Positions 1-64,000 of a stretch of 64,000 bases of DNA are shown here, one piece after another. Source of the DNA: Fodinibius sp. Rm-B-1B1-1. GTDB taxonomy: Bacteria > Bacteroidota > Rhodothermia > Balneolales > Balneolaceae. The position numbers and the translations under genes are program-made. The notes beneath the pieces were generated by a model. It made no database searches. It was given only the letters and a program-made list of their open reading frames with translations, and was not told the origin of the DNA. Position 1 is the stretch's first letter; the number at the start of each line of letters is the position of its first letter. The stretch covers positions 1,178,001-1,242,000 of the forward strand of contig NZ_JBCFYD010000001.1 in NCBI RefSeq assembly GCF_038594945.1, read 5' to 3'.

Positions 1-1124
1 TTAATACGATGGCGGCACGGCTGCAGGAATTTGAGTCGAGTAACCTGGCGAAAATAAAGAGTGAAAAGCAGCGGATTGAAGCTGTTATCAACCAGATGAA
101 TGAGGCAGTGATTGGCTTGGATAATGAAGACAATATTTTGTTTGTAAATGCCAAAGCCGAAGAGCTCATAGGCATTGATCGAGAACTGTTGGTGGGTAAA
201 TATGTCCCGGACTTAGCTGTTAAAAATGATTTGATTCGAAAGATGCTCTCTGATTCGAACAATGAGGATAAGAACAAGGATCAGGCCAATTCTCCGGATT
301 TAATTAAGTTACCAACTGATGATCGGTTTGTGTATTACTCGAAGGAGGTTCAGCCGGTATTGTTGAATGAGCAATCTTCGAATCCCAAAAAGAAAATCGG
401 ATCTATTATTACCTTGAAAAATGTAACACATTTCCAGGAGATCAATGAGGCCAAAACCAACTTTATTGCAGTGGTTTCTCACGAGCTTAAAACGCCTATT
501 GCTTCCATTAATATGAGTTTGCGTTTGCTCGAGGATGAACGAGTGGGACCGTTAAATGATGAGCAATCGGAGCTGATCAGGAATATACGTCAGGATGCCG
601 AAAGGATGAAAACGACGACCGCTGAACTATTGAATTTATCTAAAATCGAAACGGGGAATATTCAGCTTAATACCCAGCCGGCCAAGCCAGTGGATCTGCT
701 GCAATATGCCTACGAGACAATGGTTATGCAGGCGAATCAGAAAAATATTGAGATTTCTACCGAATCTGATCAAGAATTGTCCCCGGTAAAGGTTGATTTG
801 CAGAAAACCGTTTGGGTGCTCGTTAATTTATTATCGAATGCTATTCGCTACACACCACAGGATGGAAAAATTATAATGCGGGGTGAGAATAAAATATCAT
901 CAGTACAATTTTCAGTCGTTGATATGGGAGAAGGCATTGCTGAGGAACATCTTGATAAAATATTTCAAAAGTATTTTCAGGTCTATGGTGATAGTGATGG
1001 CAGCGGATTGGGGCTGTCGATAGCCAAAGAATTTATTAACGCGCAGGGGGGAGAGATTGGCGTTGAAAGTGAAGTTGGCAAAGGAAGTACATTTTACTTC
1101 ACGTTACCTAAGGTGAAAGAATAG
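1..1124 (+). CDS. Membrane sensor histidine kinase (HAMP-PAS-HisKA-HATPase), 5' part outside window
   Basis: The reading frame is open to the window edge, and its first residues look like the end of a HAMP linker, so the ATG at 9 is probably internal and the membrane sensor part lies upstream. Counting from that ATG, a PAS domain covers about residues 24-146. The phosphoacceptor H-box (SHELKTP) has His158. A HATPase domain follows, with an N-box around LSNAIRY, a G1 box DMGEGI and a G2 box GSGLGLSIA. Membrane-bound kinases of this type autophosphorylate and pass phosphate to a response regulator. The next gene starts on the base after this stop codon and encodes an NtrC-type regulator, so the two form an evident two-component pair. 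The signal is unknown. Potassium uptake genes follow 1 kb downstream, which makes K+ or turgor a possible signal (inference). Confidence 0.9.
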   Translation, partial: NTMAARLQEFESSNLAKIKSEKQRIEAVINQMNEAVIGLDNEDNILFVNAKAEELIGIDRELLVGKYVPDLAVKNDLIRKMLSDSNNEDKNKDQANSPDLIKLPTDDRFVYYSKEVQPVLLNEQSSNPKKKIGSIITLKNVTHFQEINEAKTNFIAVVSHELKTPIASINMSLRLLEDERVGPLNDEQSELIRNIRQDAERMKTTTAELLNLSKIETGNIQLNTQPAKPVDLLQYAYETMVMQANQKNIEISTESDQELSPVKVDLQKTVWVLVNLLSNAIRYTPQDGKIIMRGENKISSVQFSVVDMGEGIAEEHLDKIFQKYFQVYGDSDGSGLGLSIAKEFINAQGGEIGVESEVGKGSTFYFTLPKVKE

Positions 1125-2471
1125 ATGAAGACAGGTATTATGAGAAGAAATAACGTTTTAGTGATTGATGATGAGGAACGATTTCGTAAGCTGTTGTCAC
1201 GCATCATTGGACTGGAGGGATTTGAGGTTTTACAGGCCAAAAATGCTCGAGAGGGATTCAATATTTTAGAGAATGAGACAGTAAGTGTGGTGGTTTGTGA
1301 TGTAAAACTGCCCGATGGGAATGGCCTTGATATATTGGAGCGAATCAAGAAAGAGTACCCATTAATTGAAGTGATCCTGATTACAGCCTTTGGTACGATC
1401 CAAGACGGGGTGAATGCGATGAAGCAGGGCGCCTTCGATTATATTACTAAGGGGGATAATGACGATCATATTCATGTGGTCGTAGAACGTGCAGCGGAGA
1501 AAGCCAACCTTAATGCCAAGCTACAGCATCTTGAGCAGCGGGTTGAAAGCAAATACAGTTTTGATAGCATAGTAGGGGAATCGGATGCCATCCAGAAGTC
1601 TATTAAAATGGCCAGAAAGGTGGCTAAATCTGACATGAGTGTCCTGCTGCAGGGCGAAACAGGTACGGGCAAAGAACTTTTTGCCCAGGCTATACACCAA
1701 GCAAGCAACCGAAAAGATGGACCGTTTGTGGCTTTGAACTGTAGTGCTTTTCCAAAGGATATGCTGGAGTCGGAGTTGTTTGGATTCAAAAAGGGAGCGT
1801 TTACCGGGGCAACAGAATCCAAAAAAGGGCTGATCGAGGAAGCCGATGGTGGGACGTTATTTTTAGATGAAATTGGGGAAATGGATGTGGGGTTGCAAGC
1901 AAAACTATTACGATTTTTAGAGCATAAAACGTTTACCAAACTGGGAGAAACGAAAGAGCGTGAGGTGGATCTGCGAGTGCTTGCAGCTTCAAATAAAGAT
2001 TTAAAGCAAGCGGCCGATGAGGGAGGATTTCGGGACGATCTGTATTACCGTCTGGCAGGATTTACGATAAAAATTCCACCGTTGAGAGACCGGGAAGGGG
2101 ATATTGCATTGCTGGCAAATTTTGTTCTGCAGCGATTACATTCCCGGGTACAACAGATTTCGGATGAGGCTATGCAGCGATTAAAATTCTATCCATGGCA
2201 CGGTAATGTACGGGAGTTGAAAAATGTGATTGAACGGGCGGCAATTTTGTCAGAGGGAGCAGTGATTACGCCTGATCTTTTACCTTCGGAGTTTCACGAG
2301 GAGGAAGGTTCATCAGGTTATATATCTTCAACGAGCTCGCTGCAAAAGGTCGAGCGTAATCATATACAGCGGGTATTAAAAAAGACGGAAGGAAATAAAA
2401 CCCAAGCTGCTAAAATTTTGGGCATCGGTACCAGCACACTCTATCGCAAAATAGAGGAATACAACTTATAG
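1125..2471 (+). CDS. Sigma-54-dependent response regulator (NtrC family)
   Basis: Three-domain NtrC-type activator of 448 aa. The receiver domain spans about residues 10-125, with the acidic pair D15/D16, phosphoacceptor D59 (VVCDVKLP) and a conserved Lys near 109. The AAA+ domain has Walker A GETGTGKE at 177-184, and the sigma-54 contact loop GAFTGA is intact at 224-229. A Fis-type helix-turn-helix closes the protein (NKTQAAKILGIGTSTLYRKI). An intact GAFTGA means it should activate RNA polymerase carrying RpoN. The ATG abuts the kinase stop, with an AAGGTG Shine-Dalgarno-like stretch about 10 bases upstream. A second ATG five codons in is possible. It is almost certainly the partner of the upstream kinase. 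Its targets are not evident: I found no convincing -24/-12 element in this window. Confidence 0.93.
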   Translation: MKTGIMRRNNVLVIDDEERFRKLLSRIIGLEGFEVLQAKNAREGFNILENETVSVVVCDVKLPDGNGLDILERIKKEYPLIEVILITAFGTIQDGVNAMKQGAFDYITKGDNDDHIHVVVERAAEKANLNAKLQHLEQRVESKYSFDSIVGESDAIQKSIKMARKVAKSDMSVLLQGETGTGKELFAQAIHQASNRKDGPFVALNCSAFPKDMLESELFGFKKGAFTGATESKKGLIEEADGGTLFLDEIGEMDVGLQAKLLRFLEHKTFTKLGETKEREVDLRVLAASNKDLKQAADEGGFRDDLYYRLAGFTIKIPPLRDREGDIALLANFVLQRLHSRVQQISDEAMQRLKFYPWHGNVRELKNVIERAAILSEGAVITPDLLPSEFHEEEGSSGYISSTSSLQKVERNHIQRVLKKTEGNKTQAAKILGIGTSTLYRKIEEYNL

Positions 2472-2492
2472 AATTCGTTATCCCAAACTGGG

Positions 2493-2512
2493 AATGGTAT
2501 CTACCATTTTGA
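2493..2512 (+). terminator. Weak terminator-like hairpin after the two-component genes
   Basis: AATGGTA and TACCATT form a perfect 7-base inverted repeat with only two bases between the arms, followed by a short T run. It lies 22 bases after the regulator stop codon. The stem is short and AT-rich, so this is a tentative call. Confidence 0.3.
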
Positions 2513-2673
2513 AATACCTTTTTGATCAATTTTATCTTTATGCATCAAGATATGCTCACTTTTGATGAATAAGGGTGGTTTTTTGTAAATATTGATCTCC
2601 TCGCTGTTAGATGGCATAGAATTTTCAGTATAAAAGAAACTGAAAACCAATCTCACGCTGTGAGGGTGACATA

Positions 2674-2925
2674 ATGAAAAAAGATATAGGAACATACAGA
2701 GGTACAAGACTTTATGAGGCTGATCAGGTTAATGCCGCTGAAGGGCAGGCACTGAATGTTAAAATTGTCGGGGAAGGGGTGCATCCTGATCAACAAAATA
2801 TGAAAGTTGATTTTGTTGCGGAGGCAAGTAGCCGGGATGAAGGGGTACATCAGATCAAGAAAAAAATTGACCGGTACCTTGATGAGCATGACATACAAAA
2901 GTTTAATCGGCCGTATAATAGTTAA
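2674..2925 (+). CDS. Small hypothetical protein, 83 aa
   Basis: I do not recognise this family. The ATG is preceded by a GAGGGTG Shine-Dalgarno-like stretch at good spacing, and the next gene follows 14 bases after the stop, both of which support real coding. The product has no signal peptide or membrane segment and should be cytoplasmic. Its middle (about residues 25-55) is beta-rich by composition, and a Lys/Asp-rich stretch near residues 60-75 (HQIKKKIDRYLDEHD) looks helical. It probably forms a two-gene unit with the coiled-coil protein downstream. The complementary-strand frames over this stretch lack family features and were rejected. Confidence 0.6.
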   Translation: MKKDIGTYRGTRLYEADQVNAAEGQALNVKIVGEGVHPDQQNMKVDFVAEASSRDEGVHQIKKKIDRYLDEHDIQKFNRPYNS

Positions 2926-2939
2926 TATCCAAAGTATCT

Positions 2940-3356
2940 ATGATGGATGATTTGCAATATAAAGAGCATAAGCTGGCCCAAAAGGCGCAGCGAATTGTTG
3001 ATTTAAAGCATGAGCTGCAACAATTTAAGGAGAAGAAGGAAAATCATCTTGCGCAAAAACCAACGTGCGATGAAAATAGTCTTTCCTATCGGCAGTCGAT
3101 CTCCTTCGGGGAGAAAGTGGATGAATTTGAGGAGCAGCTGCAGCAGATCAACGTGCAAATTATGAGGCTTGAAAGACAGCTGTCTGCCTTGGAGCATCAA
3201 GCAGGAAAGTTAATACCAGTAACTGGTATTAAGATTAGGGTTCATGCCTATTCTGATGAGGGAAATCCTACCCGTACATTTTGTATTGAACAAAAACAAA
3301 ATGGTTCTCAAAGTGATATCAATTCTATTACTATCGAGCAGTTTCAAGAGATATAA
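2940..3356 (+). CDS. Coiled-coil hypothetical protein, 138 aa
   Basis: Residues 1-95 are rich in Glu, Gln, Lys and Leu with heptad-like spacing, broken near residues 40-55, so two antiparallel coiled-coil helices are likely. Residues 96-138 (about GIKIRVHAYSDEG onward) look like a small beta-rich tail. There is no signal peptide or membrane segment. I cannot name a family. It follows the 83-aa protein by 14 bases and is probably co-transcribed with it. The potassium channel gene begins 65 bases later, after a gap that may hold its own promoter. Confidence 0.6.
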   Translation: MMDDLQYKEHKLAQKAQRIVDLKHELQQFKEKKENHLAQKPTCDENSLSYRQSISFGEKVDEFEEQLQQINVQIMRLERQLSALEHQAGKLIPVTGIKIRVHAYSDEGNPTRTFCIEQKQNGSQSDINSITIEQFQEI

Positions 3357-3381
3357 ATCCCGTCTTGCCAAGTGTTATTAA

Positions 3382-3401
3382 ATTCTGTGGTATTTCAGAA
3401 T
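3382..3401. promoter_or_regulatory. Short inverted repeat before the TrkH/KtrB gene
   Basis: ATTCTG and CAGAAT form a perfect 6-base inverted repeat with 8 bases between arms, 21 bases before the TrkH/KtrB start. A TATCTTCG motif at 3408-3415 differs by one base from the Bacteroidetes -7 consensus TAnnTTTG, so the repeat would fall inside the promoter. A repeat this short can arise by chance. Confidence 0.25.
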
Positions 3402-3421
3402 AATTTCTATCTTCGCTCTCT

Positions 3422-5272
3422 ATGAAATTACCGTATCACTGGAAACAGAAATGGCTGAAAGTCCTGCGACGTTGGCGTGATTTTAAGAAAAAAGCTAACC
3501 TCTTTTTCCACTATGTGCAGGACGATATTTATGAAATTGATAAAGTTGCCCATCCATATGTGCGTGCGTTTTCGGCCCTGCTCGTTATGTTGGTCGTTAC
3601 CAGCCTGCTTATCCCACTCGGGTTTGAGCTTACGCCAGAGCTAAAACAGCTAAATCAAAAAGTAGAAGGTTGGTTGCTCTTTGGCTTTGTGCTGAGCTTT
3701 TTTGTACGGTTAGTTCTTACCAGTGATCGGGGGGCCTATTTGCGGAAGAGGTGGTTCGAAGGGGTGCTTACTGGCTTTTCTACGCTAATTTTGATTGACA
3801 TCGTTGCTGGGTATAGCATTGTGGAAGGGTTGTTTTTTACGGCTGATAACCCGGAGGCATTCTTCCTGCAGTTTTTGAAAGGGTATCTTCTGCTTATTGT
3901 GATCATCAAATTTGTACAGTATCTGCCAGAACTGTTGGAGGATCAGAAAAATACGGCGCGATTTCTGGTGTATAGCTTTCTTTCCATTATTGGCGCAGGT
4001 ACGCTATTACTGATGTTGCCCGGTGCCACCCAGGATGGTCAAGGGCTGGCTTTTATTGATGCCTTGTTTACCTCTACGAGTGCGGTTTGTGTAACGGGAC
4101 TTATCGTTGTGGATACGGCCACGCACTTTACGCTATTTGGTGAAATCGTGATTATGACGCTTATCCAGCTTGGAGGTATCGGAATTATCACCTTTGCTAC
4201 CTTTCTATTTTTGTTTATTAGCGGGGGACTTGGGGTCGGGCAGATGAATACCATCAAAGATATGGTAGCCGAAAAGAACACTAATCTTGTTACGGCTACC
4301 CTTAAAAAGGTAGTAGGATTCACCTTTCTGGTCGAAGGCATAGCTGTGATAGCATATTATGTCAGCTGGGATATGGAATTTTCATCTCAGGGACAGCGTG
4401 TGCTGTTTTCGGTATTTCATGCTATATCGGCTTTTTGTAATGCCGGTTTTTCGCTCTTTACCAATAGTCTGGCTGATGCGCACAATGCTACAAACTGGCC
4501 CATCAATATTACAACAATGATTTTAATTGTATTAGGCGGACTCGGATTTACGGTGATCTGGGAGATTATACAGCGGAAGTCCGAGCGTAAAATATGGCGT
4601 CGTCGTCTTTCTGTCCACACCCGCTTGGTGTTGGTAACTACCGCCATTTTAATTGTGGTTGGTACAGCAGTAGTGATGATATTAGAATGGGATAATACGC
4701 TGGCTGGCCATTCAACGGTTGACAAATTCCTGTTATCGCTTTTTCAAAGTATTACTACCCGAACGGCTGGATTTAATACGGTTGATACTGGTGCTATGGG
4801 TATTCCTGTAATTCTTGGCATGTTAATTCTTATGTTGATTGGTGGATCCCCGGCATCTACGGCGGGTGGAATAAAAACGACAACTTTTGCTGTGCTGGTC
4901 CGCTCTATGACGATGACCATCCGGGGAAATAATCGTATGGAAATGTTCAATCGGACGATCCCAAATACTATTATTTTTCGTTCAGTGACGGTCATTTTAT
5001 TGGCCGTTTCTTGCATCAGCGTTAGTACCATATTGCTTGCCATTGTCGAAAACCATGCCTTTATGGATTTGTTATTTGAGGAAGTTTCGGCTTTTGCTAC
5101 CGTTGGGTTATCTCGCGGTATTACCGGCGATCTAACCACATGGGGTAAATCGATTATTATTTTGTCTATGTTTCTTGGGCGGGTGGGTATACTTACGTTT
5201 ATGGTGGCGTTTGCAAGTCGAGCTGACAACCGGAAATATCGTTATCCCAAAGAAAGTATTATGGTGTCGTAA
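3422..5272 (+). CDS. TrkH/KtrB family potassium channel subunit
   Basis: 616-aa integral membrane protein with the four pore repeats of the Trk/Ktr/HKT superfamily. The filter segments are recognisable: TSTSAVCVTG at about 217-226, CNAGF near 339-343, TRTAGF near 446-451, and ATVGLS near 559-564. These form the K+ selectivity filter, so the protein should be the K+-translocating subunit in the inner membrane. The N-terminus carries a basic, probably cytoplasmic stretch of about 35 residues and extra membrane helices before the first pore repeat, making it longer than a minimal KtrB. The gene for the regulatory RCK subunit follows after 24 bases, giving a complete transporter. The upstream two-component pair may regulate it (inference). 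TrkH and KtrB are not separated with certainty here. Confidence 0.93.
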   Translation: MKLPYHWKQKWLKVLRRWRDFKKKANLFFHYVQDDIYEIDKVAHPYVRAFSALLVMLVVTSLLIPLGFELTPELKQLNQKVEGWLLFGFVLSFFVRLVLTSDRGAYLRKRWFEGVLTGFSTLILIDIVAGYSIVEGLFFTADNPEAFFLQFLKGYLLLIVIIKFVQYLPELLEDQKNTARFLVYSFLSIIGAGTLLLMLPGATQDGQGLAFIDALFTSTSAVCVTGLIVVDTATHFTLFGEIVIMTLIQLGGIGIITFATFLFLFISGGLGVGQMNTIKDMVAEKNTNLVTATLKKVVGFTFLVEGIAVIAYYVSWDMEFSSQGQRVLFSVFHAISAFCNAGFSLFTNSLADAHNATNWPINITTMILIVLGGLGFTVIWEIIQRKSERKIWRRRLSVHTRLVLVTTAILIVVGTAVVMILEWDNTLAGHSTVDKFLLSLFQSITTRTAGFNTVDTGAMGIPVILGMLILMLIGGSPASTAGGIKTTTFAVLVRSMTMTIRGNNRMEMFNRTIPNTIIFRSVTVILLAVSCISVSTILLAIVENHAFMDLLFEEVSAFATVGLSRGITGDLTTWGKSIIILSMFLGRVGILTFMVAFASRADNRKYRYPKESIMVS

Positions 5273-5296
5273 GGTTAATTATTAATCAATTATTTT

Positions 5297-5998
5297 ATGA
5301 AACGACGTACGGAATTACAGTTTGCTATTATTGGAATTGGTGCTTTTGGCAATGCTTTGGCAAAAAAGCTATCCGAGGAGGGAGCCTATGTAATTGCCAT
5401 AGATAATAATATGGAGCACATCGAGCAGGTTAAGGATTATGTTTCTGATGCAATCTGTTTTGACGGGACTGATGCGGAACTGCTCGAAGAGCACGGTATA
5501 ACAAATGTGGATGTGGCCGTTATTGCAATTGGTGAAACATTTGAGCCTGTTGTTCTAACAGCGATGCACCTGCTTAATGCCGGTGTTAAGGAAGTTTATG
5601 GTCGTGCGGGTTCATATACTCAGGAACAGATCTTAAAACAAATCGGTATTACGGATGTCATTCATCCCGAGCGACAAGTTGCCGAGCGCATGGGTGTTTC
5701 TTTAGTGCGACGCGGTATGTCGGATGTGTTTGATCTTGGGGAAGGGTTAGCCATGTTTGAAGTGGAAGCCCCGGATTCTATGGCGGGATATACACTTGAA
5801 GACCTTAAAATAAGAAAGAGATATCAGCTGAATTTAATTACTATAAAACGTTTGAGCGAATCAGGTAAAAAGATTGGTTTGCCCGAACAGTATGAGCCGC
5901 TTGGTATTCTTAAAGGAAGTACGGAGATTAAAAAAGGGGATCGGCTTTTGTTGGTTGGCAGCAAAGAAGATGTCGATAAAATGCTGGATACCAATTAG
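5297..5998 (+). CDS. TrkA/KtrA family RCK regulatory subunit of K+ transporter
   Basis: 233-aa cytoplasmic protein with one TrkA-N Rossmann fold and one TrkA-C domain, the size of a KtrA-type single-RCK subunit rather than the duplicated E. coli TrkA. The nucleotide-binding motif is GIGAFGNA at 13-20, with an acidic residue at the end of the second strand (D36). RCK rings bind nucleotides and gate the membrane subunit, which is encoded directly upstream. Its stop codon overlaps the stop of the convergent permease gene: the same four bases TTAG at 5995-5998 end both genes. Confidence 0.92.
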   Translation: MKRRTELQFAIIGIGAFGNALAKKLSEEGAYVIAIDNNMEHIEQVKDYVSDAICFDGTDAELLEEHGITNVDVAVIAIGETFEPVVLTAMHLLNAGVKEVYGRAGSYTQEQILKQIGITDVIHPERQVAERMGVSLVRRGMSDVFDLGEGLAMFEVEAPDSMAGYTLEDLKIRKRYQLNLITIKRLSESGKKIGLPEQYEPLGILKGSTEIKKGDRLLLVGSKEDVDKMLDTN

Positions 5999-8232
5999 CG
6001 AGAAAGTCGTTCAATAATGCCCTCAGTCACCGTTCGCGGTTTATATTCGCGTCCACGGGTAATAATGACATTCGCATTGGATTTTTCGCCAATCGCTTCA
6101 GGGATAGATCCGAAGAGCGCCTGACGTACTGCTGTGCTCCGCGTAGCACCGATAATCACTGTGTCAAAGTTTTCAATGTTTTGCATGAGGGCTTCTCGTA
6201 TATCATCGGCTATAACAACTTCTGGGGTGAACATTTCGGGATCAATGCCTACTTGATGCGCCACAGATGTAATCAGTCCTTTCCCTTCTTGTTCAGGATC
6301 AATGTTGGAGTCATTCTCTACTGGTTTCTGTACGGTAAGCAGTGTGAGTTGTGCATTCTCCGTATTTTTCTTGAGTTCTTGTCCCCGTTTAACAGCCAGG
6401 ACTGTGTTAGGACCAGTCCCTACAAGCACGACAATATTTTTGATCGGTTTGTTACCCGCTTTAACCAGGGAAATTTCGCATTCTGCATTATTGACAATGT
6501 TATCAATATTAGAGCCCAGGATATGCTGGTAGGGTTTTCGTTTGCCGCTCCACCCCAATACAAGATGTTGGGCACGTTCTTCTTTAAGGATATTCAGGAC
6601 CGAAGAGCTCACGCTATGCGAAACAAGGGCGCGGGTACGAAGTCCAAGTCCGGCATTTTGAGCCGTTTCGCGGGCATTGTCAAGAAGCTGCTGCTGTCGT
6701 TTTATTCGTTCATCTTCAAACTGGATGCCCTGTTCAAGGGATGTCTGCTGGGGTACTTCCAGAACACTGACGGCTACAATTTCAGCATCGCCAAAGTCGG
6801 CGCCGATCATTCCCCCCACTTTAATCAGGTATTGCTCGGTTTTCGGATTAGCAATGGGTATAACAATGCGATATCGTTCATTAGGAGTCGGGGCTTTATC
6901 GCGAGCCGCAATAGCATCACCCACCAGGCTGGATTTTTCGGCGTGTTTGATAGCATAGAACAGGTACCATCCAACACCTACTAAAATAATTCCTGTCCCT
7001 ATAACCATCACCATGGGACGCATTTGAGTGACAATAACCAAGCATGAAACAGCACCAATGATGGGAATAATGGGATACGCCCAGTTGGGAATTCTGAAAT
7101 CGGGATTATAATCGTCCGGATTGGCACGACGCATCACAATAACAGCAACGTGTACGAGCATATAGGTAATGAGGAAAGAGAAACTGGCTACATCAGCGAG
7201 CGTTTCTAATCCCACCCCAAAAGCGATGAGTCCCAAAATAACGGCGCCCGTGATTAAGATTGCTCGGAAGGGCGTACGGTAATCTGAGTGAATTTTGTTG
7301 AGCCAGCTGGATAAAATTTTATCACGTCCCATTGCAAAATTAACGCGGGCTGCCGATAAAATAGAAGCATTGGCACTGGAAACCGTTGCAAGTACGGCAC
7401 CAATCACCATCATCAAAGCGCCAATACTGCCCAGGTATTCACTGGCCACATCGGCCACGGGAATGTAGGATTCAGCCAGTTCACTTACGGGAAGCACGCC
7501 CGTAGATACGAGCATAACCAGTACATAAAAGAGTGTGGGGGTTAGTACCGATGCAATCATCGAAAGTGGCAGGTTGCGACCTGGATTTTTGATCTCTTCA
7601 GCGCTGGTAGCGATGACCTCAAATCCCACAAAACTTACATATACCGTAGCAGCAGTAGCAGCTACGGCCCCCCATCCACCGGGATTAAACGGACGGAACA
7701 CGTCCCAGTCGATATTAAAGACGCCAAATGAAAGGAAGACAAGAATGCATCCTATTAACAAAATGACAATAATATTTTGGAAAGCCCCGACTTCCTTAAC
7801 TCCACGATAGTTTATTCCAATGAGGGCGGCGGCCATGACAAGAGCAGATCCCGCAACCGGAATATTGCCATAAAAGAAGGTCAGGTACTGGCCAAAGCCA
7901 AGCATGTAGAAAGCTGTAGCAAACATGAGCCCGCCCCACATGCTCCACCCTACGATGGAGCCGAAAAATCCCCCCATGGCTCGGTTCACGTAGTAATAAC
8001 TTCCGCCTGCTTTAGGCATGCCCGTGGCTAACTCCGACAACGAAAGGGCCGTAAGGAGCGAGACAAATCCCCCAATAAGGAACGAGATCATTCCGGCAGG
8101 ACCTGCATTTTCGGCCACAATTCCGGGCAATACAAAAATACCAGCGCCAATCATGGTGCCAACACCAATGGTGTACGCTTCTAAAAATCCAAGATCGCGC
8201 GCTAATTCTTGGTCTGCCGAAGAATCTGCCAT
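5995..8232 (-). CDS. APC-superfamily amino-acid permease with C-terminal UspA domains
   Basis: 745 aa. Residues about 12-440 form a 12-helix APC transporter; the substrate-binding TM1 motif is GTMIGAGIFVLPG near residues 25-37. The C-terminal 300 residues are cytoplasmic and resemble two universal stress protein (UspA) units, beginning near YRIVIPIANP and KNIVVLVGTG. The second repeat ends with a VIIGATRST-type stretch like the UspA nucleotide loop. APC permeases of this class exchange or import amino acids, and the Usp domains are probably ATP-binding or regulatory. It is convergent with the KtrA gene and divergent from the RraB-like gene across a 175-base region with mirrored promoter-like motifs. 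The substrate cannot be deduced from sequence alone. Confidence 0.9.
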   Translation of the reverse strand: MADSSADQELARDLGFLEAYTIGVGTMIGAGIFVLPGIVAENAGPAGMISFLIGGFVSLLTALSLSELATGMPKAGGSYYYVNRAMGGFFGSIVGWSMWGGLMFATAFYMLGFGQYLTFFYGNIPVAGSALVMAAALIGINYRGVKEVGAFQNIIVILLIGCILVFLSFGVFNIDWDVFRPFNPGGWGAVAATAATVYVSFVGFEVIATSAEEIKNPGRNLPLSMIASVLTPTLFYVLVMLVSTGVLPVSELAESYIPVADVASEYLGSIGALMMVIGAVLATVSSANASILSAARVNFAMGRDKILSSWLNKIHSDYRTPFRAILITGAVILGLIAFGVGLETLADVASFSFLITYMLVHVAVIVMRRANPDDYNPDFRIPNWAYPIIPIIGAVSCLVIVTQMRPMVMVIGTGIILVGVGWYLFYAIKHAEKSSLVGDAIAARDKAPTPNERYRIVIPIANPKTEQYLIKVGGMIGADFGDAEIVAVSVLEVPQQTSLEQGIQFEDERIKRQQQLLDNARETAQNAGLGLRTRALVSHSVSSSVLNILKEERAQHLVLGWSGKRKPYQHILGSNIDNIVNNAECEISLVKAGNKPIKNIVVLVGTGPNTVLAVKRGQELKKNTENAQLTLLTVQKPVENDSNIDPEQEGKGLITSVAHQVGIDPEMFTPEVVIADDIREALMQNIENFDTVIIGATRSTAVRQALFGSIPEAIGEKSNANVIITRGREYKPRTVTEGIIERLSR

Positions 8233-8268
8233 AACCTAAAAGCACTTAATTTCTGTTTAAAAGACGGA

Positions 8269-8357
8269 GAAAGGTACAAATTTCTGGGTTCTTCACAATA
8301 TAGGTTATTAGGGTTTATTTTCGGATTTAATGAAAAGCTTCAGTTTCCGTACCTTTC
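8269..8357. promoter_or_regulatory. Mirrored GTACCTTTC motifs, candidate divergent promoters
   Basis: GAAAGGTAC at 8269-8277 and GTACCTTTC at 8349-8357 are exact reverse complements. Each reads as TACCTTTC towards the gene it faces, 37 bases before the permease start and 51 bases before the RraB-like start. TACCTTTC differs by one base from the TAnnTTTG -7 element. They may be paired -10/-7 boxes or binding sites for one regulator. Confidence 0.3.
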
Positions 8358-8407
8358 GTGATGGAATTAAAAAAAACATCGAGCATTAAAAATTAATTTC
8401 ATTAACG

Positions 8408-8746
8408 ATGGCACGAAAAACAGTAGAACAGATGGCAGTTAATAACATTGAGACGCCGGATGGCGATCCGGAGGTAGAACAATCAATGGAGTTCTTCTTG
8501 TATTTCCCAACAGAGTGGGACGCCTACGTAACTAAGTCATGCCTGATGAATTTACAGTTTGACGCCTCTGTACATTATTCCGAGTCATCTGATAATTGGT
8601 TGTGTTTAGCAAAAAAAGAGATCAAGCCTACCAAGGATAGGTTTTTGGAGCTTAAAAACTTTTTTGAACGGTTGGCACGGGCTAAAAATGGCAATTACGA
8701 TGGTTGGGGTACGACGGTTGTAGAAGATGAAGCCGACGTTGCATAA
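8408..8746 (+). CDS. RraB-like (regulator of RNase E activity B) domain protein
   Basis: 112-aa soluble protein. Its core (FFLYFPTEWDAYVTKSC near residues 29-45, then a helix, ending in NYDGWGTTVVED near residues 96-107) fits the RraB domain, which in E. coli binds RNase E and modulates mRNA decay. The YDGWGT ending is the most typical feature. The family also includes uncharacterised non-proteobacterial members, so an RNase E role here is inference. It stands alone behind its own candidate promoter, and the M48 protease gene follows after 53 bases. Confidence 0.7.
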   Translation: MARKTVEQMAVNNIETPDGDPEVEQSMEFFLYFPTEWDAYVTKSCLMNLQFDASVHYSESSDNWLCLAKKEIKPTKDRFLELKNFFERLARAKNGNYDGWGTTVVEDEADVA

Positions 8747-8799
8747 TAGAATCACATAAGAAGAGTTAGACCTTAAAAGTTTAGATCCGCAATAAATAG

Positions 8800-10029
8800 A
8801 TGAATATTTTTGCCATCATTATTTTAGCCACGCTGGCTATCGATTTTATCCTGAATTTGGTTAGTGACTACCTGAACCTCAAATCACTTGATGAAGAGCT
8901 TCCCGAGGAGTTTCGGGATGTGTACGATGAAGAGACTTACGAGCAATCACAGCGTTACACCAAAGAACGCACCAAATTTGGAATCCTGACATCAGTATTT
9001 AATCTGGCATTACTACTTGTTTTTTGGTTTGCCGGCGGATTTCAATGGATGGATGAGATCGTCCGCAGCTGGGAGCTTGGTCTCATCTGGACCGGCCTTG
9101 TGTATATTGGGATTCTGATTGTTGCCAAACAACTACTGTCGCTACCCTTTAGCATCTATTCTACTTTTGTAATTGAAGAGAAGTACGGCTTTAATAAAAC
9201 CACGCCCAAAATTTTTGTTTTGGATCTGTTGAAAGGCTTGGGATTGAGCATTGTGCTCGGCGGTCCGCTGCTGGCGGGTATCTTAGCGTTTTTTATATTC
9301 ATTGATCAATACGCGTGGTTGTATGCCTGGGGAGCCGTTACCGTGTTTACGCTGTTTATTCAATTCATTGCTCCGAAGTGGATCATGCCCATCTTTAATG
9401 ACTTTGAGCCGCTCGGGGAAAGCGATCTGCGGCAAAAAATCCGTGATTATGCTGACAAGGTAAACTTTGCGATGGAGGGCGTCTATGTGATGGATGGCTC
9501 CAAACGCAGCAGCAAGTCGAATGCTTTTTTTACCGGATTCGGAAAGAACAAACGAATTGCGCTCTACGATACGCTTATTGACAACCATGAAGAGGATGAA
9601 CTCGTGGCAGTGTTAGCTCATGAGATTGGTCATTATAAAAAGAAGCATATCATCAAAAATATGGCCATCAGCATTGCACAGACGGGAATAATGTTTTTCC
9701 TGCTGTCCATTTTCTTATCCTCTGAAGGATTATTCGAGGCTTTTTATATGGAGCAGATGTCTGTTTATGCCGGACTCATTTTCTTTGGGATGCTCTATGC
9801 CCCCATTGATATGATTGTGTCGGTCTTTATGCAGATTTTGTCGCGTAAATATGAGTTTGAGGCCGACGAATTTGCATCTACTACCTACAAGAAAGAACCG
9901 ATGATTGCAGCATTGAAAAAGCTCTCAAAAGATAATCTATCGAACCTTACGCCTCACCCGTTTTATGTATTCCTGAATTACTCTCATCCGCCGGTGCTGG
10001 AGCGAATAAAGGCGATTAGATCTTTGTAA
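8800..10029 (+). CDS. M48 family membrane metalloprotease (Ste24/CAAX protease type)
   Basis: 409 aa. The zinc motif HEIGH is at 274-278 (VLAHEIGHYKKKH) and a third ligand Glu is in the later EFEADEFA motif near residue 350. Multiple membrane helices (about residues 3-25, 62-80, 95-120, 145-190, 290-345) and the length match the Ste24 / CAAX prenyl protease 1 group rather than the shorter HtpX group. It should be an inner-membrane zinc endopeptidase acting at the cytoplasmic face. Bacterial members usually have no prenylated substrate and are thought to work in envelope protein quality control. The stop codon overlaps the first arm of an inverted-repeat element. Confidence 0.92.
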   Translation: MNIFAIIILATLAIDFILNLVSDYLNLKSLDEELPEEFRDVYDEETYEQSQRYTKERTKFGILTSVFNLALLLVFWFAGGFQWMDEIVRSWELGLIWTGLVYIGILIVAKQLLSLPFSIYSTFVIEEKYGFNKTTPKIFVLDLLKGLGLSIVLGGPLLAGILAFFIFIDQYAWLYAWGAVTVFTLFIQFIAPKWIMPIFNDFEPLGESDLRQKIRDYADKVNFAMEGVYVMDGSKRSSKSNAFFTGFGKNKRIALYDTLIDNHEEDELVAVLAHEIGHYKKKHIIKNMAISIAQTGIMFFLLSIFLSSEGLFEAFYMEQMSVYAGLIFFGMLYAPIDMIVSVFMQILSRKYEFEADEFASTTYKKEPMIAALKKLSKDNLSNLTPHPFYVFLNYSHPPVLERIKAIRSL

Positions 10030-10091
10030 CCACTAAACCATTTTGTGCACTAAATCAAAAAAAAACGTAGTTATCTTGGTGTCTTAGTGGT
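10029..10091. repeat. Inverted-repeat intergenic element with CACTAA arms
   Basis: ACCACTAA at 10029-10036 is exactly complementary to TTAGTGGT at 10084-10091. An extra CACTAAA copy lies at 10049-10055, and there is a poly-A stretch in the middle. The element fills the gap between the protease stop and the sigZ leader. Its form suggests a dispersed intergenic repeat; copy number cannot be judged from one window. Confidence 0.45.
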
Positions 10092-10132
10092 AAGGAATAA
10101 AAGACAAAAAGTAATGATAGTTCTTTGTTTCT

Positions 10133-10744
10133 ATGTCTGAAAATCAACTTAATACTGAAATGCTTTGGCGTAAGTTTAGCGACCAAGTTCGAGGATTTGT
10201 ACGATCCAAAGTATCCAATGATGATGAAGCCGAAGATGTGCTCCAGGATATTTTTATTCGGATTCATAAAGGTATTGATAATCTCCGTCAGGAAGATCGT
10301 GTCCAATCTTGGGTATTCGGGATCGCTCGTCGTGCATTAGCAGACCACTATCGAAAGAAAGGGAGAGAAAAAGAAGAGCCAGCTGGTACAGAAATAACGA
10401 TGGGCGGAGATGATGATCCTATGTTAGATTTAAATACATTTGAGGGGGATCACGATGTGCATGAAGAAGTGCTTTCTTGGCTCATTCCTATGATTGATGA
10501 ACTGCCGGAGAAGTATGGCAAGCCGCTTAAGATGGCAGATATCGAAGGCAAAACGCAGCAAGAAGTGGCTGATTATCTGGGGCTGTCGCTATCAGGAGCC
10601 AAATCAAGAGTGCAGCGGGCGCGGCAAAAGTTGGGCGACGTGTTGGTGGCTTGTTGTGAGGTGCAATTTGGTGAAGAGGGACGTGCAGTTGCATATCACA
10701 AAATTAAAGATGAGAATGGAGAGGAGTCTTGTGAGGATTGTTGA
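10133..10744 (+). CDS. sigZ: ECF sigma factor SigZ
   Basis: 203-aa ECF-type sigma factor. Region 2 spans about residues 8-75, including DEAEDVLQDIFIRIHKGI and the promoter-melting segment RVQSWVFGIARRALADHYRKK. Region 4 spans about 118-172, with the helix-turn-helix TQQEVADYLGLSLSGAKSRVQRARQ split across its conserved positions. After region 4 come a vicinal Cys pair (VACCEV), a short beta-rich stretch and a terminal CEDC motif. A cysteine-bearing tail is typical of the SigZ group, and I infer that it may sense metal, metalloid or redox state. There is no anti-sigma gene beside it. The next gene is an ArsI-like enzyme, a plausible target or partner. Confidence 0.88.
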   Translation: MSENQLNTEMLWRKFSDQVRGFVRSKVSNDDEAEDVLQDIFIRIHKGIDNLRQEDRVQSWVFGIARRALADHYRKKGREKEEPAGTEITMGGDDDPMLDLNTFEGDHDVHEEVLSWLIPMIDELPEKYGKPLKMADIEGKTQQEVADYLGLSLSGAKSRVQRARQKLGDVLVACCEVQFGEEGRAVAYHKIKDENGEESCEDC

Positions 10745-10930
10745 GGTTTAATTTTCTTTTTGACTGATGAGATTTTAGATGATATGCCCGATTTTTGTAA
10801 AGAGTATTCATGAGCATAACCAGATCAATCAAAAAAATCTGTATTAATTTTGCGTCTTTTTGGGTTGGGCCACGACTACATAGGGTGAAGAGTTATAATT
10901 AATCATCCTAAAAACAAAAAGGTGACCATT

Positions 10931-11329
10931 ATGAAACGTATGCACGTAATGTTAAAAGTGAATAATCTTGATGAATCAGTAGAATTCTATAGCACTTTCT
11001 TTGGCGTGGCTCCAACTAAGCAAAAAGAAGACTATGCCAAGTGGATGCTCGATGATCCTCGGGTAAACTTTTCGATTGCTGAACGCGATGGAGAAAAAGG
11101 AATCGAGCACCTCGGTATCGAGGCCGAAAGTGAAGAAGAGTTGCTGGAGTTACGATCCAATATCGATCGCACGCACGGGTTGGTTCGTAACGAGGGAGAA
11201 ACAACTTGCTGCTATGCCAACTCCAACAAATCGTGGGTAGCCGACCCGCAAGGCGTAGAGTGGGAGGCGTTCCACACCTTTGGCGAAAGTGAAGAATATA
11301 GCGCCGAAGAGGAGGCGGCGTGCTGTTAA
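10931..11329 (+). CDS. arsI: ArsI/CadI family vicinal-oxygen-chelate metalloenzyme
   Basis: 132-aa glyoxalase/bleomycin-resistance-fold protein. With the ATG at 10931 the residues known from ArsI C-As lyases fall into place: His5, His60 and Glu112 as the metal ligands, and the vicinal pair Cys93-Cys94 (ETTCCYANSNKSWVADPQG) as the As(III) site. ArsI breaks the C-As bond of trivalent methylated arsenicals using Fe(II) and O2. The start at 10931 is favoured over GTG 10922 because AAGGTG at 10919-10924 is a well-spaced ribosome site and because it gives the family's His5. A further Cys-Cys pair ends the protein. It lies 177 bases after sigZ and ends in a strong terminator. No arsR, arsM or arsenic efflux gene is nearby, so the exact substrate is open. 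Confidence 0.85.
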   Translation: MKRMHVMLKVNNLDESVEFYSTFFGVAPTKQKEDYAKWMLDDPRVNFSIAERDGEKGIEHLGIEAESEEELLELRSNIDRTHGLVRNEGETTCCYANSNKSWVADPQGVEWEAFHTFGESEEYSAEEEAACC

Positions 11330-11337
11330 CCTATGGT

Positions 11338-11370
11338 GTCCCCGGTACCTTAGAGTTGCCGGGGGCTTTC
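11338..11370 (+). terminator. Rho-independent terminator after arsI
   Basis: GTCCCCGG at 11338-11345 pairs with CCGGGGGC at 11359-11366 (one G-T wobble), followed by CTTTC. It lies 8 bases after the arsI stop and just before the end of the convergent DUF2306-like gene. Confidence 0.8.
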
Positions 11371-11375
11371 ATCAT

Positions 11376-12080
11376 TTAGGCTGGATTTTTCTTTCCTGAT
11401 TGTTTGGATGAGGGGTTGGGGCGGTTAAACTTTCGTTTGTATTTACGTACCCAATAGGCAATAACCGGCGTACCGATTACAGTTGGTGCCAGCCATACGA
11501 CCGCCATTGGCAGAAAGGTAACATTAACAACCAGGAATGCTGTAAAGGTGGCAATATATGCCGCAAGCATGCCTTGAATATGCTCGAACATCCATTGGAA
11601 TTTAGTTTTGACTAACCATCCAATCCGCAATGCCAGATCCCGTCCTGTTAAGGCAGCAAATATTATCCCAAAAACCAGTATGATTATTTTGGTTTTTTGT
11701 AGGAGGGGATGGTGAAGGAGTTCAAATATTGCACCTAATGCTAAGCCGATCATGGCGATGCCCGCTGCAAAAAATAGTGGGACCAGCAAACGGTCAAAGA
11801 TATGTGCTATGCCGGGCAAGGGATTGTTTTTCCACCGGATGGCACGATAGCCCGACCATGTGAGATAAAAGCTGAACAAACTGATAAACAACAGGAATAA
11901 ATTGGGTCGCACCGCTGATAAGATTATGGCTGTAATAGCAACTATAATCATACTCCAGAAATAGAGGCGTCCCGAATAAATATGCCATCCTTTGCCTTTT
12001 TGGGTTGTGATGGCAATAAATCCTGTAACAAGAGCTGCGAATCCCGCGATTATATGAATGACTAAGAATATGTGAATCAT
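11376..12080 (-). CDS. DUF2306-like multi-pass membrane protein
   Basis: 234 aa with six or seven hydrophobic helices. The N-terminal pattern HIIAGFAALVTGFIAI, then GWHIYSGRLYFWSM, with conserved His residues facing each other near the first two helices, is typical of DUF2306-like inner-membrane proteins. Their function is not known; the paired His residues suggest haem or metal binding (inference). The C-terminus is basic and cytoplasmic (KYKRKFNRPNP). It lies downstream of the LytTR gene on the same strand, but a perfect hairpin separates them, so independent transcription is likely. Confidence 0.7.
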   Translation of the reverse strand: MIHIFLVIHIIAGFAALVTGFIAITTQKGKGWHIYSGRLYFWSMIIVAITAIILSAVRPNLFLLFISLFSFYLTWSGYRAIRWKNNPLPGIAHIFDRLLVPLFFAAGIAMIGLALGAIFELLHHPLLQKTKIIILVFGIIFAALTGRDLALRIGWLVKTKFQWMFEHIQGMLAAYIATFTAFLVVNVTFLPMAVVWLAPTVIGTPVIAYWVRKYKRKFNRPNPSSKQSGKKNPA

Positions 12081-12182
12081 GTTACGTTGAGAATGAAATT
12101 ACTGTTGATAAAATAGATTAGCATTTGTGCTGTTCCATCGAAAAGCTATGAAAAGATGGACAGTTAATCGCGGCAAAGGGAT

Positions 12183-12214
12183 GAATTGCACTGATGAGGG
12201 ATGAAGTGCAATTC
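12183..12214 (-). terminator. Perfect 10-base stem abutting the LytTR stop codon
   Basis: GAATTGCACT at 12183-12192 and AGTGCAATTC at 12205-12214 pair perfectly over a 12-base loop, directly after the stop of the minus-strand LytTR gene. The bases after it on the minus strand (ATCCCTTTG) are only partly T-rich, so it is either a weak terminator or an mRNA-stabilising 3' hairpin. Confidence 0.5.
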
Positions 12215-13084
12215 TTAATCAATCGATAGCTGCTGGTTAAAATGATCGACGTACGTTTTGGAAACGGGAATCGTCGTATCGGTACTCCGGAGGGATAGGG
12301 AGTATCCACGGGCATCGCCCGAAATATCGGTGATCTGCATTAGGTTGATAATATATGAGCGATGGCATCGAATGATTTTGGGGTGGTCAATGTGATTCTC
12401 AAAATACTTGAGGGTGCCTCGAAGCAGTTTTTGTTTAATTGTCGAATTTACCCTGTAAATTATTTTTACGTAGTTGTCGGCCGATGTTAAATAGAGTAGC
12501 TCATTGGGATTAAGTTGCAGCCGATCATCACTATTGGATGAACGTAAAATGATAAATTCAGAGGAATGGGAGGTTTCTTGTTTCAGTTTTTTACGGAGCT
12601 CTTTGGCTCGATGCATATTTTTCCGATAAAGATGGGTGTAGTCTAATAATATGATACCTCCAATGGGGAATAGGCCGATCAGAAAAACTTGCCCCAGCGA
12701 GATAAACAGGTTTTGGGCAGTAAAATTGCTGATGTCAGTAAGGTTAGAATAAAGAAGGTTAATAAAAGCAATAGTCAGTAGTATCCAGCAATTCCAGAGG
12801 ATGTGTGTGCCGACTGTCCATGTTTCTTCGAGCGGGTAACGGTTGGTTATCCAGTTGAAAGCCAGGAAATTGAGGCTCATGGCCATAGCCGTACAACTAC
12901 CGTATCCAAGACAAATTATGAGGCGATTGGATGTCGTGAAGGTATGCAGGCCGAAAGGTTCAAAGATGAAAAGAAATAAAAAAACGAATAGTGATACTAA
13001 GATTACAGACCATTTTTGTCTGGATTCGTTGGTGTCTGTAGGATATGCTTTATTGAAAACACCGAGTAGTCGCAAAATACCCAT
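12215..13084 (-). CDS. Membrane-anchored LytTR family transcriptional regulator
   Basis: 289 aa. Residues about 20-155 contain four hydrophobic helices, followed by a basic helix (HRAKELRKKLKQE). The C-terminal LytTR DNA-binding domain runs from about 172 to 285, recognised by ELLYLTSADNYVKIIY and the ending HPKIIRCHRSYIINL. There is no receiver domain, so this is a membrane-tethered LytTR regulator rather than an AgrA/LytR two-component member; the sensing part would be the membrane bundle. LytTR proteins bind paired direct repeats. It is divergent from the PLP enzyme gene (70 bases between starts), which may be a target. It could also act on the direct repeats at 14844-14880; both are guesses. 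Confidence 0.88.
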   Translation of the reverse strand: MGILRLLGVFNKAYPTDTNESRQKWSVILVSLFVFLFLFIFEPFGLHTFTTSNRLIICLGYGSCTAMAMSLNFLAFNWITNRYPLEETWTVGTHILWNCWILLTIAFINLLYSNLTDISNFTAQNLFISLGQVFLIGLFPIGGIILLDYTHLYRKNMHRAKELRKKLKQETSHSSEFIILRSSNSDDRLQLNPNELLYLTSADNYVKIIYRVNSTIKQKLLRGTLKYFENHIDHPKIIRCHRSYIINLMQITDISGDARGYSLSLRSTDTTIPVSKTYVDHFNQQLSID

Positions 13085-13154
13085 TAGCTTTTAAAGTATT
13101 CTTCTATTTTATTGCAATAAATTACAAACTATTGAGCACAAAAAATTCTAAACT

Positions 13155-14279
13155 ATGCGTACCAAAACTAAAGCAATTCACGCTGCCATGGAAGTTGCTA
13201 ATCCCAATCCCGATATCGTACCGCCGGTGCATCGTTCTACGGTTTACGAGCTGGATAAAGAAGGGCGATCCGAAGGCGACTGGCATTATACGCGGCTCGA
13301 AAATCCCAATCGTGTGCAGTGGGAGCAAGTGCTAAAGGTGATGGAAGAAGGAGAAGCTGCTGCAGCATTTTCGAGTGGCGTGGCGGCCGCTTCTGCTGTG
13401 TTTCAGGCATTGGAACCGGGCGATCACATTATTATTCCCGAGGATGTGTATGCGGGTAATCGCAAGCTGGTACATGATCTGATGAAGCCTTGGGGGTTAC
13501 AGGCTGATTTTATTGATATGACCGATCTAAAAAATGTTGAGGATCATATTAACGACAATACCAGACTGATATGGATAGAATCGCCTTCTAATCCATTAAT
13601 GAATATTATGGACATTGAAGCCATTAGTGACTTGGCACATCAAAATGATGCTATGGCTTGTGTAGATAATACCTGGCCGACGCCCATTAACCAGATGCCC
13701 CTGAAGCTGGGTGCGGATTTAGTTGTGCATTCTACAACGAAGTATTTTGGCGGGCACAGTGATATTTTGGGTGGTGCAGTAGTTAGTAGGAAAAATGATG
13801 AGAGATTTGAAAAAATTCGCATGGTGCAACGAACAGGTGGGGCAGTGCCGTCGCCGGATGATTGCTGGATGTTGGCTCGTAGTACACGGACGTTGCCGTA
13901 TCGAATGAAAGGGCATAATCAAAATGCCGAAACGTTGGCTCGATTTCTACAAAATCATCCAAAGGTAGAAAAGGTTTTCTATCCTGGCTTGGCTACTCAT
14001 GCGGGACACGAAATTGCTGCGAAGCAGATGAGCAGTTTTGGAGGAATGATTTCCTTTTTGATTGATGGCAGTGCCGAGGAGGCGATAGAAATTGTTGGGA
14101 AATCCAAACTTATTGGGAGGGCTACCAGTCTGGGTGGAGTGGAATCTACCTGGGAGCACCGTCGTAGCAGTGAGGGCGAAGGTTCGATTACGCCGGAAAA
14201 TCTGATCCGGATCAGCGTTGGGTTAGAACATGCAGATGATCTGCTGGAGGATCTGGAACGAGCGTTATCAGATGAGTGA
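13155..14279 (+). CDS. Cys/Met-metabolism PLP enzyme (cystathionine gamma-synthase/beta-lyase type)
   Basis: 374 aa, normal length for this fold-type I family. The PLP-binding Lys is K196 in HSTTKYFGGHSDILGG; the cofactor-ring Asp is in CVDNTW (about D171); YTRLENPN at 45-52 is the family's tyrosine/arginine phosphate-binding segment. The C-terminal signature SLGGVESTWEHR is also typical. The family converts O-acylhomoserine or cystathionine in methionine, cysteine and homocysteine metabolism. Lyase (MetC-like) and synthase (MetB-like) cannot be separated by eye; the WEHR-containing active site with Trp resembles the bacterial beta-lyase branch (inference). It stands alone, divergent from the LytTR regulator. 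Confidence 0.88.
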   Translation: MRTKTKAIHAAMEVANPNPDIVPPVHRSTVYELDKEGRSEGDWHYTRLENPNRVQWEQVLKVMEEGEAAAAFSSGVAAASAVFQALEPGDHIIIPEDVYAGNRKLVHDLMKPWGLQADFIDMTDLKNVEDHINDNTRLIWIESPSNPLMNIMDIEAISDLAHQNDAMACVDNTWPTPINQMPLKLGADLVVHSTTKYFGGHSDILGGAVVSRKNDERFEKIRMVQRTGGAVPSPDDCWMLARSTRTLPYRMKGHNQNAETLARFLQNHPKVEKVFYPGLATHAGHEIAAKQMSSFGGMISFLIDGSAEEAIEIVGKSKLIGRATSLGGVESTWEHRRSSEGEGSITPENLIRISVGLEHADDLLEDLERALSDE

Positions 14280-14320
14280 TTCGTGGGAAGTATGAAGTTT
14301 TAACTTTTTAAAAGGTTTTG

Positions 14321-14418
14321 TGTCATGCTGAATTTATTTTAGCATCTGTGAAAGTGAGTTTTTTGTAGATCCTGCAAGCAACAACGTTTGTACCGACACA
14401 TTGGGATTCAGGATGACA
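14321..14418. repeat. 98-base palindromic intergenic element (GTCATCCTGAAT ends)
   Basis: The ends TGTCATGCTGAAT (14321-14333) and ATTCAGGATGACA (14406-14418) are inverted repeats matching at 12 of 13 positions. The inside contains a second shorter complementary pair around TTTAGCATC. It fills the gap between the PLP enzyme and a small membrane protein. Elements with the same GTCATnCTGAA ends are known as dispersed intergenic repeats in Bacteroidota genomes (from memory, unchecked). Confidence 0.6.
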
Positions 14419-14445
14419 TGAGGTTCTCAAGTTTTCTGATGCTTA

Positions 14446-14787
14446 ATGACATCGATGTCCAAAACCGTATTTTATATAAAGCTGATTCATTCCCTGCTTT
14501 TCTTTTTGATAGTGGGGAGTACGATCTATGTTTTTGTAACGGCAGCCATGGATCAGATCAATACCCTAACTTGGTGGGCGTTTGGAATTACTATTGTAGA
14601 GTTGTTAGCACTGTTATTAAATAACTGGCGCTGTCCGCTGACGGATCTGGCTGAGCAGCATGGGGCCAAAGTAGGCTCCGTAGCAGATCTGTTTTTACCG
14701 AAATGGTTGTCCGATTATATATTTTTGATTTTTGGAGTACTCTTCGTGTTAACCTGCTTTTTATTGATATGGAGAGTGTTTAGTTAG
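14446..14787 (+). CDS. Small membrane protein, 113 aa, unknown function
   Basis: Three hydrophobic helices are visible (about residues 8-32, 41-58 and 90-112), with a loop between helices two and three holding NNWRCPLTDLAEQHGAKVGSVADLFLPKW in a conserved-looking run. The motif CPLT followed by FLP resembles small uncharacterised bacterial membrane proteins (DUF2784-like), but I am not sure of the family. ATG 14446 and ATG 14455 are both possible starts and neither has a clear ribosome site. The palindromic element ends 28 bases upstream. Confidence 0.6.
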   Translation: MTSMSKTVFYIKLIHSLLFFLIVGSTIYVFVTAAMDQINTLTWWAFGITIVELLALLLNNWRCPLTDLAEQHGAKVGSVADLFLPKWLSDYIFLIFGVLFVLTCFLLIWRVFS

Positions 14788-14843
14788 TTAGGTAAGGTTT
14801 TATTCTATTAACTAATTGGTTACTTAAATATGTGTTATGCCAG

Positions 14844-14880
14844 CCTATTTATTTTGATCTAATCCCATTTATTGTGATCT
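14844..14880. promoter_or_regulatory. Two 17-base direct repeats, 20-base period, before the E2 gene
   Basis: CCTATTTATTTTGATCT at 14844-14860 and CCCATTTATTGTGATCT at 14864-14880 match at 15 of 17 positions and are spaced by 20 bases, close to two helical turns. They lie 79-115 bases before the E2 start, where an activator would bind. LytTR proteins bind spaced direct repeats, so the nearby LytTR regulator is one candidate (inference). Confidence 0.4.
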
Positions 14881-14958
14881 TTGAGGGCTGATTTTGAACG
14901 TTATGAACAGCATTTTGATTGAAGGTATTTTAATTTTAATGATATAATCTGAGTACCA

Positions 14959-16743
14959 ATGGCCAGAGTTGAAGTAGAAATGCCCCAGATGGGCGAATCG
15001 GTAATGGAAGGCACCGTTATTGAATGGAGTAAAGAGATCGGTGATGAAGTAGAAGAAGATGAAACGCTTCTTGAAATTGCTACTGACAAAGTAGATACCG
15101 AAGTGCCCTCACCCCAAGCTGGAATTCTTATTGAAAAATTAGCCAAAGAAGGCGATACCATTGAGGTCGGCCAACCCATTGCAGTTATAGAAACGGATGC
15201 TGATGCGGCCGATACTTCAGGTGACAGTGGATCTACAGAGGAAGAAGCCGAAGAATCAGAGACGGAAGAAGGTTCTTCTGCGCCAGAGACTTCGGAGACT
15301 GAGGAGTCTCCCGAAGAAACAGGTGGTGGAGATGCTGATGACGAAGGCGAACGTGTTGAGGTTCAGATGCCTCAAATGGGTGAATCAGTGATGGAAGGTA
15401 CGGTCATTGAATGGGCTAAGGCCATCGGTGATGAAGTGGAAGAAGATGAAACACTTTTAGAAATTTCTACAGATAAAGTAGATACGGAAGTGCCTTCGCC
15501 CCAAGCCGGTACATTGGTTGAAATTCTGGTTGAAGAAGGGGACACCGTCGAGGTTGGACAAACCATTGCTGTTATTGCTACCGGCAAGGCCGCTTCGGGT
15601 GCTGCTTCAACTACAAAGCCTACATCTGATACTCAGAAGAAAGAAGAAACGACATCAACACAAGAGCAAAAATCACAACCTGCTGCATCTACCAGTACAA
15701 ATGGGGCACCCTCTGGTGGAAGTGAACCACAGCGTATTGGCAGTGACGGACGATTCTATTCTCCGTTAGTTCGGTCTATTGCTAAGGAAGAAGGCATCTC
15801 CCAAGAAGAGCTGGAAAGTATTGAAGGTTCTGGTCAGGGCGGCCGCGTTTCCAAAGAGGATGTGATGAGTTACCTTGAAGATCGTAAGGCTGGCAAGGCA
15901 CAACAAACTGCACAGCCTTCAGGTGGACTCAGTAAGCCGAGCATGCAATCACAGCCTGCTGCAAAAGGTAAGGAAGGATCTATTTCTGCCGGTGAACTTG
16001 ATGTGCAACGCCCATCCGAAAATGTCGAGCGCGTCAAGATGGATCGTATGCGTAAGATGATTGCCGAGCACATGGTGAAATCTAAGCAGACGTCGGCCCA
16101 TGTAACCACTTTTTCTGAAGTGGATGTAACCAATTTGGTCCGCTGGCGCGAAGCTAATAAGCAGGAATTCCAGGAGCGGGCTGGTGTTAAGCTGACCTAT
16201 ACGCCACTTTTCATTGAAAAAATGATTCAGGCTATACGCGAGTTTCCGCTTATCAACAGTTCGGTGGATACCGAGAATGATGAAATTCTGTTGAAGCGTG
16301 ATATCAACTTTGGCTTGGCCGTGGCGCTGGGTGAAGGGGGTAAAGGCGGATTGATTGTCCCTGTGATTAAGCATGCACAAGAGAAAAATCTTGTCGGCTT
16401 GGCAAAATCGGTTAACGATCTTGCGATCAAGGCGCGGAACAAGAACTTGAATCCCGATGACTTGGTTGGCGGAACGATTACGCTTACAAACTACGGAAGT
16501 GTAGGTAACCTGATGGGTACGCCTATTATCAATCAGCCACAAGTTGCTATTATCGGAACGGGTGCTATTGAAAAACGTCCCGTTGTGCGCGAAACGTCGG
16601 AAGGGGATGTGATTGCCATTCGACACATGATGTATCTCTCAATGAGTTACGATCACCGTATTGTTGATGGTGCTCATGGCGGAGCATTCCTTAACCGAGT
16701 TAAAGAGCTACTCGAAAACTTCGATCCCGAGCGCGCGGTGTAA
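14959..16743 (+). CDS. 2-oxo acid dehydrogenase E2 component with two lipoyl domains
   Basis: 594 aa. Two near-identical lipoyl domains cover about 2-78 and 132-208, with lipoyl lysines K44 and K173 in DKVDTE. Acidic Glu/Ser-rich (79-131) and Ala/Thr/Gln-rich linkers separate domains. A peripheral subunit-binding domain lies at about 266-307 (YSPLVRSIAKEEGI). The catalytic acyltransferase domain runs from about 355 to the end with the active-site motif DHRIVDG (His566, Asp570). It passes acyl groups from an E1 to CoA in the pyruvate, 2-oxoglutarate or branched-chain complexes. SAHVTTFSEVD near 379 resembles SucB-like enzymes, but the substrate is not settled. No E1 or E3 gene is adjacent. A strong terminator follows. 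Confidence 0.92.
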   Translation: MARVEVEMPQMGESVMEGTVIEWSKEIGDEVEEDETLLEIATDKVDTEVPSPQAGILIEKLAKEGDTIEVGQPIAVIETDADAADTSGDSGSTEEEAEESETEEGSSAPETSETEESPEETGGGDADDEGERVEVQMPQMGESVMEGTVIEWAKAIGDEVEEDETLLEISTDKVDTEVPSPQAGTLVEILVEEGDTVEVGQTIAVIATGKAASGAASTTKPTSDTQKKEETTSTQEQKSQPAASTSTNGAPSGGSEPQRIGSDGRFYSPLVRSIAKEEGISQEELESIEGSGQGGRVSKEDVMSYLEDRKAGKAQQTAQPSGGLSKPSMQSQPAAKGKEGSISAGELDVQRPSENVERVKMDRMRKMIAEHMVKSKQTSAHVTTFSEVDVTNLVRWREANKQEFQERAGVKLTYTPLFIEKMIQAIREFPLINSSVDTENDEILLKRDINFGLAVALGEGGKGGLIVPVIKHAQEKNLVGLAKSVNDLAIKARNKNLNPDDLVGGTITLTNYGSVGNLMGTPIINQPQVAIIGTGAIEKRPVVRETSEGDVIAIRHMMYLSMSYDHRIVDGAHGGAFLNRVKELLENFDPERAV

Positions 16744-16766
16744 GAAGTCGAAATTATAATAATCTG

Positions 16767-16803
16767 AAAGAAGGGGTTTATGGCAATAAACCCCTTCTTT
16801 ATT
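16767..16803 (+). terminator. Strong rho-independent terminator after the E2 gene
   Basis: A perfect 15-base stem (AAAGAAGGGGTTTAT, loop GGCA, then its complement at 16786-16800) ends in TTCTTTATT. It contains the in-frame ATG at 16780, which shows that this ATG is not the panC start. Confidence 0.92.
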
Positions 16804-16812
16804 GGGAATTAT

Positions 16813-17661
16813 ATGGAATCACAGCGAAGCATTGCAGACATTCGTGACAAAGTACAATCCTTTAAGAGGGAGGGAAATACGGTCGCATTTGTGCCCACGA
16901 TGGGAGCACTGCACGAGGGACATCTGTCCCTTTTTCGGCTTGCTCAACAAAAGGCTGATAAGGTCATTGCTTCTATCTATGTAAATCCCGAACAGTTTGC
17001 TCCTGATGAGGATTTTGAGGAATATCCGCGAGAGTTACAAGATGATCTGGAAAAGTGCGAAGAAGAAGGAGTTGCAGCTGTTTTTGCACCCACTGATGAG
17101 ATTATGTATCCCGGGAAGCAGTTTTTAAGTATTGAGGTGGATGAACTTAATGAATATATGGATGGCGGTTCGCGCCCAGGTTTTTTTGAGGGAATTTTGC
17201 TGGTTGTAAATAAGCTCTTCAATATTATCAAACCTGATTTTGCGGTGTTCGGTCAAAAGGATATCCAGCAGTTCCGTATTCTGCAGCAGATGGTCACCGA
17301 ATTTAATCATGATATTGAATTGGTCATGGGGCCAATCAAGCGAGCGAATGACGGATTGGCGTTGAGTAGTCGTAATAAGTATCTGGATGATGAACAGCGT
17401 AAATTAGCACCGGGTTTATATCGTTCGCTGCAGTATGTGGGGAAGCAGATCGTTGATGGAGCAAAAAACGTTGAATTACTGTTAGATCATCAGAAAAACG
17501 AATTGGAAGCAAAAGGGTTTAAAATTGATTATCTTAACCTGTTTTCGTTTGAGAAGATGAAACCGGTTACCAGTCCCCAGGCAAACAGTAAATATATCTT
17601 GGCCGGCGCCGTGTACTTAGGCGAAACACGTTTAATTGATAATATCATTATTGAAAAATAG
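16813..17661 (+). CDS. panC: Pantothenate synthetase (pantoate-beta-alanine ligase)
   Basis: 282 aa from ATG 16813, the usual length. It joins pantoate and beta-alanine using ATP in the cytoplasm. Family motifs: the nucleotide-binding [14 protein letters not shown] (HxGH) near residues 27-40, SIYVNPEQF near 58-66, [20 protein letters not shown] near 133-152, and the KMSKS-like [12 protein letters not shown] near 182-193. The usual RPGHF is RPGFF here, a His-to-Phe change; the HxGH histidines are kept. The earlier in-frame ATG at 16780 lies inside the upstream terminator and is rejected. panD follows after 8 bases, so its beta-alanine supplier is co-transcribed; panB is not in the window. Confidence 0.95.
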
Positions 17662-17669
17662 TTACGACC

Positions 17670-18095
17670 ATGAAGCTAACGATGTTCAAATCTAAATTGC
17701 ATCAGATGAAGGTAACTGAGGCAAACCTTCATTATGAGGGAAGCATTACCATTGACCAAGAGCTATTGGATGAGTCGGGTATTCTTCCTTATGAAAAAGT
17801 GCAGGTCGTAAATATTACCAATGGTGAACGTCTTGAAACTTATACAATTCCTGGTGATGCCGGTTCGCGCGTTTGTTGTCTAAATGGAGCTGCGGCGCGA
17901 AAAACGCAAGTGGGCGATCGGGTTATTATTATTTCTTATGCCGAGATGACGCCCGAAGAGGCCAAAGACTTCAAGCCCAAGGTGGTTATTGTGGATGAGA
18001 ATAATGATCCCAAAACTATTGTTGAGGATACCGAATATGCCACCAAGTATGATCTAAAAAAGGGCGTGGTGGACAATACGGTGGTTGACGAATAA
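17670..18095 (+). CDS. panD: Aspartate 1-decarboxylase (pyruvoyl enzyme)
   Basis: 141 aa. Makes beta-alanine from aspartate for pantothenate. The precursor cleaves itself between Gly24 and Ser25 (HYEGSITID) to form the pyruvoyl group. The N-terminus [16 protein letters not shown] aligns with the family start, and the family hallmark [21 protein letters not shown] is in the middle, with Tyr59-type and Arg positions kept. It is the second gene of a panC-panD operon, with a terminator 25 bases after the stop. The C-terminal tail (about residues 115-141) is somewhat longer and more acidic than in E. coli PanD. Confidence 0.95.
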
Positions 18096-18119
18096 GCTAA
18101 TACTATTTACGATTTTTAA

Positions 18120-18154
18120 AACCCTCAGGATTTGCTTTCTTGAGGGTTATTTTT
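18120..18154 (+). terminator. Rho-independent terminator after panD
   Basis: AACCCTCA (18120-18127) pairs perfectly with TGAGGGTT (18141-18148), followed by ATTTTTATTT. Confidence 0.9.
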
Positions 18155-18220
18155 ATTTAAGGGGTATATATAGTTTGAAGAAAACCTCCGATTGTCCTCA
18201 TTAAATAAATTGATCTTTTT

Positions 18221-20260
18221 ATGAAACGTATACTACTTCCGCTATTTGCTGTCTTATTGCTTCCACTGATGTCTATAGCCCAGTCGAGTAAACCATTTAA
18301 AAGCATGGATGTCTTTGAGCTGCAATGGGTTTCCGATCCCCAAATATCACCAAACGGAGAGCAGATTGTATATTCCCGGGGGCAGATGGATAAGATGAAA
18401 GATCGTCGTACTTCGCAGCTGTGGATTATGGATGCGGATGGTTCCAATCACCGGAAGCTTACCGGTCGGGATGTTAGCGAAGGTAGCGCGCGTTGGTCAC
18501 CCGACGGTAGTAGAATTGTCTTTACTTCGTCAACAGAAGATGATGGTAGTGAAATTTATGTGTATTGGATGGACAGTGGGGCATTATCGCGCATTACGCA
18601 GCTGGAGGAAGCACCCAGTGGAATCAGTTGGTCGCCCGATGGTGAACGTTTGGCTTTTAACATGAAGGTGAAAGAATCAAATCCCACGCTAACGAATTCC
18701 AAAAATCCACCAGAAGGAGCTGAGTGGGCAGAAAGTCCACGGGTGACGACGCGACTTAATTATGAATCCGATGGTTCGGGTTATGTTGATCCGGGCTTCA
18801 CACATATTTTTACGGTTCCGGCTGAGGGTGGAGCGCCGCGCCAAATCACTGAGGGTGATTATCATTATTCTGGAGATATTGAGTGGAGCAGCGATGGTGA
18901 ACAGCTAATTTTTTCCGCGAATCTGAATGAGGATTGGGAGCATAATTACCGAGAGTCTGAGTTGTATTCTGTGGATGTAGAAACTGGAGAAATTGATCAG
19001 CTTACTGATCGCAAGGGGCCGGATTACAGTGCCCGGGTATCGCCGAATGGAGAAACAATTGCCTATTTGGGTTATGATGACAAGGTACAGACTTATCAGC
19101 TTACCAAGTTATATACCATGAGTACTGATAGTGAAGAGAAGCAAGAAGTAGAGTTGGATTTGGATCGAAGTATTTCCTCCATCCAGTGGGATGAAAATGG
19201 ACGGGGGCTGTATTTTATGTATGATGATGAGGGAAATACCAAGATCGGACATATAACGCTTGATGGAGAAACTTCGGTAGTAGCAAATGATGTTGGTGGA
19301 ACGACGGTAGCTCGTCCTTATGGCGGCGGTTCATATTCAGTGGCTGATGATGGGACTATAGCGTATAATGAAACGACGCCCTACCATCCGGCGGAATTGG
19401 CAACGACATCCAGAGATCAGGGAGAAGGAACGAAACTTACCGGTTTGAATGATGCTTTGCTTGATTATAGGGATTTAGGGCAGGTCGAAGAGATTTGGTA
19501 CACGTCTTCGGTGGATGGGCGCCCAATCCAGGGCTGGATTGTGAAGCCTCCCAGCTTTGATCCCAATAAAGAATATCCACTGGTAGTCGAAAATCATGGT
19601 GGCCCCATTTCGAATTACGGCGACCGATTTTCTCCGGAAATTCAGCTCTACGCTTCGGCCGGTTATGTGGTTTTTTATCCGAATCCCAGGGGTAGTACCG
19701 GCTATGGTGAAGAGTTCGGCAATTTGCTTTATCATGATTACCCCGGCGATGATTATCACGATGTGATGGATGGGGTAGATGCAGTACTTGAGAAAGGCTA
19801 TGTGGATGAGGATAATCTGTTTGTCACTGGCGGAAGTGCTGGTGGTACGATGACCTCTTGGATGGTTGGTAAAAATAATCGCTTTGAAGCTGCAGCCGTT
19901 ATTAAACCAGTGATGAATTGGATCAGCAAGACGTTAACTGCTGACAATTATTATGGATATGCGAATTACCGGTATCCGGGTCAGCCGTGGGAGAACTTCG
20001 AGGCCTACTGGGAAAATTCGCCTGTTTCTCTGGTTGGTAATATTGAAACGCCTACGATGGTAATGGTGGGTACGGATGATTTGCGAACGCCACCTTCGGA
20101 GGCCAAGCAGTTGTACAGTGCGTTGAAGCTACGAAAAATCGAAACCGCATATGTGGAGATGCCTGGAGCTTCTCACTTTATCGCAAACCGTCCCAGTCAG
20201 CTGATCGATAAGGTTGAGCATATTATTGCGTGGTTTGAGCAGTATCGAACGGGTGAATAA
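18221..20260 (+). CDS. Secreted S9 family prolyl oligopeptidase-like peptidase
   Basis: 679 aa. A signal peptide (MKRILLPLFAVLLLPLMSIAQS) directs export. Residues about 30-400 form a beta-propeller with WD40/PD40-type blades (repeated SPDG, SSDGE, SPNGE). The C-terminal alpha/beta-hydrolase domain has the nucleophile Ser539 in GGSAGGTM, Asp620 in GTDDLRTP and His652 in GASHFI, so the triad is complete. The YPNPRGSTGYGEEF segment before it is typical of acylaminoacyl-peptidase/DPP-like S9C enzymes. It probably cleaves short peptides in the periplasm or outside. It is a single gene with a weakly separated promoter after panD's terminator. Confidence 0.93.
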   Translation: MKRILLPLFAVLLLPLMSIAQSSKPFKSMDVFELQWVSDPQISPNGEQIVYSRGQMDKMKDRRTSQLWIMDADGSNHRKLTGRDVSEGSARWSPDGSRIVFTSSTEDDGSEIYVYWMDSGALSRITQLEEAPSGISWSPDGERLAFNMKVKESNPTLTNSKNPPEGAEWAESPRVTTRLNYESDGSGYVDPGFTHIFTVPAEGGAPRQITEGDYHYSGDIEWSSDGEQLIFSANLNEDWEHNYRESELYSVDVETGEIDQLTDRKGPDYSARVSPNGETIAYLGYDDKVQTYQLTKLYTMSTDSEEKQEVELDLDRSISSIQWDENGRGLYFMYDDEGNTKIGHITLDGETSVVANDVGGTTVARPYGGGSYSVADDGTIAYNETTPYHPAELATTSRDQGEGTKLTGLNDALLDYRDLGQVEEIWYTSSVDGRPIQGWIVKPPSFDPNKEYPLVVENHGGPISNYGDRFSPEIQLYASAGYVVFYPNPRGSTGYGEEFGNLLYHDYPGDDYHDVMDGVDAVLEKGYVDEDNLFVTGGSAGGTMTSWMVGKNNRFEAAAVIKPVMNWISKTLTADNYYGYANYRYPGQPWENFEAYWENSPVSLVGNIETPTMVMVGTDDLRTPPSEAKQLYSALKLRKIETAYVEMPGASHFIANRPSQLIDKVEHIIAWFEQYRTGE

Positions 20261-20354
20261 TTGTTGAAATTAAGTCCGCAGGGTTTTTAACAGGTGTGAA
20301 TTTGGAATCATCAATTTCGTTTATGGTAAACCTGGCGGGTTTGGCATGTCTCAA

Positions 20355-20386
20355 TAAAAAAGGCCGCACACCAGAGGTCTGCGGCC
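20355..20386 (-). terminator. Rho-independent terminator of the M20 peptidase gene
   Basis: Read on the minus strand, GGCCGCA (20386-20380) pairs with TGCGGCC (20368-20362), with three further pairs inside after one mismatch, followed by a run of six T. It lies 26 bases beyond the M20 stop. Confidence 0.88.
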
Positions 20387-20411
20387 AGATATCGGATATG
20401 ATTAGCAAATA

Positions 20412-21782
20412 TCAGCTGTAATCGGGAAGTAACTCAAAGAATTTAGCGGAGGTATGAATGCCTCGGTAGAAATCTTTGAGTGCAAACTTTTCATTCGGTG
20501 AGTGAATAGCATCACTGTTGAGTCCGAATCCCATCAAAATGGATTGGGCTCCCAGTACTTTTTGAAAGTCAGCTACGATGGGAATGGATCCCCCTTCGCG
20601 TGCAAACAATGGCTCTTTGTCATAGACCGCTTCAAAGGCATCCGCCGCAGCTTGCAGTCCATAGAACGATAAATCTGTAATAGCCGGATGTCCACCGTGA
20701 TGTTCCGCTACTTTAACAGTAACCGTATCGGGAGCAATGGATTCTACATGCTCTTTGAATAGTTTCGCAACTTTTTTGGGATCTTGGTCGGGAACGAGTC
20801 GCATGCTTACCTTTGCGCCAGCCTTGGAAGGAAGCACCGTTTTAGCCCCTTCGCCCTGGTAGCCGCTCCACATACCGTTGACGTCGAGCGTTGGACGAGC
20901 GGATGTGCGCTCTAAGGTGTTGTATCCTTTTTCGCCTTTGAGTGCTTTGAGCCCAAGATTTTGTTTATACTCCTCTTCGTCAAAAGGCAGTTTTTGATAA
21001 GCTTCACGATCTTCCTCAGTTAGTTCAATCACATCATCATAAAAACCGTCAATTTGGATGACTCCATCGTCATCTTTTAGTTGAGCAATAATTTCGCACA
21101 GTACATTGGCCGGATTATCTACCGCTCCGCCATAGACGCCGGAGTGGAGGTCACGATTGGGGCCTTGAACTTCCATCTCCATATATGCCAGCCCACGTAA
21201 GCCGTATGTGATAGAAGGCGTATCTTCGGCAAACATGGCCGTGTCGGAAATCAATACCATATCGCATTCGAGCAGACCTTTGTGCTCCTTAATAAATGGG
21301 ACAAGATTGGGTGAGCCTATTTCTTCTTCGCCTTCAAAAATAAATTTAATATTTACGGGAAAGTCAGTATCCGTTTTTTGATAGGCCTCCAGCGCCTTCA
21401 CGTGGGTAAATGATTGTCCCTTGTCGTCGCTGGCACCCCGGCCGTAAATATCACCATCGCGCACTTTTGGATCGAAAGGTGGCGTTTCCCATAAATCCAT
21501 AGGATCGGGTGGCTGTACATCGTAATGTCCATATACCAACACCGTTGGTTTGGATTCATCGGTAATTAGTTCACCGTATACGATGGGATTACCATCTGTC
21601 TCAAACAGTTCTGTACGGTCAAGGTCGAGTGATTTTAAATTGTTTAGCAAAAAATTAGCCGCATCCTTTATTTCATTTTTATAATCAGAGTCGGTGCTGA
21701 TGCTGGGGATACGCAGAAAATCGAACAGCTCATGTTTAAACTGTTCCTTATTGATATCGATATATTCAGATACTGTTGACAT
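20412..21782 (-). CDS. M20 family dipeptidase/metallopeptidase
   Basis: 456-aa cytoplasmic zinc peptidase of the M20 (CPG2/PepV-like) family. The metal ligands are visible in VYGHYDVQPPDP (His and the following Asp) and in GRGASDDKGQ (bridging Asp), with the catalytic Glu in FEGEEEIGSPN. A dimerisation lid domain is inserted from about residue 195 to 335. The later HxxE/His segment is represented by LNSDAIHSPNE. The family hydrolyses dipeptides and N-acyl amino acids; the substrate is not predictable by eye. No signal peptide. A large hairpin element separates it from the upstream bat genes. Confidence 0.92.
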   Translation of the reverse strand: MSTVSEYIDINKEQFKHELFDFLRIPSISTDSDYKNEIKDAANFLLNNLKSLDLDRTELFETDGNPIVYGELITDESKPTVLVYGHYDVQPPDPMDLWETPPFDPKVRDGDIYGRGASDDKGQSFTHVKALEAYQKTDTDFPVNIKFIFEGEEEIGSPNLVPFIKEHKGLLECDMVLISDTAMFAEDTPSITYGLRGLAYMEMEVQGPNRDLHSGVYGGAVDNPANVLCEIIAQLKDDDGVIQIDGFYDDVIELTEEDREAYQKLPFDEEEYKQNLGLKALKGEKGYNTLERTSARPTLDVNGMWSGYQGEGAKTVLPSKAGAKVSMRLVPDQDPKKVAKLFKEHVESIAPDTVTVKVAEHHGGHPAITDLSFYGLQAAADAFEAVYDKEPLFAREGGSIPIVADFQKVLGAQSILMGFGLNSDAIHSPNEKFALKDFYRGIHTSAKFFELLPDYS

Positions 21783-21807
21783 AAGAAAATAATCTTAATT
21801 TATGGTG

Positions 21808-21861
21808 TTGCTTATTTCGTATTGCGTAAAATCGGTGTACTACGCACTACGGAATAAGCAA
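21808..21861. repeat. Long imperfect hairpin element between batE and the M20 gene
   Basis: The two 21-base arms at 21808-21828 and 21841-21861 are complementary at 19 positions and enclose a 12-base loop. The outer end of the left arm reads TTGCTTATT and the inner end TTGCGTA. No T run follows on either strand, so it is more like a REP-type palindrome than a normal terminator. It fills most of the space between the two genes. Confidence 0.6.
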
Positions 21862-21871
21862 ATACTTCCAA

Positions 21872-22651
21872 TCAGAGTATAAGTATCTCGCTGTTTGGAA
21901 TCCATCCGTACAAGCCATTACTCATACGAATATATGACCATTTAGGTTGATCCTGGCTCTGATAGTGGTCCACTGTAAACGTATAACCTTCGTAGGCACG
22001 GCTTACGACTGGTGCTTGCTCTGTTGGATTTTCTACGACCGAAATTTGGTCGGTAATCATCACTGCGGTACTGTATCGCTCGTTAATATATTGGGTATAA
22101 AAGCTTGCAGTAATAATAAGGATAGCAAATCCAACGATAGAATAGCTCGAGATGCGTAATATTTTGGGATAGAACTGCCCAAACCAGTGTGTTATAAAAG
22201 TAAAAATGCCCAAATTGAAAAGGAGAATACCTATGAAAAGCAGTAGCTTAGCTCCAATATTTTTTTGTAGCCAAGTAGTGGCAACATCCCAGGGTAGTTT
22301 AGGCAATACTGCAGATTGCCGACTGAATTGTGAGTTAACAAATTCCAATGCCTGCTGGGCACGCTGTTCTGTTTCTTCAAATTCTGTAGCTTTTAAAAAG
22401 TAAAACTTAGCTTTGCCAAGCGAATCAATCCGCTGGTACGTGATACCCATATTTAAAAAGAGGGCTCCGGATACATTATTACGCAATTCCAAGTCGTGAT
22501 ATAGGCTAAGAGCTTGCCCGTAATTGCCTGCTTGGAGTTGTTCATTAGCATCATCAAATACAGCCTGGGCATTTGGTTGCGCAAGGCCGGCAGATGAAAA
22601 GGTCATCCACAAAAGAATACAAAAAATGGTACTTGTGAGTCGAGCTGTCAC
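21872..22651 (-). CDS. batE: BatE-like TPR/SH3 membrane protein
   Basis: 259 aa from the GTG at 22651, which places a signal peptide or anchor (LTSTIFCILLWMTFSSAGLAQ) at the N-terminus. TPR units follow at about residues 30-105 (ANEQLQAGNYGQALSLYHDLE). There are two hydrophobic helices near residues 135-180 and a C-terminal SH3b-like domain (about 195-259, with YTVDHYQSQ and WSYIRMSNGLYGWIP). This order fits BatE of the Bacteroidota aerotolerance (Bat) genes. The start is two bases after the batD stop, implying coupled translation. An extended upstream frame to 22756 overlaps batD and is rejected. Bat proteins were linked to aerotolerance and the cell envelope, but their exact role is unresolved. 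Confidence 0.78.
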   Translation of the reverse strand: MTARLTSTIFCILLWMTFSSAGLAQPNAQAVFDDANEQLQAGNYGQALSLYHDLELRNNVSGALFLNMGITYQRIDSLGKAKFYFLKATEFEETEQRAQQALEFVNSQFSRQSAVLPKLPWDVATTWLQKNIGAKLLLFIGILLFNLGIFTFITHWFGQFYPKILRISSYSIVGFAILIITASFYTQYINERYSTAVMITDQISVVENPTEQAPVVSRAYEGYTFTVDHYQSQDQPKWSYIRMSNGLYGWIPNSEILIL

Positions 22652-22653
22652 GT

Positions 22654-24438
22654 TTATAATACTTTTTGGAGTTTTTCGAGCGTGCTTTCGGCTAATCCTA
22701 CATGTGATTTCAGGTACGCGTGCGTGGTATTTGGAGCATAGCTGATTGAAGCACATTTATCCAGAAGCATACGTACATTTTTAACGAGGTTTTCCTCAAC
22801 TTCTTCATCTTTTAAAGCCTCTATATAGGCTTGATTTGAAAGGCCCGCTTCGGGCATGTTTAATCGATCACTGATGAAGCCAGTAATTGCTTTTTGCAGC
22901 AGGTTGTATGCTTGTTTGATGTTGCCCTGTTGTGAGACCGCAACCGCTTTATCGAGTCGATTTTGGGCTTTGTCTGCTGCTTTAACTGATCGGGCAAAAG
23001 CGGTATCAGTTTCCATTTTCTCGATATACGATTTGCGCCAGTACGCAACTCCCAAAAGAAGCAGGGGAATAATCCATCCCACCCAGAACCACCAAATGGC
23101 AAGAAGATCGACGGGTGCTGGTGTAACGCTAACCCAGCTTGCCAAGCCTGTAATGGGGGATACGGGAAATTGTCCAGAATTTGTGGCTGTTGCAACGGCA
23201 TCGGGATTTTCCTCTATAGTAAAAGTAAGGGCTGCCAGCGTAGTAGTTTGATATTCATCACGCGACGGGTCATAATATGATACGGTTCGTTCCGGAATCG
23301 TATAATTGCCCGGTGATCGTGCGATAATAACATCAGTAAATGTTTTGCTGCCGCTGATAGCACCATTACGACGATTGATCCGGCTACTTTCCTGTGGCTC
23401 ATAAATTTCGAGACCGTCGGGAAGTTCATAGTTCGGTTTTGAGATAAGCGGAATATTACCGGTACCTCTAATGTGGGTTTCAATTTCAATCGATTCTCCC
23501 ACAATGGCGTTATTCGTGCTGATGCTTCGGGAAATATCAAAATCGCCAACAGCTCCTAAGTAATAGGCGTTATCGGTTTCTGATAGTGGCTGAACATCAA
23601 GTGTAATGGGATCGCTGGTCAATTCTACTTCGCGCTGGTTATTGCCAAAACCGCTGAAAAAGCTGCTAAATGGATCATTATTTGAACGGGCAGATCGTAC
23701 GGCAACTACAATTTTATAGGGACTAATTTCGAGTTTACCAGATTTAGTAGGAAAGAGTGAGAATTGTAGCAGTCGCGCCTTTCGATATCGAACACCGTCT
23801 ATAATGGTAGATTCTGCTCGGGGACGACCCGAATTTTCCAACTCTTCTTTCCAGAATCCCTCCGCTTTCCAGCCCGGAACCGGTTGGTAAGAATTTACTT
23901 CTAATCCGTCTCGGAAAAATAAGATGACATCGGTAATAATTTGCTGGCCCGCCACAGGTTTTTTGTCAGATACTTCCAGCTGGAGAAAAATATCAGGTTG
24001 TTCAGAGGCAGAAGAATTAGCCGATTCGTCGCGATCGACAACGCGAACGGGTATTGCATTGGTTGTATACGCTTCCCCGTCAATGGTTATGTTGGCCGGA
24101 GGAATTTTAAATTCTCCTTTTTTTTGGGCGATCAGATAGTAGCTATAGGTGTATGTAACACTGCTCTGCCCATTTATATAACGATAGCTACGCGATGTGG
24201 AAGGGCTATTACTGAGCAACCGAAAGTTGTCAAAGTCGGGCAGTTCCGGTCGGGAAACGTTATTAAAGCTTCCGCTGATCTCAATAGAAAGGCTTACCCG
24301 TTCACCGGTATAAACCGTTGATTCGGATACACTTGCTTCAACAGAAATATCTGATTGGGCCCAGCCAACACTGCTCCCTGTTAAGGTAAGTACAAGAAAT
24401 AAGCCGGCCGTAAAAAGTGCGTTACCAATCCTTTTCAT
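22654..24438 (-). CDS. batD: BatD family membrane-anchored periplasmic protein
   Basis: 594 aa from ATG 24438. A signal peptide (MKRIGNALFTAGLFLVLTLTGSSVGWAQ) leads into a long periplasmic part of Ig-like beta domains (SVSESTVYTGERVSLSIEISG, GNIPLISKPNYELPDGLEIYEP), then a membrane helix near 440-465 (LLAIWWFWVGWIIPLLLLGVAYW) and a cytoplasmic helical tail. This is the layout of BatD. The start overlaps the end of batC by 17 bases: the batC terminal codons hold the ATG. An upstream in-frame ATG at 24507 lies deep in batC and is rejected. Usual partners MoxR, BatA and BatB are not found next to it. Confidence 0.86.
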   Translation of the reverse strand: MKRIGNALFTAGLFLVLTLTGSSVGWAQSDISVEASVSESTVYTGERVSLSIEISGSFNNVSRPELPDFDNFRLLSNSPSTSRSYRYINGQSSVTYTYSYYLIAQKKGEFKIPPANITIDGEAYTTNAIPVRVVDRDESANSSASEQPDIFLQLEVSDKKPVAGQQIITDVILFFRDGLEVNSYQPVPGWKAEGFWKEELENSGRPRAESTIIDGVRYRKARLLQFSLFPTKSGKLEISPYKIVVAVRSARSNNDPFSSFFSGFGNNQREVELTSDPITLDVQPLSETDNAYYLGAVGDFDISRSISTNNAIVGESIEIETHIRGTGNIPLISKPNYELPDGLEIYEPQESSRINRRNGAISGSKTFTDVIIARSPGNYTIPERTVSYYDPSRDEYQTTTLAALTFTIEENPDAVATATNSGQFPVSPITGLASWVSVTPAPVDLLAIWWFWVGWIIPLLLLGVAYWRKSYIEKMETDTAFARSVKAADKAQNRLDKAVAVSQQGNIKQAYNLLQKAITGFISDRLNMPEAGLSNQAYIEALKDEEVEENLVKNVRMLLDKCASISYAPNTTHAYLKSHVGLAESTLEKLQKVL

Positions 24439-25135
24439 TAGAACTGTTTCCAGACTCGGTTTCTTGTTTTTTGAACTGTTTGAGTAGCTCTTTCTCTTTT
24501 TGTTCAAGGGCTTTCAGGATTTTTTCAGCTTCAGCTTTACTCATTTTTTGAGGCTGTTGTTGCTGATTTTGCTGCTGCTCATTTTGTTGATTTCGATCCT
24601 GATTTTGTTGTTGATTTTGATCTTGCTGGTTCTGCTTATTTTGTTCGTTCTGTTGCTGCTTATTCTGCTCCTGATTTTTATTTTGCTGGTTATTTTGTTG
24701 GTTCTGTTGTTGTTGGTTTTGCTGATCCTGTTTTTTCTTTTTGGCCAGCTCAAAGTTGTGTTTAGCATCTGCATCACCAGCAGTATAGCGCAGCGATTTT
24801 TTAAAGTAATCTACTGCCTTATCCCATTTTTTCGCATCAGATAAAACTTTGCCAATGTTATAGTTGGCCTTTGCCCGATCATCAGCATTATCTGCCATCG
24901 ACTTATACTGTTCAAAAGTACGGATGGCCTCTTCAGTCTGGCCACTTTGTGCAAGGGCAGAAGCCAGATTGAAGTAAAGTTTTTCATTTTCGGGATCAGC
25001 GTCGATAGCCTTTTTGTAAAGCGTAATTGCTTCTTCATAATTGCCTTCATTATAAGCTTCATTTGCTTTGCGAGCATCTTCAATGGAAGGCGCCAGCAAG
25101 AACATACTCAGAAGTAAAGCCAATACATATCTCAT
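24422..25135 (-). CDS. batC: BatC-like TPR protein with Gln/Asn-rich tail
   Basis: 237 aa. A short hydrophobic N-terminus (MRYVLALLLSMFLLAPS) is a signal peptide or anchor. About three TPR units (residues 20-135; NEAYNEGNYEEAITLYKKAI is the first) follow. Then comes a low-complexity block of Gln, Asn and Lys (about 137-195) and a charged helix (MSKAEAEKILKALEQKEKELLKQF). TPR plus Gln-rich linker is normal for BatC. It is the first gene of batC-batD-batE. The opposite strand shows a long Leu/Ile-rich frame that merely mirrors the Gln codons. The yebC gene lies 61 bases upstream. Confidence 0.82.
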   Translation of the reverse strand: MRYVLALLLSMFLLAPSIEDARKANEAYNEGNYEEAITLYKKAIDADPENEKLYFNLASALAQSGQTEEAIRTFEQYKSMADNADDRAKANYNIGKVLSDAKKWDKAVDYFKKSLRYTAGDADAKHNFELAKKKKQDQQNQQQQNQQNNQQNKNQEQNKQQQNEQNKQNQQDQNQQQNQDRNQQNEQQQNQQQQPQKMSKAEAEKILKALEQKEKELLKQFKKQETESGNSSNEKDW

Positions 25136-25196
25136 GGGATAATCAATTAATTGTTTAGAAAACGTAACGAAAAAGTGGCTTGAAAATTATGAGATG

Positions 25197-25970
25197 TTAA
25201 TCCATTTGTTCAGCAATGGCCAACGTCTCCTCGTCCATTTCCATATTGGTAAACACATTGGAAACGTCATCATTATCCTCAAACTTTTCCATTAGCTTAA
25301 AGTTTGATTCAGCTACATCGGCTTCTACTTTTACCTCAGTCATGGGGATGCGAATAAGTTCGGCTGAATCAATCTCGTAGTCAAGCTCTTCAAGATTGTC
25401 ACGGACCTCATACATCGATTCGCGGCCAGTTGTTACATTAAGTACCTCACCATCGGTATCAATATCTTCAGCACCGGCATCAATAGCTTCGAGCATGAAT
25501 TCCTCCTCATCAATATCATGTTCTTGGTCTTCTTTTTTTATGCGAATCATGCCTTTTTGTTCAAAAAGATAATCCACTGACCCATCGGTACCCAGATTAC
25601 CGCCATGCGATGAAAAGATATGACGAATTTCGCCCACCGTGCGGTTATAGTTATTGGTGGTTACCTCAATAAAGTAGGCAATGCCACCGGGGCCATATCC
25701 TTCATAAGTCGCATCTTCATATTTGCCGTCGCCTTCGTCAAGTTCTCCAGTACCCTTTTTGATAGCGCGCTCAATATTATCCTTAGGCACGTTATCACTT
25801 TTGGCATTGTTGATAGCCGTGTCAAGCCTCGGATTCATTTCCGGATCGCCACCGCCTTCGCGTGCAGCAACGGAAATTTCACGCAGGTGCTTATTAAAAA
25901 GCTTATTCCGCTTTTTGTCTTCTTTCGCTTTTTTATGTTTTATATTTGACCATTTGGAATGACCAGCCAT
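25197..25970 (-). CDS. yebC: YebC/PmpR family protein
   Basis: 257 aa, slightly longer than the usual 240-250. The start MAGHSKWSNIKHKKAKEDKKR is the family signature, followed by the conserved region NIERAIKKGTGELDEG and YEGYGPGGIAYFIEVTTNNYNRT. YebC proteins bind DNA as regulators in some bacteria, and recent work links them to relief of ribosome stalling at proline runs. The family is cytoplasmic. It shares the strand with the bat genes downstream (61-base gap) and may be their operon leader; the opposite neighbour is bshA, divergent across 208 bases. Confidence 0.95.
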   Translation of the reverse strand: MAGHSKWSNIKHKKAKEDKKRNKLFNKHLREISVAAREGGGDPEMNPRLDTAINNAKSDNVPKDNIERAIKKGTGELDEGDGKYEDATYEGYGPGGIAYFIEVTTNNYNRTVGEIRHIFSSHGGNLGTDGSVDYLFEQKGMIRIKKEDQEHDIDEEEFMLEAIDAGAEDIDTDGEVLNVTTGRESMYEVRDNLEELDYEIDSAELIRIPMTEVKVEADVAESNFKLMEKFEDNDDVSNVFTNMEMDEETLAIAEQMD

Positions 25971-26007
25971 AGGTAAATATCTGTTTTGTTTAAAAACAAT
26001 ATGTGCT

Positions 26008-26035
26008 TTTGGGTACAGGTGATACCCAAATTTTT
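26008..26035 (+). terminator. Orphan terminator-like hairpin in the bshA leader
   Basis: TTTGGGTA (26008-26015) pairs perfectly with TACCCAAA (26023-26030) across a 7-base loop and is followed by TTTTT. It points along the plus strand, but no plus-strand gene lies upstream nearer than the S9 peptidase at 20260. It could be an attenuator in the bshA leader, the 3' end of a small RNA, or a stop for stray transcription. Confidence 0.6.
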
Positions 26036-26178
26036 CAAAGCCTGTAATATAATAGATAACTCACTTTGCACCTAATATGGGATTGGAGGAAATGGGATAC
26101 ACTGTTATTTTGTTGCACCTTTAGGTTATCAAAAAGTGATAGCCTGAAATTTTCCGATAATTTTTTAAATAGCTTCGA

Positions 26179-27333
26179 ATGAATATAGGAATTGTTTGTT
26201 ATCCCACCTTTGGAGGAAGCGGTGTAGTTGCTACTGAACTGGCAAAAGGGTTGGCTCATCGTGATCACAATGTGCATATTTTAAGTTACGCGCGTCCGGC
26301 TCGGCTGGATACATTTAGGACCAATATTTCGTATCACGAAGTGAATATGAATACGTATCCGCTGTTTGAATATCCCCCTTATGATCTGGCGTTGGCAAAT
26401 CAGATGGCAAACCTCATAGAATACGAAAAAATTGATGTATTGCATGTGCATTATGCTATTCCGCACGCCACCAGTGCTTATTTGGCTAAGCAGATCCTGG
26501 GTGAAAAGGCGGCGCATGTCCCGTTGATTACTACTTTACACGGGACGGATATCACTATTGTGGGTAGTGATCCCAGTTATAAAAGTGTAGTAGATTTTTC
26601 GATCAATCAAAGTGATGGTGTTACGGCGGTATCTGAATATTTAAGGAATGAAACCTACGAGCGTTTTGATATCAAAAAAGATATTAAGGTCATACCGAAC
26701 TTTATTGATTTGGATCGTTTCCAGAAATCCAATCAGAATCATTTTAAAAAAGCAATTTGTCCCAATGATGAAAAAGTAGTGGTGCACGTATCAAACTTTC
26801 GGGAAGTGAAACGCGTGCCGGAAGTAGTAAGCGTGTTTGCACATATCCTGGAGCATGGTATTGAAGCTAAATTGCTGTTAGTGGGGGATGGTCCCGACCG
26901 TCAGCGTGCCGAGCAGCGATGCCGCGAGCTGGGGATATGCGACCAGGTTCGCTTTTTGGGTAAGCAGGATCAAGTGGAGGATATTTTATCTATTGCAGAT
27001 CTGTTTTTAATTCCATCGGGATCGGAAACTTTTGGGTTGGCCGCGTTGGAAGCAATGAGTTGCAGCGTGCCCGTGGTGAGTTCAAATATCGGGGGACTTC
27101 CGGAAGTTAATATTCATGGCAAAACCGGGTATTTATGCGATTTGGATGATATTGAATGCATGGGGGATTATTCAGTTAAGATTCTATCAGATGAAAAGTT
27201 GCACAAAGAGCTTTCTGAAAATGCGCGTAAGCAGGCTGAGACGTTTGAGATGAGTAAAATTATCACCTTGTACGAAGAATACTACAAGCAGTGTAAGCAG
27301 CAGTTAGAAAAGGAGTCGGGCAGTGCGGCATAA
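26179..27333 (+). CDS. bshA: N-acetyl-alpha-D-glucosaminyl L-malate synthase (bacillithiol)
   Basis: 384-aa GT4-fold glycosyltransferase. The N-terminus MNIGIVCYPTFGGSGVVATELAKGLA is the BshA hallmark, as are YPPYDLALANQMA and HVHYAIPHATSAYLAKQIL; the C-terminal nucleotide-sugar site shows PSGSETFGLAALEAMS with the retaining-enzyme Glu pair. BshA joins UDP-GlcNAc and L-malate, the first step of bacillithiol synthesis, in the cytoplasm. bshB and bshC are not in the window, so the pathway is dispersed. The same strand continues with a DMT transporter after 45 bases. Its leader carries an orphan terminator-like hairpin. Confidence 0.93.
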   Translation: MNIGIVCYPTFGGSGVVATELAKGLAHRDHNVHILSYARPARLDTFRTNISYHEVNMNTYPLFEYPPYDLALANQMANLIEYEKIDVLHVHYAIPHATSAYLAKQILGEKAAHVPLITTLHGTDITIVGSDPSYKSVVDFSINQSDGVTAVSEYLRNETYERFDIKKDIKVIPNFIDLDRFQKSNQNHFKKAICPNDEKVVVHVSNFREVKRVPEVVSVFAHILEHGIEAKLLLVGDGPDRQRAEQRCRELGICDQVRFLGKQDQVEDILSIADLFLIPSGSETFGLAALEAMSCSVPVVSSNIGGLPEVNIHGKTGYLCDLDDIECMGDYSVKILSDEKLHKELSENARKQAETFEMSKIITLYEEYYKQCKQQLEKESGSAA

Positions 27334-27378
27334 AGGGTTTGTGTTCATGATCAAGTCAAAAAGTATTTCCTATTTGAT

Positions 27379-28269
27379 ATGACCGATTCTCAGACTTCAT
27401 TACGCGCTATCGGTTATATCATTTTTGGAGCGGCAATGGTAAGCTTTACGTCTGTATTAGTAGAATTGACGAATGTAGGTCCCACCGTTTCGGCTTTTTA
27501 CCGCATGTTTTTTGGCGGACTTATTTTATTGGGAATTACCGTTGCCAAAAGAGATCGTTTATGGTTTGGGATAAAGAGTATCGGTATTCCACTTGTCTGT
27601 GCTCTGTTATTCAGTTTAGACCTTTTCTTCTGGCACCGTAGTATCAATTTTGTAGGACCGGGATTGGCCACTATACTGGGAAATATGCAGGTCTTCTTTG
27701 TAGCTCTTTTGGCGGTACTGTTTTTAAAAGAAAAACTTGGTTGGCGACTATTGGTTGCGATTCCTTTTGCAGTGGTGGGATTATTTATGATTGTGCAGAC
27801 CGATTGGGGACAAGAAAGTGGTTACGTAGAAATGGGGGTGTTGTATGGATTGCTTACAGCACTTTCGTATGCGTTTTATATTTTAACCCTTCGAAAGTCG
27901 CAATCTTCCGGATATAAACTTCGCTACTCCCTTATTACCAATATGATGTGGATAAGTTTAATGTCGGCAGCGATATTAGGAATAACGGTCTTAGTTGAGC
28001 CGGGAGCACACTTTGGAATACCAGATACACAAACGTTGTGGGCCTTGGTTGGGCTGGGGATTGTTGGGCAAGTTTTGGGATGGGTTTTTATCTCAAAAGG
28101 TCTGCCCCAGGTGAATGCTTCAGTAGCAGGATTAGCTTTGCTACTACAGCCGGCGCTGGCTTTTATGTGGGATATATTATTCTTTGACCGACCTACAACA
28201 GCTTTAGAATATGCTGGGGCAACTATTGTATTGGGTGCTATATACCTTGGGGCTACACAAGAAAAGTAG
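27379..28269 (+). CDS. DMT superfamily (EamA) transporter
   Basis: 296 aa with ten predicted helices arranged as two EamA repeats (about residues 8-140 and 155-290). Repeat one has the usual AFYRMFFGG segment and ends in FLKEKLGWRLLVAIPFAVVGLFM; repeat two has LLLQPALAFMWDILFF. Family members export amino acids or other metabolites at the inner membrane; the substrate is unknown. It sits close behind bshA and may share its transcript, but no functional link is evident. Two further EamA genes occur in the window (46701 and 55126), not closely similar by eye. Confidence 0.9.
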   Translation: MTDSQTSLRAIGYIIFGAAMVSFTSVLVELTNVGPTVSAFYRMFFGGLILLGITVAKRDRLWFGIKSIGIPLVCALLFSLDLFFWHRSINFVGPGLATILGNMQVFFVALLAVLFLKEKLGWRLLVAIPFAVVGLFMIVQTDWGQESGYVEMGVLYGLLTALSYAFYILTLRKSQSSGYKLRYSLITNMMWISLMSAAILGITVLVEPGAHFGIPDTQTLWALVGLGIVGQVLGWVFISKGLPQVNASVAGLALLLQPALAFMWDILFFDRPTTALEYAGATIVLGAIYLGATQEK

Positions 28270-28298
28270 TCGAAGTAGCATTATCTCTATCAAAAAAT

Positions 28299-31599
<3,301 letters not shown>

Positions 31600-31674
31600 G
31601 GATAACTAAAAAATGGGAGTGATAAGGTGTGCCCTGCGAGTTGTATGATTTCTGAGAGGGAGGATTATACATAT

Positions 31675-32469
31675 TTATTTACGCATCTGTTTGAACTTTA
31701 CATGCGGAGCTGTTGCGCGGTTTTGATAGCCATGGATGGAAATAGCGATAAATAAAACAACTGATACAACAAGTGCGGTTATGACTATTGATTGATGAGT
31801 TTGCCAGTTGGCTACTGCTACGGCAACGAGAGCCCAGATACCGACCAGTGCAAATTCGCGCATATTACGGGTTACGATCATAAATAAATTAATGAACCCT
31901 GCAATAATAATCATAGTGATAGCCCAGCTTACATCGCTAATACCGAAACCATTCCAGCCTATCTTTGTAAGGTAAGTTGAGATATTGGCGATGATGGCTA
32001 CAGTAATCCATCCGGAGTACAAACAGAAGGGCCACCATAGTAGAACAATTTTTGGAAAGGGTGCATCCCAGCGTTCCATGTTGGTATTGATGATAATCTT
32101 CACCAGTGAAAATAATAGCAAGACAATAAGTAGGACTGAAAAGCCAATCATATCATAGACCCAGGCAATAAGCCACAGGCTGTTGGCAACACAGCTTATA
32201 ACGAACCACCAACCTATTTGAAGGATAAAGTTATCGTTATTCACCTTTTTGAATAGTCCGCGGACCTGATAAATGACAAACCCTGCAAGCATCAGGTAAA
32301 TTAATCCCCATATCGAAAAAGCATAACCTGCTGGAGTAAACAGGTTATTATATCGTGCTGAGACATCACCGATCGTCTGCCCATTAATTAAACCTGCACC
32401 TGCTACGTAATTTAAAGTGATGGTAATAGTAAGTGCTGCAATATTGGCGATTTGAAGTATCTTTTTCAT
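31675..32469 (-). CDS. TspO/MBR-like (tryptophan-rich sensory) membrane protein
   Basis: 264 aa from ATG 32469 with eight or nine hydrophobic segments, about 100 residues more than classic five-helix TspO. NLFTPAGYAFSIWGLIYLMLAGF resembles the conserved TspO N-terminal segment, and Trp residues in LQIGWWFV, NSLWLIAWVY and LLWWPFCLYSGW recall the aromatic core. TspO proteins bind tetrapyrroles or sterols; the extra helices and unknown ligand make function uncertain. The longer frame to 32505 adds a non-hydrophobic start with no better ribosome site. It is separated from sucC by a terminator. Confidence 0.7.
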   Translation of the reverse strand: MKKILQIANIAALTITITLNYVAGAGLINGQTIGDVSARYNNLFTPAGYAFSIWGLIYLMLAGFVIYQVRGLFKKVNNDNFILQIGWWFVISCVANSLWLIAWVYDMIGFSVLLIVLLLFSLVKIIINTNMERWDAPFPKIVLLWWPFCLYSGWITVAIIANISTYLTKIGWNGFGISDVSWAITMIIIAGFINLFMIVTRNMREFALVGIWALVAVAVANWQTHQSIVITALVVSVVLFIAISIHGYQNRATAPHVKFKQMRK

Positions 32470-32544
32470 GAAAGTCAGCTGAATTGGATGAAATAAACTA
32501 CACACAAAACTGATAAACAGTATAGACTGTTCCTTTAAATAAGA

Positions 32545-32577
32545 AACCCTGTCAGAATATCTAATTCTGACAGGGTT
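32545..32577 (-). terminator. Rho-independent terminator after sucC
   Basis: A perfect 14-base stem (AACCCTGTCAGAAT at 32545-32558 with its complement at 32564-32577) has a 5-base loop. On the minus strand it is 22 bases past the sucC stop and is followed by TTCTTATTT. Confidence 0.9.
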
Positions 32578-32599
32578 AGAGTCTAAGTCATTAACCTGT

Positions 32600-33814
32600 T
32601 TATGAAGCAGGTGCCAATACTTTTGAAACTTCTTCGGCTGCTTCTTTAAGGAGTACGGCGGAGATCACATTTAAGTCTGAATTGTCAATGATCTCTTTTG
32701 CTTCCTCTGCATTGGTACCCTGCAGGCGCACAATAATGGGTACATTTTCAACTTTCTTAGCAATTTCGGGATCGTTAACTGCTTCGATGACCCCGTTGGC
32801 AACGCGATCACAGCGGACAATGCCACCAAAAATGTTAATGAGGATCGCTTTCACATTTTGATCTTCCAAGATAATGCGGAAGCCGTTTTTCACAGTTTCA
32901 ACATTGGCGCTACCGCCTACGTCCAAGAAGTTGGCAGGTTCACCGCCCGAAAGCTTAATGATATCCATTGTTGCCATGGCCAGGCCGGCGCCGTTTACCA
33001 TGCAGCCTACGTTTCCATCCAGCTTGATGTAGCTGAGTCCGTACTCCGAAGCTTCCAGCTCAACGGGATTCTCTTCCGACTTATCGCGCAATTCTTCAAT
33101 TTCCGGATGACGGAATAACGCATTGTCATCAAAAGTCATCTTGGCATCCAGCGCCATCACATCACCGCCGGGAGTAAGAACCAAAGGATTGATCTCAACC
33201 ATGTTGGCATCGGTCTCCAGGTAGCAGTTGTATAACGCCATGATAAATTTCACTGCTTTCTTAAAGGCATCACCTTCTAATCCCAATGCAAACGCCAGGT
33301 GACGTGCTTGGTTATGCTGCAGATCCATGCCAGGTTCAACCCATTCCTTGACAATCTTGTCGGGCGTTTCTTCGGCGACGGTTTCAATATCCATACCGCC
33401 TTCGGTAGAAACCATAATTACGTTTTTGCTCTTTGCACGGTCGAGCAGAATACCGAGATAAAACTCCTGTTCAATTTCGACACCATCGGTTACATAAATG
33501 CGATCAACTTTCTGTCCTTCTTCGCCGGTTTGCTTGGTCACCAATACATCGCCAAGCAGTGATTCGGCTGCATCGCGCACTTCATCAATAGTATCACAGA
33601 GAATAACACCGCTTACGCCACTTTCTTTGGTTTCACCCTTACCGCGCCCACCAGCATGAATTTGAGCTTTTACCACAAAAAGGGTAGCGCCGTTTTCTTT
33701 CATTTTCTTAGCTGCTTCAACCGCTTCTTCGACCGAAGTCATCGCCGCACCGGCTGGAACAGCAACATTGTATTCTTTTAAAAGTTCTTTCGCTTGATAC
33801 TCATGAATTTTCAT
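32600..33814 (-). CDS. sucC: Succinyl-CoA synthetase beta subunit
   Basis: 404 aa. ATP-grasp domain at the N-terminus, starting MKIHEYQAKELLKEYNVAVP, with the conserved glycine-rich KAQIHAGGRGKGE. The C-terminal CoA-ligase domain holds GLAMATMDIIKLSGGEPANFLDVGG and the phosphate-site loop INIFGGIVRCD. With SucD it makes ATP (or GTP) and succinate from succinyl-CoA in the TCA cycle. Slightly longer than E. coli SucC (388 aa). sucD is not next to it, so the subunit genes are separated. A GGGATG inverted repeat lies 48-66 bases upstream of the start and may be a regulatory site. Confidence 0.95.
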   Translation of the reverse strand: MKIHEYQAKELLKEYNVAVPAGAAMTSVEEAVEAAKKMKENGATLFVVKAQIHAGGRGKGETKESGVSGVILCDTIDEVRDAAESLLGDVLVTKQTGEEGQKVDRIYVTDGVEIEQEFYLGILLDRAKSKNVIMVSTEGGMDIETVAEETPDKIVKEWVEPGMDLQHNQARHLAFALGLEGDAFKKAVKFIMALYNCYLETDANMVEINPLVLTPGGDVMALDAKMTFDDNALFRHPEIEELRDKSEENPVELEASEYGLSYIKLDGNVGCMVNGAGLAMATMDIIKLSGGEPANFLDVGGSANVETVKNGFRIILEDQNVKAILINIFGGIVRCDRVANGVIEAVNDPEIAKKVENVPIIVRLQGTNAEEAKEIIDNSDLNVISAVLLKEAAEEVSKVLAPAS

Positions 33815-33861
33815 AACAACAATCGTATAGTTAGTAATTACCTCAGTTTAACTCGTCGTAA

Positions 33862-33880
33862 GGGATGATGTTGACATCCC
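33862..33880. promoter_or_regulatory. GGGATG/CATCCC inverted repeat upstream of sucC
   Basis: Perfect 6-base arms (33862-33867 and 33875-33880) with 7 bases between. The rest of the 290-base gap to the SMP-30 gene is AT-rich and holds no other strong pattern. It could be an operator or a 5' UTR hairpin of the sucC transcript. Confidence 0.3.
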
Positions 33881-34104
33881 AGGATACCGTATCAAAATTG
33901 AGCGCTTAATATAACAAATGAATCACAAGAATTTTAGGGCTTTGCCAGTAAATATTTATACTGCTGTATCGATATAATTCTACTTGTTTAAAGGGGAATT
34001 GTTTTTGTCGGTTTTGTTTTTTAATAGTTGTTCATGGCAAGTATTTAAACGTGCATATTATTGCTATCAGAAAATTATGATTAATATTAAATAAGGTGAC
34101 TGAT

Positions 34105-35004
34105 ATGAATCATCTAAACAACATTGCAGTAGGTGTTTTGGGATTTATCTTTCTAATCGCTGGAACGATTCAGGGACAATCTATTGTGGATGAGGATACG
34201 AGGCCTCAAAAGATTACGGATGGCTACCAATTTACAGAGGGGCCTGTTTGGCACGATTCGGGATATCTGTTGTTTAGCGATATTCCTGCAAATACCGTGT
34301 ATAAGTGGGCTCCGGGAGGACAGGCAGAAGAGTTTTTGAATCCCAGTGGGCATTCCAACGGACTTACCTTTGCTGAGAATGGACATTTATTATTGGCACA
34401 ACACGATGGAGCCATCGGCCATTTGGCTGAAGGTGGAGAACTTGTAACCGTTGTGGATTCATATGAAGGAAAACGCTTAAACAGTCCCAATGATCTTGTA
34501 GTAAAGTCCGATGGGGCAATTTATTTTACTGATCCCGATTTTGGTGTTTCAGATGAAGATAAAAAGCTGGGTATGAATGGCATATATCGCTACTCGGAAG
34601 AGAATGGTTTGACGCTTCTTGTTGAAGATTTTGACCTGCCCAATGGCATAGTATTTTCTCCCGATGAGGAACGGTTGTATGTGAATGATACCCGTCATAA
34701 TCACATCCGTGTGTTCGATGTTAAAGAGGATGGGACGCTTGCAAACGGAAAAATATTTGCCGAAATGAAATCCAACGCCGAAGGCGCAGCTGATGGGATG
34801 AAAGTTGATAGCGAAGGAAATCTTTATTCAACAGGTCCGGGCGGTTTGTGGATTTTTTCGCCAGAAGGAGAGGTGTTACAGCAGGTCGAGATGCCAGAAC
34901 GTATTACCAATTTAGCGTGGGGCGGATCTGATTTTAGTACCCTTTTTCTAACAGCGCCTAATGCAGTTTATCAACTTGAAACTAACCAGAAGGGAGAAAG
35001 ATAA
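34105..35004 (+). CDS. Secreted SMP-30/gluconolactonase family protein
   Basis: 299 aa from ATG 34105, chosen over GTG 34096 because AAGGTG at 34093-34098 is its ribosome site. Signal peptide about residues 1-27 (ending AGTIQGQS). A six-bladed propeller follows with the usual metal/catalytic pattern: FTEGPVWHDSGYLLFSDIP with the metal Glu, RLNSPNDLVVKSDGAIYFTDPD with Asn and Asp, and the DLPNGIVFSPDE segment with the following Asn. The family hydrolyses lactones of sugar acids using a divalent metal; here it would act in the periplasm. The neighbouring gene is a convergent PD40 protein. Confidence 0.88.
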   Translation: MNHLNNIAVGVLGFIFLIAGTIQGQSIVDEDTRPQKITDGYQFTEGPVWHDSGYLLFSDIPANTVYKWAPGGQAEEFLNPSGHSNGLTFAENGHLLLAQHDGAIGHLAEGGELVTVVDSYEGKRLNSPNDLVVKSDGAIYFTDPDFGVSDEDKKLGMNGIYRYSEENGLTLLVEDFDLPNGIVFSPDEERLYVNDTRHNHIRVFDVKEDGTLANGKIFAEMKSNAEGAADGMKVDSEGNLYSTGPGGLWIFSPEGEVLQQVEMPERITNLAWGGSDFSTLFLTAPNAVYQLETNQKGER

Positions 35005-35067
35005 AGGTAAGGGTTAACTTATTTTCCTACATCTAACATGGGGTGGTTTAAAGCCAGTTTGTTTTGG

Positions 35068-36087
35068 TTAATAAGTAATTCGGACTTTTCGAAGACCCAT
35101 TGACCCGACATCAATAATATAGATTTCGAATGTCCCGCTTCGGTCGGAACTGAAAATAATTTCCTTGCCATTGGGAGACCACGAGGCATAATGATCTTTG
35201 CCTGGGTGACCAGTGAGTCGTTCGAGGTTGCTGCCGTCAGCTTTAATGGTAAAAATATCGAAACTGCCAAACCGGTTGGATGAAAATACGAGCTGAGTTC
35301 CATCGGGAGACCACTGTGGCCCCAAGTCAAAGTGGGGATCAGTGGTTAGTTGTTTAACGTTGGAACCATCCGCATCCATGATATAGATATCGAAACTTTC
35401 ATTACGATCAGAGGCGAAAGCGATTTTTGAGCCATCCGGTGACCAAATAGGGTCCACTTCGTAAGAATGCGGGGAATAGGTCAAACGCGTTTGGGAGCGT
35501 CCATCGGGACGCATGGAATAGATTTCGAAGTTCCCATCCCGATTAGAAAGAAATAAAATGTATCTGCCATCGGGAGAGAAAAAAGGATATACATCGGTTG
35601 AGTCATTATCGGTAAGCTTTCGAATATTCTCACCTTTATAGTCGCGAAGATAGATTTCCATATCTCCATCCTCACTGGAATGGTAGACTAAATTGCGACT
35701 ATCAGGCGACCAGGAGGGCATATCTACATCGCGGGCAGAGTTAATCGGAAATTCTTTTTCATGCTGGTCTTTGCCCTGATAAGTGAAGTCATAATAGTGT
35801 TCACGTTCCCGTTCAGAAAAATAGGCTACATGTTTGCCGTTTGGTGCCCAAGATGGGTAGTAGTCGTTGGCCGGATGACGGCTTATATTATGTACGTCTC
35901 GCGTTTGCAGATCGAACACATAAATGTCGTAATTTCCATTGATTGATGCTGCAAAAGCAATTTCATTTCCTGTGGGTGACCAATAAGGATGGATAAAGCC
36001 CGAGGTGTCTGGCGATATAAGTTGGGCAACTCCGATATTGGATAGTGGCAGAACGAGTAACCCCAAAAATACCAGGAAGTATTTCAT
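35068..36087 (-). CDS. Secreted PD40/TolB-like beta-propeller protein
   Basis: 339 aa: signal peptide (MKYFLVFLGLLVLPLSNIGVAQ), then six or more WD40/PD40 blades, each with the pattern SPDGxxIxFxSNRdGxxxIYxM (for example SPDGRYILFLSNRDG, SPDGSKIAFASDRNES). The repeats are strongly similar to each other, a single-domain propeller with no catalytic or TolB N-terminal domain. It may be a periplasmic scaffold or binding protein. TolB, Pal and TolQR genes are not near it, so it is not assigned as TolB. A long inverted repeat sits 10 bases before its start. Confidence 0.85.
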   Translation of the reverse strand: MKYFLVFLGLLVLPLSNIGVAQLISPDTSGFIHPYWSPTGNEIAFAASINGNYDIYVFDLQTRDVHNISRHPANDYYPSWAPNGKHVAYFSEREREHYYDFTYQGKDQHEKEFPINSARDVDMPSWSPDSRNLVYHSSEDGDMEIYLRDYKGENIRKLTDNDSTDVYPFFSPDGRYILFLSNRDGNFEIYSMRPDGRSQTRLTYSPHSYEVDPIWSPDGSKIAFASDRNESFDIYIMDADGSNVKQLTTDPHFDLGPQWSPDGTQLVFSSNRFGSFDIFTIKADGSNLERLTGHPGKDHYASWSPNGKEIIFSSDRSGTFEIYIIDVGSMGLRKVRITY

Positions 36088-36096
36088 AGCTTCCTC

Positions 36097-36134
36097 ATTA
36101 TTTAGTAAGCATCGAATTTATATTACTAAATAAT
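36097..36134. promoter_or_regulatory. 12-base perfect inverted repeat before the PD40 gene
   Basis: ATTATTTAGTAA (36097-36108) and TTACTAAATAAT (36123-36134) are exact reverse complements with a 14-base loop. It ends 10 bases before the PD40 start codon, with GAGGAAG (a ribosome site on the minus strand) between. On neither strand does a long T run follow, so an operator or 5' UTR hairpin is more likely than a terminator. Confidence 0.5.
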
Positions 36135-36198
36135 TTTCTGTAAGTCACTATTGATGTTAGACTTTCGTGATTAGTACATACAGGATATGGATGGTCGA

Positions 36199-36744
36199 TT
36201 AAATGGATTTTATAACTTGTCCAATATTATCGTAGATAGGAATATTGTGTTGTTCGAGCCAGCTTTTGTCTTGCTTGGGTTCGTGACGCGACCGAATAAA
36301 GAACGGGGTTATTCCAAGTTTTATCGCTGGTTTTAAATCTGAAATTTTATCGCCAGCCATAAATGAGTTGCTAAAATCGATATCGTATTTGGTTGCTGCT
36401 TTCTCGAACATGCCCGTGCCAGGCTTGCGATCTTCCGGAGCATATTGTTGATCGGGATCATGCTCAGGGTGATGGGGAGCATAGTACCAATCATCAATAT
36501 GTAAGTTTTTTTCAACAAGCTTATCACCAACCCACCGGTGGAGCTTTTGGACATGTTGTTCGGTGTATCGACCGCGGGCAATGCCGGATTGGTTGGTTAC
36601 TACAATAATTTTAAAATTTTGCTCTTTCATCCAGCGTAACGCATCGATAGCGCCCTCGCACCACGTCCATTCTTCGGGGGTGTGTACATAATTGTAATCC
36701 ACATTAATGGTGCCGTCGCGATCGAGAAAAAAAGCTTTATTCAT
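36199..36744 (-). CDS. HAD-IIIA phosphatase, GmhB-like (heptose bisphosphate phosphatase type)
   Basis: 181 aa. The HAD motif I is FFLDRDGTI (nucleophile Asp8, acid Asp10), motif II VVTNQSGIARG, and motif III at RKPGTG and AGDKISD. This matches GmhB, which removes the C7 phosphate of D-glycero-D-manno-heptose 1,7-bisphosphate for LPS heptose. The zinc-loop cysteines of E. coli GmhB are absent: Cys92 is Ala89, and the pair Cys107/Cys109 is Pro103/Asp105, though His91-His92 remain. Zinc-free GmhB homologues or HisB-N-like phosphatases are known in the family, so function may persist. It stands alone on this strand. Confidence 0.75.
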   Translation of the reverse strand: MNKAFFLDRDGTINVDYNYVHTPEEWTWCEGAIDALRWMKEQNFKIIVVTNQSGIARGRYTEQHVQKLHRWVGDKLVEKNLHIDDWYYAPHHPEHDPDQQYAPEDRKPGTGMFEKAATKYDIDFSNSFMAGDKISDLKPAIKLGITPFFIRSRHEPKQDKSWLEQHNIPIYDNIGQVIKSI

Positions 36745-36881
36745 AGGGGGCGTATATAAAAATTGGCAGTGAAGTAATGCATCCTAAAATACAAACCAAG
36801 AAGAACAAATTTTAGAATTGAGTTACTTGGAGGCATTCCATAAATTCATGCAGCTAAAACACACCTAAGACGAGGCTTCGT

Positions 36882-37433
36882 TTGGATAAAGTGAAAATAA
36901 TGTCGGCCGACGATTTGAATCGCACGTACTTGCGATTCGCTCATCAGTTTTTGGAGCCACATGATAATCCTCAACAATTAGCGATCATTGGAATGCAAAC
37001 CCGTGGCGTGTATATGGGGAAACGCATTGTGCAGCATATCAATGAAAAGTTTAGTTATGATATCGATTTTGGGGTGTTGGATGTTACTTTTTATCGCGAT
37101 GATTTTCGAACAAGACTGAAAATGCCGCAGGTAAAAGTGACCGAAATCCCTTTCGATTTATACGATCGTGATGTAGTGTTGGTAGACGATGTGCTCTATA
37201 CCGGCCGTACTGTTCGATCTGCAATGGATGCATTGATGGATTACGGGCGTCCCCGGACAATCAAATTTTGTTGTATGGTTGACCGCGGTCATCGTGAGCT
37301 GCCGATCTGTGCCGATTATATTGGTACAAAGTTGCCTACGCATGTGCAGGAAGAAGTGCGCGTAAAAGTGAAGGCGCTGGATGATGAAGATGCTGTTTAT
37401 GTCGTAGAAAATGCCGATGAGGAGGCTAAATAA
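36882..37433 (+). CDS. pyrR: PyrR (pyrimidine operon regulator / uracil phosphoribosyltransferase)
   Basis: 183 aa from TTG 36882. The PRPP-binding loop VVLVDDVLYTGRTVRSA is at 98-114. The beta-strand before the family's first helix (KVKIMSADDLNR) requires the TTG (or GTG 36891) rather than ATG 36900, and GAGG at 36872-36875 is a well-placed ribosome site for the TTG. In Firmicutes PyrR binds pyr leader RNA and attenuates transcription; in other lineages its regulatory role is less clear. pyrB starts on the base after its stop, so the two are an operon. No standard PyrR-binding loop was seen upstream, though the leader holds a CTAAAAT/ATTTTAG inverted pair (36784-36815). Confidence 0.9.
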   Translation: MDKVKIMSADDLNRTYLRFAHQFLEPHDNPQQLAIIGMQTRGVYMGKRIVQHINEKFSYDIDFGVLDVTFYRDDFRTRLKMPQVKVTEIPFDLYDRDVVLVDDVLYTGRTVRSAMDALMDYGRPRTIKFCCMVDRGHRELPICADYIGTKLPTHVQEEVRVKVKALDDEDAVYVVENADEEAK

Positions 37434-38396
37434 ATGACTGAAGATATCGAGCTGAAGAATAGCGACCACGATTTTTCTCACAAGCATTTGTTGGGATTGG
37501 CCGATTATTCCAGGGAGGATATTTTATATGTCTTAGAACAGGCCAAATATTTTCGCGAAATTTTAGATCGTCCTGTCCCCAAAGTACCTACGCTTCGCGA
37601 TAAAACGATTGTGAACTTATTTTATGAGGATAGTACGCGCACTCGACTCTCGTTTGAGTTGGCACAAAAAAGAATGGGTGCTGATGTTGTAAACTTTTCC
37701 AAGGGGTCATCCAGTGTTAAGAAAGGAGAATCCCTAAAAGATACCATTCGCAATATCAGTTCTATGAAAATTGATATGGTAGTCACCCGTCACTCGAGTC
37801 CAGGTGTGCCGCACTTTTTAACGCGATGCGTGGATGCAGCCATCATCAATGCCGGCGACGGTGCACATGAACATCCTACCCAAGCGCTGCTCGATATGTT
37901 TACCATGCAGCAGGTATATCCTGATTTAAGCGGTAAGAACATCGCTATTATTGGGGATATTGCGCATAGCCGCGTAGTGCGCTCCAATATTATCGGTTTA
38001 TTGAAGCTGGGGGCCAACGTTACCGTTTGTGGTCCCAAAACAATGATGCCAGCTTATGTTGATGAACTTGGGGTAAATGTATCGTACCATCTTGAAGAAG
38101 TGTTGGATTGGTGTGATATCGCGATGGCGCTACGCATTCAGTTGGAACGCCAAGAAGATGGCACTGAACTTTTTCCCAGTATTCGTGAATACCACCAGCT
38201 TTTTGGGATTACGATGAAGCATCTCGAAAAATATTCCAACTTTACCATTATGCACCCCGGGCCGGTAAATCGTGGCGTAGAAATGGAGAGTGAAGTGGCT
38301 GACAGTGACCGATCTATTATTTTGAGTCAGGTGACAAACGGGGTTGCCGTACGTATGGCCATTCTCTACTTGCTTAGTGGCGGTTCACGCGTTTAG
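37434..38396 (+). CDS. pyrB: Aspartate carbamoyltransferase catalytic subunit
   Basis: 320 aa. Makes carbamoyl-aspartate, step two of pyrimidine synthesis. The carbamoyl-phosphate site STRTRLSFE is at 67-75; later signatures are HPTQALLDMF near 143-152 and the C-terminal HPGPVNRGVEM. The length fits a catalytic chain alone; no pyrI (regulatory chain) follows, so it probably works like Bacillus-type ATCase trimers. It starts immediately after the pyrR stop, with GAGGAGG in the end of pyrR as its ribosome site. Other pyr genes are outside the window. No obvious terminator follows. Confidence 0.95.
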   Translation: MTEDIELKNSDHDFSHKHLLGLADYSREDILYVLEQAKYFREILDRPVPKVPTLRDKTIVNLFYEDSTRTRLSFELAQKRMGADVVNFSKGSSSVKKGESLKDTIRNISSMKIDMVVTRHSSPGVPHFLTRCVDAAIINAGDGAHEHPTQALLDMFTMQQVYPDLSGKNIAIIGDIAHSRVVRSNIIGLLKLGANVTVCGPKTMMPAYVDELGVNVSYHLEEVLDWCDIAMALRIQLERQEDGTELFPSIREYHQLFGITMKHLEKYSNFTIMHPGPVNRGVEMESEVADSDRSIILSQVTNGVAVRMAILYLLSGGSRV

Positions 38397-38476
38397 AATT
38401 TTGTTGTTTGATCTGTAGGTTAGGGCGAAGTATACAGGGTAGGTTTCAGTGAATAGGTTAACAAATCTTTTGAGGT

Positions 38477-39664
38477 ATGGATCAGGAAATTGGTCGATTA
38501 CAGCATTTGTCATCTTTTGCTTTAGATTATGGTGAGTATCATCATGAATTAAAACCTTTCGTAAATCTTGCCAAAGAAATTACAGATTCTCCTGTTTGCG
38601 AGATCAATATTATCGATGCTTTTAACCAGTGGACGATCTCACGAACGGAGGAGAAGCTGAAAGTTATTCCCCGGGAGCAAAGTGTTTGTTTTGATACTAT
38701 TCAGCAGAATGAACCTTATGAGGTTTCTGATCTCCAAGAGAATAGTCGTTATCAGAATCGGGATTATGTTACGGATGAGCCTTATTTTCGTTATTACTGT
38801 GGGGTACAGCTAACCACGGAAGAAGATAGAAGTATTGGTTCTATTTGCGTGCTCGATCAGAAAACAAAAGAAATTAGCGACCGCCAGAAAAGGCAACTGC
38901 AATATCTGGCCGATCTGGTTGTGCAGCATTTGGAAAAAGATCGTACAACGTATGAGGTTAAAAAACAGGTTCATAAATTGAAGGAGCGATTTAAGACCCT
39001 TAATCACGATCTGAGGAGTCCCATAAATGGCATTGTAGGTATTGTGGATTTGTTAATGAGCGATGATGATACTGTGGAAGTGGACACCGAAGACCTGCTG
39101 ACAATTAAAGATTGCGCTAAAGCTATGGTGGATGAAATTGATGGGGTAATGATACATGATGACCAGGCTTTAACAAATGGTGTTGACAGTATCATGTTGA
39201 ATAAGGTTTTTTCAAAAGTGGAAAACCTGAGCCTGCCTCAAGCGAAGAATAAAGAAATAGATTTTAAGATAGATTATGGTCAAGATTCCAATCAGCCTAT
39301 TTCGGTATATGCTTCCAGGCTGTTAGTGCAAATTTTAAGCAATTTGGTAGCAAATGCTATCAAGTTTACTGGCAGTGGTGGGGAGGTAACAGTAGCGAAC
39401 GAGATCTACGAAGAAGATGACCAACAGTATTCAGAGATTAAGGTGAAAGATAACGGTACCGGAATGCCGGCAGAGGAAGTGGAAAAGTTTAATTCGGGCA
39501 AAAAAGTGACCGGTTCTGTGGGTACAGAGGGCGAAGCCAGTTTTGGGATTGGGCTGCAGCATGTACGCAATTTGGTGTCGGAGTTAAAAGGCCAGATAAC
39601 TGTAGCAAGTAAAGAGGGCAAGGGATCAACGTTTACAGTAACAGTTGCTTTGGCTAATCTCTGA
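38477..39664 (+). CDS. Soluble GAF-domain histidine kinase
   Basis: 395 aa without membrane segments. The GAF domain covers about residues 22-155 (PVCEINIIDAFNQWT, IPREQSVCFDTI, GVQLTTEEDRSIGSICVLD). The phosphoacceptor is His177 in NHDLRSPINGIVG. The HATPase domain spans about 265-392 with N-box LVANAIKFT, G1 DNGTGMP and G2 GIGLQHVRNLV. A ribosome site (TTGAGG) precedes the start. GAF domains often bind small ligands or chromophores; no chromophore Cys is evident. No response regulator gene is adjacent on this strand, so the partner may be elsewhere; the receiver at 42291-42758 is the nearest candidate. Confidence 0.9.
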   Translation: MDQEIGRLQHLSSFALDYGEYHHELKPFVNLAKEITDSPVCEINIIDAFNQWTISRTEEKLKVIPREQSVCFDTIQQNEPYEVSDLQENSRYQNRDYVTDEPYFRYYCGVQLTTEEDRSIGSICVLDQKTKEISDRQKRQLQYLADLVVQHLEKDRTTYEVKKQVHKLKERFKTLNHDLRSPINGIVGIVDLLMSDDDTVEVDTEDLLTIKDCAKAMVDEIDGVMIHDDQALTNGVDSIMLNKVFSKVENLSLPQAKNKEIDFKIDYGQDSNQPISVYASRLLVQILSNLVANAIKFTGSGGEVTVANEIYEEDDQQYSEIKVKDNGTGMPAEEVEKFNSGKKVTGSVGTEGEASFGIGLQHVRNLVSELKGQITVASKEGKGSTFTVTVALANL

Positions 39665-39679
39665 CAGTATAAAAAAGCC

Positions 39680-41092
39680 TTATTGTTCGAATCCTTTTCG
39701 GATCATTTCCCCCCATTCTTTTTTGCCCTTTAAAAAGTCGAAAAGCCCTTTTGTTTGCCACCAAGAGTGGATTTGGCGATAGCCGAGGTTCTCTATAAAC
39801 GAGTAGAAGCCCAGTATAATAACATCTTTAAAGCTACTGTACGTCTTGAACGTTATTTCTTCGGCCAGTACTGCTATCATGGATACAATCATGCCATAGA
39901 TAATGGACAAGGCAAAGAACAGGAGAATAAAGTTGAGGTTGAAAAGAGCGGGCAGAGAAAGGGCAACAATCAGGTAGATATAGCTCAAGATATTTATAAT
40001 AGGGCCCAATAGTTCAAAAATGAGGAAAAAAGGCATCACAAACATACCAATACGTTTATAAGTGGGATTGAAAAGCATATATGCATGCTTCAAAAGTGAA
40101 TCAGCCAGACCGCGATGCCAGCGGTTACGTTGGTTACGCAAACTTTGATAGTCCGTGGGTACTTCGGTCCAGCAAATAGGTTCGGGTAAAAATCGGATCT
40201 GGTAGTCTTCCTTATTGCGCAGATGGTAGCTGTGCAGGCGAATAATAAGTTCAATATCTTCGCCCACCGTATCAGTAAGATATCCCCCCACTTTTAAAAC
40301 GGCGCGACGGTCAAAAATGCCAAAGGCCCCCGATACAATAAGTAGACTTTTAAAATAATCCCAGCCCACTCGGCCGAAGAGAAAGGCGCGGATATATTCT
40401 ACTGATTGCAGTAGAGCCCAAAAGTTCTTCGGGGTATGAATTTCTTTGATTTCTCGATTTTTGAGTTTGCAACCGTTTATAACCCGAACTACTCCTCCGG
40501 CAGCTACCGTATTTTTATGCTCTACAAATGTTTGGATAAGTTTTTTTAACACATTTTGTTCAAGAATAGAATCTGCATCAATAGAGCAAATTAGGTCGGT
40601 TTCTGCAATGTTGATGCCTGCATTTAGAGCATCGGCTTTGCCTCCATTTTCTTTGTCTACCACCGTAAGGGTTGGGATATCCTCTGAGCGGTAGATCGTA
40701 CGTATCTGTTGATGATCAATTTGCTCTTCATAATAAATATCGGTTTCAACAAGACTAAAATGGTCAATAAGTCGCTGTAAGGTATCATCTGGGCTTCCAT
40801 CGTTGATCACAATGATTTCATAAGCGGGGTACTCGAGCTTCAACAGCGATTCTACCGACTCAATAATATTGTCGGCCTCATTGTAGGCCGGTACTAAAAT
40901 GCTTATTGATTTGAAAAGGTCGGTCTTAAAAAGAGCATCAGGCTGAACAACACTACTATGTAAAAACTGTTTTCGAACGTAAAGAAGAGCACCGATTACC
41001 AATGCCAGGTAAACGGTGTTGACCGTAAAAAAATATGCGAGAATAAATTGTTCAATGGTATTAAACAGCGTCCAATTTTCAAGCATGGGCAT
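39680..41092 (-). CDS. Processive GT2 family membrane glycosyltransferase
   Basis: 470 aa from ATG 41092 (41086 is also possible); both overlap the end of the upstream gene, implying coupled translation. One N-terminal membrane helix (about 14-39) is followed by a GT-A domain: VPAYNEADNI, INDGSPDD, the metal motif DAD near 172-174, the catalytic-base ED near 278-279 and the processive-enzyme signature QRNRW (QxxRW) near 321-325. Three or so helices follow (about 344-414). This is the design of polysaccharide synthases such as PgaC, BcsA-like enzymes and E. coli YaiP. It should polymerise a UDP-sugar at the inner membrane and may extrude the chain. It is last in an operon with a response regulator and a HEAT protein. 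Confidence 0.92.
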   Translation of the reverse strand: MPMLENWTLFNTIEQFILAYFFTVNTVYLALVIGALLYVRKQFLHSSVVQPDALFKTDLFKSISILVPAYNEADNIIESVESLLKLEYPAYEIIVINDGSPDDTLQRLIDHFSLVETDIYYEEQIDHQQIRTIYRSEDIPTLTVVDKENGGKADALNAGINIAETDLICSIDADSILEQNVLKKLIQTFVEHKNTVAAGGVVRVINGCKLKNREIKEIHTPKNFWALLQSVEYIRAFLFGRVGWDYFKSLLIVSGAFGIFDRRAVLKVGGYLTDTVGEDIELIIRLHSYHLRNKEDYQIRFLPEPICWTEVPTDYQSLRNQRNRWHRGLADSLLKHAYMLFNPTYKRIGMFVMPFFLIFELLGPIINILSYIYLIVALSLPALFNLNFILLFFALSIIYGMIVSMIAVLAEEITFKTYSSFKDVIILGFYSFIENLGYRQIHSWWQTKGLFDFLKGKKEWGEMIRKGFEQ

Positions 41093-42275
41093 TCTGTTGA
41101 CGGTTATTGAGAGCAATTTTAACACCCGAAGTTATTTCTAAAATAGAATCTAAATAGGCATTTATTTGCCCATTTACCTGCTTTTGAGCCCGCATATTTT
41201 TTACTGTTTGTAAGGTTTTGTGAATGAAATCAGTGAAAAGCCTCAGTTTTAGCTCATTTCCCATTATAAATTCGTTTATAATAGTTTTTCGGATGGAAAA
41301 GGGGGCATCCAGAAGAGTATCCAATAAAAATGAAAGATTTTCAGATGTTCCGAATGTACTAAGTGTTTTAACGCCAGCCAGTCGTATGGATACATCATTT
41401 CCTTGCTTAGTATAATCTCGGATGATAGATGCCGAATCGGTATGGTGGAGTTCACCCAGTGCGGTAATAAGTGCTCGGACAAGCAATACGTTCTTGGTAC
41501 TGTAGTTAATACGCTTGAGGTATTGATGCAAGAACTCGCTGCATCCATGAAATTGTTGGAATCCCATGTATCGAACGATAATACTTTTAGTATGAGGATC
41601 AAGATCTGTCTGTAATAATTCTTCAAAAGCCTTGCGTAATTGGGGACGGTCTTCAATCTTACCGGTGTCGAAGCTGTGAAGCAGTTCCGAAATCATTAAA
41701 TCGGAGACATCATTTCTTCTGAAAAATCGAAGCAGGGCTTTTCGACGGTTCGGCCACCCCTCGGCTGAAAGTAGTGCTTTGGTAGCTGCAAAAGCTAATT
41801 TGAGATTGTACGATTGACTTAATGATACAAGCTTGGCTTGTACGTGATTGCTTTGACTGCCAATATGTTGAAAGTAAAGACAAGCATATATTTTTGAGTT
41901 TGTGGTGAACTCAAACAACTTTTGTTTGTAAAATTCAACGAATAAGGGATGCTCAATTAGATTGTTGAGTCGTTCTCGTTCAATGCCATCCAATAAGTTA
42001 TCCAATTCTTTAAGGAGTTGGATAAAGAAGGAATAGTCCTTAGATCGTTGAGTGATTTTTTTTATGATTTTATCGGCAGAAAGCTGTGGGGTAGAAGACT
42101 CGGCATAATCTAAAAGCAGTGAAAAGAAATAGTCTCGAAACTTTTGTTCATACTGGTCCCAATACTGCATTTTTTTGCGGGTCCAATAGGTATAGCCCAG
42201 CAAAAAGGTAAATAATACAAAAAGGGTAACGATCAGGCCTATTAGGGTATGTATAGCAATGTCAAAGTCAAGCAT
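41079..42275 (-). CDS. Membrane-anchored HEAT-repeat protein
   Basis: 398 aa. A single N-terminal membrane helix (about 10-30, IGLIVTLFVLFTFLLGYTYW) is followed by a cytoplasmic alpha-helical part of roughly 365 residues. HEAT-like pairs are visible in the second half, such as TKSIIVRYMGFQQFHGCSEFLH, KNVLLVRALITALGELHH and SIRLAGVKTLSTFGTSE. No catalytic motif. It lies between a response regulator (15-base gap) and the glycosyltransferase (overlap). HEAT superhelices bind partner proteins, so I infer it couples the receiver to the synthase at the membrane. I cannot name a characterised homologue. Confidence 0.75.
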   Translation of the reverse strand: MLDFDIAIHTLIGLIVTLFVLFTFLLGYTYWTRKKMQYWDQYEQKFRDYFFSLLLDYAESSTPQLSADKIIKKITQRSKDYSFFIQLLKELDNLLDGIERERLNNLIEHPLFVEFYKQKLFEFTTNSKIYACLYFQHIGSQSNHVQAKLVSLSQSYNLKLAFAATKALLSAEGWPNRRKALLRFFRRNDVSDLMISELLHSFDTGKIEDRPQLRKAFEELLQTDLDPHTKSIIVRYMGFQQFHGCSEFLHQYLKRINYSTKNVLLVRALITALGELHHTDSASIIRDYTKQGNDVSIRLAGVKTLSTFGTSENLSFLLDTLLDAPFSIRKTIINEFIMGNELKLRLFTDFIHKTLQTVKNMRAQKQVNGQINAYLDSILEITSGVKIALNNRQQNAHA

Positions 42276-42290
42276 GCTATAATATATAGG

Positions 42291-42758
42291 CTACGCAGCC
42301 TGTGTCAACAGTTTGCGAATACGGGCCGTAAATTCTTTCGGTTGAAATGGTTTGGTAATATATTCATCAGCGGTGAGATCAAAGCCGCGTTCAATATCTT
42401 CTGATCGTGATTTGGCAGAGACCAAAACTACTTTGGTATTTTCGAAGCAAGAATTTTCTCTGATCTTTTTAAGGATTTCAAATCCATTCATGCCCGGTAG
42501 CATCAAATCCAGAATGATAAGTTTGGGTATATTTTTTTCTGCATATTCTAAGGCCTCTATTCCATTGCTTTTGCTCACGATATCATAGTCAAATTCTTTA
42601 GCAATGAGCCGGTTGATCAATTTTCGGCTGAGATCGTCGTCATCAACAACTAATATTTCGTTTTTTGTTACTGATGATTTTTCAGATCCACTAAACCCAT
42701 TATGTGCTGAATTCTTTTTGATACCTGCTAACTTGTGGAACGAACTTATTTTCTTCAT
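42291..42758 (-). CDS. Single-domain response regulator (receiver only)
   Basis: 155 aa: a 33-residue N-terminal extension rich in Ser, Lys and Gly, then a receiver domain with acidic pair Asp39/Asp40, phosphoacceptor Asp84 (LIILDLMLPG), Ser114 and Lys136 (YITKPFQP). There is no output domain, so it must act through protein contact. It is first in the operon with the HEAT protein and the processive glycosyltransferase, suggesting phosphorylation-dependent control of polymer synthesis (inference). No kinase gene is in the operon. The GAF kinase at 38477 lies about 2.6 kb away and is a possible partner. Confidence 0.9.
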   Translation of the reverse strand: MKKISSFHKLAGIKKNSAHNGFSGSEKSSVTKNEILVVDDDDLSRKLINRLIAKEFDYDIVSKSNGIEALEYAEKNIPKLIILDLMLPGMNGFEILKKIRENSCFENTKVVLVSAKSRSEDIERGFDLTADEYITKPFQPKEFTARIRKLLTQAA

Positions 42759-42819
42759 AACTGCCTATGTTTTGCCGTTGTTATTTTATTTGGGCAGTAA
42801 CCTTAGTAATCCCTTTTGC

Positions 42820-42860
42820 CAATGTAATGTTTTTTGTTAGAAAATCTTAATGTTACATTG
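42820..42860. promoter_or_regulatory. CAATGTAA/TTACATTG inverted repeat in the divergent envelope-cluster promoter
   Basis: Exact 8-base arms (42820-42827 and 42853-42860) are 25 bases apart, in the 196-base region between the response regulator (start 42758) and the LtaS-like gene (start 42955). The position allows one regulator to control both divergent units. A weaker TGTGT/ACACA pair lies just beyond it. Confidence 0.35.
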
Positions 42861-42954
42861 AAGTCCTAATATTTTGTGTCGTAATAATCTAACACATTAA
42901 TTTATTTATGGTTTTTGTAGATGTAAATATATGTGAATCAATGCAGTAGCGGAT

Positions 42955-45414
42955 ATGTGTGGAAGTAATAACAAAATAGTTGATATCAGTACCTTTGTTA
43001 GATTATTAATAGGATTATGGGCAACAGTAGCAATTTCTCGTGTCTATGAAGCCTTGGTAGGGATATGGTATTACGGGATTGAGTTTGTATCGGCGGGATA
43101 TGTTAGTTCTGCCTTGGTTCATGATTTCCAGTTGACCGTGTTTTTAGCCATGGTTTTGGGAGCTCTATTTGTTGCCCTCAGTTTTACCGCTGGAAAAATA
43201 TCGTATAATATTATTGCTTACCTTGCCGCCCTTATCATTCTCATTAACTTTTTGTTGATAACCTATTTTGGTGCAACGCAGATCCCTTTGGGAGCTGAAT
43301 TTTGGGCGTATTCTGTTAGTGAAATGACCAATACCGTTCTTGCCGCAGAAAGAGTGTCGTTGGTGGGGTGGCTCTTCTATCCGGTGGTGTATGTGATATG
43401 CTATTGGATTATAAAAAAGTTACTGGTGGTCGAGCTATTCCCACCCCAAAAGAAAAATCGCCCTTTAATTTTTGGAGCGATTGTGCTGTTGGCTTTTGGG
43501 GGTTCCTTTTTTGTTTCTGTTGATGAAGAAGCTACACCAGCTCAAAATGATAAGCAGACGAACAAGCTGGTATTTTTTGTAACAAAAAGTATTGCTTCTG
43601 TTGATTGGTTAGAAGGGCAGCAATTCGCTGGTGATGTAGGTGAATACCCACTATTACGCGATGCCAATTATGAGGATGATACACTCGGCCCATTTTTCGA
43701 AGAGTTTGATCGATCCCCAAATGTGGTGTTTCTGCTGGTGGAAAGCCTGGGAGGAGAATTTGTAGGGCCGTCGGGACAGTGGACAGGCTTTGCGCCTTAT
43801 CTGGATTCCTTGTCCCAACAATCATTGTATTGGGAAAATGGGTTGAGCCTGTCGGGACGTACGTTCGGTATGGTGCCATCCCTATTGGGATCGTTACCTT
43901 TCGGCAATCATGGTTTTATGGAGCTTGGCCCCAACTACCCCGGCCACCAATCTATTATCAGTATTCTCAATCAGAGAGGATATTACACCGCATTTTATAG
44001 CGGTTATGATACATATTTTGATGGTCTCGATTTTTTCCTTGATTACCAGCAGACTGATTTTGTGTTAAATAAAGAGAAATTGCGAGAGCTGTTACCCGAA
44101 GCGGCCCGTACATCGAACTATTGGGGCGTTGATGACAAGACGATGTTGGATTTCTCTGCAAGCTTGTTAGATACGGCGCAAGCATTTCCCCGGCTGGAAA
44201 TTTATCACACTCTGCAAAGCCATTCGCCATTTAATGTGCCGAATTCCCAAAAGTACGAGCAGGAGTTTCACAAAAGGATCAATGAGCTTGATCTGTCAGC
44301 TGAACGTAGAAACGCTTTCCAACGGTATCGGGCCGAGTTAACGACGCTTCTTTTTGCTGATCAGGCAGTTGAGGAATTTATGAAGTCGTATCGGAGACAC
44401 TCCGAATTTGAAAATACCATATTTGTCATAACGGGCGACCATTGGCTTATTCCGGTACCTCAAACATCGGCTATTTCTCGATATCATGTGCCTATAATGA
44501 TCTATTCGCCAAAATTGAAAGAGGCCGCGCATTTTAAGTCGGTAAATACCCATGCCGAAGTAATGCCGTCGTTATTGGCACTGCTTGATCAGAACACAGC
44601 AATGCAGATGCCTGGGTCGGTTCACTGGATGGGTGGGATGATGGATACGGCTCGTCATTTCAGAAGTACACAGTCGGCCCCCCTCATGCGAAATAAAAAC
44701 CAGATTTCTGATTACTTGTATAAAGATCATTATTTGTATGGGGATGAACTCTTCAAGCTTAGTGATGGCCTCAGGCTTATTCCACAAGATAGTTCTTCTG
44801 CAAAAAATCAGTTGCAGAAAAAGCTGAATGAGTTTAAATCGATTAATAAATATGTGGTAGAGCAAAATCGTTTGTACAGGGACAATTCTGATGCCAAAAG
44901 TAGTCCTTATGCTTTTATATCAGATTACGATACGCTATTTACCCGCCTTGATTCGGCCGGGCTATCAATTGATGAGCAATTTCAAGAAGCCCGCCAAGCT
45001 GCCTTTAATGGTAACTATGAGGTGGCAGAAGTTATTTCTAAACGAATTTTATTGCAGGCTCCCGATTATCATGATGTGAGGATTTTATTAGGTAGAGTAA
45101 ATGCATGGCAGGGAAATTATGATGAGGCCGCAGGTTATTTTGAGGAAGTCTTGCAACGAGACCCAAGCTATGCCGATATCTATAACGCTTACTTTGATAA
45201 TGAATTTTGGCAGGGGGATCACCAAAAAGCACTGGATGTAATAAACAGGGGATTGGAGTATCATCCCAAGGATGAACAGCTGTTAGAACGCAAGATAAAA
45301 ATACTTTACGCGATGCAGCGTAAAGATCAGGCCCAACAGTTATTTGATGATCTGCGACAGGCTAATCCAGATTACAAAGGGCTGCAGGAATTAAAAAAGT
45401 ATATTGCAGAATAA
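42955..45414 (+). CDS. LtaS-type alkaline-phosphatase-superfamily transferase with C-terminal TPR block
   Basis: 819 aa. Five N-terminal membrane helices (about 10-190) are followed by a periplasmic sulfatase/alkaline-phosphatase-like domain (about 255-620). The LtaS catalytic set is kept: Glu263 (LLVESLGGE), nucleophile Thr303 (LSGRTFGM), Asp495 and His496 (ITGDHW); His in SRYHVPI is also typical. Such enzymes move phosphoglycerol or phosphoethanolamine from a lipid onto glycans, teichoic acid or lipids. Residues about 660-819 form a TPR block similar to that of the next gene (45459). It is divergent from the glycosyltransferase operon. LtaS itself makes lipoteichoic acid in Gram-positives; here modification of a periplasmic glycan is more likely (inference). 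Confidence 0.88.
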   Translation: MCGSNNKIVDISTFVRLLIGLWATVAISRVYEALVGIWYYGIEFVSAGYVSSALVHDFQLTVFLAMVLGALFVALSFTAGKISYNIIAYLAALIILINFLLITYFGATQIPLGAEFWAYSVSEMTNTVLAAERVSLVGWLFYPVVYVICYWIIKKLLVVELFPPQKKNRPLIFGAIVLLAFGGSFFVSVDEEATPAQNDKQTNKLVFFVTKSIASVDWLEGQQFAGDVGEYPLLRDANYEDDTLGPFFEEFDRSPNVVFLLVESLGGEFVGPSGQWTGFAPYLDSLSQQSLYWENGLSLSGRTFGMVPSLLGSLPFGNHGFMELGPNYPGHQSIISILNQRGYYTAFYSGYDTYFDGLDFFLDYQQTDFVLNKEKLRELLPEAARTSNYWGVDDKTMLDFSASLLDTAQAFPRLEIYHTLQSHSPFNVPNSQKYEQEFHKRINELDLSAERRNAFQRYRAELTTLLFADQAVEEFMKSYRRHSEFENTIFVITGDHWLIPVPQTSAISRYHVPIMIYSPKLKEAAHFKSVNTHAEVMPSLLALLDQNTAMQMPGSVHWMGGMMDTARHFRSTQSAPLMRNKNQISDYLYKDHYLYGDELFKLSDGLRLIPQDSSSAKNQLQKKLNEFKSINKYVVEQNRLYRDNSDAKSSPYAFISDYDTLFTRLDSAGLSIDEQFQEARQAAFNGNYEVAEVISKRILLQAPDYHDVRILLGRVNAWQGNYDEAAGYFEEVLQRDPSYADIYNAYFDNEFWQGDHQKALDVINRGLEYHPKDEQLLERKIKILYAMQRKDQAQQLFDDLRQANPDYKGLQELKKYIAE

Positions 45415-45458
45415 TTGATATGTTTTGTTTACCGTTGCTTACTACAGATGTTAAAGAC

Positions 45459-46694
45459 ATGAAAAAAATATGCTGTTTCTTTTTGTTAGTAATTCTGATA
45501 GGATGCATCCCTATTCGAGGACAAGCTCAAATGGATGAGCTTTCCGTGGATCAGCTTTATGAGCAAGCAAGGACGTTGGCATTTGATGAGGGAGACTATC
45601 AGGCGGCGCGAAAATACGCTTATGCTGCATTAGATCGAAGTCCTGATTATCATGGTATTCGTATTTTTGTGGCGCGGTTATATAGTTGGGAGCAAAACTA
45701 TGAGAAGGCCGAAGAAGAGCTTAATTATGTCTTGGATAAAGATCCTGAAAACCGACAGGCTTTGCTTGCTTTGGTAGATGCTCAGCAATGGTCGGGACAG
45801 TTAGAGACTGCCCTAAAGACGATAGATCGTGCGTTGGCACATTATCCGGGAGATACAGAATTTAGACGTAAAAAAGCAGATATCCTTTATGGGGCAGAAA
45901 ATTATAGCCAGTCTGAAACGATATATCGATCCATTCTTACAGATGATCCGGGTAATAGAAAAGCTCGGGAAGGATTAAAGAGTGCGGAGCTGCAACAAAT
46001 GAAGTATCGGGCTACTGTTTCGTATCGTTATGATCGATTTCGGACCATTTTTGATCCCTGGCATTTTACGCAGTTTGGACTTAGTCGACAGACCGCCATT
46101 GGCTCGGTAACAGGCCGTGTTGAATACGCTCGTCGTTTTGGTTCGGATGGAGCTCAATTTAATATAGATTCGTATCCGTCAATAGCCAAAGGGCTTTATG
46201 CTTATGTCAGTGGGGGATATTCGCAATCTTCTATCTACCCGGATTATCGGTTTGGGCTTTCGTTGTATAAGTCCCTTCCCTCAGCGTTTGAGTTGGAGGC
46301 CGGTATGCGATATCTGGATTTTGGAAGTTCAAAAACGGATATCTATACCATTTCGCTGACCAAGTATTTGGGCAGTTACCTTTTTACAGGTCGATCGTAT
46401 TTGGTACCGTCATCGAGTGGTACTTCAAAATCGATTAATATTACCAGTCGACGATATTTTGGGACGGCTGAAAAGTATGTGAGTTTCAATGCTGGATACG
46501 GTTCTGCTCCTACACAGATAGAATTTTCGAACGATATTGAGGCTCTGAATTCGTGGTCAGTAGGAATCGATGCACAGTTCCCGCTTTCAGAGCGTTGGTT
46601 TCTGGGCGGAAATATTGGATATGATTCCGCGGAGTATCCAAATTTTGTACGAAAACGATTAAGTATGAAGGCAAACGTGTCCTATCGATTTTAG
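45459..46694 (+). CDS. YaiO-family TPR/outer-membrane beta-barrel protein
   Basis: 411 aa from ATG 45459 (an earlier frame to 45420 adds a poor start). A signal sequence (MKKICCFFLLVILIGCIPIRGQAQ) follows; it contains a lipobox-like LIGC, but GQAQ is a good signal peptidase I site and the barrel suggests normal export. TPR units run over about 30-185. Residues about 190-411 are a beta-barrel of YaiO type (SYRYDRFRTIFDPWHFTQFGLSRQT onward, ending with Phe at VSYRF, the classic outer-membrane C-terminal signature). TPR plus barrel recalls PgaA, the exporter of poly-GlcNAc. It overlaps no neighbour and lies 45 bases after the LtaS-like gene. Confidence 0.88.
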   Translation: MKKICCFFLLVILIGCIPIRGQAQMDELSVDQLYEQARTLAFDEGDYQAARKYAYAALDRSPDYHGIRIFVARLYSWEQNYEKAEEELNYVLDKDPENRQALLALVDAQQWSGQLETALKTIDRALAHYPGDTEFRRKKADILYGAENYSQSETIYRSILTDDPGNRKAREGLKSAELQQMKYRATVSYRYDRFRTIFDPWHFTQFGLSRQTAIGSVTGRVEYARRFGSDGAQFNIDSYPSIAKGLYAYVSGGYSQSSIYPDYRFGLSLYKSLPSAFELEAGMRYLDFGSSKTDIYTISLTKYLGSYLFTGRSYLVPSSSGTSKSINITSRRYFGTAEKYVSFNAGYGSAPTQIEFSNDIEALNSWSVGIDAQFPLSERWFLGGNIGYDSAEYPNFVRKRLSMKANVSYRF

Positions 46695-46700
46695 AAAGAG

Positions 46701-47630
46701 TTATTCATCCTTCACCCCAGCCGTAGTAATATTGGGTTCTTTTTTTCTTTTCCAGCGAGCTAATACAATCCCGACAATAACCAGTGCCGATCCGCCGTAC
46801 TGTAACAGCGTTAGTTGCTCGTTGAGCAGAGCTACGCCAAACACAAGGCCCAGCACCGGAACAAGATTTTGATAGGTGGCGGTATGAACAGCTCCTACTG
46901 TTTGTAGGCCATAGTTCCAGATCAGGTAAGCTACTCCAATAGAAAGTAAGCCGCTGTAAACCACTCCACCATAGGCTGCCGCCGAAATTTGTGTCCATTC
47001 CAGTTGGATAATGTTTGGCAAGCCGATCAGAAAAAGAACAATGGCCCCGATAGTAGCCATAATGGCCGAAAATTGAATGGGGGTATATCTGCTTAAAAAT
47101 GACTTGGATAAAATGGTATATCCGCCCCAAACGACTGCTGCGGCAATAATGATGAGATCACCAAGAAAAGTATCTGATCCAAATGAAAAAGGGTTTTTAC
47201 CTCCGGATACAATGAATATGATGCCGGAAAAAGCAGCGATAACACCCAATGTTTTAAAGATGTTCATCCGCTCGAGGTTGAAGAAGTGACTAATGATAGC
47301 GACCCAGATAGGGATAGTTCCAAGCATGACTGCTGCATTGGCGGCATAGGTATAGTCGATGCCAATAATAAAGAGCCCTTGATAAATGAGGTTGCCCAGC
47401 AAGCCCATACCCAGCAGGGGAAGCCAATCTCTTTTGGGAATTGTAAAGAGTTGATTTCGATAGAAAAGAACAATCCAGACGATGGCCGCTGCAAACAAAA
47501 ACCGGAGACCATTAAAGCTGAGCGGGTCGATTTCTGCCAGTGAGTACTTAACGACCGAAAAGTTGAGTGCCCAAATAACGGCTACTAAAAAGAGGGATAA
47601 TTCTACAAGAGATTTTTTGGAGAGGTTCAA
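46701..47630 (-). CDS. DMT superfamily (EamA) transporter
   Basis: 309 aa with ten helices in two EamA repeats (about 12-145 and 158-295). The N-terminal VAVIWALNFSVVKYSL and FNGLRFLFAAAIVWIVLF and the end of repeat two (YQNLVPVLGLVFGVALLNEQLT) are typical. It probably exports a small metabolite at the inner membrane; substrate unknown. It is convergent with the YaiO gene (6-base gap) and divergent from the TetR gene, whose promoter region it may share. It is likely unrelated to the envelope cluster. Its C-terminus (KRKKEPNITTAGVKDE) is basic and cytoplasmic. Confidence 0.9.
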   Translation of the reverse strand: MNLSKKSLVELSLFLVAVIWALNFSVVKYSLAEIDPLSFNGLRFLFAAAIVWIVLFYRNQLFTIPKRDWLPLLGMGLLGNLIYQGLFIIGIDYTYAANAAVMLGTIPIWVAIISHFFNLERMNIFKTLGVIAAFSGIIFIVSGGKNPFSFGSDTFLGDLIIIAAAVVWGGYTILSKSFLSRYTPIQFSAIMATIGAIVLFLIGLPNIIQLEWTQISAAAYGGVVYSGLLSIGVAYLIWNYGLQTVGAVHTATYQNLVPVLGLVFGVALLNEQLTLLQYGGSALVIVGIVLARWKRKKEPNITTAGVKDE

Positions 47631-47745
47631 TGGTAGTGATGTAATTAGAAAAGAAAATTAAACCATAAAGGTAGGGGATAATTGGCAAAGTGTCTTGGAG
47701 TATTACAATTATTAATGTGGGAATGGGAATATTTTAATATCAAGT

Positions 47746-47777
47746 GTTGGATTTTCTAATAGTTACCCTTAACTTTG
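47746..47777 (+). promoter_or_regulatory. Bacteroidetes-type -33/-7 promoter for the TetR gene
   Basis: GTTG at 47746-47749 and TAACTTTG at 47770-47777 match the TTTG and TAnnTTTG elements with 20 bases between, ending 37 bases before the tetR start. The -7 element is exact; the -33 element has one mismatch. Confidence 0.5.
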
Positions 47778-47786
47778 GTCACTTTC

Positions 47787-47799
47787 TGACTAACAGTCA
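47787..47799. promoter_or_regulatory. Palindromic operator candidate before the TetR gene
   Basis: TGACTAACAGTCA is a perfect 5-3-5 palindrome just downstream of the -7 element, where a bound repressor would block transcription. An overlapping GTCA-N5-TGAC repeat starts at 47778. Position and symmetry fit autorepression by the TetR protein. Confidence 0.55.
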
Positions 47800-47814
47800 T
47801 TTATATAAGAACAA

Positions 47815-48501
47815 ATGGGTAAAAAGGATCGAAAGGCGCGTGAGAAAGAGCGTCGAAGGAATCAAATACTTGATGCTGCGGAAAAGGTTATTTTTTCTCA
47901 AAGCCTGGAGCAAGCAACAATGGATGAAATTGCCGAGGAAGCCGAGCTCAGCAAGGGTACATTGTATCTGTATTTTAAAAATAAAACGGAACTTTATATT
48001 GCTATTACCCAACGCGGGTCGGATCTGCTGAACAGCAAATTCGCCAAAGTATTTTCGGGAGCTCATGACCATACTGGGCTCGAGCTAATTCGAAAAATGG
48101 GCGAAACCTATTTGGATTTTGTTCGTGAATATCCCAATTACTTTACGGCATTTATGTATTATGAGTCGCTGAGTGACGTAAAAGTCCTTGAAGATAGCAC
48201 CTATGCAGAACAATGTGATCAAAATAGGCGTGAAGCATTGAACTTTATGATACGTGCTTTGCAGATCGGTATGCAGGACGGTTCTGTTGATGATCAATAT
48301 GAGCCTAAAGAGTTGGCGACGATTATTTTTGCCAGTACAAGAGGACTTACGGCCATGGTTCATGCCAGTGGAAGAGGTCATCATGCTCAGCTTTTGGATG
48401 AAATTGAAGTGGGAGTGAGTACCATATTCGAAAACTTTCTGAACCTATTAGTGAAGGGGATGGCTTCTCCAAATGAATTAAAAAATTCTGAAAATGGTTA
48501 G
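47815..48501 (+). CDS. TetR/AcrR family transcriptional regulator
   Basis: 228 aa. The N-terminal DNA-binding domain (about 10-60) has the helix-turn-helix MDEIAEEAELSKGTLYLYFKNKTELYIAI. The remaining all-helical part is a ligand-binding and dimerisation domain, with an AcrR-like C-terminal third. TetR proteins are mostly repressors released by small ligands. Next to it, in the same direction, is a TolC-adaptor-RND operon, its likely target. A perfect palindrome (47787-47799) lies in its own promoter and an imperfect relative follows just after its stop codon. Ligand unknown. Confidence 0.92.
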   Translation: MGKKDRKAREKERRRNQILDAAEKVIFSQSLEQATMDEIAEEAELSKGTLYLYFKNKTELYIAITQRGSDLLNSKFAKVFSGAHDHTGLELIRKMGETYLDFVREYPNYFTAFMYYESLSDVKVLEDSTYAEQCDQNRREALNFMIRALQIGMQDGSVDDQYEPKELATIIFASTRGLTAMVHASGRGHHAQLLDEIEVGVSTIFENFLNLLVKGMASPNELKNSENG

Positions 48502-48503
48502 AA

Positions 48504-48518
48504 ATGACTGTCGTTCAT
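48504..48518. promoter_or_regulatory. Degenerate second TetR operator candidate before the efflux operon
   Basis: ATGACTGTCGTTCAT begins 3 bases after the tetR stop. Its outer 4 bases are palindromic, and its TGACT half is identical to the site before tetR; the other half is GTTCA instead of AGTCA. It lies 97-111 bases before the TolC start. Support is positional and by resemblance only. Confidence 0.35.
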
Positions 48519-48614
48519 TTTGTTTGTAACAATGGGAGATAAGTCACGTAATGACATGCCTTGTTATGCACAATATTTAACCGCAAAACTATACTTTGTA
48601 ACTATATTATTTCT

Positions 48615-50129
48615 ATGCATCCAACGAATATTTTGAAAATTGGATTAACAGTAATTTTGTCACTCTCCATATCGACTACGGTTTTGGGGCAGCAAGATTC
48701 AACGCAAACTGCTTTTGAAGAGATAGAGGAAAATCCCGGTGCGATTTCACTTGATCAGGCTATACAGATAGCACTGGCTAACAATACCGAAATAAAGCGT
48801 TCACTCCTTTCCGTACGTGATGCAGACCAGCAAGTACGCACAGCATGGAGTAACGTAATGCCGGAAATTACATCTTCGGCAAACTATACACGCAACCTGG
48901 AGGTACCGGTTAACTTTATTCCGGAAGTTGTTTTTGATCCCAATGGCGACCCTGATAAGTTGGTGCCTGTGGCATTTGGAACCGATAACAACTGGCAGGG
49001 AGGGTTTACCATTTCTCAAACTATTTTCAATGGACAGGCTTTTGTAGGTGTTAGTACCTCGGGCTTGTTTAAAACAGCTCAATCAGAAGGAATGCGAGCT
49101 ACGGCCCAGGGAATTGTAACGCAAACGCGGATGGCCTACTACCAGGTGTTAATTGCAAAGGAACAGGTGCGGTTGCAGCAGAGCAGATTAGATCGTGTAC
49201 AAGAAAATTTAGATGATACTCGTAAGAGTTATGAGCAGGGGCTTGTTGATAAATATGCAGTAACGCAGCTCGAAGTCCAGCTTGAAAATATTAAACCCAA
49301 CTTAACAAGTGCCAAATTTTCCGAAAAAGAGTCCATACGTAACTTGTTGGATGCAATGGGGCTACCTGTAAGCTTGAGTTTAGAGGTAAAAGGGGATTTG
49401 AGTGGTTATGACATCCAGTCTGCTAATGCATCTGAAATAGAAAATAAGGCCATTAAAAAGGTTGATCGTATGACCGCCCTTTCATTAGAGTCAGATTCAG
49501 CATTATTACAGAGGGCTTTTGAAATGCGTGGAGACTTGCGTGTGCTTGATGTACAGCAGCAATTGCAGGAGAAGCGAATAAAGGCTGAAAAGAGTAAGTA
49601 TCTACCCAGCGTGCAGGCCAATTATAATATGCAGTGGACGGCTGCCCAGTCTGGAACGCCCGTCTTTTTTGGATCAGAACAGCAGCGAGCCCGGTCACAA
49701 ACCTTTATGGTGGGGGTGCAGCTACCAATATTTCAGGGATTCAGACGCGATGCGGCGATCCAGCAGGCGCAAATTCAACAGAAGGATCTGCAGTTGCAAG
49801 AGTATCAAGCTAAGCGAACCGCGGAGAGTGAAATCACATCGGCAGAAGAAAGTATAAGAGAAGCTTTTCAGATTGAGTCTGCGCGTAAGCGGGCGCTGGA
49901 TTTGGCTCAAGAGGGATATGATCGTGCCTTGAAGAGATATCAGTCCGGACTCGGATCACAACAAGAAGTGACGGATGCAGAGCTTCAGCTACGTGAGGCC
50001 GAAGTTGGGTATGCCCAGATGGTGTTTAATTATTTGGCAGCAAAGGCCCAGTACGATCAGGCGGTTGGCAAGGTGCCTTTCGTCGAAGAAGATGTAGAAC
50101 CTATTAAAAATAAGATTGAACTCGAATAA
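48615..50129 (+). CDS. TolC family outer-membrane efflux protein
   Basis: 504 aa from ATG 48615; the frame extends to 48561 but that start is upstream of the signal peptide and weak. Signal peptide about residues 1-29 (ending TTVLGQQ). Two TolC repeats follow, with long coiled-coil helices (EQVRLQQSRLDRVQENLDDTRKSYEQGLVDKYAVTQLE and the second copy ending ALKRYQSGLGSQQEVTDAELQ). The periplasmic helices and outer-membrane barrel form a trimeric exit duct. It is the first gene of a TolC-adaptor-RND operon: the adaptor follows after 15 bases, the pump after 20 more. A TACTTTG-like box lies at 48592-48598. Confidence 0.9.
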   Translation: MHPTNILKIGLTVILSLSISTTVLGQQDSTQTAFEEIEENPGAISLDQAIQIALANNTEIKRSLLSVRDADQQVRTAWSNVMPEITSSANYTRNLEVPVNFIPEVVFDPNGDPDKLVPVAFGTDNNWQGGFTISQTIFNGQAFVGVSTSGLFKTAQSEGMRATAQGIVTQTRMAYYQVLIAKEQVRLQQSRLDRVQENLDDTRKSYEQGLVDKYAVTQLEVQLENIKPNLTSAKFSEKESIRNLLDAMGLPVSLSLEVKGDLSGYDIQSANASEIENKAIKKVDRMTALSLESDSALLQRAFEMRGDLRVLDVQQQLQEKRIKAEKSKYLPSVQANYNMQWTAAQSGTPVFFGSEQQRARSQTFMVGVQLPIFQGFRRDAAIQQAQIQQKDLQLQEYQAKRTAESEITSAEESIREAFQIESARKRALDLAQEGYDRALKRYQSGLGSQQEVTDAELQLREAEVGYAQMVFNYLAAKAQYDQAVGKVPFVEEDVEPIKNKIELE

Positions 50130-50144
50130 ACGAACCTACGAACA

Positions 50145-51185
50145 ATGAAGAAATTATTTGTACTTGCATTTAGCACGCTGATTTTTGCATCAGCTTGTGG
50201 AAATGGACCGGCAACGGAAAATGAGACCGAAAATGATGCTGTTGCCGTAACTACTGAGGAGGTTCGGCCTTCTACCTTCAAGCATTATTTGAATATACAG
50301 GGGACAGTAGAATCAGATAAAACCATTTCGATAACCCCAAAAGTTACCGCAACGGTCGAAGAAATAAATGTAAAGGCCGGCGATCAGGTTGAAAAGGGAA
50401 CGGTGCTTGCCCGATTAGATGGGGAGGTTACGCGTACCCAGATTGAGGAGGTTAAATCTCAGCTTGAGTTGGCGAAAACACGCTATGAGCGGCAAAAGAA
50501 TCTGCGTGAAGATAATATCGGATCAGAAATACAGCTTTTGGAAATTGAAACACAGGTTCGGTCACTGGAAAACCAGCTGGCAACGCTTCAAGAGCAATAC
50601 GACAATTACTTGATGCGAGCGACAATTGGGGGAACGGTTAATCGGGTATATATCAAAGAAGGAGAAAATATTGGGCCCAATGGACCTTCCTTTCAGATTT
50701 CGAATGCTGAGGCACTGAAGGTAACGGCTGAGATTTCAGAATCCTATATCAATCGGGTTGAAACGACGGACAGTGTGACGATCACTTTGCCAAGTATTGA
50801 CCGACAGATTACCAAGCCTATCGATGTAGTCGGGAATGTTATTGATCCGCTAAACAGAACATTTGGTATTGAAGTATACATCCCTAATATCGATGGAATG
50901 GTACGCCCGAATATGTTGGCCAAGCTTAAAATCAATGATTATCAGCGGGCTAATGCACTAACGGTTCCGGTTGATATTGTTCAGTCTTCGAATGGAGGCG
51001 GCCATTTGTTTGTAGCGCAGGAATCAGATTCCGGATGGGTTGCTAAGCAAAAGAAAGTAGTGATTGGGAGTAGCTATCAGGATGAAATAGTTATTGAACA
51101 AGGGCTGCAGGCTGGCGATCAAATTATTACGGTTGGATACAATGGTTTAAACGATGGCGACGCGCTTTCTATCCAAGAAAATTAA
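50145..51185 (+). CDS. RND efflux periplasmic adaptor (membrane fusion lipoprotein)
   Basis: 346 aa. The lipoprotein signal ends at Cys18 (IFASACGN), so it is anchored in a membrane leaflet in the periplasm. Then come a beta-barrel/lipoyl half (SITPKVTATVEEINVKAGDQVEKGTVLARLDG), a short coiled-coil hairpin (about 95-150, EEVKSQLELAKTRYERQKNL), the second lipoyl half (ATIGGTVNRVYIKEGENIG) and a C-terminal beta domain. This is the HlyD/AcrA-like order. It bridges the pump and the TolC duct. The ribosome site and 15-base spacing to the TolC gene indicate a polycistronic operon. Confidence 0.93.
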   Translation: MKKLFVLAFSTLIFASACGNGPATENETENDAVAVTTEEVRPSTFKHYLNIQGTVESDKTISITPKVTATVEEINVKAGDQVEKGTVLARLDGEVTRTQIEEVKSQLELAKTRYERQKNLREDNIGSEIQLLEIETQVRSLENQLATLQEQYDNYLMRATIGGTVNRVYIKEGENIGPNGPSFQISNAEALKVTAEISESYINRVETTDSVTITLPSIDRQITKPIDVVGNVIDPLNRTFGIEVYIPNIDGMVRPNMLAKLKINDYQRANALTVPVDIVQSSNGGGHLFVAQESDSGWVAKQKKVVIGSSYQDEIVIEQGLQAGDQIITVGYNGLNDGDALSIQEN

Positions 51186-51205
51186 TGTAAAACGATTATT
51201 CTATA

Positions 51206-54200
51206 ATGAGTTTTAAAGAGTTTAAGCCTTCCAGTATTGCGATAAATAATCGGACGACGGTTTACCTGGTGACGGTATTAGTGACCATTATTGGGATCTT
51301 TTCGTACATCATGCTTCCCAAAGAGCAGTTTCCGGAAGTAGAGATCCCTATTTTTAATGTCGTGACGATCCAGGCGGGTTCTTCACCGGCCGATGTGGAA
51401 AACTTGATTACACGTCCGCTTGAGCAGGAACTGCGCAGCATTGATGGCATTGATAAAATAAGCAGTGTATCAAAGCAGGCGGCCTCAATTATTACGATTG
51501 AGTTTGAGACCAGTAAGGATAAGCTGGTGGCCCAGCAAGAGGTGAATGATGCGGTTGAAAAGGCCCGGGGCGATCTGCCTACGAGTCTTACTGAAGATCC
51601 CGAAGTTACTGATATCAACCTGGATGACCAGCCGATCCTCAACATTAACTTGTCTGGAAATTACGATCTGGTACAGCTGAAGCGTTTTGCTGATCAGATT
51701 CAAGATAAAGTGGAAAGCCTTTCGGGTATTAATGAGGCGGAAATTGTGGGGGCATTAGAGCCCGAGATCGAGATCAATATGGATCTGCCGAAAATGCTTG
51801 CTGCCGGTGTCACATTTCAGCAAGTACGCCAAGCGGTTTCAAATACAAATGTAACGATCTCGGCCGGAGGGCTTGATGTTGGACGCATGGAGCGGGCTGT
51901 TCGGGTTGACGGTGAGGTTACCAGCGCTGACGACTTAAGGAATTTGCTGATTACCAACAATTCGGGCCGACAGGTTTATCTGAAAGATGTGGCTGAAATC
52001 CGCAATGGATTTGCTGATCGCGAAAGTTATGCGCGTCTCAATGGTGAGGATGTGATCACCCTCAATGTAAAAAAGCAGGGTGGAGCCAATCTCATTGAAA
52101 TGTCAGAGCTTACCGTCGAAACAGTAGATGAACTTAAAGAGGCGCAACTTCCGGATGGATTGAATATTACGTATACCGGAGATCGCTCCCAGGATACCCG
52201 CGATAGTGTAGCCAACTTGTTTAATACGGTTATCCTTGGATTCTTCTTCGTTGTGCTGGTGCTCATGTTCATTATGGGGGTCCAGAACGCTATTTTTGTA
52301 GGATTAGCTATTCCGCTTTCATCGCTGATTGCTTTTGCGGTCATGCCCGCGATGGAGGGATACAGCATCAATATCGTAGTACTTTTTGCACTCATCCTTG
52401 GACTTGGTATCGTTGTTGACAATGCCATTGTAATCGTTGAAAATATCTACCGGTATATTACCACTACCGAGTACGACAAGATTGAAGCGGCCAAGCGCGC
52501 GGCAGGAGAAATTGCGTTGCCGGTGATTACCGGAACGCTTACTACCATAGCACCTTTTGTTCCACTGCTTTTTTGGACGGGTATTATGGGACGTTTTATG
52601 GTGTATCTGCCAATTACGATTATTTTAACACTGACCGCCTCGCTGGTTGTGGCTTTGTTTATGAATCCCGTTTTCGCTGTTTCGTTTATGGATGATACCG
52701 ATGGGAAGACCCTTGAAGATGCAGGGCATAAAGATAACAAGGGAGTCTGGATTGCCGGTGGTGTTTTTGGTGCACTTGCTGGCATATTTTATCTCGCTGG
52801 AATTCCATTCGCGGCGAATCTGCTAATCTTTTTGTATGGGCTGTATCTTTTAGAGCGATTTGTGTTAAGTCCGATGATTGTCAAGTTTAATCAGTCGGTA
52901 CTGCCCCGGATTCAAGATAATTACAAAGGACTTATTGCGTGGATTTTAGAAGGACGTCGTCCTTGGTATACTCTGGGAGCCACGATTTTGTTTTTAATCG
53001 GAAGTGTTGTACTACTGGTTATCCGGTCGCCGAAGGTGGTATTTTTTGCTGAAAGTGAACCTAATTCGGTGTATGTGTATAATGAGATGCCTACCGGCAC
53101 CGATCTGGAGGTAACCAACGATGTGACCAAAAAGCTTGAAGAGCGTGTTTACGATGTGCTTGGTCGTGATAATCCCGTAGTAAAATCAATTATTACCAAT
53201 GTAGCTGTTGGAGCTGCTCCTCCGAATTCTATTGATCAAACGCCCAGCCCCAACAGGAGTCGAATTGCAATATCATTTGTAGATTATCAATATCGCGATG
53301 GCGTTTCTACACAGGCTTTAATGGACAAAATCCGAGAGAATGTTAAAGGCATTCCAAGTGCCCAGGTTACGGTAGAGCAAGAGCAGCAGGGACCGCCATC
53401 CGGTAAGCCAATCAATATTGAAATAACGGGAGATGAATTTGATCAGCTAATCCAAATATCAGAGCGAGTAACGAATTATATTGAATCGCAAAATATTGGC
53501 GGTATTGAGCAGTTGCGTTCAGATTTGCAAAATAATAATCCCGAAATCATTGTAGATATTGATGAGGTTAAAGCCAATAGCTATGGATTGAGTAATGCAC
53601 AATTGGGGATGGAGCTCAATACGGCATTGCTGGGACAGCCGATATCAACGTATCGCGATCAAGATGAGGAGTACGATATTCGATTGCGCCTGCAAGAAGA
53701 GTATCGCTCAAACATTACAGATTTGATGAACCTTAGGATTCCTACCCCATCAGGAGGAATGATTCCAATTTCTGCGGTAGCAGATGCAGAGTATGTTAGT
53801 AATGTGGGATCGATTAATCGTATCGATTTAAATCGGGTGGTTACGGTATCCTCTAATGTACTTGAGGGATATAACGCCAATGAGATTAATGCTCAGATTC
53901 GCGAAGCCCTGCAGGATTTTGACGTACCTGAAGGATATTCGGTCTCTCTGACCGGCCAGCAAGAAGATCAGGCTGAGGCGGCCAACTTTTTATCCATTGC
54001 GTTATTTGCTGCAGTAGCACTTATCTTCTTAATACTTGTCGCACAGTTTAACTCTATCGGCAAGCCGGTTATTATCATGTCTCAGGTCGTCTTTAGTTTG
54101 ATTGGAGTCTTTATCGGTTTTGCCACTTTTGGGCTGGATGTGTCGGTAGTAATGACTGGTATGGGAATTATTGCCGTTGCAGGTATTGTAGTGAAGAACG

Positions 54201-54553
54201 GTATTATTCTGATTGACTATACTGATATTTTGCGAAACGAAGGAAAAAGTCTCCGCGAGGCTGTTATTGAAGGGGGACGGGTGCGTTTGAATCCGGTTAT
54301 TCTGACAGCAGCTTCTACGATATTAGGATTAATACCGCTGGCAATGGGAGTTAACATTGACTTCTATGGGTTGTTTGCCAGCTTTGATCCCAATATATAT
54401 TTCGGCGGTGATAACGCCGATTTCTGGGGTTCGCTGGCGTGGACTATTATTTTCGGTCTCGGGTTTGCGACATTTTTGACCCTCTTCTTGGTGCCTTCGA
54501 TGTACTACATTGGCGTACAGACCAAACGAAAAATAAAAGCTTTACTACCCTAA
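51206..54553 (+). CDS. RND family efflux pump (inner-membrane permease)
   Basis: 1115 aa, twelve transmembrane helices with two large periplasmic loops. The proton-relay region in TM4 shows GIVVDNAIVIVEN, which has one Asp where AcrB has two (second is Asn); a later VKNGIILIDY in TM10 matches the family. The insert near residues 500-620 makes it longer than AcrB (1049). It should be a drug/proton or small-molecule/proton antiporter; the substrate class (hydrophobic drugs or others) is not predictable. It ends the operon, 23 bases before a rho-independent terminator. Together with the TetR gene it forms a self-contained efflux module. Confidence 0.94.
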   Translation: MSFKEFKPSSIAINNRTTVYLVTVLVTIIGIFSYIMLPKEQFPEVEIPIFNVVTIQAGSSPADVENLITRPLEQELRSIDGIDKISSVSKQAASIITIEFETSKDKLVAQQEVNDAVEKARGDLPTSLTEDPEVTDINLDDQPILNINLSGNYDLVQLKRFADQIQDKVESLSGINEAEIVGALEPEIEINMDLPKMLAAGVTFQQVRQAVSNTNVTISAGGLDVGRMERAVRVDGEVTSADDLRNLLITNNSGRQVYLKDVAEIRNGFADRESYARLNGEDVITLNVKKQGGANLIEMSELTVETVDELKEAQLPDGLNITYTGDRSQDTRDSVANLFNTVILGFFFVVLVLMFIMGVQNAIFVGLAIPLSSLIAFAVMPAMEGYSINIVVLFALILGLGIVVDNAIVIVENIYRYITTTEYDKIEAAKRAAGEIALPVITGTLTTIAPFVPLLFWTGIMGRFMVYLPITIILTLTASLVVALFMNPVFAVSFMDDTDGKTLEDAGHKDNKGVWIAGGVFGALAGIFYLAGIPFAANLLIFLYGLYLLERFVLSPMIVKFNQSVLPRIQDNYKGLIAWILEGRRPWYTLGATILFLIGSVVLLVIRSPKVVFFAESEPNSVYVYNEMPTGTDLEVTNDVTKKLEERVYDVLGRDNPVVKSIITNVAVGAAPPNSIDQTPSPNRSRIAISFVDYQYRDGVSTQALMDKIRENVKGIPSAQVTVEQEQQGPPSGKPINIEITGDEFDQLIQISERVTNYIESQNIGGIEQLRSDLQNNNPEIIVDIDEVKANSYGLSNAQLGMELNTALLGQPISTYRDQDEEYDIRLRLQEEYRSNITDLMNLRIPTPSGGMIPISAVADAEYVSNVGSINRIDLNRVVTVSSNVLEGYNANEINAQIREALQDFDVPEGYSVSLTGQQEDQAEAANFLSIALFAAVALIFLILVAQFNSIGKPVIIMSQVVFSLIGVFIGFATFGLDVSVVMTGMGIIAVAGIVVKNGIILIDYTDILRNEGKSLREAVIEGGRVRLNPVILTAASTILGLIPLAMGVNIDFYGLFASFDPNIYFGGDNADFWGSLAWTIIFGLGFATFLTLFLVPSMYYIGVQTKRKIKALLP

Positions 54554-54576
54554 CATAACACCACACAATCCCTGAT

Positions 54577-54609
54577 AAAGGCTCGAACTTGACCGTTCGG
54601 GCCTTTTTC
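54577..54609 (+). terminator. Rho-independent terminator of the efflux operon
   Basis: AAAGGCTCGAAC pairs with GTTCGGGCCTTT across a 6-base loop (one T-G pair), followed by TTCTTTT. It is 24 bases past the RND stop. Confidence 0.88.
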
Positions 54610-54685
54610 TTTTGGGGATGACCAACTCAGTAAAAAATAGTATCTTTGTTATCAAATTAAGTAGAACAAAAGTTTAGACCGACTC

Positions 54686-55093
54686 GTGATACAACGGATT
54701 CAATCAGTACTTCTTTTTTTAGCCTTTCTATTGAACGGAAGCGTATTTTTTAACGCTCTCTACAGTCATGCCATGCAAGATCCCCAGCAGTGGTTGGGCC
54801 TGAGCTTTGCCATCATTTTAACAATCGCTTCACTGGGATCGTTAGGCACTATATTTCTCTATAAAAATAGAGAAAACCACGTTAAGTGGGTTTCAATACT
54901 GCTTGCTGTACAGGTGATAGTAATCGGGATAGCTCTTGGAATTTATATCTCTCTTGGCGGTTTTGGAACTTATCTCTGGGATGAAACCATCGGTTTGGGA
55001 TTATTGGCTTTGGCTCTTGTTGCTCAGCTATATGCCCGAAAAAAAATTAAGGATGATATCGAGTTGGTAAAGTCAATGGATCGTATCCGGTAA
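54686..55093 (+). CDS. DUF4293-like small membrane protein
   Basis: 135 aa with four membrane helices (about 5-28, 38-58, 68-92 and 98-118). The start MIQRIQSVLLFLA and the end YARKKIKDDIELVKSMDRIR are the family landmarks, which show that the GTG at 54686 is the true start. Function is unknown; these are conserved Bacteroidota inner-membrane proteins. A TATCTTTG box (54641-54648) matches the -7 consensus exactly and lies 37 bases upstream, but the -33 element is not at normal distance. The EamA gene follows after 32 bases. Confidence 0.8.
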   Translation: MIQRIQSVLLFLAFLLNGSVFFNALYSHAMQDPQQWLGLSFAIILTIASLGSLGTIFLYKNRENHVKWVSILLAVQVIVIGIALGIYISLGGFGTYLWDETIGLGLLALALVAQLYARKKIKDDIELVKSMDRIR

Positions 55094-55125
55094 CTCCTTT
55101 TTAAATTAGAAATATAGCTTCTTTT

Positions 55126-56013
55126 ATGGCTGAAGAATATCCAAAAGTAAAAGTACTGGCAGCACTACTTGCCGGACTAACGGCTTTTGGATTCGCGCCC
55201 ATTTTGGTTCGATATGCCTCCGATACGTCTCCATTGGTATTGGTGGTGTATCGTACGGTATTTGCTGCGCTCATGTTGTTTCCGTTTTGGCTGTGGATGC
55301 GTGACTCAACCGCACGATCGGGCAAGGGAGAAGAACGGCTGTGGATTGCTCTTTCCGGCATTTGCTTGGGGCTTCATTTTACCTTCTGGATTTCGTCGCT
55401 TTATTATACGTCGGTAGCGTCGGCTTCGGTGCTGGTTACTATTCATCCCATCATCATGATCTTGGTAGAGCGGCTGTGGTTTAAGCGCAACTTTGCTACA
55501 ACGACCTGGATTGGCGTGTTTCTGGCATTTGCGGGATCGGTACTGCTTGGAATATCGGACAGTCAGATAGAACAAGATTTTTCTGATCCACTTTTTGGAA
55601 ACTTCCTGGCCCTTACGGCTGCTATTATCTTTGTTGTCTATTTACTTATTGGACAAAAAATCCGCAAAAAACGTGAGTGGATTGATTATGTGTTTCCCGT
55701 TTATTTTTATGCAGCGGTGGCCTGTGTTCTTATCGCCGTAGTGATGGGTAAGAATTTGTTCGATATTTCAACCATTGGTGTTTGGGCGGGAGTCGGTTTG
55801 GCCTTTGGACCACAAATTTTAGGGCATGGGTCTATGAATTACGCAGTCAAATATGTATCGCCTACACTACTTTCTACACTCATTTTAGTCGAACCATTGT
55901 TAGCATCGGTGTTGGCTTTTTTCTTGTTTGCAGAGTTACCCCCAGTTGCTTCGATACTGGCGATGGTGATCATTTTAGCCGGGGTGGGATTGACTTGGAG
56001 AAGATCAGCTTGA
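55126..56013 (+). CDS. DMT superfamily (EamA) transporter
   Basis: 295 aa with two EamA repeats and ten helices. Repeat one has ALTAFGFAPILVRYASDTSPLVLVVYRTVFAALMLFPFW split over helices 1-2; repeat two ends in ILVEPLLASVLAFFLFAELPPVASILAM. It may share a transcript with the DUF4293 gene. Substrate unknown. A small GGTTG-CCC-CAACC hairpin at 56028-56040 follows its stop and may be a weak terminator. Confidence 0.9.
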   Translation: MAEEYPKVKVLAALLAGLTAFGFAPILVRYASDTSPLVLVVYRTVFAALMLFPFWLWMRDSTARSGKGEERLWIALSGICLGLHFTFWISSLYYTSVASASVLVTIHPIIMILVERLWFKRNFATTTWIGVFLAFAGSVLLGISDSQIEQDFSDPLFGNFLALTAAIIFVVYLLIGQKIRKKREWIDYVFPVYFYAAVACVLIAVVMGKNLFDISTIGVWAGVGLAFGPQILGHGSMNYAVKYVSPTLLSTLILVEPLLASVLAFFLFAELPPVASILAMVIILAGVGLTWRRSA

Positions 56014-56114
56014 TGTTTCTGGTTGCCCCAACCTTATCGCATGATTATAGTATTTATCTTTCCTAATCTTATCAGTATACTCATCAAAATTAATTGCAAA
56101 GCTATCATTATATA

Positions 56115-58532
56115 ATGAGGAAGTTTCTTGGTCTACTTGTAGTAATCTTATTATTTATTAGTGCAGAGGTTATTGGCCAAACGGTTAAGGTGGTTTCAGG
56201 AAGTTCTGAACAGCCTATTATAAACGTATATATTTACAATAATGGGCGTAATAAAATGGTTGCTACCAATCATGATGGAGAGGCATCTGTTGAGAAGTTT
56301 TCAGTCAATGATACGCTTAACTTTCAGCACCCCTCGTATCAACCATTGTCCTTGTCACTTGCAGAGGTAGCGCAGAAGAATTTCTTGGTTGCTTTAAAAG
56401 GTAAATCGGTATTGATGGATAATGTATATGTATCAGCAAGTAAAAGGGCCGAGGATCGTTCAAAAATTCCACAACCCATTACCCAGATCACTCAAGAAGA
56501 AATTACGTTAACAAATCCGCAGACATCGGCAGATCTTCTAAAACATTCGGGAGAAGTGTTTGTGCAGAAAAGTCAGATGGGGGGAGGAAGTCCCATGATT
56601 CGCGGATTTGCTGCCAATTCAGTGTTATTGGCTGTAGACGGTGTCAGAATGAATAATGCCATTTTTCGAAGCGGAAATTTACAGAATGTTATTTCCATTG
56701 ATCCCAATGCCATTGAAACGACGGAGGTGCTATTTGGTCCGGGGGCTGTTATTTATGGTAGTGATGCACTGGGCGGGGTGATGGATTTTCAGACTATTTC
56801 GCCGGAGTTATCGTTCGATAGCACTACAGTTACTAATTTTAATGCGTTAACGAGATATGGTTCGGCCAATAATGAGCGCACTATTCACGCCGATGCTTCT
56901 TTTGGGTTTGAAAAGTGGGGCAGTACAACCAGCATTACCTATAGTAATTTTGATGATCTGAGGTCGGGCAGTGACTTTTATGATGAGTTTCCCAATTTCG
57001 GTAAACGAGAGGAGTATGTGGTTCGCCGCGGTGGTTTTGATGCTGTAGTACCCAACAAAGATGTAACTGTGCAACGATTTTCAGGATATGAGCAATTAAA
57101 CCTGATGCAGAAAATCCGCTATAAACCCACTCCGAACTGGGATGTTGAATATGGGTTTCATTTTGGCAGCACTACAGATATTCCACGGTATGATCGGCTG
57201 ATAGAACGCGAAAATGGTGATACGGGGCCGTTAGTAAATGCCGAATGGTATTATGGTCCACAGATTTGGATGAATAGCACGCTGCGTGTCGACTATTTTG
57301 GTTCAACAGACATCTATGATAATATTACGGCTACATTCTCTCATCAATGGTTCCAGGAGAGTCGCAATGATCGAGATTTCCAGGATGACTGGCTCCGAAA
57401 TCGCGAAGAGAATGTAAACGTTTATATTGGTCAGCTCGATTTTGATAAACATATTGACGAGCAGAAAGAGTTGTATTACGGCATTGAGGGGATCTACAAC
57501 CATGTGGGATCAGAAGCAAAGTCTACGAATATTGCTACCGGCCGTCAGGTTCCAGTAGCTACTCGTTATCCTGGTGGTGGAAGTCATTTTACGCAACTGG
57601 CTGCGTACGCGAAATATGAGCAGGAACTTACATCTGATCTTACTGCAGTAATCGGATCGCGGTATAGTCATATTTTGTTGAATGCGCAACTCAGTGATCA
57701 GTTTTACGACTTTGATTTTAGGGAAATTTCATTGAATACCGGAGCCTTGAGTGGAAATGTAGGGTTTACCTATCGACCGGCCGACCAGCTGCAATTTAAC
57801 CTCAATGGATCTACCGGCTTTCGGGCTCCCAATGTAGATGATGTGGCCAAAGTTTTTGACTCTGAGCCCGGAACAGTCATTGTTCCGAACCCTGACCTAA
57901 ATTCGGAATATACCTATAACGTAGACCTGGCGGTCATCAAGGGGTTCGGAGATGCAGCAAAATTTGAAGTCAATGGTTTTTATACCTGGTTAAGAGACGC
58001 TATGGTGCGGCGCGATTTCGGGGATTCCTTTGGTCAGGATTCAATTGTATATGATGGTACAATGAGTAATGTAGAAGCGGTTGTAAATGCAGGAAAGGCA
58101 TATATCTATGGCGTCAAAGCAAAGTTTTCAACACAAATAGGGAAGGGGCTTTCATTCAGTGCTCAGGGTACATATACCGAGGGCAGAGATAAGTCGAATG
58201 ATAAGCCGTTGCGACATGTAGCACCATTTTTTGGAACGACTTCTCTAACGTATGAACATAATCCGATAATGGTAGAGGTATTTTCTGAGTTTAATGCTGA
58301 AAAGCCTATTTCAGATTTTTCTCCGTCAGAACGGAGTAAAACGCATTTGTATACTTCAGAAGGTACGCTCGGATGGGCAACCTTAAATATCAGGACTTCT
58401 TATCAGATTACAGAGGAGACGAAGATAAATATTGGGATCGAAAATATTTTTGATAAGCACTATCGACCGTATTCATCAGGTATTAGTGCACCAGGTAGAA
58501 ATATTCGGGTAGCGTTACGTGCCCAAATATAG
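56115..58532 (+). CDS. TonB-dependent receptor, haem/hemoglobin-receptor-like
   Basis: 805 aa from ATG 56115 (the frame to 56094 adds nothing credible). Signal peptide about 1-22 (ending SAEVIGQT). Residues about 23-100 look like a carboxypeptidase-regulatory-like beta domain common in Bacteroidota receptors. The plug (about 115-225) contains SPMIRGFAANSVLLAVDGVRMNNAIFRSG and NVISIDPNAIETTEVLFGPGAVIYGSDALGGVMDFQT, the pattern of the hemoglobin/transferrin/lactoferrin receptor group. The rest is a 22-strand barrel, with the family's FRAPNVDDVAKVFD region and an end IRVALRAQI. It would import an iron or haem source, but the ligand is inferred only. No TonB, Fur or haem gene is next to it. Confidence 0.9.
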   Translation: MRKFLGLLVVILLFISAEVIGQTVKVVSGSSEQPIINVYIYNNGRNKMVATNHDGEASVEKFSVNDTLNFQHPSYQPLSLSLAEVAQKNFLVALKGKSVLMDNVYVSASKRAEDRSKIPQPITQITQEEITLTNPQTSADLLKHSGEVFVQKSQMGGGSPMIRGFAANSVLLAVDGVRMNNAIFRSGNLQNVISIDPNAIETTEVLFGPGAVIYGSDALGGVMDFQTISPELSFDSTTVTNFNALTRYGSANNERTIHADASFGFEKWGSTTSITYSNFDDLRSGSDFYDEFPNFGKREEYVVRRGGFDAVVPNKDVTVQRFSGYEQLNLMQKIRYKPTPNWDVEYGFHFGSTTDIPRYDRLIERENGDTGPLVNAEWYYGPQIWMNSTLRVDYFGSTDIYDNITATFSHQWFQESRNDRDFQDDWLRNREENVNVYIGQLDFDKHIDEQKELYYGIEGIYNHVGSEAKSTNIATGRQVPVATRYPGGGSHFTQLAAYAKYEQELTSDLTAVIGSRYSHILLNAQLSDQFYDFDFREISLNTGALSGNVGFTYRPADQLQFNLNGSTGFRAPNVDDVAKVFDSEPGTVIVPNPDLNSEYTYNVDLAVIKGFGDAAKFEVNGFYTWLRDAMVRRDFGDSFGQDSIVYDGTMSNVEAVVNAGKAYIYGVKAKFSTQIGKGLSFSAQGTYTEGRDKSNDKPLRHVAPFFGTTSLTYEHNPIMVEVFSEFNAEKPISDFSPSERSKTHLYTSEGTLGWATLNIRTSYQITEETKINIGIENIFDKHYRPYSSGISAPGRNIRVALRAQI

Positions 58533-58723
58533 TAAACGTTTTTGCATCTAAGGCTGTTTGATGGAAGGTATGTTGGTTTATTAAAGATTGGTTAATGAAT
58601 ATTAGAAAATCTTTGAAATGACCGAATTCCCATGAAATTTGGGTATTTTAGAGTAAATAATAATTACGTTGGTAAAGTAGTTTGCATATTCGATTCATCT
58701 GGCGTTAACCAATTGATGTATTT

Positions 58724-60253
58724 ATGCAAGGCAAAACACAAATTTCATCAAACATCCGTAACACGGTCGTTGGAGCTTTTTCTGTGCTCCTGCTGAGTAC
58801 AAGTTGTATTAATACAAATGATGTAGATCAGTATATTGATACAAATTCGGGAAAGGGGCTAAATGTAACGGTAACAGAACCGATAGATCGGGACTATCCC
58901 CAGATTAAGCAGGAGGGAACTCTGCGTATGATCACCCGGTATAGTTCGAATACCTACTTTTTGCACCAAGGGTTGGAATGGGGATTTGAATATGAACTTG
59001 TACGAAAGTTTGCTAAAGAGCACGACTTGGCTTTGGAAGTAGTGGTCGTGGGGCCAAATGAAAATCCCTATGATTTGTTAAATAGTGGCAAAGGGGATCT
59101 TATTGCGGCAAACTATGCTGCGACACAAGAACGAAAGCAGTATGTCAATTTTACCCGTCCTTATAATTTGGTAGACCAGGTGTTGGTGTTTTCGGAAGGG
59201 CTTGGGAACCCTCCTCAAACTATTGATGAGGTAGTAGAGCGAAAAATACCGATCACCGTTCGTCGAAATAGTTCCTATTTTTACCGGCTGCAAAATTTGC
59301 GAGATCAGGGTATTTCGTTGGAAACGAACGAAGTGGCCAATACAAAGGATACTGAATCACTTTTGTTTGATGTATCTAAGAATGAGTATTTAGCTACAGT
59401 GGCAGATGATAATATTTTTAATGCCTCTAATAAGTATATGCAAGGGCTTGTTAAAGGACCAACTATTGCTCAGAGTGATACTATTGCGTGGGCTATTCGT
59501 AACAATGCTTCAGATTTGGAAACAGAATTAAATCGCTTTTTATATAAGCATTTTCGGTTTGGGAATGCTGGGGAAGAGCCCAAACGCTCTACCTTTTTAA
59601 ACGTGTTGCGTAAACGCTATTTCGAATCGGGACAGCAAATTGCCGAGTATTATAACCCGGATGCCTCCAGTCGGGGCTCAGGAGTTATTTCTCCGTATGA
59701 TGATCTCATTAAAGAGGTCGCCGACTCGGTAGGGGTTGATTGGTTGTTAGTAGCGTCTATAGCAGCGCAGGAAACTAAATTTAATCCCAATTCCAAAAGT
59801 TGGGCTGGTGCTGTAGGGTTAATGCAGGTGATGCCTCGATTTTCGGAGGTTAGTAATGAAGAAGAACTTTTCGATGTGCGTACAAATATCAAAGAGGGGG
59901 TGCGCATTATAAAAGACCATCTCGAGCATTATGCTTATATGGACAGTACCAATAAATGGGCTTTTGCCTTAGCGGCATATAATGCTGGTCCAGGACATAT
60001 TGCGGATGCTCGTCGACTGGCTATTGATCACAATAAAGATCCCAACGAGTGGGAAAATGTTGAAGATGCCCTGCTTAAACTTATGCAGCGAAAGTATTAC
60101 AAAGATGCTCGTTATGGATTCTGTAGGGGAATTGAAACAGTTCGTTATGTTAAAGAGATAACGAATAGGTATAAAACTTATGAAAGTGTACTGACGATGG
60201 CCGAGCGCAATAATTCGGGAACAGGGCCGGGAGTTATGGGACTCTTTAATTAA
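58724..60253 (+). CDS. MltF-like lytic murein transglycosylase lipoprotein
   Basis: 509 aa. A lipoprotein signal (VLLLSTSC, Cys28) anchors it in the outer membrane. Residues about 60-290 form a SBP_bac_3-type periplasmic-binding domain (RMITRYSSNTYFLHQGLEWGFEYELV). Residues about 320-470 form the SLT lysozyme-like domain with catalytic Glu350 (IAAQETKFNPNSKSWAGAVGLMQVMP) and LAAYNAGPGHIADARRLA. This is the domain order of MltF, which cuts peptidoglycan to form 1,6-anhydromuramic ends. It overlaps the stop of the convergent SpoIIE gene by 8 bases: both stops lie in TTAATTAA. Confidence 0.92.
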   Translation: MQGKTQISSNIRNTVVGAFSVLLLSTSCINTNDVDQYIDTNSGKGLNVTVTEPIDRDYPQIKQEGTLRMITRYSSNTYFLHQGLEWGFEYELVRKFAKEHDLALEVVVVGPNENPYDLLNSGKGDLIAANYAATQERKQYVNFTRPYNLVDQVLVFSEGLGNPPQTIDEVVERKIPITVRRNSSYFYRLQNLRDQGISLETNEVANTKDTESLLFDVSKNEYLATVADDNIFNASNKYMQGLVKGPTIAQSDTIAWAIRNNASDLETELNRFLYKHFRFGNAGEEPKRSTFLNVLRKRYFESGQQIAEYYNPDASSRGSGVISPYDDLIKEVADSVGVDWLLVASIAAQETKFNPNSKSWAGAVGLMQVMPRFSEVSNEEELFDVRTNIKEGVRIIKDHLEHYAYMDSTNKWAFALAAYNAGPGHIADARRLAIDHNKDPNEWENVEDALLKLMQRKYYKDARYGFCRGIETVRYVKEITNRYKTYESVLTMAERNNSGTGPGVMGLFN

Positions 60254-61979
60254 CTTTGATGACGATGATGGTCACATCATCTGCTTGTATATCCTTTGAA
60301 TAGGATCGAATATCCTTAATTATTGCTTCTTGAATTTGTTTTGATGGTTTTTCCCGGTGTTGTTTAATGCATTCAAATAACCGCTCTTCGCCATATTCTT
60401 CTGTTTCGCTCTCATTTTTGGCTTCCGTAACTCCATCCGTGTAAAGCACTAAGATATCATTGCTTTTGAGCGATAATACTTGCTCTTCGTAGGGCGTCAT
60501 CGTTGTCATAGCTCCTAAAATAAGCCCGCCTTCAGTGAGTTCTTTAACTTCTTCCGAATCCGACCGAAGCAGAATAGGAGGGTTGTGTCCGGCATTTACA
60601 AAACGAAATTCATTTGTTTTCGGATGAAAGATGCCCCAGAAGAATGTTATAAATTTGTCGCTTGGTGTATTTTGATAAATGATATCGTTGATACGTCCAG
60701 TAGCATCTGCAAGGGGAATATCGACAGGCAATAGAACATGTAACATCGCCTGAAGGTTTGCCATGAGAAGTGCGGCTGGCATGCCCTTTCCAGTGACATC
60801 TCCGATAGCAAATAGAAGACGGTTTTCGGGCGCTTCTAAAATATCGAAATAGTCACCTCCTACTTGGTACGATGAAATATTTGTGGCTGAAATATCAAGA
60901 TTATCACACGTGGGAATAGGATCTGGCAACAAGCCCTTTTGAATACTTTTGGCGATATTGAGTTCTTCTTCCATCCGTTCTTTTTCAATCCGCTCTTCCA
61001 ACAGATATGTTTTTTGGATTGAGAGGACGGCAAGGTTTCCAAGCGATTGTAAAAAGTTATAGTCAGAGCTGCTGTATTCCTCCTCGTTAGCCCGTTTACC
61101 TACCCCTACGATGGCTACGCGTTCACTTTGAAATTGAAGGCCGATAACGGCTTTTATGTCATTGTTAGCTAAAAAGGGAATATCATTTTTTAGTTGTTCA
61201 TCTACCTCAACAAGATCGTCATCCAGTGAAAAAAGTTGTTCTAATTCGTTATCAGAAAGATTTCCACTGATGCCACTGGTGGTCATCATTTTGCGTTTGC
61301 CATCAACTTCGAGAACAAAAAAGAACTTGCGGATTAGCATTTGTCCGAGCATCGCAAATTTGAATATGCGAATAATTTCGCTACGATCAACAAGAATATT
61401 AAAATCTTTGCTTAGGTCGAACAGGGTATTTAATTCATATACCTTACGATCGAGCATTCGGTTAATGCGTCGCAGCTCGGTAAACATCCTTGAGTTGGCA
61501 ATAGCAACGGATGATATAATGCTCAGGCTTTCAACAAAGTCAACTTCGCGCTGTTGGAGCGGGTTTTTATTGCCCTTTGATCCCAGGCATAAGAAACCAA
61601 TGTGATCGTTACTGGTTTGGAGATTAAAAAAGGTGCAATGCTTATCATCTTCAATAAGGTCGGGCATTTCAAAATCATCTACACCACATTGAATAACCGA
61701 CTGTTTTTTAACCTTTTCATCCCAATCAAATGAGATGGTTTCTCCTTCTGGTGGACATTGGCGTCCTTTCGATTTTGTAATGATATAATTGTCACTGCCC
61801 GGGTGATAGAGCAGAATCATCCCTCGGCTTACCATCAACTTGCCCATGGTGATGAGTAGGAGGTTGTTGAGTACAAAATCCATATCTTGAGACTCAATGA
61901 GCAGGCGGGAGGTCTCAAGCAGTGTTTTTAATTCAAAACGGGAATGCTCCTCGTCGTGTTTATTAGAAGAACTGTTCAA
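60246..61979 (-). CDS. SpoIIE/RsbU-type PP2C phosphatase with GAF domains
   Basis: 577 aa, soluble. Two GAF-like domains (about 20-165 and 182-325) sense signals. A short helix (EERIEKERMEEELNIAKSIQKGLLP, about 328-352) leads to the PP2C-SpoIIE domain (about 360-577) with metal motifs GGDYFD (374-379), GDVTGKG (393-399) and VLYTDGVTEA. Such phosphatases dephosphorylate the anti-anti-sigma STAS protein. It follows the RsbW-like gene by 4 bases; the module STAS-kinase-phosphatase is complete. The input is unknown. The end overlaps the MltF stop. Confidence 0.93.
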   Translation of the reverse strand: MNSSSNKHDEEHSRFELKTLLETSRLLIESQDMDFVLNNLLLITMGKLMVSRGMILLYHPGSDNYIITKSKGRQCPPEGETISFDWDEKVKKQSVIQCGVDDFEMPDLIEDDKHCTFFNLQTSNDHIGFLCLGSKGNKNPLQQREVDFVESLSIISSVAIANSRMFTELRRINRMLDRKVYELNTLFDLSKDFNILVDRSEIIRIFKFAMLGQMLIRKFFFVLEVDGKRKMMTTSGISGNLSDNELEQLFSLDDDLVEVDEQLKNDIPFLANNDIKAVIGLQFQSERVAIVGVGKRANEEEYSSSDYNFLQSLGNLAVLSIQKTYLLEERIEKERMEEELNIAKSIQKGLLPDPIPTCDNLDISATNISSYQVGGDYFDILEAPENRLLFAIGDVTGKGMPAALLMANLQAMLHVLLPVDIPLADATGRINDIIYQNTPSDKFITFFWGIFHPKTNEFRFVNAGHNPPILLRSDSEEVKELTEGGLILGAMTTMTPYEEQVLSLKSNDILVLYTDGVTEAKNESETEEYGEERLFECIKQHREKPSKQIQEAIIKDIRSYSKDIQADDVTIIVIKVN

Positions 61980-61983
61980 AGTA

Positions 61984-62406
61984 TTACTTGTTTTTGGTCA
62001 TCCGAATTTCGTTGACGGCCCCCTGTTTATTGTATTCTACATCGTCCATAAGTTTTCTAATTAGGTAAACACCGACCCCGCCCCGTTTTTTTTCTTTAAT
62101 TTTTTGACGAACATCGGGTTTGGAGTAGTCGCTTGGGTCAAAAGCATCGCCAGTGTCAAGCAGAGAAACCCAAAACTTGTTACTGTTATAACCTAATTCG
62201 ATATCCACCGTTTTTTTATCATCGTGTTTATAGGCATGTTTGATAATATTAGTATAGGCTTCATCTACAGCAAGACGAATATCTGCTACCTGTTGTTTGC
62301 CAAAACCAAACTCTTTGGCATACTTTGCCACAAAATCACGTACTTCTGCCAGGTGCTCGGTAGAAGCTTGTACAGAAATACTATATGTAGTGGTTGATTT
62401 TGCCAA
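61984..62406 (-). CDS. RsbW-like serine kinase/anti-sigma factor
   Basis: 140 aa, GHKL ATPase fold. The N-box is IRLAVDEAYTNIIKHAY (Glu49, Asn53), then SLLDTGDAFDP and the G2-like GGVGVYLIRKLMD. Proteins of this size bind either a sigma factor or a phosphorylatable STAS antagonist and phosphorylate the latter on Ser. It lies 11 bases after the STAS gene and 4 bases before the phosphatase gene, one operon. No SigB-like sigma gene is adjacent, so the final output is not shown. Similar modules in other lineages control non-sigma targets. Confidence 0.9.
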   Translation of the reverse strand: MAKSTTTYSISVQASTEHLAEVRDFVAKYAKEFGFGKQQVADIRLAVDEAYTNIIKHAYKHDDKKTVDIELGYNSNKFWVSLLDTGDAFDPSDYSKPDVRQKIKEKKRGGVGVYLIRKLMDDVEYNKQGAVNEIRMTKNK

Positions 62407-62417
62407 GGTTCTTGAGA

Positions 62418-62774
62418 TTAAGCTTCGTCGTTTTCGAACTGTTCGATAGCTTTTTTCTCGTTGTCTAAAATGTCGTACAGCGAGGGAAAGCCAAGAAGAT
62501 CGAACACGTTGTAAACCTTTGGGTTCATATTCGTCAATTTGATATCGCCGCCAAGTGATCGTACATCCTCAATGTATGCCATAAACACTCCCAGGCCGGC
62601 ACTTGCAATGTAATCCAACTCCTCGCAGTTTACGATGATGTGATGTTTATCTTGGTCAATTAGCTTTTTCAGCGAGTCTTCTAACTGTGATGCGGTGTGG
62701 GCATCCAGTTCACCAAAAAGTTCCAAAACATCATACGTCTGAACTTCTTTGTGATTGATTTTAAAGTTTTTCAT
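62418..62774 (-). CDS. STAS domain anti-anti-sigma factor (RsbV/SpoIIAA type)
   Basis: 118 aa single-domain protein. The phosphorylation site is Ser58 in LDYIASAGLGVFM, the STAS hallmark. The N-terminal strand LELFGELDAHTASQLEDSLKKL is also typical. Unphosphorylated STAS binds the RsbW-like kinase and frees its partner; the kinase inactivates STAS by phosphorylating Ser58, and the SpoIIE phosphatase reverses this. It is first in the operon. The acidic end (KKAIEQFENDEA) is unusual but probably minor. Confidence 0.93.
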   Translation of the reverse strand: MKNFKINHKEVQTYDVLELFGELDAHTASQLEDSLKKLIDQDKHHIIVNCEELDYIASAGLGVFMAYIEDVRSLGGDIKLTNMNPKVYNVFDLLGFPSLYDILDNEKKAIEQFENDEA

Positions 62775-63117
62775 TGCTGCGGATTTGTTATTAGAAAACT
62801 ATTCCCGAATGGAATGAACGCCTAAACATAAAAAAATTTACGAACATGGTACGCAAAAATGAGTAAAGGATTAAATTTATTCGGGATGCCCAATGCCGGT
62901 GTATGATAATAGTATTAATACAATGAGGATACGAGGGGAGGGAAAAAAAGATTCAAATAAATAAGGCCTCACGAGTATCAGTCGTGAGGCCCTGACTATT
63001 CATCAAGAGAGACGCTACTTGAGCGCATTTCAATATACGTTAATTTCGGGTTTTTCTACAAATTTTTTGCTTTTCTGTAATAATCCTGGGGGTTATAATA
63101 GGTCTTTTATAGTGTTA
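62775..63117. other. 343-base intergenic region
   Basis: Upstream of the STAS operon (minus strand) and downstream of the partial hydrolase gene. It contains one strong hairpin (62965-62991), listed separately, and an otherwise AT-rich sequence with a purine-rich stretch near 62930-62950. I see no convincing reading frame, tRNA or direct repeat. The STAS operon promoter should lie in the part nearest 62774. Confidence 0.5.
62965..62991 (-). terminator. Rho-independent terminator of the hydrolase gene
   Basis: GGCCTCACGA and TCGTGAGGCC form a perfect 10-base stem with a 7-base loop. On the minus strand it is followed by TTATTTATTTG. It lies 127 bases beyond the hydrolase stop. Confidence 0.85.
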
Positions 63118-64000
63118 TTAGCTATGTGTATGGGAGTCAATACGTTTGAGAAATTTTCGGGTGTTATCGATAACACTATCTACGCTTTTTGAAAGCAGGC
63201 TACTACAGATTACGTGGTTTTTGGCATCAGGAAAGTTTGATATAGTCAGTTTATTTGTGCGCGTACCCAAAAAATCAACCATTTTCTTTATGGCATTCAC
63301 CGAGATGACGGTATCCTGTTCATCTATATTCTTATAATAATAACCCACAAAAACAGGGTGGGTTACCTTGCGGAAAAGGGAGGGTGTCATATGATGTTGT
63401 ACGAATGCTCCTAATTGCAAAGCACCAGCTAAAGCATACTCCTTATTCCAGATTTTATCCTCTGCATAGGTCGACTTTTTTGACTTTATAAGATACTTTT
63501 TGCCGGGAACTATACTTAATAACTTTCGAGACCACCGATTTGTGAGCAATCCTGAGGATATGCCATGGAAGTCTATAAGTGGAGAATATAATACCAGCGA
63601 AGAGATGTGTTGTTGATATTTAGCTTTTGAAGCCAAATAAAGAGCTAGCGAAGCCCCTGTAGAAGTACCCATCAAAATAACCTTATTACCTAATCGCCTG
63701 CCTACTTCAAGCGCAAATTTAGCTGACTCCAGCATCTTTTTTTCGGTGAGATGTAGCAGTGGATAATCGCTGTTAATGCCATGCTCTTTTGTACGACTTA
63801 AAAAGAGATTGTAACCAAATTCCCGAGCAATGGTTTTATGTACGGGATGGCCTTCAGGGTGAGAGGCACGAAAGCCATGTAGATAAACAATAGCTTTGTC
63901 AGTTACCCGACGGGTTGAATTTTGCCAGATAATTTGAGCATTTGTGCCCTTCTTCAGGTTGTATTGCGATTCTTGATTAGCTATGAAATTATCAAGCTTA
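63118..64000 (-). CDS. Alpha/beta hydrolase (partial; start lies outside window)
   Basis: The frame is open from the window edge; ATG 63735 is internal. The upstream part contains KAIVYLHGFRASHPEGHPV, the oxyanion-hole HGF segment, and further on the nucleophile elbow GTSTGAS, with the His candidate in NHVICSSL and an Asp candidate before it. About 290 residues are seen. This resembles small serine carboxylesterases or lipases of the HGFxAS type, cytoplasmic unless a signal lies upstream. It is followed by a terminator; no neighbour suggests a substrate. Confidence 0.8.
   Translation of the reverse strand, partial: KLDNFIANQESQYNLKKGTNAQIIWQNSTRRVTDKAIVYLHGFRASHPEGHPVHKTIAREFGYNLFLSRTKEHGINSDYPLLHLTEKKMLESAKFALEVGRRLGNKVILMGTSTGASLALYLASKAKYQQHISSLVLYSPLIDFHGISSGLLTNRWSRKLLSIVPGKKYLIKSKKSTYAEDKIWNKEYALAGALQLGAFVQHHMTPSLFRKVTHPVFVGYYYKNIDEQDTVISVNAIKKMVDFLGTRTNKLTISNFPDAKNHVICSSLLSKSVDSVIDNTRKFLKRIDSHTHS

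What the first reader, a model, noticed from the sequence alone, without database searches (positions are those of the whole stretch)
39680..46694. Candidate undescribed envelope-glycan system: receiver, HEAT protein, processive GT2, LtaS-type transferase and YaiO barrel
Seen: five genes in two divergent units. One encodes a receiver-only regulator, a membrane-anchored HEAT protein and a processive QxxRW glycosyltransferase (with overlapping GT start). The other encodes an LtaS-type enzyme with a TPR tail and a TPR/outer-membrane barrel. Known: processive GT2 synthases pair with TPR-barrel exporters (PgaC/PgaA), and E. coli has a yaiO-yaiP locus with a YaiO barrel and a GT2; LtaS-family enzymes add phosphoglycerol or phosphoethanolamine. 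Inference: the block is a complete synthesis, modification and export pathway for a phospho-decorated polysaccharide, gated by phosphorylation of the receiver through the HEAT protein. A deacetylase or glycan-binding lipoprotein, usual in poly-GlcNAc systems, is missing.
Basis: partly seen in the sequence, partly recalled or inferred. Interest (0 to 1): 0.75.

Follow-up and report, generated by a model that had tools for sequence, protein, structure and literature searches.

The report
Phospho-relay-controlled exopolysaccharide secretion system
The window carries a compact, widely conserved but apparently undescribed gene set that probably makes, phosphate-decorates and exports a surface sugar polymer, switched by a phosphorylated receiver protein and a HEAT-repeat partner instead of the usual second messenger c-di-GMP.

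Summary
In detail: REC, membrane-anchored HEAT protein and QxxRW GT2 form one unit (39680-42758, - strand); an LtaS-type transferase with TPR tail and a TPR/YaiO barrel form the divergent unit (42955-46694). In 395 phylum genomes, GT2s of this family sit directly behind a HEAT gene in 66 of 68 loci read. Conversely, 36 of 40 close LtaS homologues lie within 8 kb of this GT2 (37 counting a contig break), and 12 of these are single open frames joining GT2 and LtaS (read in full in three). In several lineages all five genes are one colinear operon, REC>HEAT>GT2>LtaS>YaiO. The REC-HEAT-GT2 core recurs in Bacteroidota, Acidobacteriota, Bacillota, Proteobacteria, Bdellovibrio and others. Modelled GT2 best matches hyaluronan, cellulose and chitin synthases; modelled YaiO best matches cellulose exporter BcsC and PelB. 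Best reading: synthase-dependent polysaccharide secretion with a phosphotransfer/HEAT regulatory module; LtaS is an optional but dedicated glycan-decorating partner. Polymer chemistry, donor lipid and REC-HEAT-GT2 contact are inferred, not shown. No paper describing it was found in the held library.

The parts
38477..39664 (+).
   Evidence: Pfam HATPase_c 77 bits, HisKA 25 (just below cutoff), GAF 22; H-box NHDLRSP, no TM. Same place in G151 and uncultured Aliifodinibius; absent there in G081 and G345. A related kinase is directly upstream of REC in G104 and beside it in G369
39680..41086 (-). Membrane GT2 synthase (likely ATG start; the ORF extends to a GTG at 41125)
   Evidence: NDGS D109, DAD D183/D185, GED D290, QRxRW Q332-W336: QR, R335, W336, D109 and D290 in 142/142 homologues. 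AF2 model pLDDT 91.9; best PDB matches hyaluronan synthases, then BcsA and chitin synthases
41079..42275 (-). HEAT-repeat protein with one N-terminal TM helix
   Evidence: HEAT_2 32.2 bits, 37/38 homologues match HEAT_2; immediately upstream of GT2 in 72/80 and 66/68 loci
42291..42758 (-). Single-domain receiver (REC) with about 34-residue N-terminal extension
   Evidence: Response_reg 95.6 bits; acidic pair, phospho-acceptor D84 (114/124), S/T114, K136 (120/124) conserved
42759..42954 (.). 196-bp divergent intergenic region between the two units
   Evidence: read directly; promoters not tested
42955..45414 (+). LtaS-type membrane transferase (N-terminal TM region, alkaline-phosphatase-superfamily domain, C-terminal TPR tail)
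   Evidence: Sulfatase PF00884 121 bits; E263, T303, H423, D495-H496, R509 conserved in the family; TPR tail resembles the YaiO TPR region; fused to GT2 in L149, L154, L159
45459..46694 (+). TPR plus 14-strand YaiO outer-membrane barrel (ORF from 45420; likely start 45459)
   Evidence: YaiO PF19413 193 bits, TIGR04390 171 bits vs cutoff 32; AF2 pLDDT 93.5; best PDB matches BcsC, then PelBC

Best explanation
This is a synthase-dependent exopolysaccharide secretion system. The GT2 polymerises a nucleotide sugar and threads the chain through the inner membrane; the LtaS-type enzyme, on the periplasmic side, transfers a phospho-alcohol group (phosphoglycerol more likely than phosphoethanolamine) from a phospholipid to the emerging glycan; the TPR/YaiO barrel guides the chain across the periplasm and outer membrane. 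Control is post-translational: a kinase (probably the neighbouring GAF kinase) phosphorylates the stand-alone receiver, which acts through the membrane-anchored HEAT scaffold on the GT2, a role that PilZ, PgaD or MshEN domains play in c-di-GMP systems. Supported here: gene content, catalytic residues, conserved linkage, fusions, modelled folds. Inferred: polymer identity, donor lipid, REC-HEAT-GT2 contacts, direction of control.
For: Conserved HEAT-GT2 adjacency with mostly -4/-8 overlaps; REC within three genes upstream in 66/80 and 58/68 loci. QRxRW and the other catalytic motifs invariant or nearly so; GT2 model nearest to Chlorella virus and Xenopus hyaluronan synthases, BcsA and Chs1. YaiO model nearest to BcsC and PelBC, with OmpG and PgaA also listed; the three Bacillus-group loci (monoderms) keep REC-HEAT-GT2 but show no YaiO. 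LtaS: 40 hits at E<=5e-71, then a gap to 7e-27; 36/40 within 8 kb of the GT2, 12 as single open frames, fusion sequence read in three; LtaS presence goes with YaiO presence on the tree (about 8:0, median p 0.008). REC phosphorylation residues intact. In Priestia the REC is replaced by an Hpt/REC/GGDEF/REC protein, so the slot is a signalling input. Precedent: single-domain regulator EpsW~P activates the EPS-initiating enzyme EpsZ post-translationally, apparently by direct contact (PMC12802240).
Against: No biochemical or genetic data. Kinase linkage is variable (18/68 loci have a kinase within two genes upstream of REC on the same strand; absent beside the block in G081 and G345; overall HK density near the GT2 is hardly above flank density). 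LtaS and YaiO are each missing near many GT2s, partly because contigs end. HEAT could serve assembly rather than control. The GT2 model was made alone, so a complete translocation channel is not proven.
Confidence: 0.62

Rival explanations
1. Polysaccharide synthesis and export as above, but HEAT is a structural scaffold that positions the synthase, and REC acts elsewhere (for example on transcription partners or on HEAT-dependent localisation) rather than gating catalysis.
For: HEAT solenoids are generic protein-binding scaffolds (established knowledge); HEAT sequence diverges far faster (mostly 10-20% identity to the window protein) than GT2 (mostly 37-55%); REC is missing beside some HEAT-GT2 pairs.
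Against: REC is next to HEAT in most loci and is replaced in Priestia by a REC-GGDEF-REC input protein; phospho-acceptor residues are kept.
Confidence: 0.2
2. The GT2 builds a periplasmic or membrane-anchored glycan (OPG-like or teichoic-acid-like) that LtaS decorates, and YaiO is not an exporter but an outer-membrane anchor or sensor.
For: LtaS profile hits are to LTA synthase and OPG phosphoglycerol transferases, which act on periplasmic or anchored glycans; Bacillus-group members lack YaiO yet keep the core.
Against: YaiO model is TPR plus 14-strand barrel, nearest to polysaccharide exporters BcsC and PelB; YaiO accompanies the cassette within four genes in 50/68 phylum loci; GT2 has no detectable OpgH similarity.
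Confidence: 0.12
3. Two independent neighbouring units: a REC-HEAT-GT2 operon and an LtaS-YaiO operon that merely abut.
For: Divergent orientation in the window; HEAT-GT2 occurs widely without LtaS.
Against: Colinear REC>HEAT>GT2>LtaS>YaiO operons in L141, L164, L166, L168, L057, L068; 12 open frames joining GT2 and LtaS and 36/40 LtaS near GT2.
Confidence: 0.03

Closest known systems
E. coli Bcs cellulose system (BcsA, BcsC, BcsG)
   Same: Processive GT2 plus TPR-barrel exporter plus alkaline-phosphatase-superfamily transferase that decorates the polymer with a phospho-group; YaiO model nearest to BcsC and GT2 model close to BcsA
   Different: GT2 only 20% identical to BcsA over the core; transferase has no BLAST similarity to BcsG; no PilZ/c-di-GMP domain, BcsB or BcsZ found beside it; REC-HEAT instead
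PNAG Pga/Ica system
   Same: GT2 family; PgaC is the nearest NCBIfam model (155 bits) and nearest E. coli GT2 (26% identity); TPR-barrel exporter
   Different: Score far below the PgaC cutoff (155 vs 422); no PgaB or PgaA homologue near any of 148 loci; REC-HEAT and LtaS instead
E. coli yaiO-yaiX-yaiP-yaiS
   Same: YaiO barrel with GT2; genus g2 relatives also have PIG-L as in YaiS
   Different: YaiP GT2 23% identical; no REC, HEAT or LtaS gene in the E. coli locus, and its YaiO is short (257 codons), without room for the TPR part
E. coli NfrBA (phage N4 receptor glycan)
   Same: GT2 synthase with dedicated outer-membrane partner and a dedicated local signal input (PMC8669469)
   Different: NfrB is controlled by c-di-GMP through MshEN; negligible GT2 similarity
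Myxococcus EpsW-EpsZ
   Same: Single-domain response regulator activates EPS synthesis post-translationally (PMC12802240)
   Different: Acts on a phosphoglycosyl transferase of a Wzx/Wzy pathway, with no HEAT protein and no processive synthase
LtaS / OpgB phosphoglycerol transferases
   Same: Same fold family and catalytic residue pattern with Thr nucleophile
   Different: Far below curated cutoffs (30 vs 970 and 29 vs 572 bits); TPR tail, and fused or linked to a polysaccharide synthase

Membership tests
Processive GT2 polysaccharide synthases | D, DxD, ED/TED and QxxRW catalytic motifs | tested here: met
   QRxRW 142/142, D109 142/142, D183 142/142, D185 141/142, ED290 142/142
Processive GT2 polysaccharide synthases | GT-A domain embedded with TM helices forming a translocation path | tested here: inconclusive
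   AF2 model matches hyaluronan, cellulose and chitin synthases over most of its length (TMq 0.46-0.62, high rmsd); a pore itself was not measured
Processive GT2 polysaccharide synthases | makes a polymer | not testable with these tools
   needs biochemistry
PNAG (Pga) system | PgaC equivalog score | tested here: not met
   155 vs cutoff 422 bits
PNAG (Pga) system | PgaB deacetylase and PgaA porin | tested here: not met
   none near any of 148 loci
Bcs cellulose system | BcsA with PilZ, and BcsG-type pEtN transferase | tested here: not met
   no PilZ in the GT2; transferase has no BcsG similarity
YaiO outer-membrane proteins | YaiO barrel domain | tested here: met
   PF19413 193 bits vs 23.9; TIGR04390 171 vs 32
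LtaS-type alkaline-phosphatase-superfamily transferases | Thr nucleophile and metal-binding E, D, H residues (pattern recalled from LtaS) | tested here: met
   T303 29/32, E263 28/32, D495 31/32, H496 32/32
LtaS (lipoteichoic acid synthase) proper | equivalog score / LTA polymerisation | tested here: not met
   30 bits vs cutoff 970; activity untested
Single-domain response regulators | complete phosphorylation site, no output domain | tested here: met
   only Response_reg found; D40, D84, S114, K136
c-di-GMP-controlled synthases | PilZ or MshEN domain in the synthase, or a GGDEF/EAL input protein | tested here: not met
   none in the five window proteins; a GGDEF input appears in the Priestia relative

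The most novel reading that the evidence does not exclude
A phylum-spanning, previously unrecognised class of exopolysaccharide synthase whose activity is gated by protein phosphorylation: phospho-REC docks on a membrane HEAT adaptor that activates the GT2. It would be a counterpart to c-di-GMP/PilZ control, with a subclass that decorates the polymer through an LtaS-type enzyme, sometimes fused to the synthase.
Probability: 0.45. Interest if true: 0.8.

Novelty: new variant of a known kind. Interest (0 to 1): 0.62.

Why it matters
Textbook synthase-dependent polysaccharides (cellulose, PNAG, alginate, Nfr glycan) are switched by c-di-GMP. A conserved REC-HEAT module next to a synthase family spread from Bacteroidota to Bacillota would be a second general way of switching polysaccharide synthesis, by phosphotransfer. 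GT2-LtaS fusion proteins would also give a directly testable case of teichoic-acid-type chemistry coupled to a Gram-negative polysaccharide synthase.

Tried and rejected
Literature: ten searches for REC/HEAT/GT2, YaiO family, LtaS and PgaC combinations found no description of this cassette; subscription journals and preprints are not covered. First HEAT search with one sequence found only 9 of 158 genomes: HEAT diverges too fast, so the GT2 was used as anchor. PNAG, Bcs, YaiP and NfrAB membership rejected by score or content. An accessory family ('X', 380-1096 aa) linked in about 27 loci has no Pfam or NCBIfam identity and was not modelled. The Bdellovibrio and Acidobacteria sulfatase-fold genes (L043, L060, L063) are not the window's LtaS type: Ser in place of the nucleophile Thr, and in L043 nearest choline-sulfatase and EptA models.
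Full report
What is there. The block lies between pyrR/pyrB genes (36882-38396) and an EamA/TetR pair (46701-48501) in a 3.4-Mb genome related to Aliifodinibius/Fodinibius (Balneolaceae); the GT2 is 82-84% identical to Aliifodinibius proteins. On the minus strand REC (42291-42758), HEAT (41079-42275) and GT2 (39680 to 41086, or 41125 by the longest ORF) are spaced by 15 bases and by an 8-base overlap. On the plus strand LtaS-type (42955-45414) and YaiO (ORF 45420-46694, likely start 45459) follow a 196-bp divergent region. Pfam confirms every domain.

Enzymes. GT2: catalytic D109, D183, D185, ED290 and QRxRW are essentially invariant in 142 homologues. Its AlphaFold model (pLDDT 91.9) finds hyaluronan synthases first, then BcsA and chitin synthases. 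It is not PgaC (155 vs 422 bits), and is 26%, 23% and 20% identical to E. coli PgaC, YaiP and BcsA. LtaS-type: TM region, periplasmic-type domain with E263, T303, H423, D495-H496 and R509 conserved, and a TPR tail resembling the TPR part of YaiO. Its weak named profile hits include LTA synthase and OPG phosphoglycerol transferases and not phosphoethanolamine transferases, and it has no similarity to BcsG; hence phosphoglycerol is the likelier group, by inference only. YaiO: ten-helix TPR part plus 14 long strands (pLDDT 93.5); best solved matches are BcsC (two entries) and PelBC, with OmpG and PgaA also listed. REC keeps the complete phosphorylation site and has no output domain. HEAT: 37 of 38 homologues match HEAT_2 and 129 of 138 have an N-terminal TM helix.

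Linkage. Two locus sets were read: 80 loci from a scan of GTDB species genomes with the GT2 alignment and 68 loci from a 395-genome sample of the phylum. HEAT is immediately upstream of GT2 on the same strand in 72/80 and 66/68; many of the exceptions are cut contigs or high-GC ORF-calling failures. REC lies within three genes upstream in 66/80 and 58/68. The HEAT-GT2 junction is usually an overlap of 4 or 8 bases, suggesting translational coupling. The scan titles span Balneolota, Bacteroidota, Ignavibacteria, Acidobacteria, Aminicenantes, Bdellovibrio, Alpha- and Gammaproteobacteria, Solirubrobacter, Desulfosporosinus, Neobacillus, Priestia and others.

Is LtaS part of it? Searching the same 395 genomes with the LtaS-type protein without its TPR tail gives 40 hits at E<=5e-71, then a gap to 7e-27 where distant paralogues begin. 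36 of the 40 lie within 8 kb of a cassette GT2. One more (G081) is split by a contig end inside the HEAT gene. Twelve are single open frames of 1135-1273 codons covering GT2 and LtaS; three of these were read and show complete GT2 and LtaS motifs in one protein (L149, L154, L159). Exceptions: G326, G297 and a second copy in G093. Colinear REC>HEAT>GT2>LtaS>YaiO operons occur in L141, L164, L166, L168, L057 and L068. On the GT2 tree LtaS changes state at least 21 times (missing data inflate this), and its presence goes with YaiO presence (about 8:0 in independent pairs, median p 0.008).

Regulation. The kinase sits beside the block in the window, in G151 and in uncultured Aliifodinibius, and a related kinase is directly upstream of REC in G104 and beside it in G369, but G081 and G345 lack it there. 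18 of 68 phylum loci have a kinase within two genes upstream of REC, yet overall kinase density near the GT2 is only slightly above flank density, so this is a lead rather than a proof. In Priestia the REC is replaced by an Hpt/REC/GGDEF/REC protein, which fits a signalling-input slot. EpsW~P activating EpsZ in Myxococcus is a direct precedent for a stand-alone receiver switching polysaccharide synthesis post-translationally (PMC12802240). That phospho-REC acts through HEAT on the GT2 remains inference.

Known or new. No held paper describes a REC-HEAT-GT2 cassette. Each part is of a known kind (GT2 synthase, YaiO barrel, LtaS-type transferase, single-domain receiver), and the whole works like Bcs, Pga and Nfr systems without being a member of them: PgaC score, PgaA/PgaB presence, BcsG similarity and PilZ were tested and not met. 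I therefore rate it a new variant of a known kind, with the regulatory module the most novel part.

Noticed in passing
L020:5554-7146 and L021:12668-14262: In genus code g2 relatives the operon continues YaiO, GDSL hydrolase, PIG-L deacetylase, echoing E. coli yaiO-yaiP-yaiS and hinting at an N-acetylhexosamine polymer there.
   Followed up: partly
L097:5995-7158, L084:3183-4340, L100:10922-14170, L136, L137, L145, L151 and others: A family without Pfam or NCBIfam identity (about 385 aa in Bacteroidota, 776-1096 aa in other groups) is repeatedly linked to the cassette; conserved acidic and aromatic residues suggest a glycan-active enzyme.
   Followed up: partly
L100:6860-8476: In Priestia aryabhattai the REC slot holds an Hpt/REC/GGDEF/REC protein, so phosphotransfer and c-di-GMP may meet at the same synthase.
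   Followed up: partly
L149:9117-12554, L154:569-4003, L159:7072-10506: Single proteins of about 1145 aa joining the GT2 synthase and the LtaS-type transferase.
   Followed up: yes
L043:5498-9994: Bdellovibrio qaytius has a sulfatase-fold gene, YaiO, REC, HEAT and GT2 in one strand-wise run; the sulfatase-fold protein is of another subtype with Ser in place of the Thr nucleophile.
   Followed up: partly
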